From NCBI RefSeq assembly GCF_024385465.1, contig NZ_JANFLS010000001.1:992001-1056000 (forward strand): DNA of 64,000 nt, in the 5' to 3' direction. The position numbers were made by a program, and so were the translations under genes. The stretch comes from Arthrobacter sp. zg-Y844. Lineage in GTDB: Bacteria > Actinomycetota > Actinomycetes > Actinomycetales > Micrococcaceae. Shown here in pieces: positions 1 through 64,000 of this stretch. The notes under the pieces were generated by a model. The model was not told where the DNA came from, did not search any database, and saw only the letters and a program-made list of their open reading frames with translations. Position 1 is the stretch's first letter; the number at the start of each line of letters is the position of its first letter.

Positions 1-899
1 GTCCTGCTCAAGGAACGCACCGTACCCGTCCGTCTGCACCAGCAGGAACGCTCCGCCCTTTGAGCGGTAATCCGTCCCCATGGCCATATCCACCGCTTCC
101 AGCGTTTGTCCGTCCATCAGCTCCATCACGGACGGCTGGATCCGGGCGGCTACGACGGCGGACGCGGCCTGGGCAGCGGCGGTGACGTCCGGGAAGAAGG
201 CAGCCACTGTGGCGGTATGCACCGGTAGCGGGCGCAGCCGCAGCGTGGCTTCGACCACCACCCCCAGTGTCCCCTCCGAACCGATCATCAGGGCGTTGAG
301 GTCATAGCCGCTGACACCCTTGATGGTTTCGCGGCCGGTCCGCAGTTCCCGTCCGTCCGCCAGGATCACCCGCAGGGCCAGCACCGATTCCCGGGTGACG
401 CCGTACTTGGCGCAGCGCATGCCGCCGGCGTTCGTGGCGATGTTGCCGCCGATGCTGCAGATGGCGGTGCTTGCCGGATCCGGTGCATAGAAGAGCCCAT
501 ACTCCGCCGCGGCCGCATTGAGGTCGGCGTTGAGCACTCCGGGCTCCACCACGGCCAACTGCTCCACGGGGTCGATGCGCAGGATCCGGTTCATGCCCGA
601 AACATCGAGCACCAGTTCCCCGGCCCGGGAGGACGACGCCGCGGCGAGCCCGGTGCCGGCTCCCCGCGGAACCACGGGTATGCGGTGTTCGGTGGCCAAC
701 TTGAGGGTGGCGACGACGTCGTCGGCGGTGCGGGCGAGCACCACGCCGTCCGGCAGCGATTCCGGAACGAAGCCGGACCTGTCGGTGCTCACCCGTTGCC
801 GGTCCGCTTCCAGGAAGGAAACGGAAGGGAAGCCGCTTAGGACGGTGCTGCCGGAGCCGGCAGTGTTAGCGGGAACCGGGTTGAGGGAGTGCGTGCTCA
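1..899 (-). CDS. FAD-binding oxidase, GlcD/D-lactate dehydrogenase type (partial, C-terminus beyond window)
   Basis: The reading frame is open from a GTG start at 899 to the window edge, giving 299 codons of an FAD-linked 2-hydroxyacid oxidase. A PCMH-type FAD domain is visible: VPRGAGTGLA near residue 75, then SIGGNIATNAGGMRC and the GYDLNALMIGSEGTLGVV stretch typical of glycolate/D-lactate oxidase subunit GlcD. Members oxidise glycolate or D-lactate and pass electrons to quinones or flavoproteins. AAGGAG lies 7 nt before the GTG, which fixes the start. The gene follows the lactate permease by 43 bp on the same strand, so the pair probably imports and oxidises lactate or glycolate. The C-terminal half is not visible, so D-lactate cannot be told from glycolate specificity. 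Confidence 0.88.
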
Positions 900-942
900 C
901 GGGTTTACTCCTTGTAGTTCGGGGAGGTGGTTCGGGCAGGGA

Positions 943-2772
943 TTAGGGGACCATCCAGCCAAGAATCGACGTGGACTGCAGCCAGATCAGCACGGTGATG
1001 AACGCCAGCAGGCCAAGGCTCCAGCCGATGAGTTTGCGCAGCAGGGTTCCTTCCGCCCCTTCCAGGCCCACAGCGGCGGAGGCGATGGCCAGGTTCTGCA
1101 GCGAAAGCATCTTGCCCATAACGCCTGCGGAGGAGTTGGCTGCGGCCATGAGCGTGGGCGACAGCCCGGTTTCGTTGGCCGCGGCTACCTGCAGGGCGCC
1201 GAACAGGGAGTTCGAGGAGGTGTCGGAACCCGTAAGGGCCACGCCGATCCACCCCAGCAGCGGGGAAAGCAGTGCGAAGAAGCTTCCCGCGGAGGCCAGG
1301 GCGACCCCGAGGGTGGTGGTCTGGCCGGAAAGGTTCATTACGAAGGACAGGGCCAGCACGGAGCAGACGGTCAGGATGGTCCAGCGCAGCTGCTTCAGCG
1401 TTTCTCCGTAGACGCGTACTCCGCGGCCCGCCGCGATCCGGTACAGCACCATGGTGATGATGCCGGAGAAAAGCAGCAGGGTGCCGGTGGCCCGGATGTG
1501 GTCAAAACGCAGTGTCTGGGCAGCCGCCGGTTTGCCGTTGTTTCCGGTGACGTCGAGTCCCGGCCACAGGAACGTGGTGCTGCCGATGCTGGTCAGCCAG
1601 GTCTTGACCACGGGAACCTGGGCAATGGAGAACACCACGATGATCACCAGATAAGGTGCGATGGCCATCCAGACATCGTGTCCGGAGGGCCGTCCGGTGG
1701 ACGAGGTGGTGCCGCTGGCAGCTCCGTCTCCCTCCCCGCCGTCGGCTCCCGCGCCCACGGCGGTTGCTCCCCCGGCAGCCCCTCCGCTTGCGGCACTGGT
1801 TCCGGCACTGGTTCCGGCCCCTGGTGCGGAACCGCGGCCCGCTCCGGTGAGGGTGTCCGTTCCGACGGATTCCGTTTCCGACACCGCCGCGGTTTCCCCT
1901 GCCTTCTCGGCCTCGCGGGTTTCACCGGTCATGCCGATGATCTCGGACGGCTGCCAGACCCTGAGCATCAGGAGTACTGCCACCACTGTCACGACGGCGG
2001 CAACGACGTCGGTCAGTTCCACAATGAAGAAGTTCGAGGCCGCGAACTGTGCCAGCCCGAAGGCCGCTCCGGCGACCAGTGCAACCGGCCACGTCTGCCG
2101 CAGACCGCGTTTACCGTCCACCAGGAAGACCAGGATCAGCGGGACCACCAGCGCAATGAAGGGTGTCTGCCGTCCGGTCATGGAGGACAGTTCCTGCAGC
2201 GGGATGCCCGTGACCCCGTTCAGCGCGATGATCGGTGCCGCCATGGCGCCGAAGGCCACCGGCGCCGTGTTCGCCAGCAGGGCGACCATGGCGGATTTCA
2301 GCGGCTTCATGCCTGCGGCCATCAGCATGGCAGCCGCGATGGCTACGGGCGCTCCGAAGCCGGCCAGGGATTCCAGCAGGGCGCCGAAGCAGAAGGCGAT
2401 CAGGATGGACAGGATGCGCAGATCGTCCGAGATGGAGCGGATGGTGCGCCCCAGGACCTCAAACCACGGCGTTGCCACGGTCAGCTTGTAGATCCACAGG
2501 GCGTTGATCAGGATCCAGAGGATGGGGAAGATGGCATAGAAGGCGCCGAGCCCCGTGGCTGAAAGGACCTGCCCCACCGGCATCTTCCAGCCCACGACGG
2601 CAAGGATGATGGACAGTGCCAGGCTGATCAGTGCCGCCTGGTAGGCCTTCATCCGGAACACGCCCAGCAGGACAAACAGAATCAGCAGCGGCAGCGCGGC
2701 CAGGATGGCGGACAGGGCCAGGGAACCGGCAATCGGGTCGAGGGGCTGTTGGAACGCAGCAGCAGTCGTCAC
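943..2772 (-). CDS. lctP: L-lactate/glycolate permease, LctP family
   Basis: A 609-aa polytopic membrane protein of the LctP/GlcA family, which imports lactate and glycolate with protons. Family features include the early stretch ALPLLILFVLLGVFRMKAY, the segment FGALLESLAGFGAPVAIAAA and the C-terminal GSDTSSNSLFGALQ. The start is a GTG at 2772 with AAAGGAG about 6 nt upstream. It is longer than the usual ~550 aa because a low-complexity Ala/Gly/Ser/Thr-rich hydrophilic loop of about 80 residues (roughly 277-360) sits between membrane segments. The downstream FAD oxidase gene is probably co-transcribed. The promoter at 2816-2849 lies within an inverted repeat, so repression by a lactate-responsive regulator is plausible. 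No such regulator is encoded next to it. Confidence 0.93.
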   Translation of the reverse strand: MTTAAAFQQPLDPIAGSLALSAILAALPLLILFVLLGVFRMKAYQAALISLALSIILAVVGWKMPVGQVLSATGLGAFYAIFPILWILINALWIYKLTVATPWFEVLGRTIRSISDDLRILSILIAFCFGALLESLAGFGAPVAIAAAMLMAAGMKPLKSAMVALLANTAPVAFGAMAAPIIALNGVTGIPLQELSSMTGRQTPFIALVVPLILVFLVDGKRGLRQTWPVALVAGAAFGLAQFAASNFFIVELTDVVAAVVTVVAVLLMLRVWQPSEIIGMTGETREAEKAGETAAVSETESVGTDTLTGAGRGSAPGAGTSAGTSAASGGAAGGATAVGAGADGGEGDGAASGTTSSTGRPSGHDVWMAIAPYLVIIVVFSIAQVPVVKTWLTSIGSTTFLWPGLDVTGNNGKPAAAQTLRFDHIRATGTLLLFSGIITMVLYRIAAGRGVRVYGETLKQLRWTILTVCSVLALSFVMNLSGQTTTLGVALASAGSFFALLSPLLGWIGVALTGSDTSSNSLFGALQVAAANETGLSPTLMAAANSSAGVMGKMLSLQNLAIASAAVGLEGAEGTLLRKLIGWSLGLLAFITVLIWLQSTSILGWMVP

Positions 2773-2815
2773 AAAAACTCCTTTGTTTTTGTTTCCACAT
2801 CCACGGTGATGATGC

Positions 2816-2849
2816 GTTGACCCTAGGCCCGCCCCTTGGCAGGGTCAAC
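2816..2849 (-). promoter_or_regulatory. lctP promoter inside a 9-bp inverted repeat
   Basis: On the minus strand TTGACC (2848-2843), a 17-nt spacer and TAGGGT (2825-2820) form a good sigma-70-type promoter about 40 nt upstream of the lctP ribosome site. The same bases are part of a perfect inverted repeat, GTTGACCCT (2816-2824) and AGGGTCAAC (2841-2849). A protein bound to the repeat would cover both promoter elements. This layout suggests a repressor site. The regulator is unknown. Confidence 0.55.
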
Positions 2850-2969
2850 GGTTGGTGACCACCCGGAACAAAATCGGCTCAGCCAAACCGCAGCGCCGTA
2901 AACACAATCGCCGCCGCGGTTCCCTGCCGGTGACGGCCCGGGAACCGCGGCGGCGGCTGCAGTGGTTAC

Positions 2970-4724
2970 CTATTGCCGCGGATCGGGATTGCGCGGCTGC
3001 TCGCTGCCCATATCCGCAGCACCGAACAGTTTTTCCGCCGGCGAATTCGTGTCGGAGTTCGCGCGCGCCATCAGTTCGGGATGGTGGAGGTCCAGCGCGG
3101 GCCGTTCCGAGCGGATCTTCGGCAGCGAGGTGAAGTTGTGCCGCGGCGGCGGGCAGGAAGTGGCCCATTCCAGCGATCCGCCGAAGCCCCACGGGTCATC
3201 CACCTCGACCTTCTTGCCGTGCCGCCAGGTGCTGTAGACATTCCAGAAGAAGGGAATCATGGACAGCGCCAGAATGCCCGATCCGATGGTGGAGAGCTGG
3301 TTCATTCCGGCGAAGTTGTCCTCCACCAGGTAGTCGGCGTACCGCCGGGGCATCCCCAGCACGCCCAGCCAATGCTGGATCAGGAACGTGGTGTGGAAAC
3401 CCAGGAAAAGCAGCCAGAAGTGGATCTTGCCGAGCCGTTCGTTCAGCATTTTCCCGGTGAATTTGGGCCACCAGAAATAGAATCCCGCGAACATTGCAAA
3501 GACCACGGTCCCGAACACCACGTAGTGGAAGTGCGCCACCACGAAGTACGTGTCCGAGACGTGGAAGTCCAGCGGCGGGGAGGACAGGATGATGCCGGTC
3601 AGGCCGCCGAAGAGGAACGTGATCAGGAAGCCGATGCTCCAGAGCATGGGGGTTTCGAAGGTAATGGACCCCCGCCACATGGTGCCGATCCAGTTGAAGA
3701 ACTTCACCCCCGTGGGCACTGCGATCAGCATGGTCATGAAGGAGAAGAAGGGCAGCATAACGGCGCCGGTCACGTACATGTGGTGCGCCCAAACGGTCAT
3801 CGACAGGGCGGCGATGGCAATCGTGGCGAACACCAGGCCCTTGTAGCCGAAAATGGATTTCCGGCTGAACACCGGGAGGATTTCGGAGACGATGCCGAAG
3901 AACGGCAGCGCGATGATGTAGACCTCGGGATGGCCGAAGAACCAGAACAGGTGCTGCCAGAGGATGGAGCCGCCGCGTTCCGGGTTGAAGATGTCCGCCC
4001 CGAAGCGCCGGTCCGCGCCCAGGGCGAACAGTGCTGCGGCCAGGGGCGGGAACGCCATTAGGACCAGAATCGCCGTCACGAGGGTGTTCCAGGTGAAGAT
4101 CGGCATCCGCCACATGGTCATGCCGGGCGCGCGCAGGCAGATGATGGTGGTGACAAAGTTGACCGAGCCCAGGATGGTGCCGAAGCCGGATAACGCCAGT
4201 CCGAAGACCCACAGGTCACCTCCGAGGCCGGGGCTGAACGCGACGTTGGACAGCGGCGTATAGGCTGTCCAGCCGAAGGACGCGGTGCCCTGCGGGGTGA
4301 TAAACCCGGACAGTGCAATCAGCGAGCCAAACAGGAAGAACCAGAATGCCAAGGCGTTCAGGCGCGGGAACGCGACGTCGGGCGCCCCGATCTGCAGCGG
4401 CATGATCACGTTCGCGAAGCCGGCGAAAAGCGGAGTGGCAAACATCAGCAGCATGGCGGTGCCGTGCATCGTGAAGAGCTGGTTGTACTGCTCCCGCGTC
4501 TGCAGGATCTGCATCCCCGGTTCAAACAGCTCGGCACGGATAATCAGTGCCATCACACCGGCCAGCGAGAAAAAGACGAAGGACGTGATCAGGTACATAT
4601 AGCCGATGGTCTTGTGGTCCGTGGAGGTGATCCAGTTGACGACGATCCGTCCCCTGGACACCGGCACCACCCGGGGCGCTACAAACGTTCCGTCCGGTTC
4701 CGCGGTGTATTTCACTGTCGACAT
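2970..4724 (-). CDS. ctaD: cytochrome c oxidase subunit I (aa3 type)
   Basis: 584 aa. This is the catalytic heme-copper subunit of terminal oxidase, reducing oxygen to water and pumping protons across the membrane. The opening [14 protein letters not shown], the Cu-B/tyrosine motif WFFGHPEVY near residue 265, the HH pair in [10 protein letters not shown] and the heme ligand region [11 protein letters not shown] near residue 393 are all present. The start chosen is ATG at 4724 (MSTVKYT); the reading frame runs further upstream but that part lacks family similarity. Subunits II, III and the bc1 genes are not in the window, so this is a solitary copy, perhaps a paralogue of the main ctaCDEF locus. 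The C-terminus is a hydrophilic tail of about 50 residues. Confidence 0.93.
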
Positions 4725-4907
4725 GGAACTATCCCGATCCGCCGAAGGGTACTGCCCTGCCAGGAACATCCGAGACTGTGCTTGGTATCGTATGGCGGCG
4801 GCGGACGGCCCGCCAGACCCCTGCGGGAATCCGCAGGCAGCGGCACGCGATGCGGCAGGCCCGTTCCGGAACCGGTGCCGCCCGGAGGAAGGGCAAGGCA
4901 CAATGCA

Positions 4908-5687
4908 ATGATGGACAACCAGACCCGTTCGACCGAAACACCTCCGCCCCTGACCGCCGTTATTACCGGGGCGGGTTCGGGGATCGGCCGTGCCACGGCC
5001 CGGGCTTTCCTGTCCGCCGGTTTCCGGGTGGTCTTGGCCGGCCGCCGGGAGGCGGAACTGCAGGAAACCGCCGCCGGCTCCGAAGCGGCACTCGTGGTGC
5101 CCGCGGACATAACGGTGCCCGACGACGTCGAGCGGCTTTTCGCCGCGGCCGTCGGCGCATTCGGGCGGATAGACGTGTTGTTCAACAATGCCGGGACGTT
5201 CGGCCCCACGGGCAGCATCGACGAGCTGAGCATCGAGGACTGGAACCGGACCCTGGCGGTCAACGTCACCGGCACCATGCTGTGTGCCGCTGCGGCGGTG
5301 CGGCACATGAAGGCCCAGTCCCCGCAGGGCGGCCGGATCATCAACAACGGCTCGGTCTCTGCGCACACGCCCCGTCCGCTGTCGGCGGCGTATACCGCGA
5401 CGAAGCACGCGGTCACAGGCTTGACCAAGGCCATAGACCTGGACGGGCGCCCCTTCGGCATCACCTGCGGGCAGATCGACATCGGCAACGCCGCCACGGA
5501 CCTGCTTGCGGGGATCGGCGGCGGGCAGGGGGCGCTGCAGGCCAACGGCACCCGGGCCGAGGAACCCTCGTTCCCCGCGGAGGAGGCCGCTGCCGCCGTG
5601 CTGTTTATGGCCTCCGCCCCGGCGTCGGCCAATGTCCGCTCACTGCTGGTTACCGCGGCCGGGATGCCTTTCGGCGGCCGCGGCTAG
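4908..5687 (+). CDS. short-chain dehydrogenase/reductase (SDR)
   Basis: 259 aa, classical SDR oxidoreductase. The NAD(P)-binding motif TGAGSGIG lies near the N-terminus, NNAG follows at about residue 95, and the catalytic Ser...Tyr-x3-Lys set is seen in [21 protein letters not shown]. Two adjacent ATGs at 4908 and 4911 are possible starts. AAGG is about 9 nt upstream and a stronger GGAGGAAGG lies a little further out. The gene is divergent from ctaD with about 180 bp between them. Substrate is unknown; neighbours give no pathway clue. Confidence 0.85.
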
Positions 5688-5697
5688 GGCCCCGCCG

Positions 5698-6126
5698 CTA
5701 GCTTTCCCGGGCCTTCCGGGTCTGCTTTTCGCTGGCCTTCTGCAGCGCCTCCACCAGCTCGTCCTTGGTCATCTTCGAGCGGCCGGGAATGTCCAGCCGG
5801 GACGCGAGCTCGTTCAAGTGCGCCTTGGAGGCGTTGGCGTCCACTCCTCCGGCCGTGTCCTTGGACGAAGTGCGCCCTTCGGCAGCACGGGCATCGGAGG
5901 GTCCTTTCTGCTCCTTTTCCTCCCAGTGGTCGCCCACTTTTTCGTGGGTGTGCTTGAGGGAGGCGTACGCCGTCCGGGCTGCCCGCTCGCCGTCGCCGTA
6001 TTCCTCCACTGCGGAATCGTAGGTTTTGGCGAACGTGTCCTGTGCCTTGGAATCCGAGCGCTGCAGGGTCGAAGGCAATTCGCTCTTCACTGCGCGGTCG
6101 TTCCTGCCGGTCTTAGGCATTGTCAT
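5698..6126 (-). CDS. ChaB-domain protein with C-terminal Rho-N/SAP-like motif
   Basis: 142 aa, hydrophilic. The N-terminal half matches the ChaB family (LPSTLQRSDSKAQDTFAKTY, then tandem acidic/basic helices ending near WEEKEQK). The C-terminal 45 residues (LNELASRLDIPGRSKMTKDE, then LVEALQKA) look like the Rho N-terminal/SAP helix-extension-helix that binds nucleic acid. ChaB was named for a link to cation transport, but its biochemical role is unclear. Starts at ATG 6126 or 6120 are both possible; AGGG sits just upstream of the second. The gene is convergent with the SDR gene (10 bp) and follows the symporter terminator. Confidence 0.75.
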   Translation of the reverse strand: MTMPKTGRNDRAVKSELPSTLQRSDSKAQDTFAKTYDSAVEEYGDGERAARTAYASLKHTHEKVGDHWEEKEQKGPSDARAAEGRTSSKDTAGGVDANASKAHLNELASRLDIPGRSKMTKDELVEALQKASEKQTRKARES

Positions 6127-6183
6127 CCCTGTCCGTAGATCTCCCTTACGGTCTACCACCCTGCGCGGCACGGGCTCAACCAA

Positions 6184-6232
6184 AAACTCCTCCGCCGCTT
6201 CCGGGCGATACCCGGAAGCGGCGGAGGAGTTT
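6184..6232 (-). terminator. intrinsic terminator after the sodium:alanine symporter gene
   Basis: A perfect 22-bp inverted repeat (6184-6205 with 6211-6232, 5-nt loop) lies just past the symporter stop. On the minus strand it is followed by a short T run, as in a rho-independent terminator. Confidence 0.85.
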
Positions 6233-6262
6233 GGCGGCAGGGGCGCGTGCCCGACGCACGGG

Positions 6263-7837
6263 TTACGCGGTGGCGGCGGCGGCCTCGATGTCGTCGTTGT
6301 CAATGCCCAGCATCTCCAGCTTTCCGCTCTTGCGGTCTGCCAGGTACTGCTTCATTTCCTTCTTGATCACGGGCAGCAGCAGGTACACGCCGAGCAGGTT
6401 CACGAACGCGCAGACAAAGAGCGCGGCGTCGGCGAAGCTGATGACCTGGCTGAAGGACAGGACGCAGCCGGCCACGGTGAAGAGCAGGAAGATGACCTTG
6501 TAGGCGATCTCGCGGCGCTTGCCGCGGCCGAAGAGGTACTCCCAGGACTTCAAGCCGTAGTAGGACCAGGTGATCAGGGTGGAGTAGGCGAAGAGCGCCA
6601 CGGCGATGGAGAGCACGATCGGGAACCACGGCAGGACGGTGGCGAACGCATCGGAGGTGAGGATGACGCCGTCGGGCGCGTCGCCTCCGGCCTGGACCTG
6701 GTCAATTCCTGCCTGCAGGCTGGGGGTGGAGGCCATGATGATGGCCAGGGCGGTCATGGTGCAGATGAGCACGGTGTCCACCAGCGGTTCGAAGAGCGCC
6801 ACGAAGCCTTCGCTGACCGGCCGGCGGGTCTTGACCGCGGAGTGAGCGATGGCTGCGGAGCCGACGCCCGCCTCGTTCGAGAAGGACGCCCGCTGGAAGC
6901 CCACGATCATAACGCCGATGATGCCGCCAGCGAAGCCCTCGGGACGGAACGCCCCCTCGATGATGGCGCCGAAGGCTGCCGGCACGTTCTCGAAGTTGAC
7001 GATGATGACGAACAGGCAGGCCAGAATGTAGATGCCGCCCATGGCCGGCACCAGCTTGGAGGTGGTGGCACCGATGGACTTGATGCCGCCGAGGATCACC
7101 ACGGCCACCAGGGCCGCCAGGACCAGGCCGAAGATCAGGGCCGCGCCCGCGCTGCCGAGGAGACCGTCCTCGCCGCCGGTGACGTTCTGGATCTGCGCGA
7201 AGGTCTGGTTGGCCTGGAACATGTTGCCGCCGGCAATGCCGAAGATCAGGATCGCTACCGCAAAGATTCCAGTGAGGATCTTCGCGGGCCAGCGGCCCAG
7301 GCGCCGGAAGGCCACCGGCAGGTACTTGAACGGACCGCCGCTGATCGAGCCGTCTTCATGGACTTCGCGGTACTTCACGCCGAGCGTGCATTCCGCGAAC
7401 TTCGAGGCCATGCCCAGCAGGCCGGCCAGGATCATCCAGAAGGTTGCGCCGGGACCGCCCAGGGCCATGGCCGCACCGACGCCGGCGATGTTGCCGAGGC
7501 CGACTGTGCCGGACAGGGCGGAGGTAAGGGCCTGGAAATGCGGCACCTCCCCCGGATCATCCTTGGAGGAGAATTTGCCGCGGACCACCTGGGTGGCCAC
7601 CTTCAGTCCCCGGAACTGGATGAAGCCGAAGTAGAAAGTGAAGACGATGCCGGCGAGGATCAGCCAGGCGACGACTACGGGGAAACTGAAGTCGCCGATG
7701 GTGACCGGGAAGAACACGATCCCGGAGAACACGGTGGTAATCGGTTCGAAAAAGGAGTTGACCGCGGAGTCGATGGTGCCGAGCAACCCACCGTCCTCAG
7801 ATGCCGGTGCCATGGAGACTGCCCGAGCTGCGTTCAT
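6263..7837 (-). CDS. sodium:alanine (glycine) symporter, AGCS family
   Basis: 524 aa, about eleven membrane helices. It matches the alanine/glycine:cation symporter family: GTVGLGNIAGVGAAMALGGP near residue 95-115, GPGATFWMILAGLLGMASKF, and FSNEAGVGSAAIAHSA near residue 310. AGCS carriers import alanine or glycine with sodium. The gene lies about 100 bp downstream of sdaA on the same strand, next to the glycine-serine block, which fits a role in feeding that pathway. The start used is ATG 7837; ATG 7813 is an alternative, and neither has a strong ribosome site. Confidence 0.9.
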   Translation of the reverse strand: MNAARAVSMAPASEDGGLLGTIDSAVNSFFEPITTVFSGIVFFPVTIGDFSFPVVVAWLILAGIVFTFYFGFIQFRGLKVATQVVRGKFSSKDDPGEVPHFQALTSALSGTVGLGNIAGVGAAMALGGPGATFWMILAGLLGMASKFAECTLGVKYREVHEDGSISGGPFKYLPVAFRRLGRWPAKILTGIFAVAILIFGIAGGNMFQANQTFAQIQNVTGGEDGLLGSAGAALIFGLVLAALVAVVILGGIKSIGATTSKLVPAMGGIYILACLFVIIVNFENVPAAFGAIIEGAFRPEGFAGGIIGVMIVGFQRASFSNEAGVGSAAIAHSAVKTRRPVSEGFVALFEPLVDTVLICTMTALAIIMASTPSLQAGIDQVQAGGDAPDGVILTSDAFATVLPWFPIVLSIAVALFAYSTLITWSYYGLKSWEYLFGRGKRREIAYKVIFLLFTVAGCVLSFSQVISFADAALFVCAFVNLLGVYLLLPVIKKEMKQYLADRKSGKLEMLGIDNDDIEAAAATA

Positions 7838-7944
7838 TTGGTTCGAACCCCTGTTTCAAGTAAGTGTGCTGTCGAATGCGACAACATAGCCTCGCTTAAC
7901 ACAGGGGTATCGCACAAATCACATGCTGTACGTGAGACAGCCGG

Positions 7945-9360
7945 TCAGCACTCCACCACATTCACGGCCAGCCCGCCGAGCGCGGTTTCCTTGTACTTGG
8001 AGCTCATATCGCGGCCGGTTTCCCGCATCGTCACAATGACTTCATCCAGCGAGACCCGGTGTTCGCCGTCGCCCCAAAGTGCCATTTTGGCGGCGTTGAC
8101 AGCCTTCGCGGCGCCGATGGCGTTCCGTTCGATGCAGGGCACCTGCACCAGTCCGCCGATCGGATCGCAGGTCAGGCCGAGGTTGTGCTCCATGGCGATC
8201 TCGGCGGCGTTTTCCACCTGTTCCGGGGTGCCGCCCAGGATTTCGGCCAGACCGGCGGCGGCCATGGACGACGCCGATCCCACCTCGCCCTGGCAGCCCA
8301 CCTCGGCGCCGGAAATGGAGGCCTGCTCCTTGTAGAGCACCCCCACGGCGGCGGCGGCAAGCAGGAAGCGGACCACGACGTCGTCACGCTGCTCGGGTGT
8401 GGCGTTCTCCATGCCCGGGCCGTAGTGGGTGGCGTAGAACATCACTGCGGGGATGATGCCCGCCGCGCCGTTGGTGGGGGCGGTGACCACGCGCCCGCCG
8501 GAGGCGTTTTCCTCGTTCACGGCCAGTGCCACGAGGTTCACCCATTCCTGCCAGAACTTCGGGTCCCGGTTCGGATCCTCGGCGCGCAGCCGGGTGTGCC
8601 AGGCCGGCGCACGACGGCGGACCTTCAGTCCGCCGGGCAGGAGGCCGGTGCGGCGGATGGCGGAGTTCTTGCACTCCTCCATCACGTCGCGGATGTGCAG
8701 CAGGCCGGAGCGGATCTCCGCTTCGGTGCGGGAGGCCAGCTCGTTGGCCAGCATCACTTCGCTGATGCTCAGTCCGCTGCCGGTGCAGTGCTGCAGCAGC
8801 TCGACGGCGGTGCGGAAGGGGTACGGCAGGTCGGATTTGCTGGCCTCGAGTTCCAGGGCATCCGCCCGTTCTTCACCCTCGCGGACAATGAAGCCGCCGC
8901 CCACGGAGAAGAAGGTGGCGTCCCGCAGCACGGAGCCGTCGGCGGCCAGGGCGGCGAACTTCATGCCGTTGGTGTGCCGCGGCAGCACCGTCAGCGGGTG
9001 CAGCACGATGTCCGCCTCGCCGTACTCCAGCGGGCAGGCCACTGCCCCGGGAACCTGCGCGCACAGCTGCAGTTTCCGGGTCGCCTCAATGTCGGCCAGC
9101 CGCTGCTCCACCTGTTCGGGCAGGATGAGTTCGGGGGCGAAGCCCTCCAGACCCAGCAGCACTGCAGTCATGGTGCCGTGGCCCCGGCCGGTCGCCGCGA
9201 GGGAACCGTACAGGTCCACCCTCAGGCCGGCGACGTCGGCCAGGCTGCCGGCGTCGACCAGCTCCGCCGCGAACACGGCAGCGGCACGCATCGGCCCCAC
9301 CGTGTGGGAGCTCGATGGGCCGATGCCCACGGTAAACAGGTCAAAAACGCCGACAGCCAA
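7945..9360 (-). CDS. sdaA: L-serine ammonia-lyase, single-chain iron-sulfur type
   Basis: 471 aa. It deaminates L-serine to pyruvate and ammonia using a labile [4Fe-4S] cluster. The N-terminal beta domain begins [20 protein letters not shown]. Three conserved cysteines occur in VGCQGEVGS (about residue 356), LTCDPIGG (about 397) and VPCIERN (about 407). The start is TTG at 9360, with AGGAAG 7 nt upstream overlapping the glyA stop; only 11 nt separate the genes. As last gene of the gcv-glyA run it converts the serine made from glycine into pyruvate. It is probably controlled by the glycine riboswitch far upstream if transcription reads through. Confidence 0.94.
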
Positions 9361-9371
9361 GGTAGTGCTTC

Positions 9372-10679
9372 CTAACGGTTTGCCGCAGCGGGGGCAGCAG
9401 CGAGATCCGCCACCTCCGGGTACAGCGGATGGGCCTGCGCGAGAGCGGTAACTCGTTCGCGCAGCGGTGCCAGATCGGTGTCCTCACCGGCGATGAGAGC
9501 CTGGGCAATGATGTCCGCGACTTCCCGGAATGCGTCTTCACCGAAGCCGCGGGTGGCCAGGGCGGGGGTGCCGATCCGCAGGCCCGAGGTCACCATGGGC
9601 GGCCGCGGATCGAACGGCACGGCGTTGCGGTTCACGGTGATGTCGATCTGCGCGAGACGGTCTTCGGCTTCCTGGCCGTTGAGGGCCGCATTGCGCAGGT
9701 CCACGAGCACCAGGTGCACATCCGTGCCGCCGGAGACCACCGAGATGCCGGCGGCAGCGACGTCGTCGGCCAGCAGGCGTTCGGCAAGGATCCGGGCGCC
9801 GGCGAGCGTGCGCTCCTGCCGCTCTTTGAACTCGGGAGTGGCTGCAATCTTGAAGGCTGTCGCCTTGCCGGCAATCACGTGTTCCAGCGGTCCGCCCTGC
9901 TGGCCCGGGAACACTGCAGAGTTGATCTTCTTGGCAATGTCGGCGTCGTTGGACAGGATGATGCCGCCGCGGGGACCGGCAAGGGTCTTGTGCGTGGTGG
10001 TGGTGACCACGTGGGCGTGGGGGACGGGGCTGGGGTGCAGTCCCGCGGCCACCAGACCGGCGAAGTGGGCCATATCCACCATCAGGAAAGCACCCACCTC
10101 GTCCGCGATGCGGCGGAATTCAGCGAAGTCCAGCTGGCGGGCGTAGGCGGACCAGCCCGCCACGATCAGCTTGGGCCGGTGTTCCTTGGCAAGGGCCTCT
10201 ACTTCAGCCATGTCCACGCGGTGGTCCTCTTCGGACACGTTGTAGGGGACCACGTTGTAGAGCCGGCCGGAGAAGTTGATCTTCATGCCGTGCGTCAGGT
10301 GCCCGCCGTGCGCCAGGGACAGGCCCAGGATGGTGTCTCCGGGCCGGATCAGGGCGTGCATAACGGAGGCGTTGGCCTGCGCGCCGGAGTGCGGCTGGAC
10401 GTTGGCGAAGCCCGCACCGAACAGGGACTTGGCGCGGTCGATGGCCAGCTGCTCAATGACGTCCACGAATTCGCAGCCGCCGTAGTAGCGCCGTCCCGGG
10501 TAGCCTTCGGCGTACTTGTTGGTCAGCACCGATCCCTGGGCTTCCATGACGGAAACGGCGGTGTGGTTCTCGGAGGCGATCATCTCCAGGCCCTGCTGCT
10601 GCCGGCGGAGCTCGTTGTCGATCTGCGCTGCGACCTCGGGGTCAACTACCGCGAGGGAGTCGTTGAGGTAATCGCTCAC
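9372..10679 (-). CDS. glyA: serine hydroxymethyltransferase
   Basis: 435 aa PLP enzyme that interconverts glycine plus methylene-THF with serine plus THF. Key segments: [35 protein letters not shown], and the PLP-lysine motif [16 protein letters not shown] near residue 229. The start is a GTG at 10679 that overlaps the gcvH stop as GTGA, giving translational coupling. Placement between gcvH and sdaA means methylene-THF and glycine from the cleavage system are turned straight into serine. Length is normal for the family. Confidence 0.96.
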
Positions 10680-11053
10680 AGGTCGCCGCCGTTCTTTTCC
10701 GCGTATTCCTCGGCGCTGAGCAGTGCGCCTTCACTCGTGGCATTCACGGTGAACAGCCAGCCGGCACCGTACGGGTCCTCGTTCAGGAGGGCCGGATTGT
10801 CGATGGCCTCCTGGTTGATCTCCACGATCTCGCCGGACACCGGCGCGTAGAGATCCGAGACGGACTTGGTGGACTCAACCTCGCCGCAGGTTTCGCCGGC
10901 GGTCACGGTGTCGCCGACGGCAGGAAGGTCAACATAGACGACATCGCCGAGGGCGTCTGCGGCGACAGCTGAAATGCCGACGCGGACGGGGCTCGAGGAG
11001 TCTACCCACTCGTGTTCGGCGGAATAGCGGAGTCCTGCGTTTACTTTGCTCAT
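10676..11053 (-). CDS. gcvH: glycine cleavage system H protein (lipoyl carrier)
   Basis: 125 aa, normal length. It carries the aminomethyl group on a lipoyl-lysine between the P, T and L proteins. The lipoylation motif is [18 protein letters not shown], with the acceptor lysine near residue 64. The start is ATG 11053 with AAAGG 7 nt upstream; reading further back gives no H-protein similarity. Its stop overlaps the glyA start. A 320-bp gap separates it from gcvT, unusual in a block where other genes abut or overlap. The L protein (lpd) is not in the window. Confidence 0.95.
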
Positions 11054-11373
11054 CTGTTTGCCTTTCGAAGCTGTGTCGGGTGCGTTCGGGTCTGGTTCAA
11101 AGTCTAGGCCGGGGCGTCGGAAGCGCGGCATTCTGCCGCCCTTAGCGTTCCAGATCCTGCCCTCCTCCTCGCAAGCTCGGAGAGGGGACCCTGGATCTTT
11201 CACTGCCTCGCTCGTTCCTCGCTCGGCGATGCGGGGCTACACGAACGCCGCGCCGCGCGCACCGTTCAAAGGTGTCAGAAACGTGCTCACCTACACACGT
11301 GAGCCGCTGTCTGTGCCTTGCCCACAGCGTCACCCCGCGCCGCCGTCACAAGAATCTTTTTTGGTCTTTGGCG
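11054..11373. other. 320-bp non-coding spacer between gcvT and gcvH
   Basis: I see no convincing gene here. It holds a 7-bp direct repeat (CTCGCTC at 11207-11213 and 11218-11224, separated by GTTC) and a small inverted repeat (GCTCAC 11285-11290, GTGAGC 11299-11304). It may carry a second promoter or processing site for gcvH-glyA-sdaA, but no clear promoter hexamers were recognised. Confidence 0.4.
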
Positions 11374-12504
11374 TTACTGCTTGCTGCGCTTATAGAACGG
11401 AAGTTCCACAACCGTGAAGGGTTCGGGCTTGCCACGGAGGTCCACTGAGAGGGCCGTGCCGGGCTCCGTGAATGGCGTATCCACATAGGCGAGGGCGATA
11501 GGGAAGCCGAGGGTCGGGCTGGGAGCACCGGAGGTGACTTCGCCGATGACCGTTTCGCCGTCGCTGCTGTGGACCGGATAGTGGCTGCGCGCCGAACGGC
11601 GGCCGGAGCCCTTGAGGCCCACGAGGCGGCGGGCAGGTCCGGCGGCCTTCCGGGCTTCGAGGGCGGCACGCCCCACGAAGTTCCCCTCCTTGGAGAGGGC
11701 GACGACGGGTCCCAGGCCGGCGGCGTACGGGTCCGTGTCCAGCGTGAGCTCGTTGCCGTAGAGCGGCATCCCGGCTTCGAGACGGAGCGAATCGCGGCAG
11801 GCCAGACCCGCCGGAATCAGCCCCCGGTCCTCACCCGCAGCCAGCAGCGCAGACCAGAGGGCCGCGGCGTCGTCGTTGGGGACGTAGATCTCGAACCCGT
11901 CTTCGCCGGTGTACCCGGTGCGGGCCACGAGCAGGTCCAAGGTCCGCTCCCCCGCCCGGATGCCCACCGTGGCCGCGGCGTAGTACTTCATCCCGGTGAC
12001 GGTCTCGGCCTGATCGGCGGGGACCAGGTCCAGCAGGATCGCTTCGGCCACCGGCCCCTGGACGGCAACCAGCGAGGTTTCCGCCGAGACATTGTTCACG
12101 GCGACGTCGAAGCCCTCGGCGCGGGACGCCAGTTCGGCGGCCACGGTGTCCGCGTTGCCCGCGTTGGGCACCACCAGATAGGCATCGTCGGCGAGCCGGT
12201 AGCTGATCAGGTCATCGATGATCCCGCCGTCGTTATTGGTGATCAGCGAATACTTGGCGCGTCCCACCTTCACTGCGGAAAGTTTTCCGACCAGGGCGTA
12301 GTCCAGGAACGCCCCGGCGTCGGGCCCGGAGACCTCCACTTCACCCATGTGGGAGAGGTCGAACAGCCCGGCTGCGCTGCGCACGGCCTTATGTTCGGCC
12401 AACTCGGAGCTGTATTTCAGGGGCATCTGCCAGCCGCCGAAGTCGGTGAAGGAAGCGCCCAGCTGTTTGTGCGCCTCGTAGAGCGCCGTGTACTTCTCAG
12501 TCAT
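11374..12504 (-). CDS. gcvT: glycine cleavage system aminomethyltransferase (T protein)
   Basis: 376 aa. It transfers the methylene carbon from the H protein to tetrahydrofolate, releasing ammonia. Family segments: FTDFGGWQMPLKYSSELAEH, GLFDLSHMGEVEVSGPDA, YTGEDGFEIYVP and the RDSLRLEAGMPLYGNEL stretch. The start is ATG 12504 with AAGGAAC about 8 nt upstream. It begins 12 nt after the gcvP stop, so the two are surely one transcript. Length is standard. Confidence 0.95.
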   Translation of the reverse strand: MTEKYTALYEAHKQLGASFTDFGGWQMPLKYSSELAEHKAVRSAAGLFDLSHMGEVEVSGPDAGAFLDYALVGKLSAVKVGRAKYSLITNNDGGIIDDLISYRLADDAYLVVPNAGNADTVAAELASRAEGFDVAVNNVSAETSLVAVQGPVAEAILLDLVPADQAETVTGMKYYAAATVGIRAGERTLDLLVARTGYTGEDGFEIYVPNDDAAALWSALLAAGEDRGLIPAGLACRDSLRLEAGMPLYGNELTLDTDPYAAGLGPVVALSKEGNFVGRAALEARKAAGPARRLVGLKGSGRRSARSHYPVHSSDGETVIGEVTSGAPSPTLGFPIALAYVDTPFTEPGTALSVDLRGKPEPFTVVELPFYKRSKQ

Positions 12505-12516
12505 GGAATGTTCCTT

Positions 12517-15366
<2,850 letters not shown>

Positions 15367-15427
15367 GTGAGGCTCCAGGAAAGGCAGACGGGGGTACGTC
15401 GACGGCGACGGCTCCTCCCCGATCTGT

Positions 15428-15618
15428 ATTGGACCTGAGAGATTCCGCGGGTGTACTTCCGCTTGCACCGTCGGTGAGTTTCCGGCACGGCCGGGAACTG
15501 CTTTCCAGAGTTGCCTCGCTGTGGCGGTACGGGGGCCTGAGAGATTCCCGGGGAGGGTTTGCTCCTACGGCGCCCGCCGATGCTGATGCGCATCCGGCGG
15601 GACTCTCCCGCCACGGCT
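15428..15618 (-). promoter_or_regulatory. tandem glycine riboswitch in the gcvP leader
   Basis: Read on the minus strand, two consecutive gcv-type aptamers are seen. The first runs from about 15618 to 15531, with GGGAGAGTCC, GCCGTAGGAGCAAACC and AATCTCTCAGGC. The second, about 15527 to 15428, has ACCGACGGTGCAAGCGG and AATCTCTCAGGTCC. These are conserved blocks of the Gcv riboswitch, which binds glycine cooperatively and usually turns expression on. It ends about 60 nt before the gcvP start. The nearby CTGGAG ribosome site may be the part controlled; I did not fold the expression platform. Confidence 0.93.
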
Positions 15619-15620
15619 GA

Positions 15621-15911
15621 TAAAGGCATATTCAGTTGGAACTGCTGATGTGACACGGCCAACTTTAGCCTGCCCCCGGCACCGCCTCAACCCTCAGACA
15701 CGCCCGGGCGCGGGTGCCGGCTTCCGCCCGGGGAGCCTTCCGAACCCCCGTGTGACCTGCAACGTCACAGCTGCCTGAATTTGACGGGGCCTGTTAACGG
15801 CTTCCAAACTGAAATGTCGGCGGCAGCGCCAACATCCAGGTTTGCCTTATCGGGCGGCATAGGCGATTACGGCGGATGAGCTGCCGGCGGGTGCCTAAAA
15901 GAGAGATTTCA
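15621..15911. promoter_or_regulatory. divergent intergenic region between gcvP riboswitch and cycA
   Basis: About 290 bp with no gene, which must hold the gcv and cycA promoters. An inverted repeat TGTGAC-N7-GTCACA lies at 15751-15769, followed by a possible -35 TTGACG at 15781 pointing to cycA. The spacing does not fit the CRP/GlxR consensus (N6 core), so the binding protein is unknown. No clear -10 partner was found. Confidence 0.4.
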
Positions 15912-17402
15912 ATGTCTGAGCACATAACCCGCCCACCAAGCGACAGCACTGTTTCCGCGCCGCAAAACAGTGCGGAAGAACCCCACCTCGCCCGTTCCCT
16001 GTCCAGCCGGCACATCCAGCTGCTGGCCATCGGCGGGGCCATCGGCACGGGATTGTTCATGGGGTCAGGCAAGACCATCTCCGCGGCCGGCCCGTCAGTG
16101 ATCTTCGTCTACGCGATCATCGGCTTCATGCTCTTCTTCGTTATGCGGGCCATGGGCGAGCTGCTGCTCTCCAACCTTCGTTACAAGTCCTTCACCGACT
16201 TCTCCGCGGACCTGCTGGGTCCCTGGGCAGGCTTCTTCACGGGCTGGACCTACTGGTTCTGCTGGGTGGTCACCGGCATTGCCGACGTGGTGGCGATTGC
16301 CCACTACGTCACCTTCTGGTGGGGCAACGCTCCCCTGTGGATCCCGGCCCTGGCCTGCATCCTGGTCCTGCTGGCCCTGAACCTGCCGACGGTCAAGGCG
16401 TTCGGCGAAACCGAATTCTGGTTTGCGCTGGTCAAGATCGTCGCCATCCTGACGCTCATCGTAGTTGGACTGGTCATGATCCTGACCGGCTTCACGCACG
16501 GCGACGGGGTTACCGCCGGCTTCGGCAACCTCTGGGAACACGGCGGTTTCTTCCCCACCGGCCCCATGGGCTTTGTCGCCGGCTTCCAGATCGCGGTGTT
16601 CGCGTTTGTCGGCATTGAACTGGTGGGCACCACCGCGGCGGAAACCAAGGATCCGGAAAAGAACCTGCCCCGGGCCGTGAACTCCATTCCGATCCGTATC
16701 CTGCTCTTCTACGTAGGCGCCCTGACCGTCCTGATGGCTGTGATCCCGTGGGACGAATTCAGCGCCGACGAAAGCCCGTTCGTGGGTATGTTCACCTTGG
16801 CGGGGCTTGGCACCGCCGCAGCCATCGTGAACTTCGTAGTGCTGACATCCGCGGCATCTTCAGCGAATTCCGGGATATATTCCACTTCGCGTATGGTTTT
16901 CGGCCTGGCGCAGGAGGGTGATGCTCCCCGTCAGTTCGGCCGCCTCTCCCGGCGGAAGGTCCCCCAGAACGCGCTGTTCTTCTCCTGCACCTTCCTGCTG
17001 GCGGGCGTCGCCCTGCTGTACGCGGGCGAATCCGTCAGCGCGGCATTCACCTTGGTGAGCACCATTTCGGCCCTGTGCTTTATGTTCGTCTGGTCCATCA
17101 TCCTGATCAGCTACCTGGTGTACCGCAGGCGCCGGCCGCAGCTGCATGAGGCGTCGAAGTTTCCGATGCCCGGCGGCGTCGTGATGGCCTACCTCGTGCT
17201 GGCGTTCTTCGTGTTTATCCTGTGGACGCTCACCACCCAGGCAGACACCCTGCAGGCGCTCCTCGTGACCCCCGCGTGGTTCGTCCTGCTGGGCATTGTC
17301 TATGCCGTCCTGCGGCGGACCCCCGTGCATCAGGCGCGGGTGGCTGCACACCACGACGACGTCGCCCGCGAGCGCGCTGCGCTCCCCGCTGCGAAGCCAT
17401 AA
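15912..17402 (+). CDS. cycA: D-serine/D-alanine/glycine permease, CycA type (APC superfamily)
   Basis: 496 aa, twelve membrane helices, amino acid:proton symporter. It closely follows E. coli CycA along its whole length: SRHIQLLAIGGAIGTGLFMG, FFVMRAMGELLLSN, FTGWTYWFCWVVTG and FVGIELVGTTAAETKDPEKN. The start chosen is ATG 15912, with AAGAGAG 7 nt upstream; an upstream start at 15876 is less likely. It is divergent from the riboswitch-controlled glycine cleavage operon, so glycine and alanine uptake sits next to glycine breakdown. It converges on the AmaP gene with a 7-bp gap. Confidence 0.9.
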   Translation: MSEHITRPPSDSTVSAPQNSAEEPHLARSLSSRHIQLLAIGGAIGTGLFMGSGKTISAAGPSVIFVYAIIGFMLFFVMRAMGELLLSNLRYKSFTDFSADLLGPWAGFFTGWTYWFCWVVTGIADVVAIAHYVTFWWGNAPLWIPALACILVLLALNLPTVKAFGETEFWFALVKIVAILTLIVVGLVMILTGFTHGDGVTAGFGNLWEHGGFFPTGPMGFVAGFQIAVFAFVGIELVGTTAAETKDPEKNLPRAVNSIPIRILLFYVGALTVLMAVIPWDEFSADESPFVGMFTLAGLGTAAAIVNFVVLTSAASSANSGIYSTSRMVFGLAQEGDAPRQFGRLSRRKVPQNALFFSCTFLLAGVALLYAGESVSAAFTLVSTISALCFMFVWSIILISYLVYRRRRPQLHEASKFPMPGGVVMAYLVLAFFVFILWTLTTQADTLQALLVTPAWFVLLGIVYAVLRRTPVHQARVAAHHDDVARERAALPAAKP

Positions 17403-17409
17403 GCGGCGC

Positions 17410-18039
17410 CTAGTACACCACCGTTCCCCGGGAGCTGACCGTTGCGCCGCCTCCCGGGGCACCGGCTTTGCTGCTGGCGTCTATCTCCAGTCCGAAGGTA
17501 TTCAGCGGCACCTCCAGGGCCGAGACCAGGTGCGGCACCACTTCCTGCTGGATCCGGGCGATCACGCCCTGCACGTCGGCGTCGGAATTCACCGTCACCT
17601 TCATGGCCAGGTCCGGCTCGTCCGCAGTGCCGCGCAGGCGGACGGTTGAGCCCACCACGCCGGGCAGCTGTTCCGTCTCATTGCTGACGGCGGAGGCGAG
17701 CACCTGCGGATCACACACGGTGACGCCGTGTGCCGGGTCTTCCTGCAACCGGAATGTCCCCGCCGGCCGGGACCGGGGAATCTGGGCTTGAAGCCACCAC
17801 AGCCCCAGGATGCCCAGGATCACCCCGGCCAGCAGCATGCCCCAGGGCACGTACTCCCCGGCCAGGAACCCCTGGCCGTCGGATTCGGGCAGCACCCGGT
17901 CCGAACGGCCCGGGCTGCCGCCGATGAGGCGGTCCAGGGTTCCGCTGGCAATAAGTGCTGCCAGCACTCCTGCCGCAAGGAACAGGACCCCGAGGATAAT
18001 CAGCCACGTCCGGTTGGCCCTACCTGAATGGTGCCGCAT
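17410..18039 (-). CDS. amaP: alkaline shock response membrane anchor protein AmaP
   Basis: 209 aa. Two N-terminal membrane segments (WLIILGVLFLAAGVLAALIA near residues 12-31 and MLLAGVILGILGLWWL near 70-85) precede a soluble domain resembling the Asp23 anchor AmaP. In Firmicutes, AmaP tethers the Asp23 meshwork to the membrane. The start is ATG 18039 with GGAAGG about 10 nt upstream; a long reading frame further back is a shadow. It is the last gene of the leftward Gls24/Asp23 cluster. Confidence 0.78.
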   Translation of the reverse strand: MRHHSGRANRTWLIILGVLFLAAGVLAALIASGTLDRLIGGSPGRSDRVLPESDGQGFLAGEYVPWGMLLAGVILGILGLWWLQAQIPRSRPAGTFRLQEDPAHGVTVCDPQVLASAVSNETEQLPGVVGSTVRLRGTADEPDLAMKVTVNSDADVQGVIARIQQEVVPHLVSALEVPLNTFGLEIDASSKAGAPGGGATVSSRGTVVY

Positions 18040-18070
18040 TGCCCCTGCCTTCCTCTCCTGGTCCCGCCTG

Positions 18071-18685
18071 TCAGTCCCGCGTCCGAATGGTTGCCGTGAC
18101 TTCCGGCACCGGATCCAGTCCGGTGGCGGCCAGGCGGGAGCGCACCCCGTCCACCACCCAGTGCTGCAGATCAGTGGTGCCGTGCAGCGCCGTCCGCACA
18201 TCCAGATGGACCTTGCGCGAGGACGCCGTCGCGGAGGCGGAGGCCACACCGTCAATGTGGTCGCAGGTGGATGCCGCCAACCGCGCAACTGCACGCCGGC
18301 TCATCACCACGGTTTCCCCTCCCCGGACCGACGGAACGCCGCCCGCTTCCCCCGCTCCGGGCAGCCCCGGCATATTCACCGGCTTTGCCCGCAGCGGCAG
18401 TGCGGAGAAGTCCCCGGGGACCATTCCGCACAGCAGCAGGATCAGCCCGATCAGGAGCAGCACTACGGCACCGGTCCAGCCCCGGGTGCTGTCCCACCCG
18501 GTCTCGGAGAGCCAACCCAGCGGTTCCGTCACGAAGGCCGGCCAGCTCCCCTGAATGAGGCGGGCGACGGCGGCCCAGACCAGGCTTACACCGAGCGCCA
18601 GCATCACGATGGCGGAAATTGCTGCGGGCACGGAGCGGCTGGGCCTGCGCCGCATGGACACCGGCGGCGGGATCTTCGCGTTCAT
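18071..18685 (-). CDS. DUF6286-type membrane protein of the Asp23 cluster
   Basis: 204 aa. Two membrane helices near residues 20-42 and 72-92 flank a loop with several tryptophans, followed by a soluble domain. The layout is that of DUF6286 proteins found in actinobacterial Asp23 clusters. AAGGAAG lies 6 nt before ATG 18685, and that ATG overlaps the upstream Asp23 stop as ATGA. The function is unknown; position suggests it helps anchor or assemble Asp23 proteins at the membrane. Confidence 0.72.
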   Translation of the reverse strand: MNAKIPPPVSMRRRPSRSVPAAISAIVMLALGVSLVWAAVARLIQGSWPAFVTEPLGWLSETGWDSTRGWTGAVVLLLIGLILLLCGMVPGDFSALPLRAKPVNMPGLPGAGEAGGVPSVRGGETVVMSRRAVARLAASTCDHIDGVASASATASSRKVHLDVRTALHGTTDLQHWVVDGVRSRLAATGLDPVPEVTATIRTRD

Positions 18686-19089
18686 TGCAGCTTCCTTCGA
18701 CCACGCGTATCCCGCTGCGGCGGCTTCAGCCAGGCAACCGTAATGTCCACCTGCCGCACCTGGACTCCGGTCAGCTCGGTGACCCGCTCCGTGATCCGGC
18801 GGCGGAGCTGCTCGGTGGCCTGGCGCAGCGGCATCGGATAGGGCAACCCCACAGTGACCTTGAGGCTGGCGACGTTTCCGGCCAACTCCACGCTGGCATC
18901 CGGCCGTGCGGAAAGATCCGCCCGGCTGCCGATACCGAGGAATCCTCCGGAGCTTCCGCCTGCAAACGTTTCGTCCCGGGCTACCTGGCTGGCCGTTTTT
19001 TCCAGCACCCGCCGGGCCAGGACGGTTTCGCCGCGGTCATCGGCATCCCGCCCCGAAACCAGCGACGGCGGAGCCGAGGGAATGCTCAT
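18682..19089 (-). CDS. Asp23/Gls24 family envelope stress protein (first copy)
   Basis: 135 aa, soluble. It has the Asp23/Gls24 fold pattern: ETVLARRVLEKTASQVARD, then VELAGNVASLKVTVGLPYPM, and ending VTELTGVQVRQVDITVAWL. Such proteins form a membrane-associated layer linked to alkaline and cell-wall stress. The gene overlaps both its neighbours by 4 bp (ATGA), so translation of the cluster is coupled. The paralogue at 19296 shares the same fold but has a different N-terminus. Confidence 0.8.
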   Translation of the reverse strand: MSIPSAPPSLVSGRDADDRGETVLARRVLEKTASQVARDETFAGGSSGGFLGIGSRADLSARPDASVELAGNVASLKVTVGLPYPMPLRQATEQLRRRITERVTELTGVQVRQVDITVAWLKPPQRDTRGRRKLQ

Positions 19090-19265
19090 CGGCTTGACGC
19101 TTTACCGAGCATTCCCGCCACGTCCACCTTCCCATCCGCCACCAACCCCACCAGCAGCCCGATCAGGCCGAACAGCAGCGTAATGAGGAACGCCAGCCAA
19201 CCGCCGAAGGCCAGCACGATTCCCAGCACCAGCCCGATTAACAGACACCACCGCGTTGCGGACAT
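19086..19265 (-). CDS. DUF2273-type small membrane protein
   Basis: 59 aa. It starts MSATRWCLLIGLVLGIVLAF and continues as a second hydrophobic helix (LAFLITLLFGLIGLLVGLVA) before a short hydrophilic tail. This two-helix hairpin matches DUF2273, regularly found between Asp23 genes. AAGGAGG is 6 nt before ATG 19265, a very strong ribosome site, and the stop overlaps the next start as ATGA. It is likely a membrane partner of the Asp23 layer. Confidence 0.82.
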   Translation of the reverse strand: MSATRWCLLIGLVLGIVLAFGGWLAFLITLLFGLIGLLVGLVADGKVDVAGMLGKASSR

Positions 19266-19295
19266 GGAGTCCTCCTTTTGGTTGTTGTACGGCCC

Positions 19296-19850
19296 TTACT
19301 CCAGGCTCTTGGACTGGCTGGAGGGCTGCTGGTCGTCCTGGTCCTCGTTCTCATCCGGCAGGTGGACATCGGTGACATTCACGTTCACCTCCAGCACTTC
19401 CAGGCCGGTGGCGTTTTCCACGGACCGGATGACGTTGCGCCGGATGCCCTGGCTCACCTCCACCACGGAGAAGCCATACTCCACCACGATGCTGACGTCG
19501 ATCGCGGCCTGGCGTTCGCCCTTTTCCACCGTGACGCCGTTGCTGACGTTGGTCTGCGAGCCCGGGATCCTTTCGGTCATGGAACTGAAAGCACGCCGGG
19601 CGGCATTGCCCATGGCATGCACGCCCGGCACCTCGCGGGTGGCCATGCCGGCCAGCTTCTGCACCACGGTTTCCTCGATGGTGGTGTCGCCCCGGGGTGT
19701 GTGCAGCGGTCCGGTCCGGCGCTCGGCGTCAGCCGACGGCGACGCGGAGGAGCCGCCCTGCCCCTGAGGTGAACCGGTCTGCATACTCTGGGCACCCTGC
19801 GGATTGGCCGTAGCGGACGTTGCCCCCGCTGTCTTTGATGGATCTGCCAT
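19296..19850 (-). CDS. Asp23/Gls24 family envelope stress protein (second copy)
   Basis: 184 aa. An N-terminal Ser/Gly/Gln/Pro-rich disordered stretch of about 50 residues precedes the Asp23 domain (TTIEETVVQKLAGMATREVP, GVHAMG, VEYGFSVVEVSQGIRRNV). The C-terminus is acidic and Gln/Ser-rich. GGAG lies 9 nt before ATG 19850; the upstream ATG 19859 touches that site and is unlikely to be used. It is the first gene of the leftward cluster and faces the sigma factor gene across about 200 bp. Confidence 0.85.
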   Translation of the reverse strand: MADPSKTAGATSATANPQGAQSMQTGSPQGQGGSSASPSADAERRTGPLHTPRGDTTIEETVVQKLAGMATREVPGVHAMGNAARRAFSSMTERIPGSQTNVSNGVTVEKGERQAAIDVSIVVEYGFSVVEVSQGIRRNVIRSVENATGLEVLEVNVNVTDVHLPDENEDQDDQQPSSQSKSLE

Positions 19851-20051
19851 GGGAATCATCTCCTGCGTTCATTGCGGATGCACCGCGCGCGTCCCTTACA
19901 GAGTTAATGACGTGCGAACGACCGAATCGTCACGGCAGAACCGGGACTTCGACCGTCTTTCGCCCGGTCCGTCCTGCGGTTATTCCTTGATGGCCGCCGT
20001 TCTGGGACAATCGAGCCACGTCCGGCCGCTGCCGGACGGGACAGGGACACC

Positions 20052-20693
20052 ATGGCGGGATCCGAGCTGCCGCAGGCGGCGCATAACGGCGGGAGATCCC
20101 CGCGCACCGGGCCAGGGCACCGGTACCCGGACGAGGCGGCCCTGGTCGCGCTGGCCCGCGGAGGAGACCTGCCCGCCTTCGAGTATCTTGTGGCCATTTA
20201 CCAGCGCAGGTTGTTCCGCCTCGCCTACCGCATGCTTCGGGACCGCGGTGATGCCGAGGACGTCGTGCAGGACACGCTGACGGCCGGCTGGCGGATGCTC
20301 CCGACCTTGAACCGGGAGGAAGCCTTCGGCGGCTGGGTCTACCGGACGGCCACCAACCGCTGCCTGGACGTCCTGCGGCACCGCAGCTCCCACCCGCAGG
20401 ACCTGCCGGGCGCCGATCCGCTGGCCGACGCCGCCGCGGTCGTCACCGCCCGCGACTCGGACCGGGAAGCGGATCCGCACCGCACGGCGGAGGTGGCGGC
20501 AGAATTGGATGCCCTGCGGCGGGCCCTCTCCCTGCTTCCTGCGGATCAGCGGGCCTGCTGGCTGCTGCGTGAAGTCCATGGACAGAGCTATGCGGAGATC
20601 GGCGCTGCGCTGCGGATCAGCCCGCAGGCCGTGCGCGGACGGTTGTCGCGGGCCCGCGAACACCTGTCAGCAGCCATGACGCCGTGGCGGTAA
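20052..20693 (+). CDS. RNA polymerase sigma factor, ECF-like sigma-70 family
   Basis: 213 aa. Region 2 (FEYLVAIYQRRLFRLAYRML, then RDRGDAEDVVQDTL) and region 4 (LLPADQRACWLLREVHGQSY, AEIGAALRISPQAVRGRLSR) are clear. There is no region 1 or 3, as expected for an extracytoplasmic-function sigma. AGGG lies 6 nt before ATG 20052. It is divergent from the Asp23 cluster and probably drives it under envelope or alkaline stress; this is inferred from position only. No anti-sigma gene adjoins it; downstream is aceB. Confidence 0.87.
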   Translation: MAGSELPQAAHNGGRSPRTGPGHRYPDEAALVALARGGDLPAFEYLVAIYQRRLFRLAYRMLRDRGDAEDVVQDTLTAGWRMLPTLNREEAFGGWVYRTATNRCLDVLRHRSSHPQDLPGADPLADAAAVVTARDSDREADPHRTAEVAAELDALRRALSLLPADQRACWLLREVHGQSYAEIGAALRISPQAVRGRLSRAREHLSAAMTPWR

Positions 20694-20697
20694 TCCC

Positions 20698-20726
20698 TTG
20701 TAATTCCACTTGTCAGACAATAATAT
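20698..20726 (+). promoter_or_regulatory. aceB promoter with FCD/GntR-type palindromic operator
   Basis: TTGTAA (20698-20703), a 17-nt spacer and TAATAT (20721-20726) form a promoter about 70 nt before aceB. Within the spacer lies TTGTCAGACAA (20710-20720), a perfect 11-bp palindrome matching the TNGTNNNACNA pattern of FadR/GlcC/LldR-type GntR regulators. A bound repressor would block the -10. The regulator itself is not in the window. Confidence 0.6.
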
Positions 20727-20797
20727 CCACGATACGGAAGAAGTAACCGGCATCACTTTTATTGCTGTCCACCGGCATTGCCACAGGGAGAATCATT

Positions 20798-22396
20798 ATG
20801 GCCATTGAAGTAACCGACTCCTCGCCCGCCGAAGGATCGGAAAACATCCTGACCCGCGAAGCGCTGGAATTCATCGAGGAACTCCACCGCCGCTTCCGCA
20901 GCACCCGCGACGAGCGGCTTGCCGCCCGCGCCGTCCGCCGCCAGGAAGCCGCCTCCACCGGCCGGCTGGATTTCCTGCCCGAGACCGCCGACATCCGCAG
21001 CGGAGACTGGAAGGTGGCCGAGGCACCCGCAGCGCTGCAGGACCGCCGGGTGGAAATGACCGGCCCGGCTTCCCCCGCCAAAATGGCCATCAACGCCCTG
21101 AACTCCGGCGCCAAGGTCTGGCTGGCCGACCTTGAAGATGCCTGCACCCCCACCTGGCACAACGTGGTGGATTCGCAGGTGAACCTCTACCGTGCCGCAC
21201 GCAATGACCTCTCCTTCACCTCACCCGAGGGCAAGGAGTATGCACTGCGCACCGATGCCCCGCTCGCCGTCGTCGTAATGCGCCCGCGCGGATGGCACCT
21301 GCCCGAAAAACATGTGCTGATCGACGGCGAACCTGCCGTTGGCGCCCTGGTGGATTTCGGACTCCACTTTTTCTCCAATGCCCGGCAGCTGCTGGACAAC
21401 GGACAGGGACCGTACTACTACCTGCCCAAGATGGAAAGCCATCTGGAGGCACGGCTCTGGAACGACGTCTTCAACTTCGCCGAGGAGTACGTGGGCGTGC
21501 CGCAGGGCTCCGTCCGGGCCACCGTCCTGATCGAGACCATTCCTGCCGCCTTCGAAATGGAGGAGATCCTCTACGAACTGCGCGATCACGCCTCCGGCCT
21601 GAACGCCGGGCGCTGGGATTACCTCTTCAGCATGATCAAGGTCTTCCGCGACGCCGGGAAGGACTACCTGCTGCCGGACCGGGCCGACGTCTCCATGACC
21701 GCACCCTTCATGCGCGCCTACACCGAACTGCTCGTGAAGACCTGCCACCGGCGCGGCGCCTTTGCCATGGGCGGCATGGCGGCCTTCATCCCCAACCGGC
21801 GTGAGCCTGAGGTGACGGCCGCCGCCCTGGCTAAAGTGAAGGCCGACAAAACCCGTGAGGCCGGCGACGGCTTTGACGGTTCCTGGGTGGCCCACCCTGA
21901 TCTGGTGCCCGTCTGCCGGGAGGTCTTCGATGACGTCCTGGGCGACAAGCCGAACCAGGTGGACCGCCAGCGCGAGGACGTGTCCGTCACTGCCACCGAC
22001 CTGCTCGATGTCAGCACCGCCGAAGGCTCCATCACGGAAGCAGGGCTGCGGTCCAACCTCTATGTGGCCGTCAACTACGTGGCCGTCTGGCTCTCCGGCA
22101 ACGGTGCCGTCGCCATCCGGAACCTGATGGAGGACGCTGCCACTGCGGAGATTTCCCGCTCCCAGGTCTGGCAGCAGGTCCGCAACAACGTGGTGCTTGA
22201 GGATACCGGCGAGACCGTCACCGAGGAGCTCGTCAGCCGGATCCTGGCCGAAGAGACGGAACGGCTGCGCGGGGAGGTGTCGGAGGAAATGTTCACGGGG
22301 TACTTCGAGCCGGCCAGCCGGATCATCGGGGAGATCAGTCTGTCCAAGGACTACACGGACTTCCTGACCCTGCCGGCGTACGAGCTGATCGACTAG
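20798..22396 (+). CDS. aceB: malate synthase A
   Basis: 532 aa. It condenses glyoxylate and acetyl-CoA to malate in the glyoxylate shunt and in glycolate use. Typical segments: FLPETADIRSGDWKVAEAPA, NALNSGAKVWLADLEDACTP, VMRPRGWHLPEKHVLIDGEP and AFMGG-like AFAMGGMAAFIPNR. GGGAG lies 8 nt before ATG 20798. Isocitrate lyase is not nearby, so here it may mainly serve glyoxylate from glycolate or glycine. Its stop overlaps that of the converging hydrolase gene within CTAG. Confidence 0.95.
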   Translation: MAIEVTDSSPAEGSENILTREALEFIEELHRRFRSTRDERLAARAVRRQEAASTGRLDFLPETADIRSGDWKVAEAPAALQDRRVEMTGPASPAKMAINALNSGAKVWLADLEDACTPTWHNVVDSQVNLYRAARNDLSFTSPEGKEYALRTDAPLAVVVMRPRGWHLPEKHVLIDGEPAVGALVDFGLHFFSNARQLLDNGQGPYYYLPKMESHLEARLWNDVFNFAEEYVGVPQGSVRATVLIETIPAAFEMEEILYELRDHASGLNAGRWDYLFSMIKVFRDAGKDYLLPDRADVSMTAPFMRAYTELLVKTCHRRGAFAMGGMAAFIPNRREPEVTAAALAKVKADKTREAGDGFDGSWVAHPDLVPVCREVFDDVLGDKPNQVDRQREDVSVTATDLLDVSTAEGSITEAGLRSNLYVAVNYVAVWLSGNGAVAIRNLMEDAATAEISRSQVWQQVRNNVVLEDTGETVTEELVSRILAEETERLRGEVSEEMFTGYFEPASRIIGEISLSKDYTDFLTLPAYELID

Positions 22397-23403
22397 CCCT
22401 CGGGCGGGCGGGCCTTGCCGAAGTGCGGCAGGGCCCGCAGGTAGCCGCTCCCCCAGCGGGTGATGGCGTTGTATGCCTGGGCCCGGACCGCCGGTGCGGA
22501 CAGGAACACGTCGTGCATCGCATTGGGGATCCGGTCCACGTTCACGGTGGAGCCCAGGGAGAGCGAGCGGTGAGCCACCACGTTGACGTCCAGCACGACG
22601 TCGGAGCGCGCCGCATCTTCCGACCAGCGCGGATGCAGGTAGCTGTTGTCTGACAGCAGCACCAGCACAGGCAGCTGCAGCTGCAGTCCCGCGGCGACCG
22701 TTGCCTGGGCGGAGAACACTGCATGCAGGAAAGCTACCGCGACCGGGAACCCCCGCACGGGACGCCACTCGGTGTCGTACTGCCATTCCCCGCCGAACGC
22801 CGCAGACACCGTCCGGGTGTAGATTCCGGGGTCAACCGGCGGCAACGGGCGGCGCGGGTGATGCTGCGCCTCCAGGCTGACCAGCGGTGAAATAACCCGG
22901 CGGGCCAGTTCCGTGGCCTGGAATTCCAGCCACGGACTGTTCAGGATCAGGGCTGCGGCCCGGCCGGGGTGGCGCTGCGCCCAGAGCGCCAGCGTCAGGC
23001 CGCCCGTGGAGTGCCCAAGCAGGATCAGCGGTCGGGCGTCGGCCGCGTCCTGCCCCATGGCTTCCAGCGCTGCACCCACATCCGCGTCATAGTCGCGGAG
23101 GTCCTGGACATAGCCGGGTTCCTCCCCCGGGCGCAGGCTGCGCCCGTAGTTGTGCAGGTCAACGGCGAAGAACCGCGCACCCTGCCCGGCCCAGTAGCGC
23201 GCCAGCTCGGTCTGGAAGAAATAGTCCGACCAGCCGTGCACGTAGAGGACATCCGCCGTCGGCCCGGACGCGGGCGGGTCGGACGGCGGGTCCGACGGCG
23301 TGTAGCGGACCAGGGTGGCAACCTTGCCGCCGGGCAGGTCCAGGGTCAGCTGGTCGAATTCCTCGCCCAGGATGTCCGGTTCCCACCGGCGCGGTTTGCT
23401 CAT
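22393..23403 (-). CDS. alpha/beta hydrolase (monoacylglycerol lipase-like)
   Basis: 336 aa. The nucleophile elbow GHSTGG near residue 134 sits in LILLGHSTGGLTLALWAQRH; an oxyanion-side motif VLYVHGWSDYFFQTELARYW comes earlier. The fold resembles serine aminopeptidase/monoacylglycerol lipase hydrolases (Hydrolase_4). No signal peptide is seen, so it is cytoplasmic. Its ATG at 23403 overlaps the alcohol dehydrogenase stop by 4 bp, so the pair are coupled. The substrate is unknown; perhaps an ester whose alcohol is oxidised by the partner. Confidence 0.82.
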   Translation of the reverse strand: MSKPRRWEPDILGEEFDQLTLDLPGGKVATLVRYTPSDPPSDPPASGPTADVLYVHGWSDYFFQTELARYWAGQGARFFAVDLHNYGRSLRPGEEPGYVQDLRDYDADVGAALEAMGQDAADARPLILLGHSTGGLTLALWAQRHPGRAAALILNSPWLEFQATELARRVISPLVSLEAQHHPRRPLPPVDPGIYTRTVSAAFGGEWQYDTEWRPVRGFPVAVAFLHAVFSAQATVAAGLQLQLPVLVLLSDNSYLHPRWSEDAARSDVVLDVNVVAHRSLSLGSTVNVDRIPNAMHDVFLSAPAVRAQAYNAITRWGSGYLRALPHFGKARPPEG

Positions 23404-24545
23404 GCAGAAGCGCCGTCGGGCTCGAAGCGGATGACCTGGCGGATGGCGAGGCCGTCCGCCAGGGTATCCATGGCCGAGTTGATGTCCTCCAGCGCAATGG
23501 TGGAGGAGACCAGTTCCTCCACGGGTAGTTTCCCCTCCCGCCACAGCTGCGCGTAAACCGGGATGTCCCGGGCAGGAACGGCGGAACCGAGGTAGCTGCC
23601 GATGATGGTCCGGGCTTCGGCGGTCAGCGTCAGCGGCGTGATTTCGGAGGTTTGGTCCGGGGCCGGCAGCCCTACCGTGACGGTGGTACCCCCGGGGGCC
23701 GTGATCCGTACGGCCGTTTCGAAGGCGCGGGGATGGCCGGCAGCCTCGATCACCAGCGCGGGCCGGATGCCGGCGTCGAGCGCCTCCTGCGGCGTATACA
23801 CGGCGTCGGCTCCGAGCTCCCGGGCGCGTGCCAGTTTCTCCGGCAATGAGTCAATGCCGATCACACTGTGCACGTCCAGGGACAGTGCCGTCAGGAGCGC
23901 AGCCATGCCGACGCCGCCGAGCCCGACGATCGCGACGTCGTCGTCCTTGCCCGGACGGGCCGGGTTCAGCACCGCGCCGCCACCGGTGAGGACGGCGCAC
24001 CCCAGCAGGGCCGCCACGTGCGGCGGAATGTCGTCATCGACGGGTACCACTGACTTCCGGTTGACCACGGCATGCGTGGCGAAGCCGGAGACGCCGAGGT
24101 GATGGCGTACTTCGCCGCCGTCCGCGGCGCTCAGGCGCATCCCGCCGTCGAGCAGCGTGCCGGCATTATTCGCTGCGGATCCCGGGATGCAGGGCATCTT
24201 GCCCTCGGTCCGGCAGCCCGCACATTCACCGCAGCGGGGCAGGAAGGCCATCACCACGCGCTGTCCGACGGCGAGGTCGTCCACGCCCTCGCCCAGCTCC
24301 TCCACCTTGCCCGCGGCCTCGTGCCCGAGCAGCATGGGCAGCGGCCTCACCCGGCTGCCGTTTACCACCGACAGGTCCGAGTGGCACAGGCTCGCAGCCT
24401 CGATGCGCACCATGATTTCCCCGGGCCCGGGCGGCTGCAGCTGGAGGTCCTGGACCACCACCGGCCGGGACTGAGCGTAGGGGCGCGGGGCGCCGATGGT
24501 CTGCAGGACCGCGCCGCGGATGGACCGGGTGCTCTCGGTGCCCAT
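23400..24545 (-). CDS. zinc-dependent alcohol dehydrogenase (MDR family)
   Basis: 381 aa. The catalytic zinc site is in ASLCHSDLSVVNG and GHEAAGKVEELGEGV. The structural zinc cysteines are in RCGECAGCRTEGKMPC. A Rossmann motif VGLGGVGMAALL follows. It most resembles class III-type and benzyl alcohol dehydrogenase-like MDR enzymes that oxidise primary alcohols with NAD. ATG 24545 has GGGAGAG 6 nt upstream. It is first in a two-gene unit with the alpha/beta hydrolase. Confidence 0.88.
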   Translation of the reverse strand: MGTESTRSIRGAVLQTIGAPRPYAQSRPVVVQDLQLQPPGPGEIMVRIEAASLCHSDLSVVNGSRVRPLPMLLGHEAAGKVEELGEGVDDLAVGQRVVMAFLPRCGECAGCRTEGKMPCIPGSAANNAGTLLDGGMRLSAADGGEVRHHLGVSGFATHAVVNRKSVVPVDDDIPPHVAALLGCAVLTGGGAVLNPARPGKDDDVAIVGLGGVGMAALLTALSLDVHSVIGIDSLPEKLARARELGADAVYTPQEALDAGIRPALVIEAAGHPRAFETAVRITAPGGTTVTVGLPAPDQTSEITPLTLTAEARTIIGSYLGSAVPARDIPVYAQLWREGKLPVEELVSSTIALEDINSAMDTLADGLAIRQVIRFEPDGASA

Positions 24546-24713
24546 GAACTCTCCCTCGAGTAGATTTCGAACCGGCTTCCGGTCCCTTTCGCGATACGCC
24601 AGCACTATTCCACCACGAAGAACCCGGGCCGTCCCGCTGTTTCCGCTGCCCGAACCGCCTCAACACGGCACCGGTGCCCGCCCGCCCGCCGTTCCACTGG
24701 CAAGATTAGGGCC

Positions 24714-25172
24714 ATGAATGAGAGTTCCAGGACCGTACCGGCGCTGCCGGACAAAGACACCCTTGCGCTGAAGCGCGCGTTGGCTGCCGGCGATGTCACC
24801 GTCTTCGTGGACGGTACGGCGCTGCGGCTGCCCGACGCCGCCCGGGACGCTGTGCTGGACCTGCTGTCGCGTCTCGCGGCGGGCGCCCCCGTGACCGTGT
24901 CCTCGGAGCCGGCGGTGCCGGTGGATCCACCGCTTCCGGCCGGATCCGTGCCGCTGCTGACCACTTCCCAGGCGGCCGCTGCTGCCGGCATCTCCCATAC
25001 CTACCTGCGCAACCTGACGGATGCCGGGATTATCCCGGTCCAATACCGCGGCTCGCACCGCCGTATCCGGATGGAAGACGTCCAGGCCTGGCTCGACTCG
25101 CAGCAGGCCGCGAGGGCAGCCAAAGCAGCCGGGGAAGCAACCGGGAACAGCGTGGACACCGCCGGCACCTGA
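24714..25172 (+). CDS. excisionase-family helix-turn-helix protein, antitoxin-like
   Basis: 152 aa. The C-terminal domain (LLTTSQAAAAAGISHTYLRN, then VQYRGSHRRIRMEDVQAWL) is a MerR/excisionase-type winged helix. An N-terminal segment of about 75 residues (GDVTVFVDGTALRLPDAARD) resembles the front of antitoxins that pair with PIN or Fic toxins. No toxin gene adjoins it, and there is no integrase, so phage excision is unlikely. The start at ATG 24714 has no good ribosome site and may be leaderless. It is divergent from the alcohol dehydrogenase gene and 123 bp ahead of ald. Confidence 0.68.
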   Translation: MNESSRTVPALPDKDTLALKRALAAGDVTVFVDGTALRLPDAARDAVLDLLSRLAAGAPVTVSSEPAVPVDPPLPAGSVPLLTTSQAAAAAGISHTYLRNLTDAGIIPVQYRGSHRRIRMEDVQAWLDSQQAARAAKAAGEATGNSVDTAGT

Positions 25173-25295
25173 TACCGGAAGTCCGCCGGCGGAAAACCGG
25201 CTCCCGGTGCCACTGCACGGCCGTGTGGCGGGGACCTATGCTGGGGATGTGTCGGCGGACACCCCGCCGGCTGACCCTACTGACGGAGCAATACT

Positions 25296-26414
25296 GTGAT
25301 CATCGGTATCCCCAAGGAAATCAAGAACAATGAATTCCGTGTAGCAATAACCGCCTCGGGCGTGCACGAACTGCGCTCCCATGGCCACCAGGTGCTGGTA
25401 CAAAGCGGTGCCGGCACCGGCTCGAACATTACGGACGCGGAATACACCGCCGCCGGGGCGCAGATCCTGGACTCAGCCGACGACGTCTGGGCCCAGGCAG
25501 CCATGATCCTCAAGGTCAAGGAGCCCATTGCCTCCGAATACCGGCATTTCCGGCCGGGCCTGATCCTCTTCACTTACCTGCATCTGGCCGCGGAGCCGGA
25601 ACTGACGGCTGCCCTGCTGGACCGCGGAGTCACCGCGATCGCCTATGAGACCGTGCAGCGCGGCCGGGCCCTCCCCCTGCTGGCACCCATGTCCGAAGTA
25701 GCCGGGCGGCTTTCGGTCCAGGTAGGTGCGCAGTCCATGATGGCCCCGGCGGGCGGGCCCGGCCTGCTGCTGGGCGGCGTTCCGGGTGTCCGGTCGGCCA
25801 AGGTCGTGGTGCTGGGGGCCGGCGTGGCCGGAACCAACGCGGCGGCGGCGGCCGTAGGCGCCCATGCGGACGTCACGGTCCTGGACATCAATATCGACCG
25901 GCTGCGGGAGCTCGATGAGCTGTATGCCGGCCGGATCAAGACGGTGGCATCCAACGCCTTCGAGATCGAGCGGGCCGTAGTGGATGCGGACCTCGTGATC
26001 GGCTCGGTACTGGTCCCCGGGGCACGGGCTCCGAAGCTGGTCACCAATGAGATGGTTTCGCGGATGAAGCCGGGAAGCGTACTGGTGGACATCGCGGTGG
26101 ACCAGGGCGGCTGCTTCGAAGACAGCCACCCCACCACGCACGAAGATCCGACTTTCCGGGTGCACGGCTCCCTGTTCTACTGCGTGGCCAACATGCCCGG
26201 TGCGGTTCCGAATACGTCCACCTACGCGTTGACCAACGTGACGCTGCCGTACGCGGTATCGCTGGCCAGCCTCGGTGTGGCCGGCGCCTTTGAGAAGCAC
26301 CCGGACCTCGCGCACGGGCTCAACATCGCCGGCGGCCGCGTCACCCACTCATCGGTCTCTGCAGCCCACGGGCTGGAGCTGGCCTCGGAGTGGCCTGATC
26401 TGGTGACTTCCTAG
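25296..26414 (+). CDS. ald: alanine dehydrogenase
   Basis: 372 aa. It interconverts L-alanine and pyruvate plus ammonia with NAD. MIIGIPKEIKNNEFRVAITA opens the protein, followed by MILKVKEP, the NAD-binding stretch VVLGAGVAGTNAAAAAVGAH near residue 168-188, and the VDIAVDQGGCFEDSHPTTHE signature. The start is GTG 25296 with GGAG about 8 nt upstream. With the alanine symporter and CycA permease elsewhere in the window, it supports alanine use as a carbon and nitrogen source. Confidence 0.96.
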   Translation: MIIGIPKEIKNNEFRVAITASGVHELRSHGHQVLVQSGAGTGSNITDAEYTAAGAQILDSADDVWAQAAMILKVKEPIASEYRHFRPGLILFTYLHLAAEPELTAALLDRGVTAIAYETVQRGRALPLLAPMSEVAGRLSVQVGAQSMMAPAGGPGLLLGGVPGVRSAKVVVLGAGVAGTNAAAAAVGAHADVTVLDINIDRLRELDELYAGRIKTVASNAFEIERAVVDADLVIGSVLVPGARAPKLVTNEMVSRMKPGSVLVDIAVDQGGCFEDSHPTTHEDPTFRVHGSLFYCVANMPGAVPNTSTYALTNVTLPYAVSLASLGVAGAFEKHPDLAHGLNIAGGRVTHSSVSAAHGLELASEWPDLVTS

Positions 26415-26450
26415 CAGTTCCACCGGCGAGCGTCCGGTCCGCGGCCGTTT

Positions 26451-26480
26451 GGATCGGACGGCGGCGGATCGGACGGCGGG
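26451..26480 (+). repeat. 15-bp tandem duplication
   Basis: GGATCGGACGGCGGC is followed directly by GGATCGGACGGCGGG, two near-identical 15-mers between the convergent ald and MFS genes. With CGTCCGGTCC at 26431 the first copy can pair as an imperfect stem, so it may act as a weak bidirectional terminator. Confidence 0.5.
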
Positions 26481-26482
26481 AG

Positions 26483-27820
26483 TCAGTGAACCGGTGCGGC
26501 AGCCTTGGGGCTGGGGCCGCGAAGCACCGGCTGGCCGAGCATGGAAATGATGACGGCGCCCAGTGCCATCGGGATAACGAACAGGAAGTACAGGTCACCG
26601 GGCGTCCAGCCGCCGTCCATCAGGGTGCCGGCCAGGATCGGCGAGATGATGGCGCCGATGCGGCCCATGCCGATCACCAGTCCCAGGGCGGTCCCGCGGA
26701 CCTCGCTCGTGTAGTAGGTGGGGCTGATCGCCAGCATGCCTGCGATGGGCGCATTGGAGCCGAACCCTACCAGCGCCGCCGCGAACAGGGCCCAGCCAAG
26801 GGAACCGTTGGTCGAGTTGGCGAACACGACGAAGGTGGCTGCCCCAATCACGAAGAACACGGCAAGGACCCTGCGCATGGGGAAGCGCGCCCCCAGCAGG
26901 CCCAGCAGGACGCCGCCGACAATCGCGCCGACGCTGAAAAGCACTCCTGCGTTGATGCCGTCCTGGGCGGTGAACCCGCTTTCCGCAATCAGTCGAGGGG
27001 TCCAGGAGTTCGCGAAGTAGAAGCTCGCCATGAGGACAAAGTAGGCCATGGCCAGCAGGATGGTCCGGCGGGCGTTGTAGCCGGTTAGGACGTCCGCAAA
27101 ACGGGATTTGTTCTGCTCGACGGCGACGGATTCCGGCAGCTCATCCACGGCCGGCTGCCGGATGGCCCGCAGGCTGCGGTTGACCCGTTCCAGTGCGCCG
27201 GCCGGCCGGCGGGTCAACAGGTAGTCGACGGATTCCGGGAATACCTTCATCACCAGCGGGATCATCAGGAGGGTGACGACGGCGCCGAACAGGAACGCGG
27301 AACGCCAGCCGTATTGGCTGATCAAGACGCCGCTGATCAGGCCGCCGAGGACGCCGCCGATCGGCTGTCCGATGCTGACGAGGGACAGGGCGGTGGATCG
27401 GCGCTTGGCGTTGGAGAACTCAGAGGCAAAGACGCTGATGGTGGACTGGAGCGTTCCAATGGCCACGCCCGTCAGGAGGCGCAGAATCAGCAGCACCCCA
27501 TAGTTCGGGGCGAAGTAGGAGGCCAGCATGCCGGCGGCGACAATGCAGACACCGATCAGCAGCGTTTTCTGGCGCCCGATAATGTCTGAGACCGTCGAGA
27601 CGAAGATGGATCCGACGGCCATGCCCACGAGTGCGGCGCTGAGCAGGTAGCCCAGCTGTGCACCGTTCAATCCCCACTCTTCGGCTACATGGCTGGCGCT
27701 GAAGGCCATGACCAGGACATCGAAGCCGTCGATCATATAAAGGGTGGTGCAGATGGCGATAATAGCCACCTGCCGGGGGCTCATCCGCGAATCTTCGATC
27801 CGTTCCTTAATTTGCACCAA
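26483..27820 (-). CDS. MFS transporter, aromatic acid:H+ symporter-like
   Basis: 445 aa, twelve membrane helices. ICTTLYMIDGFDVLVMAFSA in helix 1 carries the DGFD motif typical of the AAHS family (benzoate, protocatechuate, gentisate carriers). FVSTVSDIIGRQKTLLIG is the loop 2-3 signature. The best start is TTG 27820 or the adjacent GTG 27817, since IKERIEDSRMSPRQ is usual before helix 1 in this family; ATG 27784 would cut it. No aromatic catabolic genes adjoin, so the substrate is open. Its promoter side holds a 27-bp near-palindrome. Confidence 0.85.
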   Translation of the reverse strand: MVQIKERIEDSRMSPRQVAIIAICTTLYMIDGFDVLVMAFSASHVAEEWGLNGAQLGYLLSAALVGMAVGSIFVSTVSDIIGRQKTLLIGVCIVAAGMLASYFAPNYGVLLILRLLTGVAIGTLQSTISVFASEFSNAKRRSTALSLVSIGQPIGGVLGGLISGVLISQYGWRSAFLFGAVVTLLMIPLVMKVFPESVDYLLTRRPAGALERVNRSLRAIRQPAVDELPESVAVEQNKSRFADVLTGYNARRTILLAMAYFVLMASFYFANSWTPRLIAESGFTAQDGINAGVLFSVGAIVGGVLLGLLGARFPMRRVLAVFFVIGAATFVVFANSTNGSLGWALFAAALVGFGSNAPIAGMLAISPTYYTSEVRGTALGLVIGMGRIGAIISPILAGTLMDGGWTPGDLYFLFVIPMALGAVIISMLGQPVLRGPSPKAAAPVH

Positions 27821-27851
27821 ACAAAGCTAACTGAGAACTACGTCACAAAAA

Positions 27852-27878
27852 GATTCCGTGTCGCCCGACATCGGAATC
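27852..27878 (-). promoter_or_regulatory. 27-bp near-palindrome upstream of the MFS gene
   Basis: GATTCCG-TGTCG-CC-CGACA-T-CGGAATC is an inverted repeat with 12-bp arms broken by one extra T. It begins 32 bp ahead of the MFS start codon, in position for an operator. The regulator may be the MarR-like protein encoded to the right, but that is a guess from proximity. Confidence 0.5.
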
Positions 27879-27928
27879 GTTACGGACCCGGCACCGGCTC
27901 AGCAGGCCGCGGCGCAGCCTGTTCCCGC

Positions 27929-27970
27929 TTGTCCGGCGTGGATACTTCACAATAGGATGACCATTGGTCA
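27929..27970 (+). promoter_or_regulatory. promoter and 13-bp palindrome facing the MarR-like gene
   Basis: TTGTCC (27929-27934), an 18-nt spacer and TAGGAT (27953-27958) look like a promoter directed rightward. TGACCATTGGTCA (27958-27970), a perfect palindrome about a central T, overlaps the end of the -10 and the expected start site. Autorepression of the regulator gene is the simplest reading. The leader to the annotated start would then be about 150 nt. The remaining bases of the 300-bp gap 27821-28121 show nothing recognisable. Confidence 0.45.
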
Positions 27971-28121
27971 AGACGTGGCCACAGGCTGCTTGCCAGCCGC
28001 ACCCGACCTTTATCACCTCCGAGGAACCAGTGCCGTTTCGCCACGTCTGCCCCCGCGACACCTTTTTCCTGAGCGCCCCTAAGACCACGGTTACGCGCTT
28101 GTCCGTCAGCTCCCGCACATC

Positions 28122-28625
28122 GTGGGCGGCAGCGTGACGCCGGCCCGCGGCGAAGAACCAGCTTCGGGCCCCACCCCCGGCCTGAACACCGTCTCCGGTT
28201 CCGAGCCCGCCGCGGCACCGGGCTATTTCCCCCGGCTCCTCTCGGCAGCTGCCCATGTAAAACACATCGCCTCAGACAGTGCACTGGACCGGTTCGGCCT
28301 GAACCGGGACAGCTTTCACCTGCTTGGCTGCCTTGCCTCAGCGCCGGCTACGGAAGCTGAGCTGGCCAAGGCCGCCGGCCAGTCCTCAACGGCCATAAGA
28401 GTCCACCTCCTGCAGCTCCAGTCCTCCGGATACTCCGCCCGGGACAGATCCGGGATCTGGTCGGTTACGGAGGCAGGCCTCAACGTCATGGAGTGCGCCA
28501 ATCTGGCCCAGGCGGAAGCGACCCTGGACGCAGAGGACAGCCAGGAACTGCGGCAGGCGCTGCGCACCCTCATCTCCTCGCTTCGGCTCGAGCAGCCCGA
28601 AGGCGGCACGCAGAAGGAACCCTGA
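28122..28625 (+). CDS. MarR-like winged-helix transcriptional regulator
   Basis: 167 aa. An N-terminal tail of about 35 residues precedes a MarR-type core: LDRFGLNRDSFHLLGCLASA, PATEAELAKAAGQSSTAIRV, then the wing SSGYSARDRSGIWSVTEAGL and a C-terminal helix. The start GTG 28122 is weakly supported, with no clear ribosome site; GTG 28134 is possible. It converges with the TetR gene (2 bp between stops). The ligand and targets are unknown; palindromes at 27852-27878 and 27958-27970 are candidate sites. Confidence 0.7.
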   Translation: MGGSVTPARGEEPASGPTPGLNTVSGSEPAAAPGYFPRLLSAAAHVKHIASDSALDRFGLNRDSFHLLGCLASAPATEAELAKAAGQSSTAIRVHLLQLQSSGYSARDRSGIWSVTEAGLNVMECANLAQAEATLDAEDSQELRQALRTLISSLRLEQPEGGTQKEP

Positions 28626-28627
28626 GC

Positions 28628-29224
28628 TCAGGAACCCGCGGGGCGGGCAAGCGCGCCCACCAGCTCCTCCCACCCCGTCTCCAGGCGGGACAGGCTCATG
28701 CCTTCCTCGCCGCGCAGGTGGAGAAGCAGGCCTGCATCCAGGAAGGCCATCAACTGGTAGGCGGCGAGTTCCGGGTCCGGAACCGTGCCGGTCAGCCGGA
28801 GCAGCCCGGCGAGGTGCCGGCGTGCAAGGCTCCGGGACGGATGCTGGTAGCGGGTCCGGGGATCGACGTCGGCGGCCCGGGCCAGCTCGCCGGTTACGGC
28901 CAGCGATGCCAACCGTGCCCGGCCGAAGGCAAGCAGCCGGTCCCTGGGCGGCACCCCTGGCCCCAACGGGGGCGGACCGAACAGGTAGGCGGTCCGGAAC
29001 CCCTGCTCGGCATGGTCCAGAAGCGCCTGCATCAAGCCGGCACGGGAGCCGAAGCGCCGGAACACCGTCCCCTTGCCCACGTGTGCGCGCTCGGCAAGGT
29101 CATCCATCGTCAAGGCGTCCGCACCGCCGGCGGCCACGAGTTCCAAAGCTGCTTCGAGCAGGCGGTGATGGTTCCGGGCGGCATCCACCCGGATACCCGC
29201 TTGTGATGGTCCTCTCCCGCCCAT
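28628..29224 (-). CDS. TetR family transcriptional regulator
   Basis: 198 aa. The N-terminal HTH is clear: LLEAALELVAAGGADALTMD, DLAERAHVGKGTVFRRFGSR. The C-terminal ligand domain is generic, with LTGTVPDPELAAYQLMAFLD near its end. The start used is ATG 29224; the frame runs further back but without TetR similarity. It is divergent from an NADPH-dependent FMN reductase gene, with the 14-bp palindrome at 29257-29270 between them, so it probably represses that gene and itself. Confidence 0.85.
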   Translation of the reverse strand: MGGRGPSQAGIRVDAARNHHRLLEAALELVAAGGADALTMDDLAERAHVGKGTVFRRFGSRAGLMQALLDHAEQGFRTAYLFGPPPLGPGVPPRDRLLAFGRARLASLAVTGELARAADVDPRTRYQHPSRSLARRHLAGLLRLTGTVPDPELAAYQLMAFLDAGLLLHLRGEEGMSLSRLETGWEELVGALARPAGS

Positions 29225-29250
29225 GCGGGCCAGTGTATCGCCGTGGGGAA

Positions 29251-29270
29251 TAAAATCGGACTGTAGTCCG
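29251..29270 (+). promoter_or_regulatory. TetR-type operator next to a -10 element
   Basis: CGGACTGTAGTCCG (29257-29270) has 6-bp perfect arms around GT, typical of a TetR-family half-site pair. TAAAAT just before it (29251-29256) could be the -10 for the FMN reductase gene. It lies between the divergent TetR and reductase genes. Confidence 0.6.
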
Positions 29271-29339
29271 CTTAAGGCCTTGAAGAAGAATCCGTGCCCG
29301 TGCCCCCAAGGCGGCGCGGCCAAGACAGGAGTTCCAATT

Positions 29340-29897
29340 TTGAGCACCACCATCCTGACCCTCGTCGGCAGCCTCCGCGCCGGTTCCATCAACCGCCAGC
29401 TCGCTGAAGCCGCAGCCGCCGGCGCTCCGGAAGGCGTCGAGGTGAAGCTCTTCGAGGGGTTGGGCGAAATTCCGTTCTACAACGAGGACATTGATGTGGA
29501 GGGGCTCGTCCCGGAGGCAGCACAGGTACTGCGCGACGCCGCCGCTGCGTCCGACGGCCTGCTGCTGATCAGCCCCGAGTACAACGGCACCATGCCTGCA
29601 GTGCTGAAGAACGCCATTGACTGGCTGTCCCGCCCCTTCGGCGCCGGTGCCATCTCCGGTATGCCCACCGCCGTCATCGGTGCCGCCTTCGGCCAGTACG
29701 GCGGCGTTTGGGCACAGGACGATGCACGCAAGTCGGTCGGTATCGCCGGCGCCCGCGTAGTCGAGGAAGTGCGCCTGGCCATCGGCGGATCCGTAACGCG
29801 TTACGCCGGACTGCACCCGCAGGATGACCCGGACACCGTGGCCCAGCTCGGCGAGGCCGTCCGCGTTCTCGCTGAGGCGTCTGTCTCCGTAGCCTAG
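29340..29897 (+). CDS. NADPH-dependent FMN reductase (azoreductase/quinone reductase-like)
   Basis: 185 aa flavodoxin-like fold. LTLVGSLRAGSINRQLAEAA opens the protein with the FMN phosphate loop, and SPEYNGTMPAVLKNAIDWLS is the family signature near residue 80. Such enzymes reduce quinones, azo dyes, chromate or free FMN. The start is TTG 29340 with AGGAG about 9 nt upstream; nothing upstream resembles the family. The divergent TetR gene and the palindrome between them suggest induction by a toxic aromatic or quinone. Confidence 0.88.
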   Translation: MSTTILTLVGSLRAGSINRQLAEAAAAGAPEGVEVKLFEGLGEIPFYNEDIDVEGLVPEAAQVLRDAAAASDGLLLISPEYNGTMPAVLKNAIDWLSRPFGAGAISGMPTAVIGAAFGQYGGVWAQDDARKSVGIAGARVVEEVRLAIGGSVTRYAGLHPQDDPDTVAQLGEAVRVLAEASVSVA

Positions 29898-29913
29898 GCA
29901 AAACAGACAGAAA

Positions 29914-29945
29914 AGAGGGACGGACCGTCACGGGTCCGTCCCTCT
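29914..29945. terminator. hairpin terminator between FMN reductase and the SpaB_C locus
   Basis: A perfect 13-bp stem (29914-29926 with 29933-29945) with a 6-nt loop separates the convergent reductase and 62-aa genes. It has A-rich and T-rich flanks on opposite sides and could stop transcription from both directions. Confidence 0.8.
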
Positions 29946-29963
29946 TCTGCGTTCGGCGTCCTG

Positions 29964-30152
29964 CTAGTACCAGACCTCGTCCGCCCAGGCCGCGTCCCTT
30001 AGGTATTCACGCGCCGGACCAACATTCCAGGCTTCGCCGTAGGGCGCCAGGACTCCGCTGTTCTTCAGATCCGCCAGGACGTCTTCCGAGCAACCGAGGA
30101 CCGAGCCGAGTTCCTGCGCGTCCGCTACCACTACTTCTTCATGATCGGCCAC
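29964..30152 (-). CDS. 62-aa protein of unknown function paired with a SpaB_C-like protein
   Basis: I do not recognise a family. The protein is acidic at the N-terminus (VADHEEVVVADAQEL), has one cysteine in LGCSED, and ends in an aromatic-rich tail (EAWNVGP, then AAWADEVWY). The start is GTG 30152 with AAGGGGG about 8 nt upstream, a strong site. It lies 31 bp after the SpaB_C-like gene on the same strand and is followed by a terminator, so the two form one short operon. It could be a precursor or scaffold peptide with an aromatic C-terminus, or a small partner subunit. There is no Ser/Thr/Cys-rich core as in a classical lanthipeptide. Confidence 0.7.
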   Translation of the reverse strand: MADHEEVVVADAQELGSVLGCSEDVLADLKNSGVLAPYGEAWNVGPAREYLRDAAWADEVWY

Positions 30153-30183
30153 CGGATGGGCCCCCTTCCCATTGTGCGCAGGT

Positions 30184-31143
30184 TCAGCGCTTATCGAGCA
30201 GAACTGATTCCCGTTCCGGACTCCAGGTCCGTGCGTACAATCCCATGGCCGCTTCCTCGCGGAGGCTCAGGCCCAGGCGGTTCAGGAGCATGTGCGCCTG
30301 GTAGACCGTCAGGTGCTGGGCGCTACGGCTCAGCCGAGCCTTGTCCGCCCGATACAAATACGTGTCAATGCCCCGGAACCAGCGCCGCCGCCAGTTTTCG
30401 ACGGCGGATTCGGCTGCCGTCGCTGCCATTAGCCGGTGGGTGGGCATGACCTTCGCGCCCACCTGGACCGTCATGGCCTGCCGCACACCGGCGGCCCGCG
30501 GGCCGAACCCTGCCGTGCAGCTGCGCAGGTGGCTGTCCCAGTAATAGTCCCAGGAAAGGCGTCGCCGGTCCGGCCACGCTGATGCCCGGGGTCCTTTCAT
30601 CATGCTCCGGGCCGCATCGAACAGCAGGAGCGATCCCAGTGCCCAGCGGTTCTGGACCTTGGGGAAGCGTGCGGTCGCCCAGCTCGCCAGATCGGAAGAG
30701 AGCTCGAAAACCTCTTCGGCGAGGGAAAGTCCTTCCACACCGCCGTATTTCGCGAGGTCTGCTTCAATGCGCGGGTCCTGCGGCTCGCCGCCACCCGGGC
30801 TGAGCCGGTCCGTTGCCGGCTCACTGAACTGCTGGCTGGTTTCGAGGTGGCCGATGACACCGCTGGACTGGTCCTGCAGGGCCACCATCAGCGACTGCAG
30901 CCGGTCCAGCGTGCTTGTAGGTGCGAGCACCCGGAGTTTTACATGTGCGTTGGCCGGATCCGAGCACCGCGTGAAATACCAGCGCTGCGCGCCCAGGAGC
31001 TGGGCCTGAGCCGCCAGCGGGGTAACCAGTTCTCCGATGATGCCGTCCGCTACATCAAAGCCCCCGGTATGAATGGAGAGCGACCACCAATGAGTGCCCG
31101 GTTGCGTCCGTGAGGCTGGTCGAACTGCAGCTAGCTGGCTCAT
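30184..31143 (-). CDS. stand-alone thiopeptide-type/lantibiotic dehydratase C-terminal (SpaB_C-like) protein
   Basis: 319 aa. It matches the pattern of the SpaB_C/thiopeptide-type bacteriocin domain: WWSLSIHTGG, then WYFTRCSDPANAHVKLRVLA near residue 55-75, the YGG element in LAKYGGVEGLSLAEEVFELS near 133, and the terminal VYQAHMLLNRLGLSLREEAA stretch. In class I lanthipeptide dehydratases this domain eliminates glutamate from glutamylated Ser/Thr; in thiopeptides a related enzyme makes the pyridine ring. Here it stands alone: no glutamylation (LanB N) domain, cyclase, transporter or protease is nearby. The start is ATG 31143 with GGGGAAAG 7 nt upstream. Substrate and reaction are unknown. 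The 62-aa gene and the 7-codon ORF are the local peptide candidates. Confidence 0.8.
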   Translation of the reverse strand: MSQLAAVRPASRTQPGTHWWSLSIHTGGFDVADGIIGELVTPLAAQAQLLGAQRWYFTRCSDPANAHVKLRVLAPTSTLDRLQSLMVALQDQSSGVIGHLETSQQFSEPATDRLSPGGGEPQDPRIEADLAKYGGVEGLSLAEEVFELSSDLASWATARFPKVQNRWALGSLLLFDAARSMMKGPRASAWPDRRRLSWDYYWDSHLRSCTAGFGPRAAGVRQAMTVQVGAKVMPTHRLMAATAAESAVENWRRRWFRGIDTYLYRADKARLSRSAQHLTVYQAHMLLNRLGLSLREEAAMGLYARTWSPERESVLLDKR

Positions 31144-31620
31144 ATGCGTCTTTCCCCTCGGGGTGCGGTTACCGCCACTGGGCGGCCTTTCAGTGTTCTA
31201 GTGTTCGAGTTACTTGTCTATGGCCCCTTGGGGGCCTCAGTTAGAACCAATCCCAGCTCTTCATGATTGCTATCCCCCTTGGGTCTTGGGCTGTTGCTCA
31301 GCCGGCGCCTTGATTGACTCCGAAAGCTTCCCCCGCCGCTGCACGGCCTGTAAATAGCCTCCGCTGCCCGGTTCCTGACATGTCCGGATGTGGACCCTCG
31401 GGGTTCCTTATCCCGGTTGCAGCCGGGACGGAAAGCCCCATGGCCTGAGGTTTTCCGCGGCAGGAACTTTGCACCGCCGCCGTTGGCATTAACCGGCCAT
31501 GTCCTGCATTCCAAAGTGTGTTGCGGTCACAAAACACTTTTGTCACATGCGGCCCGGAAACCGGGCCCGCTGGGTAGGGTAGCTGTGGGGGCTACAGCTG
31601 ATGCTTTGAAAGGATTCGCC
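31144..31620. other. 477-bp divergent region between the SpaB_C-like and LuxR-type genes
   Basis: It holds the micro-ORF at 31241-31264 and several small palindromes. GGCCCC-TTG-GGGGCC at 31222-31236 is a hairpin just after the micro-ORF on the minus strand. AAAGTGT (31513-31519) and ACACTTT (31534-31540) form an inverted repeat with a 14-nt spacer, well placed for an operator between the divergent genes. GGCCCGG-AAA-CCGGGCC (31551-31567) is a hairpin before TAGGGT (31575-31580), a possible -10 for the regulator. An 82-codon frame at 31298-31546 (minus) has no support. Confidence 0.5.
31241..31264 (-). CDS. 7-codon micro-ORF MKSWDWF upstream of the SpaB_C-like gene
   Basis: ATG AAG AGC TGG GAT TGG TTC TAA on the minus strand encodes MKSWDWF. 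A strong ribosome site AAGGGGG lies 9 nt upstream of the ATG. A GGCCCC hairpin follows 4 nt after the stop, and the SpaB_C-like gene starts about 100 nt downstream. The W-x-W-F end and good translation signal make it either a leader peptide for attenuation or a tiny substrate peptide, as known for the five-residue biarylitide precursors. Such short ORFs arise often by chance, so this is only a candidate. Confidence 0.4.
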   Translation of the reverse strand: MKSWDWF

Positions 31621-32589
31621 GTGCTGTCTCAGGTTTCGCTCGACGTCTACCGCTTTGCCGTGAGCCGTCCGGGGTGGACGGCGAAGGAGGCTTCCGAGGC
31701 CTTGGGGTACACCAGCAAGGTAATCGACGGCGCCATCTCCGAACTGACCGCAAGCTGCCTCCTGCTGCAGCAGGGCGCGGACTGCCCGAGCTACACGGCG
31801 GTTTCTCCTGATGTTGCCCTCGCGGAACTGGTGGATCCGGACGAACGGACCCTGCTGGAACTGCGCGGAAGAATCAGCACCCGCCGGCGGGAAATGGCGG
31901 CATTGACCCCGGCCTATGTCGAGGCACGCAAGCGCCTGGCCGCCGATTCCTCGGTGGAGGTGGTCGAGGACCAGGAGAAAGTCCAGCGGGTACTGATCGA
32001 GTACGGGCGCAGCGCCACCGACCGTGTGCTGATCGCCCGTCCGGGACAGGGTGCCAACGCAGACATCCATGAGGAAAGCGTGCAGAAGGACCTGGATCTC
32101 CTGCGCAGCGGCGTCCGCCGGCAAACGCTGTATCACGCAAGCACGCGGGACCATGTGCCCACCCGCAAAGCCGTGGAAGTTATTACCCAAGCAGGAGGGC
32201 AGTTCCGCACCCTTCCCTACATGCCGCTGAGAACACTGATCTTCGATGACAAAGTGGCGGTGGTGGCCCGCGATCTGCACCCCGGCGACGTTGCCGGGCT
32301 GGTAGTGCGGGATACCAACCTGATCCGTATCTTCGGGTTGCTCTTCGAGTTTGCGTGGGGCTTGGCGGAGCCGTTCCTGATTGACGACCCCGGCAGGGAG
32401 GGCCTCACCAGCACCCAGCGGTCCGTCCTCACGGCGCTGGCGGCCGGTTATTCGGATGAGGCCATTGCCCGACGGGTTGGCATCAGTGTGCGGACCTGCC
32501 GCCGCCACATCGCCTGGATGCTGGAGGAGCTGGGTGCGGAGAGCCGGTTCCAGGCCGGGATCAAGGCCCACAAGGCCGGCTGGATCTAA
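31621..32589 (+). CDS. TrmB-like/LuxR-type helix-turn-helix regulator
   Basis: 322 aa. The N-terminal winged helix (FAVSRPGWTAKEASEALGYT, then SKVIDGAISELTASCLLLQQ) is TrmB-like. A middle domain of about 150 residues resembles the phospholipase-D-like ligand region of TrmB regulators. The C-terminal LuxR HTH is LTSTQRSVLTALAAGYSDEA, IARRVGISVRTCRRHIAWML. The start is GTG 31621 with AAAGG 8 nt upstream. It is divergent from the SpaB_C-like gene and is its likely regulator. Regulators with this TrmB-LuxR layout are frequent beside actinobacterial peptide and secondary-metabolite loci. Confidence 0.85.
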   Translation: MLSQVSLDVYRFAVSRPGWTAKEASEALGYTSKVIDGAISELTASCLLLQQGADCPSYTAVSPDVALAELVDPDERTLLELRGRISTRRREMAALTPAYVEARKRLAADSSVEVVEDQEKVQRVLIEYGRSATDRVLIARPGQGANADIHEESVQKDLDLLRSGVRRQTLYHASTRDHVPTRKAVEVITQAGGQFRTLPYMPLRTLIFDDKVAVVARDLHPGDVAGLVVRDTNLIRIFGLLFEFAWGLAEPFLIDDPGREGLTSTQRSVLTALAAGYSDEAIARRVGISVRTCRRHIAWMLEELGAESRFQAGIKAHKAGWI

Positions 32590-32683
32590 GGCTCCACCGG
32601 TTGATCGGGTTCAGCCGGACCCGGAGTGCCCGGCATTGGTGTACTAAACAGCCGTTGCCTGACGGTCAACTATTGGGGTTAGC

Positions 32684-33988
32684 ATGGGTGGCATGACCCG
32701 CGAGGAATTCTCCGATGCCGTAGAACTGCCCGTTGACACCATGGCCGCTTTGGAACGCGCCGCCGGCTCCCATCGCCACGAGGTGCTGTTCTCCAACCGT
32801 GCCTTCCACATCAAGCAGTCCGCGGTACGGGATGTCTTCGACATTTCCATCCGTCCGGGCCTGATTTCCCTGGCAGGCGGGAGTCCCTATCTGCGTTCGC
32901 TCCCCCTGGAAGACCTCGGCCGGACCGCCCAGCGCATTATTGCGGAACATGGGCTGGAGGCGCTGCAGTACGGCGGCGGGCAGGGGATGGAAGAGCTGCG
33001 CACGCAGGCATGCGAGGTCATGGCTGCGGAGGGCATCCTCGACGCCGATCCGGCCGACATCGTCATCACCACCGGCTCGCAGTCCGCGCAGGATGTCGCA
33101 GCCAAGGTCTTCTGCGATCCGGGAGACGTCATCCTCTGCGAGGATCCCACGTACGTAGGGGCACTGAATGCCTTCGAGGCCTACGAGGTGGATGTACGCA
33201 CCGTCCCGATGGACGACGGCGGCCTCGTCCCGGAGGCACTCGAGCAGCGGATCCGCGAGGTTCGCGCCGAAGGCAAAACCATCAAGCTGCTCTATACGAT
33301 CCCGAGCTTCAACAATCCCAGCGGCGTCACCCTGACCGCCGACCGCCGGCAGGCGGTAGTGGAAATCTGCCGGCGGAACAACATCCTGATCCTGGAGGAC
33401 AACCCCTACGGCCTCCTCCGGTTCGACGGCGAACCCCTGGCCCCGATGCGTGCAGGGAACGCCCAGGACGTGCTGTACCTGGGCTCGTTCTCCAAGATCT
33501 TCGCCCCCGGAGTCCGGCTCGGCTGGGCACTGGTCCCCCGCCACCTTTACCGGCGGTTCTACCTCGCCTGCGAGGCCGTGGTCCTCTGCCCCTCGCCTTT
33601 GACCCAGATGCTGGTCTCCGCGTACCTGCGCGAGTACGACTGGATGGGCCATGTACGCAGCTCCCGCAGCCTCTACGCCGAGCGGTGCTCCGCGATGCTG
33701 GACGCCTTGGACGAACACATGCCCGAGGGTGTCACGTGGACCCGGCCGGACGGCGGGTTCTTCATCTGGGTGACGCTGCCCGAGGGTGTGGACACCTATC
33801 CCCTGCTCTATGAAGCGATCGACGCCGGGACAGTCTTCATCCCGGGCGCGGCGTTCACGCCCGGCGAGGGCCCCTCCAACAAGCTGCGGCTGGCCTTCAG
33901 TGCCGTCTCCTCCGAAGACATAGCCGAGGGTGTGCGCCGGCTGGCACCGATCCTGAGTGCCGCCGTCGGCGAAGTAAGGGTCCGCTGA
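32684..33988 (+). CDS. PLP-dependent aminotransferase, 2-aminoadipate/LysN-like (fold type I)
   Basis: 434 aa. It belongs to the aminotransferase I group with LysN-like features: LISLAGGSPYLRSLPLEDLG, LQYGGGQGMEELR, YTIPSFNNPSGVTLTADRR, and the PLP lysine in LGSFSKIFAPGVRLGW near residue 270. There is no N-terminal GntR domain, unlike MocR proteins. ATG 32684 and ATG 32693 are both possible; the short distance to upstream elements suggests a leaderless or near-leaderless start. It is next to the 2-oxo acid dehydrogenase operon (convergent), so it may produce 2-oxo acids for it. Confidence 0.85.
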   Translation: MGGMTREEFSDAVELPVDTMAALERAAGSHRHEVLFSNRAFHIKQSAVRDVFDISIRPGLISLAGGSPYLRSLPLEDLGRTAQRIIAEHGLEALQYGGGQGMEELRTQACEVMAAEGILDADPADIVITTGSQSAQDVAAKVFCDPGDVILCEDPTYVGALNAFEAYEVDVRTVPMDDGGLVPEALEQRIREVRAEGKTIKLLYTIPSFNNPSGVTLTADRRQAVVEICRRNNILILEDNPYGLLRFDGEPLAPMRAGNAQDVLYLGSFSKIFAPGVRLGWALVPRHLYRRFYLACEAVVLCPSPLTQMLVSAYLREYDWMGHVRSSRSLYAERCSAMLDALDEHMPEGVTWTRPDGGFFIWVTLPEGVDTYPLLYEAIDAGTVFIPGAAFTPGEGPSNKLRLAFSAVSSEDIAEGVRRLAPILSAAVGEVRVR

Positions 33989-34012
33989 GGACCCGTCCGG
34001 CGCCGTAAGGGC

Positions 34013-35452
34013 CTACTCCAGGAGCAGTGCAGGCTCTTCCAGGATTGAGGCGACGTCCGCCATGAAGCGGGCAGACAGGTCGCCGTCGACCACGCGGTGG
34101 TCAAAGGAACCGCCCAGGGTGGTGATCCAGCGCGGCACCACCTCGCCGTCAACCACCCAGGGCTTCTGTTTGATGGTGCCGAACGCCACGATGGCCACCT
34201 CGCCGGGATTGATAATCGGGGTCCCTGTGTCGATGCCCAGCGAACCGATATTGGTCACGGTCAGCGTGCCGCCCCGCATATCGGCCGGCGGGGTCCGTCC
34301 CTCCCGGGCCGTTGCTGCGAGGGTGTTCAGGGCGATCGCGAGTTCCTTCAGGGACAGTTCCTGCGCATCCTTGATGTTCGGCACCATCAGTCCCCGCGGG
34401 GTGGCCGCCGCAATCCCGAGGTTCATGAAGTGCTTCACCAGGATCTCGTCACCGGCCCAGGTGGCGTTGACGGACGGATTGCGTGCGGCCGCCCAGATGA
34501 CGGCCTTCGCCAGGATCAGCAGCGGAGAAACCCGGATGCCTTCAAAGTCCTTGGCCGCCTTCAGCCGCTTCACGAACTCCATGGTCCGGGACGCATCCAC
34601 GTCGACGAAGATGCTGACGTGGGGTGCGCTGAAGGCGCTTTCCACCATGGCCTTTGCGGTGGCGCGGCGCACTCCCTTGACAGGGATCCGTTCAATCCGC
34701 GAATCAATGGCACCGGCACCCGGGGACCAGAAGTCGCCGGCCGACTCGCGCTCTGCTTCACGCTGGGCCTGGTAGCTGATCAGGTCCTGCTTGGTTACCT
34801 CGCCGCTGGCTCCGGTGGCGGTGACGTCCGCCAGATTGATGCCCAGGTCCTTGGCAGCCTTGCGGACCGGCGGTTTGGCCAGCACGCGCTGGATCAGCCG
34901 GTTGACCCGGTCCTGGACTGCTGCGGTGCCGGACGGCGCCGGAGCCGGAGCTGCCGGAGCCGGAGCGGCGGGAGCGGCCGAAGCCGGCCCTGCGGCTGGT
35001 TCCGGCTTCGCGGCCGCCGGCGCACCGGAGGACACGGGGCGGCGCGGGCGGCGACGCACCGCGTCCGGCTTGGGGCCGGTGCCGGTCAGCGAGGCTGCCG
35101 GAGCTTCCCCTGCCGCTGCGGACGGCATGGGGTTGGTTTCCGCGGGAACCTCTTCCGGCGCGGAGGCTGCAGGCTTCCCTGCCGCCGTCGGCGCCTTGGG
35201 CCCGGCGCCGTCGTCGACCGTCACGCTGATGATGGGCGTGCCGACGTCGACCGTTTCGCCTTCCGCAACCATCAGGGCAGAGACCGTGCCGGCGAACGGG
35301 GAGGGAAGCTCCACCAGGGACTTCGCCGTTTCGATTTCCACGATCACGTCATTGACGGCCACCGTGTCCCCCGGCGACACCTTCCACTGCACGATATCGG
35401 CTTCGGTCAGGCCTTCGCCCACGTCCGGCAGGCGGAATGTCTTTTCAGTCAT
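34013..35452 (-). CDS. bkdC: dihydrolipoamide acyltransferase (E2) of a 2-oxo acid dehydrogenase
   Basis: 479 aa. The lipoyl domain has its lysine in [18 protein letters not shown] near residue 43. An Ala/Pro/Glu-rich linker of about 90 residues follows, then the E1/E3-binding domain ([20 protein letters not shown]) and the catalytic domain ending with the HxxxDG motif in [13 protein letters not shown] near residue 450. One lipoyl domain only. The start is ATG 35452, with a poor ribosome site, 46 bp after the E1 beta gene. Whether the complex uses branched-chain 2-oxo acids or pyruvate cannot be settled; similar actinobacterial operons (M. tuberculosis BkdABC) act on branched-chain substrates. 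Confidence 0.9.
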
Positions 35453-35498
35453 TGCAACTCGTTCTTCGTCATGGAGTGTAGGCGGGCGGGCAGGCGCA

Positions 35499-36476
35499 TC
35501 AGTAGGCGAAGGAGCGGTCCAGCGCCTCAAGCAGGCGGTCGATGTCCGGCAGGTAGTGTTCCTCGACCTTCGCTACCGGGTAGGGCATGTGGAAGCCACC
35601 CACGCGAAGCACCGGAGCTTCCAGGGACAGGAAGGCGCGTTCGGCCACCCGTGCGGCGATCTCGCCGCCGATCCCGCCGAAGGTAGGGGCTTCGTGGGTG
35701 ACAATCAGCCGTCCCGTCTTCCGTACGGACTCGGTCACGGTGTCGAAGTCGATGGGTGAAATGGACCGCAGATCCACCACCTCGACGGACCGTCCGTCCT
35801 CCTCAGCCGCTGCGGCTGCGGCCAAGGCGACGGGGACCAGCGGGCCGTAGGCGACGATGGTTGCGTCGGTTCCTTGGCGGACGATATGGGCAGAGAACGG
35901 ATCCGAGGTCGGGGCGGTGGTGTCGACGTCGCCCTTGAGCCAGTAACGGCGCTTGGGTTCGAAGACGATGACCGGGTCCTTGCAGGCCACGGCCTGCTGG
36001 ATCATCCAGTAGGCGTCCTGGGGGTTCGACGGCGTGATGATGCGCAGACCTGCGGTGTGGGCAAAGAGCGCTTCGGGTGATTCCGAGTGGTGCTCAATGG
36101 AGCCGATGCCGCCGCCGTACGGGATCCGGATGACCACGGGTGCGCTGAGCGCCCCCTCGCTGCGGGAGTGCATTTTCGCCAGCTGGGTGGTGATCTGGTT
36201 GAAACCCGGGAAGACGAACCCGTCGAACTGGATTTCGCAGACGGGCAGGTAGCCGCGCAGGGCCAGGCCGATGGCGGTCCCGATGATTCCGGATTCAGCC
36301 AGGGGCGTGTCCATAACGCGGTCCGCACCGAAGTCGGCCAACAGGCCCTCGGTGACCCGGTATACACCGCCCAGGGAACCGATGTCCTCGCCCATGAGCA
36401 GGGAGTTCGGGTGGGATTCGAGGGCTGCGCGCAGACCGGCGTTGATGGCCTTGGCCATGGTCATGGTGGTGCTCAT
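35499..36476 (-). CDS. bkdB: 2-oxo acid dehydrogenase E1 component, beta subunit
   Basis: 325 aa. Typical beta-subunit features: [55 protein letters not shown] and [20 protein letters not shown]. It forms the alpha2-beta2 heterotetramer that decarboxylates the 2-oxo acid with TPP and loads the E2 lipoyl arm. ATG 36476 overlaps the E1 alpha stop by 4 bp, so synthesis is coupled. Length is normal. Confidence 0.93.
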
Positions 36477-37699
36477 GCGGTGTGCTCCGGGGCGGCGGGG
36501 TTGGTGGTGGCGGGGCTGGCGTCGTCGTCGGCGCCGGCAAATCCGGCTTCGTACCGGCGGTGCTCGTCCAGCTCTTCGCGGATCAGCGGATGGGCCTCTG
36601 CGTAGACGTCGGCGAAGGCGTCTTCAAAGCCCGGCGCCTCCATCTGCTGGACGTTCTCGCGGAGCCGGACGGCCATGCTGCGGCCTTCCTCGCGGAGGTC
36701 CTCAAAGAACGCGTCATCGGCCAGCCCCTGGCTGCGCAGGTACTTTTCCATCCGCAGCAGCGGGTCCCGGTCCAGCCAGGCTTCCTCGTCTGCGCTGAGG
36801 CGGTATTTGGTGGGGTCGTCCGCCGTCGTATGCGCGCTCATCCGGTAGGTGAAGGCTTCGATGAGCACCGGACCGCCGCCCGAACGGGCGTGTTCCAGCG
36901 CCCAGCGCGTCACGGCGTGGACGGCCAGGACGTCGTTGCCGTCAACGCGCACTCCCGGGAAGCCGTAGCCCTGTGCCCGGTTGGCCAGGGGGATGCGTGA
37001 CTGGACTTCGGTGGGCACGGAGATGGCCCAGTGGTTGTTCTGGCAGAAGAAGACCACCGGTGCGTTGTAGGACGCGGCAAAGACCATGCCTTCGTGCACG
37101 TCGCCTTCGGAGCTCGCCCCGTCGCCGAAGTAGGCAACAGTGGCGGCTTCGGGCAGCTTGGGGTCGACCAGCCGGTCGCGGGCCATTCCCATGGCATAGC
37201 CGACCGCGTGCGGCACCTGGGCGGCCAGCACCAGCGTGTAGAGGTGGAAGTTGGCCTCGCGCGGGTCCCAGCCTCCGTGGGAGATGCCGCGGAACCGCCG
37301 GAGCAGCTGGGCGAGTTCCAGGCCCCGAGTGTAGGCGACGCCGTGTTCCCGGTACGTGGGGAATACGTAATCCTGAGGCTCCAGGGCCCTGCCGGAACCG
37401 ATCTGCGCGCCTTCCTGGCCGGTGAGCGGAACCCACATCACCAGTTCGCCCTGCCGCTGAAGGGCGGTGGCTTCTTCATCGAACCGGCGGACCAGGAACA
37501 TGTCGCGGTAGAACCCGCGGAGTTCCTCGGAAGTCAGGCCCTGGACGTAGCTGCCGTAGGTCTCGTCCTGCAGGAGCTCGCCGTCGATACTGAGCAGCTG
37601 AACCATGTCGGGGACAGGGTTTTCCTCCGGAGCACCCATGAGGGATTGCTCTAGTCCGGCCGAGTCGAATTCACTGGCCGGCAAATGTCCTACGTCCAT
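36473..37699 (-). CDS. bkdA: 2-oxo acid dehydrogenase E1 component, alpha subunit
   Basis: 408 aa. The TPP/Mg motif runs from GDGASSEGDVHEGMVFAASY to CQNNHWAIS, about residues 195-226, and FPTYREHGVAYTRG and YRMSAHTTADDPTKYR are family signatures. RRFDEEATALQRQGEL matches the actinobacterial PdhA/BkdA group. The start is ATG 37699 with AAGGAG 6 nt upstream. It is first of the three-gene E1a-E1b-E2 operon. Two palindromes sit in the upstream region. No E3 (lpd) gene is present, so E3 is supplied from elsewhere. Confidence 0.92.
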   Translation of the reverse strand: MDVGHLPASEFDSAGLEQSLMGAPEENPVPDMVQLLSIDGELLQDETYGSYVQGLTSEELRGFYRDMFLVRRFDEEATALQRQGELVMWVPLTGQEGAQIGSGRALEPQDYVFPTYREHGVAYTRGLELAQLLRRFRGISHGGWDPREANFHLYTLVLAAQVPHAVGYAMGMARDRLVDPKLPEAATVAYFGDGASSEGDVHEGMVFAASYNAPVVFFCQNNHWAISVPTEVQSRIPLANRAQGYGFPGVRVDGNDVLAVHAVTRWALEHARSGGGPVLIEAFTYRMSAHTTADDPTKYRLSADEEAWLDRDPLLRMEKYLRSQGLADDAFFEDLREEGRSMAVRLRENVQQMEAPGFEDAFADVYAEAHPLIREELDEHRRYEAGFAGADDDASPATTNPAAPEHTA

Positions 37700-37751
37700 G
37701 CCTTCTCCTTGCCTGGACAGCCGAAAGCCGCACCGCGCTGGAAATATACCT

Positions 37752-37800
37752 CGCAGGGAATACATTCCCTGCGTCGCATATAAGTGGAAGTTACCTTCCA
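37752..37800 (-). promoter_or_regulatory. two adjacent palindromes upstream of the 2-oxo acid dehydrogenase operon
   Basis: The first has 10-bp perfect arms, CGCAGGGAAT (37752-37761) and ATTCCCTGCG (37764-37773), around AC. The second is TGGAAG-TTAC-CTTCCA (37785-37800). They lie about 55-100 bp before the E1 alpha start and just after the hisC-like stop. TATATG on the minus strand between them could be a -10. They look like operators, for example of an Lrp/AsnC or GntR-type regulator, but none is encoded nearby. Confidence 0.5.
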
Positions 37801-37842
37801 AAGCCTAACGACGGTGCGGCTTCAGGCCCTACCTAAGACACG

Positions 37843-38982
37843 CTAGGAAACGCGTGGGCCTTTTGTATAAGTCGCACATAACGCCAGGAACCGCGTGTTT
37901 GCTTCCTCTTCGCCGATGGTCACTCGCATACCTTCGTTACCGAAGGCCCTGACAGCCAGCGCCTGCTGCCCCGCCAGTGCTGCAAACTCGGGGGTATTTT
38001 CGCCCAGGGCCAGCCATACAAAGTTCCCCTGCGCAGCAGGAATGGACCAGCCCAGCGCCTGCAGCCCTTCCACCACCCGGGTCCGTTCAGCAACGAGTCC
38101 TTGTATTCTCTCCACAATTTGGTCGTGGTGCCGGAGGGAGGCCACGGCCGCCTGTTCGGCGATGGTGGACACGGCAAACGGGACAGCCGCCACCCGGAGG
38201 TGCTGGGTGATCGGCGCGTGCGCAATGGAGTAGCCCACGCGCAGTCCGGCCAGTCCAGCACCCTTGGAGAAGGTCCTCAGCACCACCACATTGGGGTGCC
38301 TGCGGTACATTTCGACGCCGTTGACGGCGTCCTCGTCCCGGACAAAATCCTCATACGCTTCATCGATGACCACAATGATGTGGGTGGGGATCCGCCGGAG
38401 GAAGTCCTCCACCTGTGCTGTCGTCAGGACCGGGCCGGTCGGGTTGTTGGGGGTGCACAGCAGAATCACTTTGGTCCGGTCAGTGACCGCTTCGGCCATG
38501 GCTGCCAGGTTATGGGTGCCGTCGGAGTTCAGTGGCACCTGGACGCTCCGGGCGCCCGCCAGGCCGACGCTGATGGGGTAGGCCTCGAAGGAACGCCAGG
38601 GGTAGATAACCTCGTCTGCTGCTCCGTCCGTGTTCTGTCCGGCAAAGGTGGCGAGCAGCTGATTCAGTGCTCCCAGGCTGCCGCCGCCGGTAACGATGTC
38701 TTCCGCAGGAACGTCCAGGAAGGTGGAGAGTTCATTGCGCAGGGCAGTGGAAAGCGGATCCGGATACCGGTTTACCGTCGCGGCAGCGTTTATCGCATCC
38801 AGCACGGCGGGCAGCGGCGGGAACGGGTTCTCATTGGAAGAGAGTTTGTAGCTCTGCAGCCCTTCTACAACCACCGGCGGCTTGCCGGCGGCGTATTGGG
38901 GCAGCATCCCGATAACGGGCCGTGGGGCGACGCCGGGTGCGGGAACTTCAACTGCGTCGGTGTCATTCTCGGTAGTGGTCAT
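37843..38982 (-). CDS. hisC: histidinol-phosphate/aromatic aminotransferase
   Basis: 379 aa, fold type I PLP enzyme of the HisC/Pat group. YKLSSNENPFPPLPAVLDAI is the substrate region. CTPNNPTGPVLTTAQVEDFL follows, and the PLP lysine lies in LRTFSKGAGLAGLRVGYSIA near residue 238. The start is ATG 38982; TACTGT ends 7 nt before it, which suggests a leaderless transcript. It lies directly upstream of the 2-oxo acid dehydrogenase operon, not in a his operon, so a catabolic or aromatic (phenylalanine) aminotransferase role is as likely as histidine synthesis. Confidence 0.85.
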   Translation of the reverse strand: MTTTENDTDAVEVPAPGVAPRPVIGMLPQYAAGKPPVVVEGLQSYKLSSNENPFPPLPAVLDAINAAATVNRYPDPLSTALRNELSTFLDVPAEDIVTGGGSLGALNQLLATFAGQNTDGAADEVIYPWRSFEAYPISVGLAGARSVQVPLNSDGTHNLAAMAEAVTDRTKVILLCTPNNPTGPVLTTAQVEDFLRRIPTHIIVVIDEAYEDFVRDEDAVNGVEMYRRHPNVVVLRTFSKGAGLAGLRVGYSIAHAPITQHLRVAAVPFAVSTIAEQAAVASLRHHDQIVERIQGLVAERTRVVEGLQALGWSIPAAQGNFVWLALGENTPEFAALAGQQALAVRAFGNEGMRVTIGEEEANTRFLALCATYTKGPRVS

Positions 38983-39023
38983 GGCGTTAACAGTAATGGT
39001 CCGTTTTCTGCCAGCATGGGGGC

Positions 39024-39455
39024 ATGTTCTCTCTGTTGCTGCGGATAGTCCTGAACGCCGTTGCCCTCTGGGTGGCCGGCTGGCTTTTACCGGGCCTCAC
39101 GGTGAGCGCGCCGACCGGCAGCCTCAGCGGTGATCCGGTGATCGATACGGTGCTCGCTTATCTTTTTGTGGGCCTGATTTTCGGCGTGGTGAACGCCCTG
39201 GTCCGTCCCATCGCGCAGGGACTGACCTTGCCGTTGGCCATCCTGACCCTGGGGTTGTTCCGGATAGTCATCAATGCCGCCATGCTAGAGCTCACCGCCT
39301 GGCTCAGCAGCTACACTCCCATCCGCTTCGAGGTCGATTCCTTCTTCTGGACCGCCGTTCTGGGCGCTGTTGTCATCAGCCTTGTGTCGCTGGTCCTGGA
39401 TACGGTCACCGGCAGGCGGAGCCGGAACCGGAGTTACAGCCGGAGCCGCAACTAG
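39024..39455 (+). CDS. phage holin family 4 (Phage_holin_4_2) membrane protein
   Basis: 143 aa with four predicted membrane helices: near residues 4-23, 44-66 (LAYLFVGLIFGVVNALVRPI), 69-92 and 108-127. NALVRPI and LPLAILTLGLF are the Pfam holin-4-like signature. Despite the name these are chromosomal proteins of unknown role, and no phage genes adjoin. The tail is basic and Arg/Ser-rich (RRSRNRSYSRSRN). ATG 39024 has no proper ribosome site, which suggests leaderless translation. It is divergent from the hisC-like gene. Confidence 0.85.
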   Translation: MFSLLLRIVLNAVALWVAGWLLPGLTVSAPTGSLSGDPVIDTVLAYLFVGLIFGVVNALVRPIAQGLTLPLAILTLGLFRIVINAAMLELTAWLSSYTPIRFEVDSFFWTAVLGAVVISLVSLVLDTVTGRRSRNRSYSRSRN

Positions 39456-39500
39456 CCCCCAGCTGAAGCGGGAGGCGAACCGCTTCGATCTTCCGGAAAG

Positions 39501-40847
39501 CTAGGGTCCGACGGGCGGCCGGTAGTCCTTCCTCGGCCCCGGCGAAGGCCTCGGCACAACCCTCACTTCCCGCTGCGGCAGTTCTTCCCGGGAGAGACGG
39601 TACAAGTGCCTGGTTGCAACGCTTCCGGCCGCAACGGCGGCGCCGAGGGATGCCACAGAGGCCCGCAGCGACGCATCATCACTGGCGTCTGCGAGCGCGG
39701 CACCCCGACGGTAATTGTCCAGCCGGTGCCCGGGACCCAAACCGGCGTCCTCCCCAACCGGTGTGGCCACCGGATTTGTCAGGGTCATGGTGACCCGGTC
39801 CGGTGTATCAGGATTGGCGATGCCGTCGATCCCGGGCACCCAGTCCTGCACATGCTCGAGGTGCAGTGCGGGGACGCCCGGGGGCAGGTCGGCGGCTCCG
39901 GTGTGGCTGCCGGCGGTCAGCAGGTACGCCACGTTGTAGTCGCTTTCCTCGGCCAGGTATGCGGCAACGCGGATGGCATGGTCCCCGCCCTGGCTGTAAC
40001 CGGAAAGGATGACGGCATCCTCCGCTTCCGCCCCGGCCAGCCGCAAGGCCTCCCGCACTCCCGCCGTAACGTACGAACTGTCTTTCAGCGAAGGTTCGAA
40101 GACACCCATGGCATCGAACGGGTTCTCGCTTCCGGGGGAAATGCCGGAGCTCTGCGTGCCGGGAAGGGTGACAACAAACGTCTTCTTTCCGTCGCTCCCC
40201 GTGACCGGCAGGACTTCGATCACGCCTGGCCTGTTTTCCCGCAACAGTACCTTCGACCGCTCCAGCAGCCCGGCAGCAGTTCCGTCCAGGCGTACGCGGC
40301 TTTGTTCGCCGGGCAGCTCCGATACCTCCACCGGCCGCAGCTTCCCCCTCCCGGCGCCGTAAAGCAGGAGCAAAGCAGCGTTCATCAAGGTTTCGGAGGC
40401 CGGATCGGCAAGGCCCGTCTCTGACTGCCGCAGGGTTGGGAACCACCACTCAGCCCGCGGATAGGAGCCGCGGACGAACCAGGGGTTCACCGGGAACAGG
40501 CCGATGGACGGCGTCCGTTCCTTGATCCGGCCTTCCGCTTCCGCATAGGCACGGGCACTCCCGCGCACCCCGCCCGTAAGGGCATCGACGGCGGCAGCGG
40601 AGGTTTTTAGGGTGTGGGCCGCCTCCTGCATCCGCAACCGCACGCGGTCAGCCGGCGCCGAACCGCCGCCAACGGCCCCGACCTCCAGCCAAAGCTCCGT
40701 CACCCTCTGCCCGAGCAGCCGCACGCGGTCCGCGGTCGACTCCAACCTGCCCGCAACCCGGACCAGGTCCTCGTACTGGACCAGGAGACCTGCGGCCCCG
40801 CCCCGCACCTCGTACATCGGCCGGTCGCAGGTTCCTATCTCCGCCAT
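39501..40847 (-). CDS. alpha/beta hydrolase with WXG100-like helical N-terminal domain
   Basis: 448 aa. The N-terminal ~110 residues are helical and WXG/LXG-like (YEDLVRVAGRLESTADRVRL, then SAAAVDALTGGVRGSARAYA). The C-terminal half has the nucleophile elbow VILSGYSQGGDHAIRVAAYL, Ser near residue 284, and a conserved Asp/His region. No signal peptide is seen. GGGGAG is 7 nt before ATG 40847, which follows the small WXG-like gene by 2 nt. This order, small WXG-like protein then large protein with a matching N-domain, is that of type VII secretion substrates. It may be an exported lipase or peptidase, but no ESX genes are in view. Confidence 0.72.
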   Translation of the reverse strand: MAEIGTCDRPMYEVRGGAAGLLVQYEDLVRVAGRLESTADRVRLLGQRVTELWLEVGAVGGGSAPADRVRLRMQEAAHTLKTSAAAVDALTGGVRGSARAYAEAEGRIKERTPSIGLFPVNPWFVRGSYPRAEWWFPTLRQSETGLADPASETLMNAALLLLYGAGRGKLRPVEVSELPGEQSRVRLDGTAAGLLERSKVLLRENRPGVIEVLPVTGSDGKKTFVVTLPGTQSSGISPGSENPFDAMGVFEPSLKDSSYVTAGVREALRLAGAEAEDAVILSGYSQGGDHAIRVAAYLAEESDYNVAYLLTAGSHTGAADLPPGVPALHLEHVQDWVPGIDGIANPDTPDRVTMTLTNPVATPVGEDAGLGPGHRLDNYRRGAALADASDDASLRASVASLGAAVAAGSVATRHLYRLSREELPQREVRVVPRPSPGPRKDYRPPVGP

Positions 40848-40849
40848 TG

Positions 40850-41101
40850 TCAGCTCCCCGCAGCCAACATGAGCGGATCCTGCTGCAGCTCGCCCGCGGA
40901 GAACCGCAGCTGCAGCGAAACGTCGGGAAACCGCTGCGCTATGGCAAGGAGCTCCTGCCGGAACGCGTCTGCCGCGGGAGACTCCCACTGGACAACTGCG
41001 GCGGCGGCAACCTCATGCTCCAGTTCGTCGGTTTCTACAGCGAACGCCAAAAGCAACCGTTCCGTCTCCGCCGCGTACGCTGCAGCAGCCATTTGGTTCA
41101 T
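40850..41101 (-). CDS. WXG100-like small protein
   Basis: 83 aa, helical. The motif VQWESPAADAFRQELLAIAQ near residues 43-62 resembles the W-x-S-x-A-A-x-x-F turn of WXG100/ESAT-6-like proteins. The start is ATG 41101 (MNQMAAAAYA), with GGGAGG 6 nt upstream. Its stop is 2 nt before the hydrolase start, so the two are co-translated and may form a heterodimer. Size and lack of signal peptide fit a type VII secretion partner. Confidence 0.68.
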   Translation of the reverse strand: MNQMAAAAYAAETERLLLAFAVETDELEHEVAAAAVVQWESPAADAFRQELLAIAQRFPDVSLQLRFSAGELQQDPLMLAAGS

Positions 41102-41400
41102 CGTTTCCTCCCTCGGGTGACGGATTGTCCACATCTCGAATGAACCGGCCCAGGCCTTCCGGGTGCAGGGCCGGGTCAGGAGGGGTCGGGACCAGGACCG
41201 CTCAAGAACGACGCCGGTCCGTCAAGGGTGCCGTGCATGTCACCGGACCGCGGGTTCCGCACGCCTCCGGTGGAAACAACCGGGACCTGTGCACGGTGAT
41301 GCCCGGGTGTCGAGGGAAAGTGTGCCGACCCAGGGCAAAACCGCAGAGCAGCGATGAGTCACACACCAACAGCGCTGCGCCGGCATGAAAGAATTGCCGC
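41102..41400. other. 299-bp intergenic region before purB
   Basis: This divergent region must carry the promoters of the WXG-like gene and purB. I see no clear promoter hexamers, palindrome or small gene; short frames here have no ribosome sites. Confidence 0.4.
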
Positions 41401-42816
41401 ATGGCCGCATCCGAACCCCGTGTCTCCCTCGCCTCCGTATCCCCCGCTATCGCCCTGGGCCCGCTGGACGGCCGCTACCGCAGCGCCACCGCGCCGCTGG
41501 TGGACTACCTGTCCGAAGCCGCACTTAACCGGGACCGGACCCATGTGGAGGTGGAATGGCTGATTCACCTGACCTCCAACGCCGTCCTGCCGGGCACCGC
41601 GCCGCTTACGGAAGACCAGCAGAACCAGCTGCGGGAAATCGTGACGGGCTTCGACGGCAACTCCGTGGCCGAGCTGGGCGAAATTGAAAAGCGCACCGTG
41701 CACGACGTCAAGGCCGTCGAGTACTACATTGCCGACAGGCTTCCGGCCCTCGGTCTCGAGAATCTGAAGAGCCTCGTGCACTTCGGCTGCACATCCGAAG
41801 ACATCAACAACCTTTCCTACGCGCTCGGCATCAAGGGCGCCGTCGAAAACGTCTGGCTGCCGGCCGCGCAGGACCTGGTGGACCAGATTGCCGGGATGGC
41901 GGAGGACACCCGCACCGTGCCCATGCTGTCCCGGACGCACGGACAGCCGGCCACCCCCACCACTTTGGGCAAGGAACTGGCCGTCACCGTCTACCGCCTC
42001 ACCCGCCAGCTGCGTCGGATCCGCAACACTGAGTTCCTGGGCAAGATCAACGGCGCCACCGGAACGTACGCGGCCCACTACGCCGCGGCTCCGCAGACAG
42101 ACTGGCAGCAGGTGGCGCGCAGCTTCGTGGAAGGCCTGGGCCTGGCCTGGAACCCGCTGACCACGCAGATCGAATCCCACGACTGGCAGGCAGAGCTCTA
42201 CGCAGACATCGCCCGCTTCAACCGCATCCTGCACAACTTCTGCACGGATGTCTGGAGCTACATCTCCATTGGCTACTTCGCGCAGGTCCCCGTGGAAGGC
42301 GCCACCGGCTCCTCCACCATGCCGCACAAGGTGAATCCGATCCGCTTTGAGAACGCCGAAGCAAACCTGGAAATCTCCAACGGACTGCTGGACACCCTGG
42401 CTTCCACCCTGGTCACCTCCCGCTGGCAGCGCGACCTCACCGACTCCTCCTCGCAGCGCAACATCGGTGTGGCCTTCGGACACTCGGTGCTGGCAATTTC
42501 CAACGTCGCCAAGGGACTCCAGCGGCTGCACGTCGCCGAAGAGGTCCTGGCCGTTGACCTGGACTCCAACTGGGAGGTGCTCGGGGAAGCCATCCAGATG
42601 GTGATGCGCGCCGAAGCCGTGGCCGGCGTTGAGGGCATGGAAAACCCCTACGAACGACTCAAGGACCTCACCCGCGGCCACCGCGTGGACGCCGAGCGGA
42701 TGAAGGAATTCATTGCCGGGCTTGGCCTTCCCGCCGAGGCGGAAGCCCGCCTGCAGGCCCTCACCCCCGCCAAGTACACGGGCATCGCGGACACCCTGGT
42801 GGACCACCTCAAATAG
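41401..42816 (+). CDS. purB: adenylosuccinate lyase
   Basis: 471 aa. It cleaves SAICAR and adenylosuccinate in purine synthesis. ALGPLDGRYRSATAPLVDYL opens the protein, followed by LVHFGCTSEDINNLSYAL, MLSRTHGQPATPTTLGKEL, and the fumarase/lyase signature GSSTMPHKVNPIRFENAEAN near residue 305. It follows the E. coli PurB branch rather than the shorter B. subtilis form. ATG 41401 has no strong ribosome site. A strong hairpin terminator follows. Confidence 0.95.
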   Translation: MAASEPRVSLASVSPAIALGPLDGRYRSATAPLVDYLSEAALNRDRTHVEVEWLIHLTSNAVLPGTAPLTEDQQNQLREIVTGFDGNSVAELGEIEKRTVHDVKAVEYYIADRLPALGLENLKSLVHFGCTSEDINNLSYALGIKGAVENVWLPAAQDLVDQIAGMAEDTRTVPMLSRTHGQPATPTTLGKELAVTVYRLTRQLRRIRNTEFLGKINGATGTYAAHYAAAPQTDWQQVARSFVEGLGLAWNPLTTQIESHDWQAELYADIARFNRILHNFCTDVWSYISIGYFAQVPVEGATGSSTMPHKVNPIRFENAEANLEISNGLLDTLASTLVTSRWQRDLTDSSSQRNIGVAFGHSVLAISNVAKGLQRLHVAEEVLAVDLDSNWEVLGEAIQMVMRAEAVAGVEGMENPYERLKDLTRGHRVDAERMKEFIAGLGLPAEAEARLQALTPAKYTGIADTLVDHLK

Positions 42817-42834
42817 GCTGCCCGCTTAAGCCAA

Positions 42835-42886
42835 AACGACGACGGCGGGAGCCGGGCTCGCAGCCCGGCCTCCCGCCGTCGTCGTT
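42835..42886. terminator. bidirectional terminator between purB and rlmN
   Basis: A long hairpin: 24-bp stem (42835-42858 with 42862-42886, one bulged C) and a 3-nt loop. It starts and ends with AAC/GTT and lies between the convergent purB and rlmN genes. Confidence 0.85.
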
Positions 42887-42904
42887 AAGTGGTTGTTCCC
42901 GGTG

Positions 42905-44161
42905 CTAGTCCGCCGCGGCGAGCTGGCCGCAGGCGCCGTCGATTTCCTTGCCGCGGGTGTCGCGGATGGTGGTGGGGATGCCGGCGTCGATCAGGTGGTT
43001 GATGAACTCCTGCATGACCTCGGGCTCCGGCGACGTCCAGATGGAACCGGGCGTGGGGTTCAGCGGAATGGGGTTCACGTGCACCCAGCCGCGGCCGCGG
43101 GCATTGAGCTTCTTGGCCAGCAGGTCCGCACGCCAGGCGTGGTCGTTCATGTCCTTGATCAGCGCGTACTCGATGGAGACGCGGCGGCCGGTGACGCGGT
43201 AGTAGTTGTACGCGGCGTCCAGGGCCTCGTCCACCTTCCACCGGCTGTTGACCGGGATCAGCTCGTCGCGCAGTTCGTCGTCCGGGGCGTGCAGGCTCAG
43301 TGCGAAGGTCACCGGGATGTTCTCCTCGGCAAGCTTCTTGATGGCCGGCACCAGGCCCACGGTGGAGACGGTGATGTTGCGGGCGCTCATGCCCAGGCCT
43401 TCGGGAACCTCGGCGGCCATCCGGTGGACGGCGTTCATCACGCGCTTGTAGTTGGCCAGCGGCTCGCCCATGCCCATAAAGACAATGTTGGTGACGCGCT
43501 CGGCATCGTGGCCGCCGTCGCGGCGCTTGCCGCCGAGGCCGCCTTCCTTGATCACGCGGTTTGCCTGGACAATCTGGTCCAGGATTTCCGCGGTGGACAT
43601 GTTGCGGGTCAGGCCGGCCTGGCCGGTGGCGCAGAACGGGCAGTTCATGCCGCAGCCGCACTGGCTGGAGACACATAGGGTGATGCGGCCGGGGTAGCGC
43701 ATCAGCACGGACTCGACGAGGGAGCCGTCGAAGAGGCGCCAGAGGAACTTGATCGTGTCGCCGTTGTCGGTGGTCAGGCGCTTGATCTCGGTGAGCAGCG
43801 TGGGGAACATTTCGCCCACCAGCTCGTCACGGCGTTCCTTCGGCAGGTCGCTCATGGCTTCGGGGTCGGTGGTGTAGTGCTGGAAGTAGTGCACCGACAG
43901 CTGCTTCGCGCGGAACGCAGGCAGGCCCAGGGACTTCAGCTTCTCCTGGCGTTCGGCCAGCGTCATATCGGCCAGATGCGCCGGCGGCTGGGACACGCGC
44001 GGCGACTTGAACTGCAGCAGCGGGCGGCCGTCGGGCTCCTTGGCCTGTTCCCAACCCTCCGTGGCGGGGCGGACCTGCAGTCCGGTGGCGGTGGGAAGCG
44101 CGCGGGCGGTGCGCTGCTTTTTGGCGGTGTTTTTCTCGGGGGAAGAATCGACAGTTGACAT
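42905..44161 (-). CDS. rlmN: 23S rRNA (adenine-2503-C2) methyltransferase, radical SAM
   Basis: 418 aa. It methylates A2503 of 23S rRNA and A37 of some tRNAs. The radical-SAM cysteines are in CGMNCPFCATGQAGLTRNMS near residue 165-175. FMGMGEPLANYKRVMNAV, SARNITVSTVGLVPAIKK and ALSLHAPDDELRDELIPVN are RlmN signatures. The start is ATG 44161 (MSTVDSS); earlier frame sequence is unrelated. AATAGT just before it suggests a leaderless transcript. Length is slightly above the family norm because of an N-terminal tail of about 50 residues. Confidence 0.95.
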   Translation of the reverse strand: MSTVDSSPEKNTAKKQRTARALPTATGLQVRPATEGWEQAKEPDGRPLLQFKSPRVSQPPAHLADMTLAERQEKLKSLGLPAFRAKQLSVHYFQHYTTDPEAMSDLPKERRDELVGEMFPTLLTEIKRLTTDNGDTIKFLWRLFDGSLVESVLMRYPGRITLCVSSQCGCGMNCPFCATGQAGLTRNMSTAEILDQIVQANRVIKEGGLGGKRRDGGHDAERVTNIVFMGMGEPLANYKRVMNAVHRMAAEVPEGLGMSARNITVSTVGLVPAIKKLAEENIPVTFALSLHAPDDELRDELIPVNSRWKVDEALDAAYNYYRVTGRRVSIEYALIKDMNDHAWRADLLAKKLNARGRGWVHVNPIPLNPTPGSIWTSPEPEVMQEFINHLIDAGIPTTIRDTRGKEIDGACGQLAAAD

Positions 44162-44287
44162 CGCTACTATTCTCGCACGGTTCGCATATCCGGAACATTC
44201 CTTTTGCCGGGACGGCACACTGCCGAAACACGGGTGAAACCGCGGGCTCCTAGCGTGGGAAGCACTACCCCTGACGCTGGAGGCAGC

Positions 44288-44812
44288 ATGTCGGATTTGC
44301 GACCCTTTTCCGGATTCCGTCCCTACTCCACCCCGCACCTGCGGATCCGCGAAGTGCCGTGGAGCAACCCCGTAGGCGCTGACCTGCGCGAAGCCCAGCA
44401 GGCAGAACTGGACGCCCGCTATGGCACTGCGGAACACGACCCCAATCCGCCGCGCGCGTCCGATTCCGCAGTCTTCCTCATCGCCTACGAGCGCAGTACG
44501 GGCCAGCCGCTGGGCTGCGGGGGGCTTCGGCGGCTGGATACCACTACGGCGGAGATCAAGCGGGTGTATGTCCTGCCGTATGCCCGCGGTTCAGGAGTGG
44601 CGACGGCGGTCCTCGGGGCGTTGGAGGCACGAGCGAAGCAGATGGGATTCGCTGTCCTTACGGCAGAAGCAGGCTCCGCCCAGCCGGACGGCCACCGCTT
44701 TTACGAGAACGCCGGCTACCGGGTGGTGCCGAACTTCGGCCCGTATATCGCCTCCGATGGGTCAACCTGCTACTCCAAGACCATCGGCGCCGCGCTGGAG
44801 CACCGGTTCTAG
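44288..44812 (+). CDS. GNAT family N-acetyltransferase
   Basis: 174 aa. The acetyl-CoA site motif is VYVLPYARGSGVATAVLGAL, and FYENAGYRVVPNFGPYIASD closes the fold. GCGGLRRLDTTTAEIKRVYV fits motif A strand order. GGAGG is 6 nt before ATG 44288. The substrate is unknown. It is divergent from rlmN. Confidence 0.85.
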   Translation: MSDLRPFSGFRPYSTPHLRIREVPWSNPVGADLREAQQAELDARYGTAEHDPNPPRASDSAVFLIAYERSTGQPLGCGGLRRLDTTTAEIKRVYVLPYARGSGVATAVLGALEARAKQMGFAVLTAEAGSAQPDGHRFYENAGYRVVPNFGPYIASDGSTCYSKTIGAALEHRF

Positions 44813-44851
44813 GCGTCCGGCGCCCGCTGCGAGCGCCGGACGAGCCGCAGC

Positions 44852-45334
44852 CTAGTAGTCGATCCGCTCCGACGCCGCGGTCCAGGCATTGAACGGAGCC
44901 ATTGAGGGGGTGCCCTCCACACCCCGCTGGGTGACCTGCATGGAGCGCTGCTCCAGCGGCGTTTCAAAGAATTCGTAGAAGGCGGCGTCGTCGAAACCTG
45001 CGCTGGCGGCGTCGTGCCGGTCCGCGGCAAAAACCACGCGGTCCACACGGGCCCAGAGCGAGGACGCCAGGCACATGGGGCAGGGTTCGCAGCTGGTGTA
45101 GAGCACCGCACCCGTGAGGTCGAAGGTGCCCAGGGTGGCGCACGCGTTGCGGATGGCCGTGACTTCGGCATGTGCGGTGGGATCGTTGTTCGCGGTCACC
45201 CGGTTCACGCCCTCAAACGCCGCGCCTTCGGCGGTGACGACGACGGCACCGAACGGTCCGCCGTCGTTGGCCACATTCTCCGTGGCAAGGCGAATGGCCT
45301 GGGCCAGGTAAATATCGTCCGAAGTGCTGCTCAT
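44852..45334 (-). CDS. nucleoside/guanine deaminase, zinc-dependent CDA superfamily
   Basis: 160 aa. The zinc site is H55-A56-E57 in PTAHAEVTAIRNACATLGTF and C85/C88 in TSCEPCPMCLASSLWARV. FFETPLEQRSMQV with a C-terminal aromatic segment resembles bacterial guanine deaminase (GuaD-type) more than tRNA adenosine deaminase. ATG 45334 has GGGAGAAG just upstream. It acts in purine salvage. The gene converges with the GNAT gene. Confidence 0.85.
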   Translation of the reverse strand: MSSTSDDIYLAQAIRLATENVANDGGPFGAVVVTAEGAAFEGVNRVTANNDPTAHAEVTAIRNACATLGTFDLTGAVLYTSCEPCPMCLASSLWARVDRVVFAADRHDAASAGFDDAAFYEFFETPLEQRSMQVTQRGVEGTPSMAPFNAWTAASERIDY

Positions 45335-45441
45335 GGCTTCTCCCTTGGTCCGGTTGTGCCAGGTAGATAGCCGGAAGTGTCCGGCCCGCCTTCGCAGCAG
45401 TGAGACTAGCAGTTATTGGGACAAGGGGAATATGGGCTGCG

Positions 45442-45921
45442 TCATGATGCGAAATTGTTTCCTGCCTTGCCGCGGGCCTCGCGCTCCCAGCGGGAGCCGG
45501 GTCCCTCCAGTGCTGCCTGATCGCCGGGGTTGAAGATCCCGCACCGTTCCCGGGACAGGCATCCGCATCCGATGCAGCCGTCAAGGGACGCCTGCAACGC
45601 CTGAAGTACGCGGATTCTTCCGGCGACCATCCGTGACCAGTCGGCGCTCATGGCAGCCCACTCGCTCTTCGTGGGCGCCCGGTCCGGGGGTAGCCCGCCC
45701 AGGGCAACACCCACTTCCTCGAGCGACAGACCGATACGACGGCCTGCGGAAATGACAGCCAGCCGGCGCAGGACGTGGCGCGGGAACTGTCTCTGATTGC
45801 TGCTGGTGCGGTAGGAAACGATTAATCCGCGCTCTTCGTAGTAGCGGACGGCAGGCACCGAAATACCGGCGCGCTCCGCCACCTCGCCGATAGCCAGTAA
45901 TTGGCGTGGTGGTTGGTTCAC
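45442..45921 (-). CDS. soxR: redox-sensing regulator SoxR ([2Fe-2S], MerR family)
   Basis: 159 aa. The MerR HTH is AIGEVAERAGISVPAVRYYE, and the [2Fe-2S] motif C116-x2-C119-x-C121-x5-C127 (CIGCGCLSRERC) is intact. Oxidation of the cluster by redox-cycling compounds or superoxide activates transcription. The start is probably GTG 45921 (VNQPPRQ); a frame further back is less likely. A SoxR-type site lies about 50 bp upstream, so it may also control itself. The rightward promoter there serves the 52-aa gene. Confidence 0.93.
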   Translation of the reverse strand: MNQPPRQLLAIGEVAERAGISVPAVRYYEERGLIVSYRTSSNQRQFPRHVLRRLAVISAGRRIGLSLEEVGVALGGLPPDRAPTKSEWAAMSADWSRMVAGRIRVLQALQASLDGCIGCGCLSRERCGIFNPGDQAALEGPGSRWEREARGKAGNNFAS

Positions 45922-45972
45922 TCGTCCAGTGTTGCGCACGCTGCCGGGCAACCGAAGAACTGTGACGGGGAT

Positions 45973-46003
45973 TTGACCTCAAGTGCACTTGAGCACGTTT
46001 GCT
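45973..46003 (+). promoter_or_regulatory. SoxR box within a 19-bp-spaced promoter
   Basis: CTCAAGTGCACTTGAG (45978-45993) is a perfect 16-bp palindrome close to the enterobacterial SoxR consensus CCTCAAGTTAACTTGAGG. TTGACC (45973-45978) and TTTGCT (45998-46003) flank it with exactly 19 nt between, the over-long spacing that SoxR corrects. It points right, toward the 52-aa and VOC genes. Confidence 0.85.
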
Positions 46004-46048
46004 GTAGCCCTAAGCTCCCGAAGGGGGAGCCACAAGGGAGGCATCGCC

Positions 46049-46207
46049 ATGAATCGCAGACAGGCCAAGAAGAACCGCCGCAGTCTTCCCGGACTCGAGT
46101 CCGATCCCCGGCAGACTCCGCAGGGAAGGCCTCGAGATCAGCGTTCTGCAGACCTGCTGGCGAGGGTACTGTCCGAGAGCGGACACTTGCTCTTCCCTTT
46201 CCACTGA
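46049..46207 (+). CDS. 52-aa basic protein behind the SoxR promoter
   Basis: It starts MNRRQAKKNRRSLPG and is Arg/Lys-rich at the front, with a helical end (RSADLLARVLSESGHLLFPF). GGGAGG lies 7 nt before ATG 46049, and the gene begins about 45 nt after the predicted SoxR-dependent start site. No family is recognised. Position argues it is a real redox-induced gene; it may be a nucleic-acid-binding small protein, but that is only a composition-based guess. Confidence 0.55.
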   Translation: MNRRQAKKNRRSLPGLESDPRQTPQGRPRDQRSADLLARVLSESGHLLFPFH

Positions 46208-46418
46208 GACCGGAGGAGGTTTCCTTTCTAAAGTGAATCGTGGCCTTGACAGCCCGTCGTGGGCGGAGCCATGGTTCCGCTGCCGATCGTTCCGGGTACC
46301 CGTTGTCAGCAGGGGCGGGCAGTGGGATTGTGAATGAACAGCGCACTGCCCGAACGCACCTCCACCGTGGGTTCTCCGCCGCGAAGGGCACCCGCGGGCT
46401 TCGAAGGAAGGACCAGAC

Positions 46419-46892
46419 ATGGAACGCATGATTTTCCCCAACCTGCCGGTGGCGAACCTCAAGACTGCAGAGAACTTCTATCTGGGTCTCGGATTCACCA
46501 AGAACCCGCAGTTCAGTGATGAAAACGCCACCGCCATCGTCATTTCGGACAGCATCGTGGTGATGCTGCTGCAGCAGGACTTCTACCAGGGCTTCCTCCC
46601 CGAAGGGGACACGCCGCATCTGGCTTCGGCAGGCAAGGAAGTACTGAACTGCATCAGCTGCGACAGCACGGACGAAGTGGACCGTTTCCTGGCCGCCTGC
46701 GCCTCCGGCGGGGGTGCCCTCTACGCGCCGGCTGAGGAGCATATGCCCGGAATGTACAGCGGCTCGGCAACCGACCCGGACGGACACGTCTGGGAGTTCA
46801 TGTGGATGGATCCCTCCAATGTCGAGCCGCCCGAGCGCACCTTCGAGGTTTCCTCCAACGCCACGGTCCAGGAGCAGAACTCCGCGCTTTGA
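46419..46892 (+). CDS. VOC/glyoxalase superfamily protein
   Basis: 157 aa. The vicinal-oxygen-chelate pattern is MIFPNLPVANLKTAENFYLG at the start, a middle acidic loop, and SATDPDGHVWEFMWMDPSNV with the metal-binding Glu near residue 129. It resembles lactoylglutathione lyase-like extradiol proteins of unknown substrate. GGAAGG is 8 nt before ATG 46419. It lies about 210 bp after the 52-aa gene, with nothing recognisable in that gap, and may be part of the SoxR response. Confidence 0.8.
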   Translation: MERMIFPNLPVANLKTAENFYLGLGFTKNPQFSDENATAIVISDSIVVMLLQQDFYQGFLPEGDTPHLASAGKEVLNCISCDSTDEVDRFLAACASGGGALYAPAEEHMPGMYSGSATDPDGHVWEFMWMDPSNVEPPERTFEVSSNATVQEQNSAL

Positions 46893-46929
46893 CCGGGCTC
46901 CGGTGCGGCCCGGTCAAGGCGCGTGCCGG

Positions 46930-47820
46930 CTACTTGACCGCGCCCATGGACAGGCCGCGGACCAGCTGCTTCTGCGCCACCCACCCGGCAATCACCACCG
47001 GCAGCGAAGCCAGCACCGATGCTGCCGAGAGCTGCGCCAGGAACAGGCCTTCGCTGGTCATCTGGGACACCAGGAAGACCGGGACCGTAGCCGATTGGCC
47101 CGCCGTGAGGATCAGTGCGAAGAAGAACTCGTTCCAGGCGAAAATCACGCAGATCAAGGCCGTCGCGGCAAGGCCGGGGGCGACCATGGGCATTAGGACC
47201 CGCAGGAGGGTTTTCATCAGCCCGGCTCCGTCCATCTGCGCCGCCTCCAGCACCTCGCCGGGCACTTCCAGGAAAAACGAGCGCATCATCCACACGGCGA
47301 TGGGCAGGTTCATCGAGGTGTACAACACCACCAGCGTCCACACGTTATCCAATACCTTCAGCTGCCCGGCAATCACGTAGATCGGCATAATCACGGCCAC
47401 TACCGGCAGCATGCGGGTGGAGATGAAGAAGAACAGCACGTCCGAGGTCTTTTTCACCGGCCGGATGCTCAAGGCGTAGGAGGCCGGCACCGCCAGGATG
47501 ACCACCAGGATGGTGGAGACGCCGGTGGCTATCGCGGAGTTGGCGAAATAGCTTCCGGCCCCGCTGTCCAGCACCGCCCGGTACTGTTCCAGCGTGGGGG
47601 CGAAGAAGAACACCGGCGGATCGGATGCGGCGGCGGACTCCTGCTTGAAGGAGGTCAGCACCATCCAGAGCACCGGTGAGAAGAAAATCAGTGCCAGGAC
47701 CCACGTCACCGTGGTGAGGATGGGTGCGGAGTTGAAACGCCGGGCCGGTTTCCGAACGGTATTGGCAGCGGGAGTTGTTTCTTTCCCGGCGGGAGTAGGT
47801 GCAGCAGTCTGGGTAGCCAC
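46930..47820 (-). CDS. polyol/sugar ABC transporter permease (MalG/SmoG type)
   Basis: 296 aa, six membrane helices. The EAA loop is EAAQMDGAGLMKTLLRVLMP near residue 195. ILVVILAVPASYALSIRPVK and FAWNEFFFALILTAG are typical of MalG-like permeases. GTG 47820 has AAAGGA about 9 nt upstream. It is third in the SBP-permease-permease operon, 4 nt after the preceding gene. The ATP-binding subunit is absent and must be shared. Confidence 0.9.
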   Translation of the reverse strand: MATQTAAPTPAGKETTPAANTVRKPARRFNSAPILTTVTWVLALIFFSPVLWMVLTSFKQESAAASDPPVFFFAPTLEQYRAVLDSGAGSYFANSAIATGVSTILVVILAVPASYALSIRPVKKTSDVLFFFISTRMLPVVAVIMPIYVIAGQLKVLDNVWTLVVLYTSMNLPIAVWMMRSFFLEVPGEVLEAAQMDGAGLMKTLLRVLMPMVAPGLAATALICVIFAWNEFFFALILTAGQSATVPVFLVSQMTSEGLFLAQLSAASVLASLPVVIAGWVAQKQLVRGLSMGAVK

Positions 47821-47824
47821 GTCG

Positions 47825-48769
47825 TCAGTCCTTTACGTCGAAGCTCTTGAAAATCAGGCGGAGGGCCAGGGTGGCCACAATGATGGTGGCAATGACAACC
47901 ACCACGCCCATGGCAGCGGCCTGGCCGATGTCAAAGCCAAGGAAAGCCCGCTGGTAGATGTAGAACGGCAGGTTTGCACTGGCCGTCCCGGGTCCGCCGG
48001 CGGTCATGAGGTAGATCTGGTCGAAGGTGTTCACCACATAGATGGCGCCAAGCAGGATTCCGAGTTCGATGTACCGGCGCAGCTGCGGCAACGTCACCGA
48101 GATGAACGTCCGCCACCACCCCGCGCCGTCCACCTGTGCGGCTTCCAGCACGTCCTTGGACTGCGCCTGCAGCCCGGACAGGACCAGCAGCATCATGAAC
48201 GGCGTCCACTGCCACACCAGCGCCATCAGGATGGACACGATCGGGTGCTGTGACGTCCAGTCCACCGGCGGGATGCCCACCAGCCCGATCACCCAGTTCA
48301 GCAGGCCGTAGCTCGGATTGAGGATTGAAATGGACCACAGCAGGGAGCTCGCCACCGGCATGATCAGGAACGGGGTGATCAGGAGGGTACGCACCACTCC
48401 CCGGCCGGCGAAACTGCGGTCCAGCAACAGGGCGAAGATGATGCCCAGCAACATCGCGAAGAAAACACAGGCCACGGTGAAGAGGACGCTGTTCAGCGCC
48501 GCCCCGCGGAACGTGGAGTCCGAGAAAATATCGATGTAGTTCCCCAGCCCCACAAACTGGTTTCCCTCCGGCCGCAGCAGGTTCCAGTTCTGCAGGGAGT
48601 ACCAGATGGTGAAGAGGAAGGGCACCTGCGTCACGATCAAGGTGAAAATCAGGGCCGGCAACAGCGGCAGCCGCCGCCGCCACCCCTCGGCGGAGGACAT
48701 TCCCCCGCCCTCCCGCTCCGTTGCGGCCTTCCTGGCGCGGACCTGTTGCCGCTCTACCAACGTGGACAT
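47825..48769 (-). CDS. polyol/sugar ABC transporter permease (MalF/SmoF type)
   Basis: 314 aa. A hydrophilic N-tail of about 30 residues precedes six helices; EAAQVDGAGWWRTFISVTLP is the EAA loop. FTIWYSLQNWNLLRPEGNQF resembles polyol (SmoF/MtlF) permeases. ATG 48769 directly follows the solute-binding protein stop (TAAATG), so translation is coupled. Confidence 0.9.
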   Translation of the reverse strand: MSTLVERQQVRARKAATEREGGGMSSAEGWRRRLPLLPALIFTLIVTQVPFLFTIWYSLQNWNLLRPEGNQFVGLGNYIDIFSDSTFRGAALNSVLFTVACVFFAMLLGIIFALLLDRSFAGRGVVRTLLITPFLIMPVASSLLWSISILNPSYGLLNWVIGLVGIPPVDWTSQHPIVSILMALVWQWTPFMMLLVLSGLQAQSKDVLEAAQVDGAGWWRTFISVTLPQLRRYIELGILLGAIYVVNTFDQIYLMTAGGPGTASANLPFYIYQRAFLGFDIGQAAAMGVVVVIATIIVATLALRLIFKSFDVKD

Positions 48770-50152
48770 TTAACCCGCTCCGTCCTGGTAGCTTTCCGCC
48801 ACCGTTTCGGCGTAGCCCTGGGATTGTTCCAGCGCTTCTTGGACTGTCTGCTGCCCGGCTATGGCCGCCGAAATCTGCTGCCCCACCCGCGTGCCCAGAT
48901 CCTGGAACTCCGGGATACCGACAAATTGGAGCCCGGTGTAGGGCACACCGCGGACCATGCTGTTTTCCTGGGATGCCCCGGCCATGGCATCCAGGGTCGG
49001 CTCGGCATAGGCCTCGGCCACCTCGGCGTATTCGGGGATTTCATAGGTGGAGAGCCGGCTGCCCGGCGGCACCCGTTCCCAGCCGATCTCCTCACCCACA
49101 AGCTGGATGTATTCCTTATCCGTCATCCAGGAAACAAAGTCCCAGGCAGCGTCCTTGGAGTTGCTGGTGGTGGGGATGGCCAGGGACCAGCTGTAAAGCC
49201 AGCCGGCGGACTCCGTCTCCTTGACGGGTGCCGGCGCGTATCCGCTTTTCCCGACTACGAGGGAGGACGCGGGGTCCTCAATGGCGGAAACCATGGCCGT
49301 GGCGTCGTACCACATGGCCGTATTTCCCTGGCTGTAGAGGGTCAGGCAGTCCCCGTAGCCGCTGGTGGCGGCACCGGCCTGCCCGTAGTTCTGCACCAGG
49401 TCCACATAATCGGTGACGGCTTCTTCCACTACGGGCTCGTCCAAACGGGCGTTCCAGTCCTCGTCGAACCAACGGCCGCCGTAGGTATTGATCATGGTGT
49501 CCAGCGGCGCCATGACCTCACCCCAGCCGGCCAGCCCGCGCAGACAGACACCGGCCATGTCATTTTCCGGATCGTTGAGTGCTTCGGCGAAGCCGCGGAT
49601 GTCTTCCCAGGTGGGGCTTTCCGGCATGGTCAGGCCGGCTGAATCGAACAGGTCCTGCCGATAGACGAGGAAGGAGGATTCACCGTAGAACGGAACGGAG
49701 TAGAGATCTCCCTCGTAGCTCAGTGCCTCACGGATAGTGGGGACGAAATCGTCGGGATCATATCCCTCGGTGGAATCGGCATAGTCCTGGAGATTAGTGA
49801 TCCAGCCGTTTTCCGCCCACATCGGCGTCTCGTAATTGGAGATCATTACGACGTCGAATTCCCCGCCCTGCGTGGCAACAGAGGCAGTGATCTTAGCCCG
49901 TGCCTCGTTTTCGGGAAGGGACACAAAGCTGACGTCAATGTCCGGATACTGCGCCTTGAATTCGTCCTGAAGAGTGATTGCGTCCTGCATCTGCGGGTTG
50001 GAGACAATGGCTACGACAATCTCATCCCCGCCCTCCGCCTCGGAACCGCCGCAGCCGGTCAGCACCAGGGCGGCTGCGGCCGCGGATGCCAGACCCGTTC
50101 GAAGCCGGTAACGGCTGTGGTTGCGATTCCCCCTGCTGCGTCGAAATCTCAT
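48770..50152 (-). CDS. ABC transporter solute-binding lipoprotein, polyol (SmoE/MtlE) type
   Basis: 460 aa. A basic N-terminus and hydrophobic segment end in the lipobox VLTGC (Cys34). FVSLPENEARAKITASVATQ, YSVPFYGESSFLVYRQDLFD and LRGLAGWGEVMAPLDTMIN match sorbitol/mannitol-binding proteins of the SmoE kind. The start ATG 50152 is preferred because AAAGGTG lies 5 nt upstream; ATG 50170 lacks this. It is first in the importer operon. No polyol dehydrogenase is adjacent, so substrate is inferred from resemblance only. Confidence 0.9.
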   Translation of the reverse strand: MRFRRSRGNRNHSRYRLRTGLASAAAAALVLTGCGGSEAEGGDEIVVAIVSNPQMQDAITLQDEFKAQYPDIDVSFVSLPENEARAKITASVATQGGEFDVVMISNYETPMWAENGWITNLQDYADSTEGYDPDDFVPTIREALSYEGDLYSVPFYGESSFLVYRQDLFDSAGLTMPESPTWEDIRGFAEALNDPENDMAGVCLRGLAGWGEVMAPLDTMINTYGGRWFDEDWNARLDEPVVEEAVTDYVDLVQNYGQAGAATSGYGDCLTLYSQGNTAMWYDATAMVSAIEDPASSLVVGKSGYAPAPVKETESAGWLYSWSLAIPTTSNSKDAAWDFVSWMTDKEYIQLVGEEIGWERVPPGSRLSTYEIPEYAEVAEAYAEPTLDAMAGASQENSMVRGVPYTGLQFVGIPEFQDLGTRVGQQISAAIAGQQTVQEALEQSQGYAETVAESYQDGAG

Positions 50153-50177
50153 CTGGTCACCTTTGCTCATTTGAGAC

Positions 50178-50203
50178 AGCGGTTCCGCTCACGTGCGCGG
50201 AAC
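50178..50203 (-). promoter_or_regulatory. inverted repeats upstream of the polyol importer
   Basis: AGCGG-TT-CCGCT (50178-50189) and GTTCCGC-N8-GCGGAAC (50182-50203) overlap about 25-50 bp before the solute-binding protein start. They do not show the central CG of LacI-family sites. Some other repressor or a structured leader is possible. The rest of 50204-50356 shows nothing recognisable. Confidence 0.4.
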
Positions 50204-50356
50204 ACTACGTTCATCCATTCGAGCGGGCAAGGGTTATCCCTGGGTTACCGGATCAATTGGCGCAAGGCATTTCCGGAGGCAAGGGGCAGCGGGGAATGCT
50301 GTCGAAAGAGGGCGCTGAGGAATACCCGCGGCGGCAGGCCGGGAATCGTTTGCCGG

Positions 50357-51244
50357 CTAAGCCGATCCGGTGCGGGTGCAAATGGTATCCATAACTACTT
50401 CCGCGGCTCCCTCGCCGGGTTCGCAGCTCAACCGCACTTCAATTTCGGAAACAGCGGCCAAGGAGGCCAGATGGGTGCCGCCGCAGGGAATGCCGACCGA
50501 TCCGCCGGGCAGGTCGCAGACCCAGCGGCGCATGCCGGTAAGGAGATCCGATTCGCGCTCGATGCGGACCTCCGCATCGGAGGCCACCCACTCCGCCAAC
50601 GTTGCGTTCACACCCTTTTCCACGGCGGCAGGGTCCGTCAGCAACGCGTCCGGCAAAAAGCCCTTGCGACGCAGTGACTTCCCCAACCGGTAAACGTCCC
50701 GGGAACCTCCGGGCAGAATCGTGGTTGTCTCGATCGCCAGGGCGTCGAAGTTCGGGTTGCCGGCCGCGTCTGCGGGCACGTCCTTTTTCCATGCCCCGGC
50801 CAGCTGCCGGTTCAGGGCAAGGGCCGCCAGGTGGCAGGCTGTGTGCCCGGCAGAAAGAGCGGCCCGGTGTTCGCCGTCCACCCGGACCTCGACACGGTTT
50901 CCCTCCGCAATGCCGGTATCCCCCGGCAGCAGATGAACCACCGCGAACACCCAGCCCTCGGTGCCCTTGCGGACCGGGATGTCCCCGCCCAGGAACAGTG
51001 CGGTGCCGTCCGTGGCCCCGACCACGCAGTCAAGCAGGGGCACCTCGCGGCCGTCCGGCGTCGTTAGCGTTGCCCGGTCCGGCCCCTGGTCCGGCCAGCC
51101 GGCGTCCACCGGGTGTACGGGAGTGGTGTCCAGGAGTACCGCAAGCCTTCCGTCCGGCAGTGTCTCCACGTGAAGTACGGCTCCCGTGCCCGTCAGGGCT
51201 CCGGCGGGATAGGTGACGGCGGTATCGGTTTTCGGCAGGCTCAC
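50357..51244 (-). CDS. alanyl-tRNA editing (AlaX/ThrRS-SAD-like) protein
   Basis: 295 aa. The zinc/editing motifs are SAGHTACHLAALALN (HxxxH) near residue 140 and GIPCGGTHLASLAAV (CxxxH) near 275. Such free-standing proteins hydrolyse Ser- or Gly-mischarged tRNA-Ala. The N-terminal domain of about 120 residues is a beta-rich AlaRS-like module. The start GTG 51244 (VSLPKTD) has GGGG nearby; GTG 51292 is an alternative. It is divergent from the initiator tRNA gene. Confidence 0.82.
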   Translation of the reverse strand: MSLPKTDTAVTYPAGALTGTGAVLHVETLPDGRLAVLLDTTPVHPVDAGWPDQGPDRATLTTPDGREVPLLDCVVGATDGTALFLGGDIPVRKGTEGWVFAVVHLLPGDTGIAEGNRVEVRVDGEHRAALSAGHTACHLAALALNRQLAGAWKKDVPADAAGNPNFDALAIETTTILPGGSRDVYRLGKSLRRKGFLPDALLTDPAAVEKGVNATLAEWVASDAEVRIERESDLLTGMRRWVCDLPGGSVGIPCGGTHLASLAAVSEIEVRLSCEPGEGAAEVVMDTICTRTGSA

Positions 51245-51337
51245 CCGCCCCAGCGTACCGAACCGGACGGCGGAAATTGTGAGCCCGGCCACTGGATTAC
51301 GCTGTGCGGCGGATCTGCGGTAAAGTTGAGACCACGC

Positions 51338-51414
51338 CGCGGGGTGGAGCAGTTCGGTAGCTCGCTGGGCTCATAACCCAGAGGTCGCAAGTTCAAATCT
51401 TGCCCCCGCAACCA
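51338..51414 (+). tRNA. initiator tRNA-Met (fMet), anticodon CAT
   Basis: 77 nt including encoded CCA. The anticodon loop is CTCATAA, closed by the three G:C pairs (GGG/CCC) diagnostic of initiator tRNA. Acceptor CGCGGGG pairs with CCCCGCA leaving the C1-A72 mismatch, another initiator mark. D and T arms are normal (GTTCAAAT T-loop). A strong terminator follows within 3 nt. Confidence 0.96.
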
Positions 51415-51416
51415 AG

Positions 51417-51455
51417 AAAAAGATCCCGATCCGGAAACCGGATCGGGATCTTTTT
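51417..51455 (+). terminator. intrinsic terminator of the tRNA-fMet gene
   Basis: 18-bp perfect stem (51417-51434 with 51438-51455), AAA loop, followed by a T6 run on the plus strand. Confidence 0.93.
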
Positions 51456-51537
51456 TGTCCCGGCATTGGTTGTCTCCACCACATCTCCTCCGGTAGTTTG
51501 CGAGAACAAACCGCGAGGGACAGGTGGTCCACATCTC

Positions 51538-52158
51538 ATGAAAGCCGGAATAACCCTGCAGGTGGACGGCGAAGCGCGCACCCTGACGGTGGATACCCGC
51601 ACCACGGTCTTGGACGCGCTGCGGGACCAGTTGGGCGTCACGAGCCCCAAGAAGGGCTGCGACCACGGCCAATGCGGCGCCTGCACGGTCCTTTTGGACG
51701 GGCGCCGCGCCAATTCCTGCCTCGCCCTGGCCGTAGCCCATGACGGCGCCGAGGTAATCACGGCCGAGGGCCTGGCCGGCGGCACGCCCGACGGCGAACT
51801 GCACCCGGTCCAGCGCGCTTTCCTGGAACAGGACGGGTTCCAATGCGGTTACTGCACTCCGGGGCAGGTCTGTTCCGCCGCGGGCATCATCGAGGAAGCC
51901 GCCGCCGGGCACCCGTCCACGGCCACGGAAGATCTGCAGGCCGAGGGCGGCATAGACCTCACCGATGCTGAAATCCGCGAACGCATGAGCGGAAACCTGT
52001 GCCGCTGCGGGGCGTACGTGAACATTGTTGCCGCCGTCCGGCAGGCCGCCGAAGCAGCCGCGGCACGGCGGGGCGGAGCGCCCGACCCGGAGGTTCCGGT
52101 CGTGGCGGACTCCCCCACCGCGGAATCGATGCCCGAGCATCCGGAGGAACGCGCATGA
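51538..52158 (+). CDS. paoA: aldehyde oxidoreductase [2Fe-2S] subunit (PaoA/YagT type)
   Basis: 206 aa. The plant-type [2Fe-2S] site uses C41, C46, C49 and C61 ([17 protein letters not shown]). The second cluster uses C103, C106, C155 and C157 ([19 protein letters not shown]). It is the electron-transfer small subunit of a xanthine oxidase-family molybdenum enzyme. The start ATG 51538 lacks a close ribosome site, and no Tat signal is present, unlike E. coli PaoA, so it may act in the cytoplasm. The stop overlaps the FAD subunit start as ATGA. Confidence 0.92.
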
Positions 52159-53234
52159 TCCCGTTCGATTATCACCGCGCCGAGGACGTCGCGTCGGCTG
52201 TCGCCTTGGTGAGCGGTAACCCTGAGGCCGCTTTCCTGGCCGGGGGCACCAACCTGGTGGACCGGATGAAGCTCGGCGTCGCCCAACCCACCCTGGTGGT
52301 GGACATCTCCCGGCTGCCGCTGGACACGGTGGATGTGCAGGAAGACGGGCGGGTCAGGATCGGTACGAATGTGCGCAACGCGGACCTGGCGGCCAACACG
52401 TTCATCCGCAGCCGCTACCCCGCCCTGTCCCAGGCTTTGCTATCCGGAGCCTCGGGCCAGTTGCGGAACCTGGCCACCACCGGCGGAAACCTGCTTCAGC
52501 GCACCCGCTGCGTGTATTTCCAGAACCCCACCACGCCATGCAACAAGCGGGAGCCCGGCACCGGCTGCTCCGCGCTGGAGGGCTACACCCGGTACCACGC
52601 CATCCTCGGCGCCTCCGAGGACTGCGTCGCCACCCATCCGTCAGATATGGCGGTGGCGCTGGCCGCCCTGGATGCCGCCGTCGTCGTCATGGGGCCCGCG
52701 GGCGAACGAGTGCTCCCCGTATCCGATCTGCACCGGCTGCCCGGCAACGAGCCGCAGAAGGACACGGTACTTGACCACGGCGAGCTGATCACCGCCGTTG
52801 AACTCCCGCCGGCACCGGCCCGTTCCGCGTACCGCAAGGTCCGCGACCGTGCGTCCTACGCCTTCGCCCTGGTTTCCGTGGCCGCGGCACTGGAGCTGGA
52901 CGACGACGCCGCCGCCGTCCCGGTGATCCGGGACGTGCGGATAGCGCTGGGCGGAGTGGCGCACAAACCCTGGCGGGCGCTCCAGGCCGAAGCGGTGCTC
53001 CGCGGGGCCGCAGCCACCGAGGACAATTTCCGGGCCGCCGCGGATGCCGAGCTAAGGCACGCTGAGACGCTCAACGGGAATGGCTTCAAGGTGCCCATGG
53101 TCCGGAACACCCTGGCCGCAGTGCTGCGGGACCTGACCGGCACCGCCAGGCCGGACGCCAGTGCACCGGGGACGGACCATCCGGAAGGGCCCGGCGGCCC
53201 GGATGACGCAGGCTGGGAGGAATTGAACTCATGA
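52155..53234 (+). CDS. paoB: aldehyde oxidoreductase FAD subunit with [4Fe-4S] site (PaoB/YagS type)
   Basis: 359 aa. The FAD loop is [20 protein letters not shown] and [13 protein letters not shown]. An inserted four-cysteine site, C119, C129, C138 and C157 ([20 protein letters not shown] then C), matches the [4Fe-4S] of E. coli PaoB, so electrons may pass through that cluster. The C-terminus is an acidic Gly/Pro-rich tail of about 40 residues. The start ATG 52155 overlaps paoA; the stop overlaps paoC. Confidence 0.9.
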
Positions 53235-55315
53235 GCAAGCTGATGCCCGCTTCCGCCATCGGTACCCCGTATGAACGGCTCGACGGCGAACTTAAGGTCC
53301 GCGGCACCGCACCCTATGCCTATGAACAGCCGGTGGAGAACCCCGTCCACCTCTATCCCGTGCTTTCCACCATTGCCCGCGGTCGAGTGGAGCGGGTGGA
53401 GACCGCCGCAGCGGAGGCCCTCGACGGGGTGCTGACCATCCTTACAGCGGAGACCACTCCCCGACTGGCAGACAGCTCGGACCGGGAACTGGCGGTCCTG
53501 CAGGATCCCAGCGTGGGCTACCGGGGGCAGATAGTGGCTGCAGTACTGGCCGAGACCCCCGAAACCGCCCGGGAGGCAGCCGCTGCCGTGCAGGTGACCT
53601 ACACGGAGGAGCCGTTCACCGCCCAGCTGCGCGCTGACGATCCTGCACTGTATGCCCCCGAGGAGCTGAACGCCGGCACCCCGACGGACAGCAGCCAGGG
53701 CGATTTTGACGGCGCCTTTGACACCGCCGCACTGCGGATCGACGCGACGTATTCCACTCCGCCCGAACACAACAACCCGCTGGAGCCGCACGTCACGGTG
53801 GCGCAGTGGGACGGGACCGTCCTGACCCTCTGGGACTCCACGCAGGGCGTCCACGCGGTGAAGAGCACGCTGGCGCAGGTGCTGGGTCTTGATGAGGAGC
53901 AGGTCCGCGTCATCGCGCCGCACGTAGGCGGCGGCTTCGGATCCAAGGGTATGCCGCACGTGCAGGTGGTGATGGCGGCCTTGGCCGCGCAGTGCACGGA
54001 CGGCCGGCCGGTGAAGTTCCCTGTCAGCCGGCAGCAGATGTACACGCTGACCAGCCACCGAACCCCCACTATCCAGCACGTCCGGCTAGGTGCGGCCGAC
54101 GACGGACGGCTCACCGCCATGTCGCTGGACATCCTGGAACACACCTCCCGGATCAAGGAGTTCGCCGAGCAGACCCCGGCGCCGTTTCGGATGATGTACG
54201 CCGCCCCTAACCGGCGAACCAGCACGCGGCTGGCGCCGCTGGATATACCGGTGCCGTCCTGGATGCGGGCCCCGGGGGAATGCCCGGGCATGTTCGGCCC
54301 CGAGGTGGCCATGGATGAGCTGGCGGCGGCGGCCGGCCTGGATCCGATCGAGCTGCGCCGACGCAACGAACCGGAGGTGGACCCGGAAACCGGCAATCCG
54401 TTCTCCAGTCGGCACTTGCTGGAATGCTTCGACCTCGGGGCCGAGCGATTTGGCTGGGAGAACCGGGTGGCCCGCCCACGCTCCGTTCAGCAGGACGGCT
54501 GGCTGGTGGGGATGGGTACCGCCAGCGCCGTGTACCCCTTCATGCGCCAGCCCTCGAACACGGCGCGGATCCAGTATGAGCAGGACGGCGTCTACTCGGT
54601 GCAGATCGGTGCCTCTGACATCGGCACGGGCAGCTGGACCGCCCTGACGCAGATCGCCGCCGATGCCCTGCGGGTGCCGGTGGACCGGATCAGGCTGGGC
54701 ATCGGTGACACCCGGTTCCCAACTGCCAGCGTGGCCGGCGGTTCCTCGGGGACGGCCAGCTGGGGCGGCACTATCATTGCCGCCGCGCGTGCCTTCCGGG
54801 AGGATCACGGCGAGCATCCCTCCCCCGGGGCCCACACGGAAGCGCAGCCACCGGAAGACCCGGAGGCTGCGAACCTTGCCCTGTATTCCTTCGGTGCGCA
54901 CTTCGCCGAGGTCCGGATCCACGCGGATACCGGGGAGATCCGGGTCCCCCGCATGCTCGGGGTGTTTTCTGCCGGCCGGATCATCAACCCGCGCACGGCC
55001 CGGTCCCAGTTCCTCGGCGCCATGACCATGGGCCTGGGCATGGCACTGCACGAGCAAGGGGTGCTGGATCCGCGGTTCGGGATCTTCGTGAACTCCGACC
55101 TTGCGGAATACCACATCCCCACCAACGCGGACGTGCTGGACATGGAGGCGTTGTGGATCGAGGACCGTGACGAGCATGCCGGCCCGCTGGGTGCCCGCGG
55201 CATCGGAGAAATAGGGATTGTGGGCAGCGCTGCGGCCATTGCCAATGCCGCCTATAACGCCTCCGGCACCCGGATCCGGGACCTGCCGCTGACCCCGGAC
55301 AAGTTCCTGGCCTGA
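53231..55315 (+). CDS. paoC: aldehyde oxidoreductase molybdopterin subunit (PaoC/YagR type)
   Basis: 694 aa. It binds the Mo cofactor and oxidises aldehydes. [14 protein letters not shown] and [19 protein letters not shown] are cofactor-binding motifs. [20 protein letters not shown] is the substrate side. The catalytic glutamate is E660 in [12 protein letters not shown]. The protein is a little shorter than E. coli PaoC (about 730 aa). No PaoD/XdhC chaperone gene follows, so cofactor insertion must depend on a gene elsewhere. Confidence 0.92.
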
Positions 55316-55408
55316 CCGGGCTGCCCGTGGCGGTGCGCTCGGCCGGAATTCCCGCCCTATACTGGCGCTTTCCGCACCGGGAATCGGTGTGTTCCGATTG
55401 GGGGAATC

Positions 55409-56278
55409 GTGACCATGGGTATTTCAGCCGGCCCGCGCCCGGCCGCAGCGGGTCTGGCCTTGCTGGTGACCGTCCTTGCCGGCTGCGGCACCGACCCGGC
55501 GAACACCGACACCAGCAGGTCCACCGCTTCCAGCTCGCCTTCGGCGTCTCCCGCAGTGAAATCGACGGAAAAAGCATCAGTGAAGGCCAAGCCCTCCCCC
55601 TCGGCACCGCCGACGACGAGTCCGCCGCCGACGTCGTCCGCTTCCCAGCGCGGGCTGGGAGTCAAGGGCAACGTGGACACGGCCCACGGAACCTACCTGC
55701 AGGTTTCGCCGGCCGAAGATGATCCGGCGTGGACCCTCGATCCGGCGGTGGTGGAGCCGAAGCTGCTTTCCCTGTACTCGCAGGCGCAAATCGAGGAAGC
55801 GCACCGGAACAACCTGGCTTTTATGGTCGAGGAAGGGCTCGACTCCCCGCTTAACGGCGGCGCCTGGACGCCGGAGGAATGGTGGGCCGCGAATGGGCAG
55901 CGGATCGCTCCGGAGCTCCAAGGCATGGCTCAGCAGAGCCTCAACGACGGTTCGCCCTTTGGTGGAGTCGTTATGCAAAGCACCTTCCATCAGGAGCGTT
56001 ACGGCGATTCCTACCGGTATGTCTACGAACCGGACCGGTCACGCTTCACAAAGCTGGACATCGAAGTCCTCGAGGTGTGGCTGGCTGACGACAACAAGAG
56101 CATCGTCACCGAGATTTCCGCATCCGCGGAAATGGAGGTGGCACCCGGTGTCGGCGAACCCGGAACCAACACACAGGTTATCGAGGCGTCCATGACGCTT
56201 TGCTCGCGGCCGGGGCAGGACGCGGGCGAATGGCTGATCACGGACTGGCGCAACAAGTTCCAGGTCACGGCGGGTTGA
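55409..56278 (+). CDS. secreted lipoprotein of unknown function
   Basis: 289 aa. A signal peptide ends in the lipobox VLAGC (Cys26). A Ser/Thr/Pro/Lys linker runs to about residue 80, followed by a globular domain with several Trp and Asp/Glu (WTPEEWWAANGQRIAPELQG). I recognise no family. GTG 55409 and ATG 55415 are both plausible starts after GGGGG. It is probably tethered to the outer face of the membrane. The following gene begins 28 bp later. Confidence 0.78.
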   Translation: MTMGISAGPRPAAAGLALLVTVLAGCGTDPANTDTSRSTASSSPSASPAVKSTEKASVKAKPSPSAPPTTSPPPTSSASQRGLGVKGNVDTAHGTYLQVSPAEDDPAWTLDPAVVEPKLLSLYSQAQIEEAHRNNLAFMVEEGLDSPLNGGAWTPEEWWAANGQRIAPELQGMAQQSLNDGSPFGGVVMQSTFHQERYGDSYRYVYEPDRSRFTKLDIEVLEVWLADDNKSIVTEISASAEMEVAPGVGEPGTNTQVIEASMTLCSRPGQDAGEWLITDWRNKFQVTAG

Positions 56279-56306
56279 GCGTGGCAGACAATGCCGGATT
56301 GACCGC

Positions 56307-56948
56307 ATGAGCGCCGCACGGCCCCGGCACTCGGTTCTTTCCGGCCGGTTTGTCAGGCTCGAGCCGCTCACCCTTGACCTGATCCCGGACCTGCACCGAG
56401 CCATTGCGGTTCCTGAGGTCTTTGCCGGTGGCTACGGCGGCGGACCCGCCGGGCTGCACACCGATCTGGACGGGTTCACTGCCTGGGCCCGCACCTATTA
56501 CCGCTGGGACGAGCTGCCGTTCGCGGTGCGGCTGGTGCACGGCAATACGCCGGGCGCCGTCGTGGGGACCAGCAGCCTCGCTGATCTGGACCTGCCCGGC
56601 GAATCCGCGCAGCTGGGGTGGACCGCCTACGCTCCCGCGGTCTGGGGCACTGCGGTCAACACAGAAACGAAGCTGCTCCTGCTCGGCTCCGCCTTTGCAG
56701 CCGGTTTCGGACGAATCAGCATCCAGGCGGACTCGCTCAATACCCGTTCCCGCGCGGCGATCAGCGGGATCGGTGCCGTCTTCGAGGGCATCAGGCGCCG
56801 GGACAAACGCCGCGCCGACGGCAGCTGGCGGGACACCGCGGTGTACTCGGTCCTGGCCGACGAATGGCCGGCAGTCCGCGCCGGCCTGGAGGAACGGCTG
56901 GAACGTTTCGCCGCGGGTCGGCAGGATGCCCCGCTGCCGCTGGAGTAG
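56307..56948 (+). CDS. GNAT family acetyltransferase (RimJ/RimL-like)
   Basis: 213 aa. FVRLEPLTLDLIPDLHRAIA opens the fold, VVGTSSLADLDLPGESAQLG follows, and IQADSLNTRSRAAISGIGAV is the CoA/peptide site typical of RimJ-like enzymes. No strong ribosome site precedes ATG 56307. The substrate is unknown; neighbours are a lipoprotein and lactate monooxygenase genes. Confidence 0.83.
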   Translation: MSAARPRHSVLSGRFVRLEPLTLDLIPDLHRAIAVPEVFAGGYGGGPAGLHTDLDGFTAWARTYYRWDELPFAVRLVHGNTPGAVVGTSSLADLDLPGESAQLGWTAYAPAVWGTAVNTETKLLLLGSAFAAGFGRISIQADSLNTRSRAAISGIGAVFEGIRRRDKRRADGSWRDTAVYSVLADEWPAVRAGLEERLERFAAGRQDAPLPLE

Positions 56949-57004
56949 CATCCGGGCAAAGCGGAAAACCGGCAAAGCGGCCGGAAAGAAAAGGCGGAGC
57001 CTCC

Positions 57005-58162
57005 ATGAGCACGAACTACGGCGATTATCAGCTTGGCATCTACATGAACGGCGCACGCGGCGTCCTGCCGGATCTGCCCATGAGCTCCGCGGCGATGGAG
57101 GACCTGGCAGAAAGCAGGATGGATCCGCGGATCCTGGGCTACGTGGCCGGCGGTGCCGGCAACGAGCACACCCAACGTGCCAATGTGGCTGCCTTTGAGC
57201 GGCTCGGCATCATGCCGCGGATGCTCGTCGGAGCCGCCCGGCGCAGCATGGGCATTGATCTGCTGGGGCACCGGCTGCCTTCTCCCCTGTTCTTCGCTCC
57301 GGTGGGGGTGCTGGGCGCAGTGGCTGACGACGGCGACCTGGCGACGGCTGCCGCTTCCGCAGAGCTGGGCATCCCGATGGTGGCGTCCACCCTCTCCTCC
57401 GCTCCGCTGGAACAGGTCCGTGCAGCCGCCGGTGAAACCCCCGGGTTCTTCCAGCTCTACCCACCGGCGGACCGGGAGCTGGCCGAGTCCCTGGTGCACC
57501 GCGCCGAAGCAGCCGGGTACTCGGGCATTGTCATCACGTTGGATACGTGGGTGAACGGCTGGCGGCCCCGCGACCTCAGTGCCGCCTACCTGCCGATGCT
57601 GTCCGGCCAGTGCCTGGCCAACTACCTGACCGATGACCGGTTCCGGAAGCTCCTGGCCGACCAGGGGTCACCAGACCCTGCCGCTGCCGTAATGCTGTGG
57701 GCCTCGCTGTTCGGCAACCCCACCATGACGTGGGAGGACCTGGAGTGGTTCCGGTCCCTGACCTCGCTGCCGATCATCCTCAAGGGCATTTGCTCACCTG
57801 ACGACGCCCGGCGCGCGCTGGACGGCGGGATGGACGGCATTTACTGCTCCAACCACGGTGGACGGCAGGCAAACGGCGGCATCCCGGCAATTGACTGCCT
57901 GCCGGGCGTCGTTGAGGCGGCCGACGGCGCCCCTGTGCTTTTCGATTCAGGTGTGCGTTCCGGCGTGGATGCCCTCCGCGCGCTGGCACTCGGAGCTACA
58001 GCGGTGGGGATCGGCCGGCCCTATGTCTATGGCCTGGCGGCGGCCGGGCAGGCAGGAGTGACACATGTGATGCGCAGCCTGCTCGCCGAAGCTGACCTGA
58101 CCATGGCGGTCAACGGCTACCCGGACCTGGCCTCGCTGCGCGGATCGCTGCACCGGCTCTAG
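57005..58162 (+). CDS. lactate 2-monooxygenase (FMN, L-2-hydroxyacid oxidase family)
   Basis: 385 aa. It closely resembles Mycobacterium smegmatis lactate monooxygenase: YVAGGAGNEHTQRANVAAFE, RMLVGAA, FFQLYPPADRELAESLVHRA, TLDTWVNGWRPRDLSAAYLP and GIYCSNHGGRQANGGIPAID. The active-site His is in CSNHGGRQ. It oxidises L-lactate to acetate and CO2. AAAGGCGGAG is just before ATG 57005. It is 54 kb from lctP, but both concern lactate. Its stop overlaps that of the next gene within CTAG. Confidence 0.93.
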   Translation: MSTNYGDYQLGIYMNGARGVLPDLPMSSAAMEDLAESRMDPRILGYVAGGAGNEHTQRANVAAFERLGIMPRMLVGAARRSMGIDLLGHRLPSPLFFAPVGVLGAVADDGDLATAAASAELGIPMVASTLSSAPLEQVRAAAGETPGFFQLYPPADRELAESLVHRAEAAGYSGIVITLDTWVNGWRPRDLSAAYLPMLSGQCLANYLTDDRFRKLLADQGSPDPAAAVMLWASLFGNPTMTWEDLEWFRSLTSLPIILKGICSPDDARRALDGGMDGIYCSNHGGRQANGGIPAIDCLPGVVEAADGAPVLFDSGVRSGVDALRALALGATAVGIGRPYVYGLAAAGQAGVTHVMRSLLAEADLTMAVNGYPDLASLRGSLHRL

Positions 58163-58389
58163 GCATCATGCATCCGATACTCATGGATAGCTTCCTTCAG
58201 GCCCCGCCAGGCGCCCCAGACCAGTAGGGCACCGGTTAAGGCCACGGCAGCAGCACCCCAGATCCGCCCCGGCGTCGGCTCAAGCAGCAGGATCACGAAC
58301 AGCCCACCCGTTGCCACCACTATGCTGACCATCTGCAATGCCCAGTACCGTCGGGCCCTGCGCTCCATCGGATGGATCCATGCCGTCAT
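58159..58389 (-). CDS. small two-helix membrane protein
   Basis: 76 aa. A basic front (MERRARRYWALQ) and two hydrophobic helices (VSIVVATGGLFVILLL and IWGAAAVALTGALLVWGAW) end in a charged tail. AAAGGAGG is 6 nt before ATG 58389. No family is recognised, though such proteins are common in Micrococcaceae. It converges with the lactate monooxygenase gene. Confidence 0.7.
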   Translation of the reverse strand: MTAWIHPMERRARRYWALQMVSIVVATGGLFVILLLEPTPGRIWGAAAVALTGALLVWGAWRGLKEAIHEYRMHDA

Positions 58390-58485
58390 TGCCGTCCTCC
58401 TTTGGCCTCTCCCGCGAAGTATCCCCCCAGGCTGCGCACAGCAAATCGGAAGAAGCACCGTAAAGCAAGGGTGGCGGTGAGCGGG

Positions 58486-59109
58486 CTAGGTCGTCGGAAA
58501 ACCGTCCCGCGGCCACCAGACGGGCAGCAGGTTCCGCAGCGAACCCAGCCGGGCCTCGACGTCGTCGTCGTCGCTGACCACCCACTGTTCGAACCAGGAG
58601 GCATAGGCGCCGCCCAGGAAGGCGGCGGTTGCGTCCGGGTTCAGGACCGCCACGTTGTGGGCCTGCCAGACATGCAGGGCCAGGAGGATCCGCCCGTTGA
58701 GCTGATCGGCGAGGATCCCGAGGAAGGTCTCGGTGTGGAACAGCGCCCGGTAGACCCGCTGTTCGGCTTTGGTGTGCTGCAGGATCTGCCGGATGGACTC
58801 GACGTACAGGTCCCCGATCTCCGCGACCGTTCGGCCGGTGCCGCGCTGGTCCAGCTCCACTGTGCCCAGCCGGTCCACGACGCCGGCGTACACGGACGCC
58901 GCGAAGTCGAAAATGTTGCGGTGGTGGCCGTAGAAGGTGGTGCGGTGCACCCCGGCCTGCCGGCAGAGTGCAGCCACGCTGATATCCGCGAGTTCGTGGT
59001 CCCGAAGCAGCTCCCACAGGCCCGCCTCGAGCGCGTCCCGGGTGCGTGTTATCCGCGGCTCATCCGACGGTGAATGCCGATGCGGCTTTGGGGAGTGCAG
59101 TCCGGGCAT
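58486..59109 (-). CDS. TetR family transcriptional regulator
   Basis: 207 aa. The HTH is RDALEAGLWELLRDHELADI, SVAALCRQAGVHRTTFYGHH. The ligand domain contains AEQRVYRALFHTETFLGILA. ATG 59109 lacks a good ribosome site. It lies downstream of the SDR gene on the same strand, separated by a hairpin, so it may regulate that gene. Confidence 0.85.
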   Translation of the reverse strand: MPGLHSPKPHRHSPSDEPRITRTRDALEAGLWELLRDHELADISVAALCRQAGVHRTTFYGHHRNIFDFAASVYAGVVDRLGTVELDQRGTGRTVAEIGDLYVESIRQILQHTKAEQRVYRALFHTETFLGILADQLNGRILLALHVWQAHNVAVLNPDATAAFLGGAYASWFEQWVVSDDDDVEARLGSLRNLLPVWWPRDGFPTT

Positions 59110-59130
59110 GGGACTTATCTTCTCAGATAC

Positions 59131-59164
59131 ACGGAAGGGCTCCGCCGAAGCGAAGCCCTTCCGT
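59131..59164 (-). terminator. hairpin after the SDR gene
   Basis: 11-bp perfect stem ACGGAAGGGCT/AGCCCTTCCGT with a 12-nt loop between the SDR stop and the TetR start. No T run follows, so termination may be partial. Confidence 0.6.
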
Positions 59165-59208
59165 GCCGCGGCGCTGGGGGACGCCGCAAGCTTTTTGATG
59201 TATTCGGC

Positions 59209-59943
59209 CTAGTGGTTGGCCAGGCCCGCGGTCTCGCCGCCGTCGACGATGAATTCCGCGCCGCTGGAGAAGCTGGAATCGTCGCTGGCCAGGAAGAGGA
59301 CCGTCTGGGAGACTTCCTGCGCCTCGCCCATGCGGTGCAGGGCAACGTGGTTCATCGGGTTTTCCATGCCCTCGGTCATCGGGGTCTTGATGACGCCCGG
59401 GTGGACCGAGTTGACGCGGATGCCGTATTTGCCGAGGTCCAGGGCCACCGACTTGGTCAGGCCGCGCACCGCGTACTTGGTGGCCGTGTAGCCCGGCAGC
59501 TCCACGAATCCCTGCAGTCCTGCCGTGGAGGAGATGTTGATGATCGAGCCGCCCTTGGATTCCTTCAGCGCCGGGATGGCCGCCTTGATCCCCAGGAACA
59601 CGCCGTTGAGGTTGATGTTCACAATCATGTTCCACTGCTCGAAGCTGTAGTCCTCGATGTGCCCGAAGTTCGCGATGCCGGCGTTGTTGACCAGCACGTC
59701 CAGTCCACCGAATTCCGTGACGGCGGTCTGCACGGCGGCGTCCCAGTCCTCGGCCTTGGTGACGTCGAGGTGCACGTAGCGGGCGTTGTCGCCGAGCTCG
59801 GCGGCGGTCTTTTTGCCGTCGTCGTCGAGGATGTCGCCAATGACGACCTTGGCACCCTCAGCGACCAGCAGCCGGGCATGCGAGGCACCCATGCCCCGTG
59901 CGCCGCCACTGATCAGTGCCACCTTGCCGCTTACGCGTCCCAT
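59209..59943 (-). CDS. SDR family oxidoreductase, 3-alpha(20-beta)-hydroxysteroid dehydrogenase-like
   Basis: 244 aa. ALISGGARGMGASHARLLVA is the NAD site, NNAGIANFGHIEDYSFEQWN follows, and catalysis uses NISSTAGLQGFVELPGYTATK (Ser, Tyr, Lys). The TGMGA-type glycine motif and length resemble Streptomyces 20-beta-hydroxysteroid dehydrogenase. AAGGAG is 8 nt before ATG 59943. The next gene upstream is a DUF1295 membrane protein, a family related to steroid reductases. The substrate is inferred. Confidence 0.85.
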   Translation of the reverse strand: MGRVSGKVALISGGARGMGASHARLLVAEGAKVVIGDILDDDGKKTAAELGDNARYVHLDVTKAEDWDAAVQTAVTEFGGLDVLVNNAGIANFGHIEDYSFEQWNMIVNINLNGVFLGIKAAIPALKESKGGSIINISSTAGLQGFVELPGYTATKYAVRGLTKSVALDLGKYGIRVNSVHPGVIKTPMTEGMENPMNHVALHRMGEAQEVSQTVLFLASDDSSFSSGAEFIVDGGETAGLANH

Positions 59944-60098
59944 TGCCGTTCTCCTTCAAGTTCGTTTCTATCCTGCCCTATTCAACATGTGTAGAAGAAC
60001 TTCCCATTCCCTAAACCGTCGAATGTGACAGAGGAGACAGCTTCGGACCCCTCACCTCTGCCCGGCGACCCACTCAACATTCCGCCTTGCCTTCCCGC

Positions 60099-60914
60099 CT
60101 AGCGGGAGTGCTTTGAACTCAGGCGGGGAGGAAGCGGAACGAGCGGGGAGGTCCGGCGCCGGTACCGCGCGTAGTCGGGGTAGCGTGCCAGGGAAATGCT
60201 CTCGGTGAAGGCGGTGGACCCGGCGAAGAGCAGGGTCAGCAGAACCGGCCCTGCCAGCGTCCAATGCAGCCACTCCCCCGAGGCGGTGACGGCGAAACCG
60301 TAGAAGAGCCACCATTGGAGCTGTTCAAAGAAGAAGTTCGGGTGGCGCGAGTACCGGAACAGTCCCGTGCGGAGGAAGTCGGCCGGCGGAATTCGTCCGG
60401 CGGTCCGCAGTGCCTTTTTCCACTGCTGGAAGTTCCACTGCTGCTGGTCCGCCACGGTTTCTCCGGCCAGCGCGGCCAGGAACAGGACCGCCAGCAGCCA
60501 GTCCCAGCCCGTGAGCGCTCCGGGGTGTTGATAGACGGTCAGCACCGGCAGGGTCATCACCCAGATGACGATGTTCTGGTAGATGCTGATGAACAGCAGG
60601 TTGAAGGCCTGGAACTGCCACGGCTTCAGCCGTTGGCGCAGGATCCCCCACCGGTAGTCTTCACCGCCCGGGGCGTAACCGCCCTTGCGGGCAAAATTGA
60701 ACGTCAGCCGGACGCCCCACAGCGTAACCAGGACCGCCATCAGCGTTACCCGGTGGTCGCCGTCGGACGCGACAGCAAAAACCCAAAGGTAGGCCAGCGG
60801 AATGACGGACCAGATGCGGTCTGTCCAGGAGTATTCCCGGGTGATCAGTGACAGCACCCAGGTTCCGGCGCAGGCAGCGGCGAATATCTCCAAACAAACG
60901 CGAACCGGGTCCAT
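60099..60914 (-). CDS. DUF1295/steroid-5-alpha-reductase-like membrane protein
   Basis: 271 aa, about seven membrane helices. RYSRHPNFFFEQLQWWLFYG and YPDYARYRRRTSPLVPLPPR are the C-terminal DUF1295 signature (RHPNxxxE...W), shared with steroid 5-alpha-reductases and isoprenylcysteine methyltransferases. It may reduce a steroid- or fatty-acid-like double bond, but this is unproved. The start is ATG 60914. About 155 bp separates it from the SDR gene to the left; no feature was seen there. Confidence 0.85.
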   Translation of the reverse strand: MDPVRVCLEIFAAACAGTWVLSLITREYSWTDRIWSVIPLAYLWVFAVASDGDHRVTLMAVLVTLWGVRLTFNFARKGGYAPGGEDYRWGILRQRLKPWQFQAFNLLFISIYQNIVIWVMTLPVLTVYQHPGALTGWDWLLAVLFLAALAGETVADQQQWNFQQWKKALRTAGRIPPADFLRTGLFRYSRHPNFFFEQLQWWLFYGFAVTASGEWLHWTLAGPVLLTLLFAGSTAFTESISLARYPDYARYRRRTSPLVPLPPRLSSKHSR

Positions 60915-61071
60915 CCTCGGAGGATACGTTCGGTTCCCTGTCTGCGGAACCCTTCACCGCGGGACCCTGCATTCATGGGTAATACAGGGAACACAACCCG
61001 GCAGACCTTCCGGATATCGAACTAATGCGGAGAATTCAAGCCCGATTGCGGAATAGCCCTACACTTTGCCA

Positions 61072-61602
61072 ATGGCAACCCTGATTACCCCCGATGTCCG
61101 TTTCCGGAACAGTTGGCTGGCCGCGGCCGAGGAATTCAACGGCGAGAGGATGGACGGTTCCGGCGTGTACGGGGACACCTCGAAAGAGCGCATTCGCACG
61201 GAAATTGCCGGGGACTTTGCCGGTTTCGTCGACGGCCTGGTCAAGGAACGGTTCCCGGACACACCGCGACAGGAAGGCTTGGTGCCCTGCACCTACCTGT
61301 GGCTGGTGGACTGCGATGAGTTCCTGGGTTCGCTTGCCGTCCGGCACACCCTGAATGATTTCCTCTTCGAGCAGGGTGGCCACATTGGTTACAGCGTCCG
61401 ACCCTCCGCACGCCGGCAGGGGCATGCCGCACGCGCACTTCAGGACGCCCTGCCGGTTGCCCGTGATCTCGGCATTGCACGGGTACTCGTCACCTGCGCC
61501 GAAGACAACGCCGGATCCCGGGCGGTCATCGAGAAAAACGGCGGAGTCTACGAGGACAGCCGGGACGGCACGCGGCGGTACTGGATCGGCCTGCCCGATT
61601 AA
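61072..61602 (+). CDS. GNAT family N-acetyltransferase
   Basis: 178 aa. HIGYSVRPSARRQGHAARAL is the CoA-binding motif, and CAEDNAGSRAVIEKNGGVYE is the family end. ATG 61072 lies 7 nt after TACACT, so it is probably leaderless; TTG 61066 is in frame but unlikely. The gene converges with the histidine kinase gene. The substrate is unknown. Confidence 0.85.
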   Translation: MATLITPDVRFRNSWLAAAEEFNGERMDGSGVYGDTSKERIRTEIAGDFAGFVDGLVKERFPDTPRQEGLVPCTYLWLVDCDEFLGSLAVRHTLNDFLFEQGGHIGYSVRPSARRQGHAARALQDALPVARDLGIARVLVTCAEDNAGSRAVIEKNGGVYEDSRDGTRRYWIGLPD

Positions 61603-61615
61603 TTGCCCGACGGGC

Positions 61616-63160
61616 TCAGACCGCTACCGCACCAGCAAGCGGCAGGGCCACGGTGAAGCTGGTGCGGCCGGGTTTGCTCTCGACCTCGATGGTCCCCCCG
61701 TTGGCCGCAACGAGGGCATAGACAATGGCCAGGCCGAGCCCCGTGTTGCTCGTATTCCCCGTCCGCGCGGAATCGGCCTTGCTGAACCGGGAGAACAGTG
61801 AATCGATGAAGTCCGGCTCTATCCCCTGGCCGTCATCCGTCACCGTCAAGGTGGCCCAGGTTGCTCCTGCCTGCAGTCCGATTTCCACGCGGGTCCCCCG
61901 AGGAGTGTGCTTATGGGCATTGGAAAGCAGATTAATAAGCACTTGTCGCAGCTCGGGCTCGACGGCGGACACCACTACCGGTTCATCAGGCAGCATCAGC
62001 GTCCACTGATACTCCGGGGCCGAGACCTGCGCATCGCTGACTGCCTCCACGATCAGTTCGGTGAGGTCGACGCCGGTCCGCTCGCCCCGCTGGCCCTCGT
62101 CCAGCCTCGCCAGCAGCAGCAGGTCTTCAACTAACGCGGACATACGCTTGGACTCACTGTCCACGCGTTCCAAGGCGGCGCGGCCCGGAGGGCTGACGTG
62201 TTCGCTGAGCAGGACCAGCTCCGTGTACCCGCGGATCGAGGTGAGCGGCGTGCGCAGCTCGTGGCTGGCGTCGGCAACGAACCGCCGCACCTTCGTTTCG
62301 CTGTCCTGCCGGGCGCGCAGGGCGTTGGTAACGTGATCGATCATGCCGTTCAGGGCCATCCCCACCGTTCCGACTTCGGACCCGGGCCGCGCGGCCGCCG
62401 GGGGCACACGGACTGGAATCTCCACCTCTCCGGAGGCCAGCGGCAGCTTGGATACGGAGGTCGCGACGGCGGCCAGCTCATCCAGCGGGCGCAGCGAGCG
62501 GCGGATGATCATTGTGCCCGCAAACCCGGTGACGAGCAGGCCGGCCAGGGACAGCACAACCATGGTCAGATCGAGCGAGGCCAGGGTGCTCTCCCGCTGC
62601 GCCGTTGAAAGTCCGGTGACCAGCATTCCGTTCCCGGCGCCGGGCGGGGCGGGGAACGCATCCACCCGGTAATGCTCGCTGGACAGGTTCATGTCCTGGG
62701 GGCCGCGGGCCGGATCCATTCCCGCCAGCAGTTCCAGGTCTGCCCCGTTCAGCGACACCGCAGAGCCGTCCTCAAGCACAAGCGTGGATCGGCGGGCAGC
62801 GCCGTCCTCGAAGAAGGCATTCAGGGAGCCCGGGCGCTGGCCGGACTGGTAGTCGCTGCCGTCACCGCGTTCCCCGGCTCCGTTGTCCGTGCCGGCGGTG
62901 CCCGGGGCCGGCTCCTTTTGGGGCGACGGATACTCCCCCGCAGAGTGGCCGGGGCGGAACCCGGCTCTGGCCGCCGCACGTTCCAATCCGTCGTCGAGCA
63001 CTCCAGTGAGATACCGGTCCATGGCCACGTGGCTGAAAATGCCCAACGCCGCACAGGTCACAGTCAGGAGCGCCAGGGTGGTGAGTATGAGCTTGGTACG
63101 CAGCGGATGGCTGCGTATCTGCGATCCCCCGGCAGCCGGACGAGTACCCGCGTGGATCAT
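61616..63160 (-). CDS. sensor histidine kinase (OmpR-partner, HAMP, MprB/TcrY-like)
   Basis: 514 aa. Membrane helices lie near residues 24-46 and 190-215, bounding an extracytoplasmic sensor domain of about 145 residues with a Gly/Ser/Pro-rich loop. HAMP follows, then the phosphorylation site RRFVADASHELRTPLTSIRG (His near 300), N-box INLLSNAHKHTP near 410, and G-boxes DDGQGIEPDF and NTGLGLAIVYALVA. The start ATG 63160 overlaps the response regulator stop as ATGA. The signal is unknown. Confidence 0.93.
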   Translation of the reverse strand: MIHAGTRPAAGGSQIRSHPLRTKLILTTLALLTVTCAALGIFSHVAMDRYLTGVLDDGLERAAARAGFRPGHSAGEYPSPQKEPAPGTAGTDNGAGERGDGSDYQSGQRPGSLNAFFEDGAARRSTLVLEDGSAVSLNGADLELLAGMDPARGPQDMNLSSEHYRVDAFPAPPGAGNGMLVTGLSTAQRESTLASLDLTMVVLSLAGLLVTGFAGTMIIRRSLRPLDELAAVATSVSKLPLASGEVEIPVRVPPAAARPGSEVGTVGMALNGMIDHVTNALRARQDSETKVRRFVADASHELRTPLTSIRGYTELVLLSEHVSPPGRAALERVDSESKRMSALVEDLLLLARLDEGQRGERTGVDLTELIVEAVSDAQVSAPEYQWTLMLPDEPVVVSAVEPELRQVLINLLSNAHKHTPRGTRVEIGLQAGATWATLTVTDDGQGIEPDFIDSLFSRFSKADSARTGNTSNTGLGLAIVYALVAANGGTIEVESKPGRTSFTVALPLAGAVAV

Positions 63161-63906
63161 GGGGCCGCCGGTTTAAGCACGTAGCCGGCGCCCCGGACCG
63201 TATGGATCATGGGCGGGCGTCCGACGTCGATCTTCTTGCGCAGGTAGGAAATGTACAGCTCGACAATGTTCGCCTGGCCGCCGAAATCGTAGTTCCAGAC
63301 ATTCGTCAGGATCTGCGCCTTACTCAGCACCCGCCTCGGGTTTTCCATAAGGTACCGCAGCAGCTCCCACTGGGTATTCGTGAGGGCAATGTCCTCCCCG
63401 CCCCTGATGACCTCGCGGGTTTCGAGGTTCATCACCAGGTCGCCGACCACCAGTTCGTCCGAGCCCGACGCCGCGGCCCCGGAACGCTGCACCAGGCGGT
63501 GCAGGCGGAGCATCAGTTCCTCCATGCTGAACGGCTTGGTCACGTAGTCATCCCCGCCGGCGGCCAGCCCTGAGATACGGTCCTCCACGGCATCCCTGGC
63601 GGTAAGGAACAGAGCGGGAACCTGCGGCAGAAAGGTCCTGATCTTCTGCAGGGCCTGAAGCCCGTTGACCCCGGGCATCATCACGTCCAGCACCAGGACG
63701 TCGGGCCGGAATTCGCGGGCAGCAGAGACCGCACCGAGTCCATTACCTGCAGTAACGACGTTCCAGCCCAGCATCCGCAGCCCCATGCCCACAAGCTCCG
63801 CGAGGCTGGTCTCGTCGTCGACCACCAGCGCCCGGATCGGACTCCCGTCCGGGTGCGCGAGGCGCGGAAGATTACCCGTGGGCGATTGGGACGAAACGTG
63901 TGCCAT
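63157..63906 (-). CDS. OmpR-family response regulator
   Basis: 249 aa. The receiver has the acidic pair VVDDE and the phospho-Asp in VLVLDVMMPGVNGLQAL near residue 73, Thr in FLTARD, and Lys in YVTKPFSMEE. The winged-helix domain from about residue 150 includes LTNTQWELLRYLMENPRRVL and YISYLRKKID. AAAGGACG is 7 nt before ATG 63906. It is first of the two-gene operon with the kinase. Confidence 0.94.
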   Translation of the reverse strand: MAHVSSQSPTGNLPRLAHPDGSPIRALVVDDETSLAELVGMGLRMLGWNVVTAGNGLGAVSAAREFRPDVLVLDVMMPGVNGLQALQKIRTFLPQVPALFLTARDAVEDRISGLAAGGDDYVTKPFSMEELMLRLHRLVQRSGAAASGSDELVVGDLVMNLETREVIRGGEDIALTNTQWELLRYLMENPRRVLSKAQILTNVWNYDFGGQANIVELYISYLRKKIDVGRPPMIHTVRGAGYVLKPAAP

Positions 63907-63951
63907 GAATACGTCCTTTGGCTCGGTGCCGGTGGCTGGGTCAAGCGTAAG

Positions 63952-63970
63952 CGCAAAATTCCCTTTTGCG
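63952..63970 (-). promoter_or_regulatory. inverted repeat upstream of the response regulator gene
   Basis: CGCAAAA-TTCCC-TTTTGCG (63952-63970), 7-bp arms with a 5-nt spacer, begins 46 bp before the start codon. Autoregulation by the OmpR-type regulator is possible, though that family usually binds direct repeats. Confidence 0.4.
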
Positions 63971-64000
63971 TCCCGGTATTTTCCCTGCTGTCTCCACCCT

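Follow-up and report, generated by a model that had tools for sequence, protein, structure and literature searches.

The locus lies in a 64,000-nucleotide stretch of Arthrobacter sp. zg-Y844 DNA (the window) and comprises a small reverse-strand operon and a divergent regulator gene (Table 1). The operon contains an unannotated micro-ORF encoding MKSWDWF, a gene for a stand-alone LanB elimination-domain (SpaB_C) protein, P0001, and a gene for a 62-aa acidic protein. The micro-ORF sits just upstream of the SpaB_C gene; it had gone unnoticed in the original reading and was found by comparison of relatives. A literature search found no published description of this peptide operon. The conserved combination of a LanB-derived protein, an overlooked peptide gene and an acidic protein points to an uncharacterised peptide-based system.

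Table 1. Features of the locus, in window coordinates.
Feature	Position	Strand	Basis or sequence
Terminator-like stem-loop downstream of the operon (stem of 16 pairs, then T's)	29911..29948	-	
62-aa acidic protein, tail Y-x-R-D-A-A-W-A-x-x-x-W-x near-invariant	29964..30152	-	alignment, selection
Stand-alone LanB elimination-domain (SpaB_C/PF14028) protein P0001, 319 aa	30184..31143	-	profile, fold and residue evidence
97-nt spacer with GC-rich hairpins, micro-ORF to SpaB_C gene	31144..31240	-	folds
Micro-ORF missing from the annotation, encoding MKSWDWF (7 aa); candidate for a peptide or its precursor	31241..31264	-	comparison of relatives
Putative conserved operator-like site A	31376..31396	.	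TGACATGTCCGGATGTGGACC
Putative conserved operator-like site B	31484..31504	.	TGGCATTAACCGGCCATGTCC
Divergent LuxR-type regulator P0003, 322 aa	31621..32589	+	profile, relatives

P0001 had been recognized as SpaB_C-like from sequence alone, and profile searches agreed. It matched PF14028 (Lant_dehydr_C, Pfam) at 70.5 bits against a curated cut-off of 24.4, and TIGR03891 (thiopep_ocin, NCBIfam) at 49.2 bits, marginally above the curated cut-off of 48.45. Structure comparison was in accord, as the fold search matched LanB elimination domains and [4+2] cyclases; the known relatives were enzymes throughout. Glutamyl elimination by LanB proteins depends on residues equivalent to Arg822, Arg864 and His1005 of MadB, according to the cited portion of PMC12241602. 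The Arg822 column of the operon SpaB_C proteins held R in 9/14 and another residue in 5/14. At the Arg864 column K was found in 7, R in 6 and T in 1 of the 14, compared with R in 10 and K in 6 of a canonical set of 16 hand-picked sequences. Both arginines of HxRxR were retained in just 2/14 proteins. The presumed base His, in a column mapped by motif only, was His in 12/14 and Gln in 2/14. The N, R and L of the HMxxNRL motif were each kept in 14/14, and E297 was invariant (14/14). The operon proteins therefore do not carry the residue set of a LanB glutamyl lyase; their elimination-site residues are eroded, not maintained. They are also basic (pI >9 in 13/14), as are most SpaB_C paralogues that have no peptide gene. 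In a tree used solely to examine nesting, these paralogues nested among the operon's SpaB_C proteins, with 12/27 inner branches well supported. L057 was omitted from the alignments (in-frame stop), and L083 (stops in the translation at the coordinates used) and L094 were omitted from alignment A2.

The 62-aa gene directly follows the enzyme gene, as originally described, with a gap of 31 nt, a GTG start and GGAAGGGGG upstream. Comparison with five close relatives gave dN/dS values of 0.03–0.10 (some dS values saturated), indicating purifying selection; the gene is real and selected. It was detected in 26/149 genomes of the family. An alignment of 24 members, all of them acidic, contained 9 invariant columns, 7 of which fell within the last 13 residues. 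The tail is thus the most conserved part; it contains W-A-D-x-x-W and has no conserved Ser, Thr or Cys among the 24 rows. Neither Pfam nor NCBIfam matched the window's protein at E≤1. When all 24 members were searched, the lowest Pfam E-values, 0.014 (LT-IIB) and 0.044 (NfeD), were both judged to be chance. A helix-turn-helix assignment was considered but found no significant match: HTH_17 reached E 0.21 in one member, and PHROGs returned a family of unknown function (0.014) followed by excisionases (0.039 and 0.051). Several of these weak matches are DNA-binding folds, yet the protein is strongly acidic. The AlphaFold model was poor (pLDDT 60), with a best Foldseek E-value of 1.2.

A micro-ORF ending in W[DE]W was present at 43/43 GTDB loci, which were located through the 62-aa protein, and at 23/24 loci retrieved from the family that have the 62-aa gene; some genomes belong to both sets, as 9 pairs of intergenic regions are identical. 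It was seen at 0/18 SpaB_C places where the 62-aa gene was not seen. No conserved micro-ORF was found at 14 SpaB_C paralogue places, and the three other SpaB_C homologues in the same genome had no W[DE]W peptide. The micro-ORF was contained in 61/62 intergenic regions (53 distinct among the 62), compared with 18/12,400 shuffles and 0/62 opposite strands. It encodes either 7–17 aa or a longer precursor with 1–6 repeats, the longest being 93 aa (L046), and W[DE]WP repeats are frequent among the precursors of relatives. Most of the longer precursors, which occur in many relatives, have an apparent signal peptide, judged by eye, and in many of them the motif lies at or near the C-terminus; the window's form has no signal peptide. 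The residue between the Trps was D or E in 61/62 regions; L063 has WGW in place of WDW. Close relatives differ by a synonymous GAT/GAC change within the micro-ORF. Among the 46-aa forms, which account for 15/62 regions, the median dN/dS was 0.19 (103 pairs kept). The W[DE]W core, like the tail of the 62-aa protein, has no conserved Ser, Thr or Cys, and neither is the Ser/Thr/Cys-rich core of a class I lanthipeptide. The seven-residue gene illustrates how such peptides evade annotation.

The regulator had been described as TrmB/LuxR. The LuxR half of that description stands, since P0003 matched the GerE/LuxR profile; the TrmB half found no support, with no TrmB model of Pfam or NCBIfam matching at E≤1. 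A longer ORF starting at 31390 is probably not used because relatives align from the P0003 GTG at 31621. When 33 stretches around further regulator-family members were scanned, an adjoining SpaB_C gene was seen in 3 (G067, G022 and G008), and a chance-like WDW ORF was seen in L239. The terminator said to bound the operon does exist as a stem-loop, and it was the sole terminator-like site between 29850 and 32720. This count is not above chance because shuffles averaged 2.2. No sigma-70-type promoter was found at the locus. Operator-like site A was aligned in 18/62 intergenic regions (20 in a later listing). Site B was searched for in 6 genomes chosen from the 26 with the 62-aa gene; a perfect match occurred once per genome, at this locus only (6/6), and matches with two mismatches were at control level.

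Arthrobacter and its close relatives repeatedly carry SpaB_C, the 62-aa gene and the regulator side by side, in a mostly conserved gene neighbourhood. SpaB_C and the regulator were both present in 26/26 genomes with the 62-aa protein, so the original prediction survived the neighbourhood survey that had been proposed as its refuting test. The 62-aa gene is linked to SpaB_C as closely as the micro-ORF is. The compared flanks contained no conserved transporter or protease. Outside the bacterial family, SpaB_C family members at E≤1e-10 were found in G170 among 297 genomes of the order and in G525 among 396 genomes of the phylum. The LanB glutamylation half (PF04738) was detected by profile search in 0/26 genomes with the 62-aa gene, and in 2/30 genomes searched overall (G005 and G022).

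Alongside the observed gene order, conservation, selection, residue loss and lack of a detectable LanB N half, we read the W[DE]W peptide as a candidate client of the SpaB_C protein, modified or merely bound. Ordinary lanthipeptide or thiopeptide chemistry is unlikely because no glutamylation half was detected in the 26 genomes, the elimination residues are eroded and neither small product has a conserved Ser/Thr/Cys core. The account we favour, tentatively and at a little short of an even chance, is a W[DE]W-peptide operon in which the peptide is the SpaB_C client and is tailored before signalling. The operon would consist of MKSWDWF, the SpaB_C protein and the 62-aa protein, with the divergent regulator presumably dedicated to the locus. 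In many relatives the putative client would derive from a precursor that bears an apparent Sec signal; in the window's clade it would be a bare heptapeptide. SpaB_C would most likely be a cytosolic tailoring enzyme that keeps the fold, the NRL residues and mostly the base His, and has lost glutamyl recognition. It might modify the aromatic-acidic motif, for example by alpha-carbon epimerisation or aspartyl rearrangement, and the modified peptide could then act as a signal. The 62-aa protein may bind the enzyme or imitate the peptide. In favour of this account are the near-constant micro-ORF beside the 62-aa gene, its excess over shuffles and opposite strands, the selection on the 46-aa form, the precursor-like forms with repeats, the fold match, the conserved NRL, E297 and mostly His, and the presence of SpaB_C and the regulator in all 26 genomes. 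Against it, Sec export of precursors sits awkwardly with a cytosolic enzyme, the base His and the Arg822 column vary, L063 has WGW, the flanks show no conserved transporter or protease, the three further SpaB_C homologues of the genome have no such peptide, and the 62-aa gene is linked to SpaB_C just as closely.

A second explanation is that SpaB_C is a non-enzymatic receptor whose old substrate groove binds the W[DE]W peptide, either internal or taken back into the cell, the complex working via the 62-aa protein or the regulator. Eroded elimination residues, the many precursors with an apparent Sec signal and a motif at or close to the C-terminus, the pairing of an acidic protein with a basic one and the mostly conserved neighbourhood are all consistent with it. 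However, every fold-search relative of known role is an enzyme, NRL and E297 are invariant, and peptide-less paralogues are mostly basic too; we consider a receptor unlikely. Less probable again is that the 62-aa protein is itself the substrate, with the WADxxWx tail as core and the micro-ORF secondary. The concentration of conservation in the tail and the constant presence of SpaB_C (26/26) argue for it. Against it, the tail offers no conserved Ser, Thr or Cys, and a SpaB_C homologue in the same neighbourhood (L070) has no 62-aa gene, with an uncertain micro-ORF candidate present. The original prediction of a small partner peptide holds insofar as a conserved 62-aa partner gene exists; as main substrate that protein is less supported because a smaller, precursor-like gene, which fits better, lies upstream of the enzyme.

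The micro-ORF could alternatively be a leader that ties SpaB_C expression to charged tRNA-Trp, the peptide itself being functionless. Every form has two or more closely spaced Trp codons, the ORF lies 76–121 nt ahead of the SpaB_C gene, and single-sequence folds of the 53 distinct spacers gave GC-rich hairpins; there was little covariation (2/21 pairs, covariation term +0.4, in one clade of 12). However, apparent signal peptides, up to six repeats and D or E between the Trps would not be expected of an attenuator, the spacer contains no terminator-like site, and no Rfam leader was found at E≤1, the two spurious miRNA matches lying at the terminator; we regard this explanation as very improbable. 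An ordinary split LanB lyase with its glutamylation partner encoded elsewhere or missed was rejected as scarcely credible: PF14028 exceeds its cut-off and two homologues (L071 and L072) adjoin LanB N-half genes, but PF04738 was absent from all 26 genomes in a search that succeeded in G005, G022 and 17/18 other, chosen SpaB_C genomes, and the elimination residues are eroded.

The genes seen, for a SpaB_C-like protein encoded on its own, a conserved small neighbour and a regulator, probably make up a reduced RiPP-type or signalling system, as originally suggested. The more specific proposal is rather unlikely as it stands: in Arthrobacter a LanB elimination domain would have changed from a glutamyl lyase into the protein that matures or senses a new peptide signal, W-[D/E]-W. 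The gene for this signal would have either just seven codons for residues or the form of an exported precursor in which the motif is repeated up to six times, and would lie beside a 62-aa protein with a look-alike W-A-D-x-x-W tail. The seven-residue gene would offer a way into the study of peptide signalling in Arthrobacter.

Several known systems resemble this locus in part. Gram-positive signals of the Phr/SHP type are short C-terminal peptides of small, often exported precursors, with an adjacent partner and regulator. The candidate precursors, with an apparent signal peptide in many relatives and a presumed C-terminal peptide, would be similar here, as would the adjoining partner protein and regulator; the partner differs in having a LanB-type fold, with no known receptor family in evidence, and the peptide in having repeats. 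Thiopeptide [4+2] cyclases of the TbtD/PbtD type join two dehydroalanines. They too are stand-alone proteins of ~300 aa and have the fold in common, but no Ser or Cys is conserved in the W[DE]W core or in the 62-aa tail. The cited section of PMC9011353 describes SptBb (SapT), a split class I LanB glutamyl lyase and actinobacterial stand-alone PF14028 protein near a small peptide gene, which is the arrangement seen here. The partners of SptBb are a cyclase and a glutamylation protein, and both of its arginines for glutamate binding are intact, whereas no PF04738 gene was found here and few operon proteins keep both HxRxR arginines. PEARLs are reduced LanB relatives; according to the cited text of PMC11212132, what they retain is the opposite half, and they are not found together with PF14028. 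The likeness would lie in acting on a small peptide, and the half retained here is PF14028. Class I lanthipeptide clusters can also contain elimination domains encoded alone, and a survey of lanthipeptide clusters raised the possibility that these have a non-elimination activity (PMC7268733), as is proposed here; they accompany a full LanB, and none was found here. The locus is a minimal natural case for that question: a search for a glutamylation half found none, residues that could be dehydrated are not conserved, and the candidate client is so short that it can be synthesised, which makes the role of such domains directly testable.

A micro-peptide gene, the SpaB_C gene encoding P0001 (319 aa) and a gene for a 62-aa protein form an operon-like array with a divergent regulator, and the array is kept by selection. 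Against five close relatives dN/dS lay at 0.02-0.04 in SpaB_C, 0.03-0.10 in the 62-aa gene and 0.05-0.09 in the regulator gene; some dS values exceeded 1. The regulator has a LuxR-type C-terminus, in keeping with the LuxR part of the regulator that the original prediction saw facing the locus.

Coordinates of the array and of related features
Feature	Position	Strand	Remarks
Micro-ORF MKSWDWF	complement(31241-31264)	-	AAGGGGG upstream; 97 nt before SpaB_C start
SpaB_C gene (P0001)	30184-31143	-	
62-aa gene	29964-30152	-	starts 31 nt downstream of SpaB_C
Regulator gene	31621-32589	+	
Gene abutting the operon terminator	29340-29897	+	
Further SpaB_C homologues, window's own genome	G000:C1:916651-917565, 934039-934953, 1065151-1066092		45-65% identity to P0001
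47-aa ORF, split-LanB cluster	L072:7762-7905	+	downstream of SpaB_C

SpaB_C and the regulator gene are separated by a long region of 463-737 nt in 62 loci (53 distinct sequences). Alignment of 18 intergenic regions exposed an ORF on the SpaB_C strand with a W[DE]W ending. This micro-ORF was present in 43/43 GTDB loci and in 23/24 fetched loci of the family that carry the 62-aa gene, two sets that overlap in genomes (9 identical pairs). The sole exception among the fetched family loci, L063, has a WGW form in the same place. The motif was found in 61/62 regions vs 18/12,400 dinucleotide shuffles and 0/62 opposite strands, having been chosen for this control after 18 of the same 62 regions were viewed. 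It was absent from 18/18 SpaB_C places at which the 62-aa gene was not seen; at one of these (L073) the contig ends inside SpaB_C, leaving the downstream side uncovered. Looser micro-ORF candidates, GIYDWPTVA and RIWAWPESWPILGRK (L070 and L073, respectively), may be due to chance.

Leaderless micro-peptides are 7-17 aa long, with one of 33 aa containing three repeats (L088). Forms with a leader are 44-93 aa long; by eye they appear to have a Sec signal, and they carry between one and six copies of W[DE]W. Purifying selection acts on the 46-aa form, with a median dN/dS of 0.19 and a maximum of 0.62 (103 pairs, 15 loci); the core of this form gave 0.15. A conserved RNA structure in the spacer between SpaB_C and the micro-ORF, where single-sequence folds contain GC hairpins, is unsupported because covariation was slight in one clade of 12 (2/21 pairs, covariation term +0.4). 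Two candidate operator-like sites were located by alignment between the divergent genes, and the second has its perfect match at this locus only in 6/6 genomes searched.

The gene set is genuine and tied to a single lineage. Among 149 family genomes, 31 contained a P0001 homologue (E<=0.001), 31 the regulator (E<=1e-20) and 26 the 62-aa protein (E<=0.01); SpaB_C and the regulator were both present in 26/26 of the latter. In two of these 26 genomes, G080 and G146, the regulator lies ~9 kb away from SpaB_C. Beyond the family, a distant SpaB_C match at 1e-10 was obtained in 1/297 genomes of the order and 1/396 of the phylum. A profile scan of genome contigs with the 62-aa alignment yielded 43 loci, titled Arthrobacter (41), uncultured Micrococcaceae bacterium (one) and Vibrio cholerae (one). 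The predicted co-occurrence held in this neighbourhood survey: SpaB_C and the 62-aa gene were together at 43/43 loci, and the regulator was within the stretch compared at 40/43. The genes that flank the operon were identified by sequence from the window and recur at most of the 43 loci; we take them to encode alanine dehydrogenase to one side, and aminotransferase and keto-acid dehydrogenase to the other.

The record titled Vibrio cholerae strain 35D (L104, WNZI01000025.1) carries this Arthrobacter-type locus, most likely through contamination of the assembly. The gene that ends against the terminator-like stem-loop of the operon, presumably encoding an NAD(P)H-dependent FMN reductase, joins the operon together with a TetR-like gene at part of the loci only.

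The original prediction of a SpaB_C-like protein was borne out by both the profile search and the structure comparison that it proposed. P0001 scored 70.5 bits against PF14028 (cut-off 24.4) at profile positions 1-248 of 255, near full length, and narrowly passed TIGR03891 (49.2 vs 48.45). The AlphaFold2 model (pLDDT 89) gave 21 PDB hits at E<=0.001, which were without exception LanB proteins (MadB, MibB, NisB), pyridine synthases/aza-cyclases (TbtD, PbtD) or TsrL.

The window's own genome encodes three more stand-alone SpaB_C homologues. At four SpaB_C paralogues (L036, L038, L054, L057) the next gene, presumably a GAF-ANTAR regulator, is conserved between genomes, and the micro-ORF and 62-aa gene are absent. 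A single TAG interrupts the frame of the L057 paralogue, and the SpaB_C gene of L053 is split over two frames; each is a broken copy or an assembly error. A distant SpaB_C protein in the same order (L164) belongs to a genome (G170) without a detectable gene for PF04738, the LanB glutamylation half.

PF04738 was found in 0/26 genomes with the 62-aa gene; the same search was positive in G005 and G022 and in 17/18 other chosen SpaB_C genomes. A MadB study names Arg822, Arg864 and His1005 as elimination residues (PMC12241602), and in a SapT study two arginines bind the glutamyl carboxylate, His is the base and one Arg activates (PMC9011353). Arg822 corresponds to R71 and Arg864 to K132 of P0001, while His1005 was placed at H284 by the HMxxNRL motif only. 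Fourteen SpaB_C proteins encoded beside the 62-aa gene were compared with 16 hand-picked canonical ones. R in the Arg822 column (9/14), K or R in the Arg864 column (13/14), the Tyr (1/14) and Glu (5/14) of YxxE, and the presumed base His, placed by motif (12/14), were each retained in the operon proteins at these frequencies vs 16/16 in the canonical set. Both arginines of HxRxR were retained in 2/14 operon proteins, and N, R and L of HMxxNRL together with E297 in 14/14. L060 and L063, which are sisters in the tree, have Gln in place of the presumed base His, and L063 is the WGW-peptide locus; two related cases are a lead, not proof.

The SpaB_C protein would have the W[DE]W peptide as its client, and a role in tailoring is slightly favoured over one as a receptor: the fold and the NRL motif persist, as mostly does the His, and many RiPP operons place a precursor gene ahead of an enzyme gene. 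A receptor for the W[DE]W peptide is a close rival, since many of the precursors look Sec-exported and the SpaB_C active site is decayed.

Neither Pfam nor NCBIfam gave a match to the 62-aa protein at E<=1. The protein is acidic (pI 4.1-4.6 in 24/24) and the SpaB_C of the operon is basic (pI >9 in 13/14), charges that would suit a complex, although paralogues without the 62-aa gene are mostly basic as well. No conserved Ser, Thr or Cys was found in the 62-aa tail or the micro-peptide core. The split-LanB cluster of L072, which includes an M50-like protein, has a 47-aa ORF containing NWAEAMWPTG; this stretch recalls WADxxW in the 62-aa tail and makes the ORF a possible ancestral precursor.

Among the matches listed from open-licence literature, no description of the locus was found. 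Because the locus lacks the tested features of the nearest classes, we assign it to no known RiPP class; it may still work like one.
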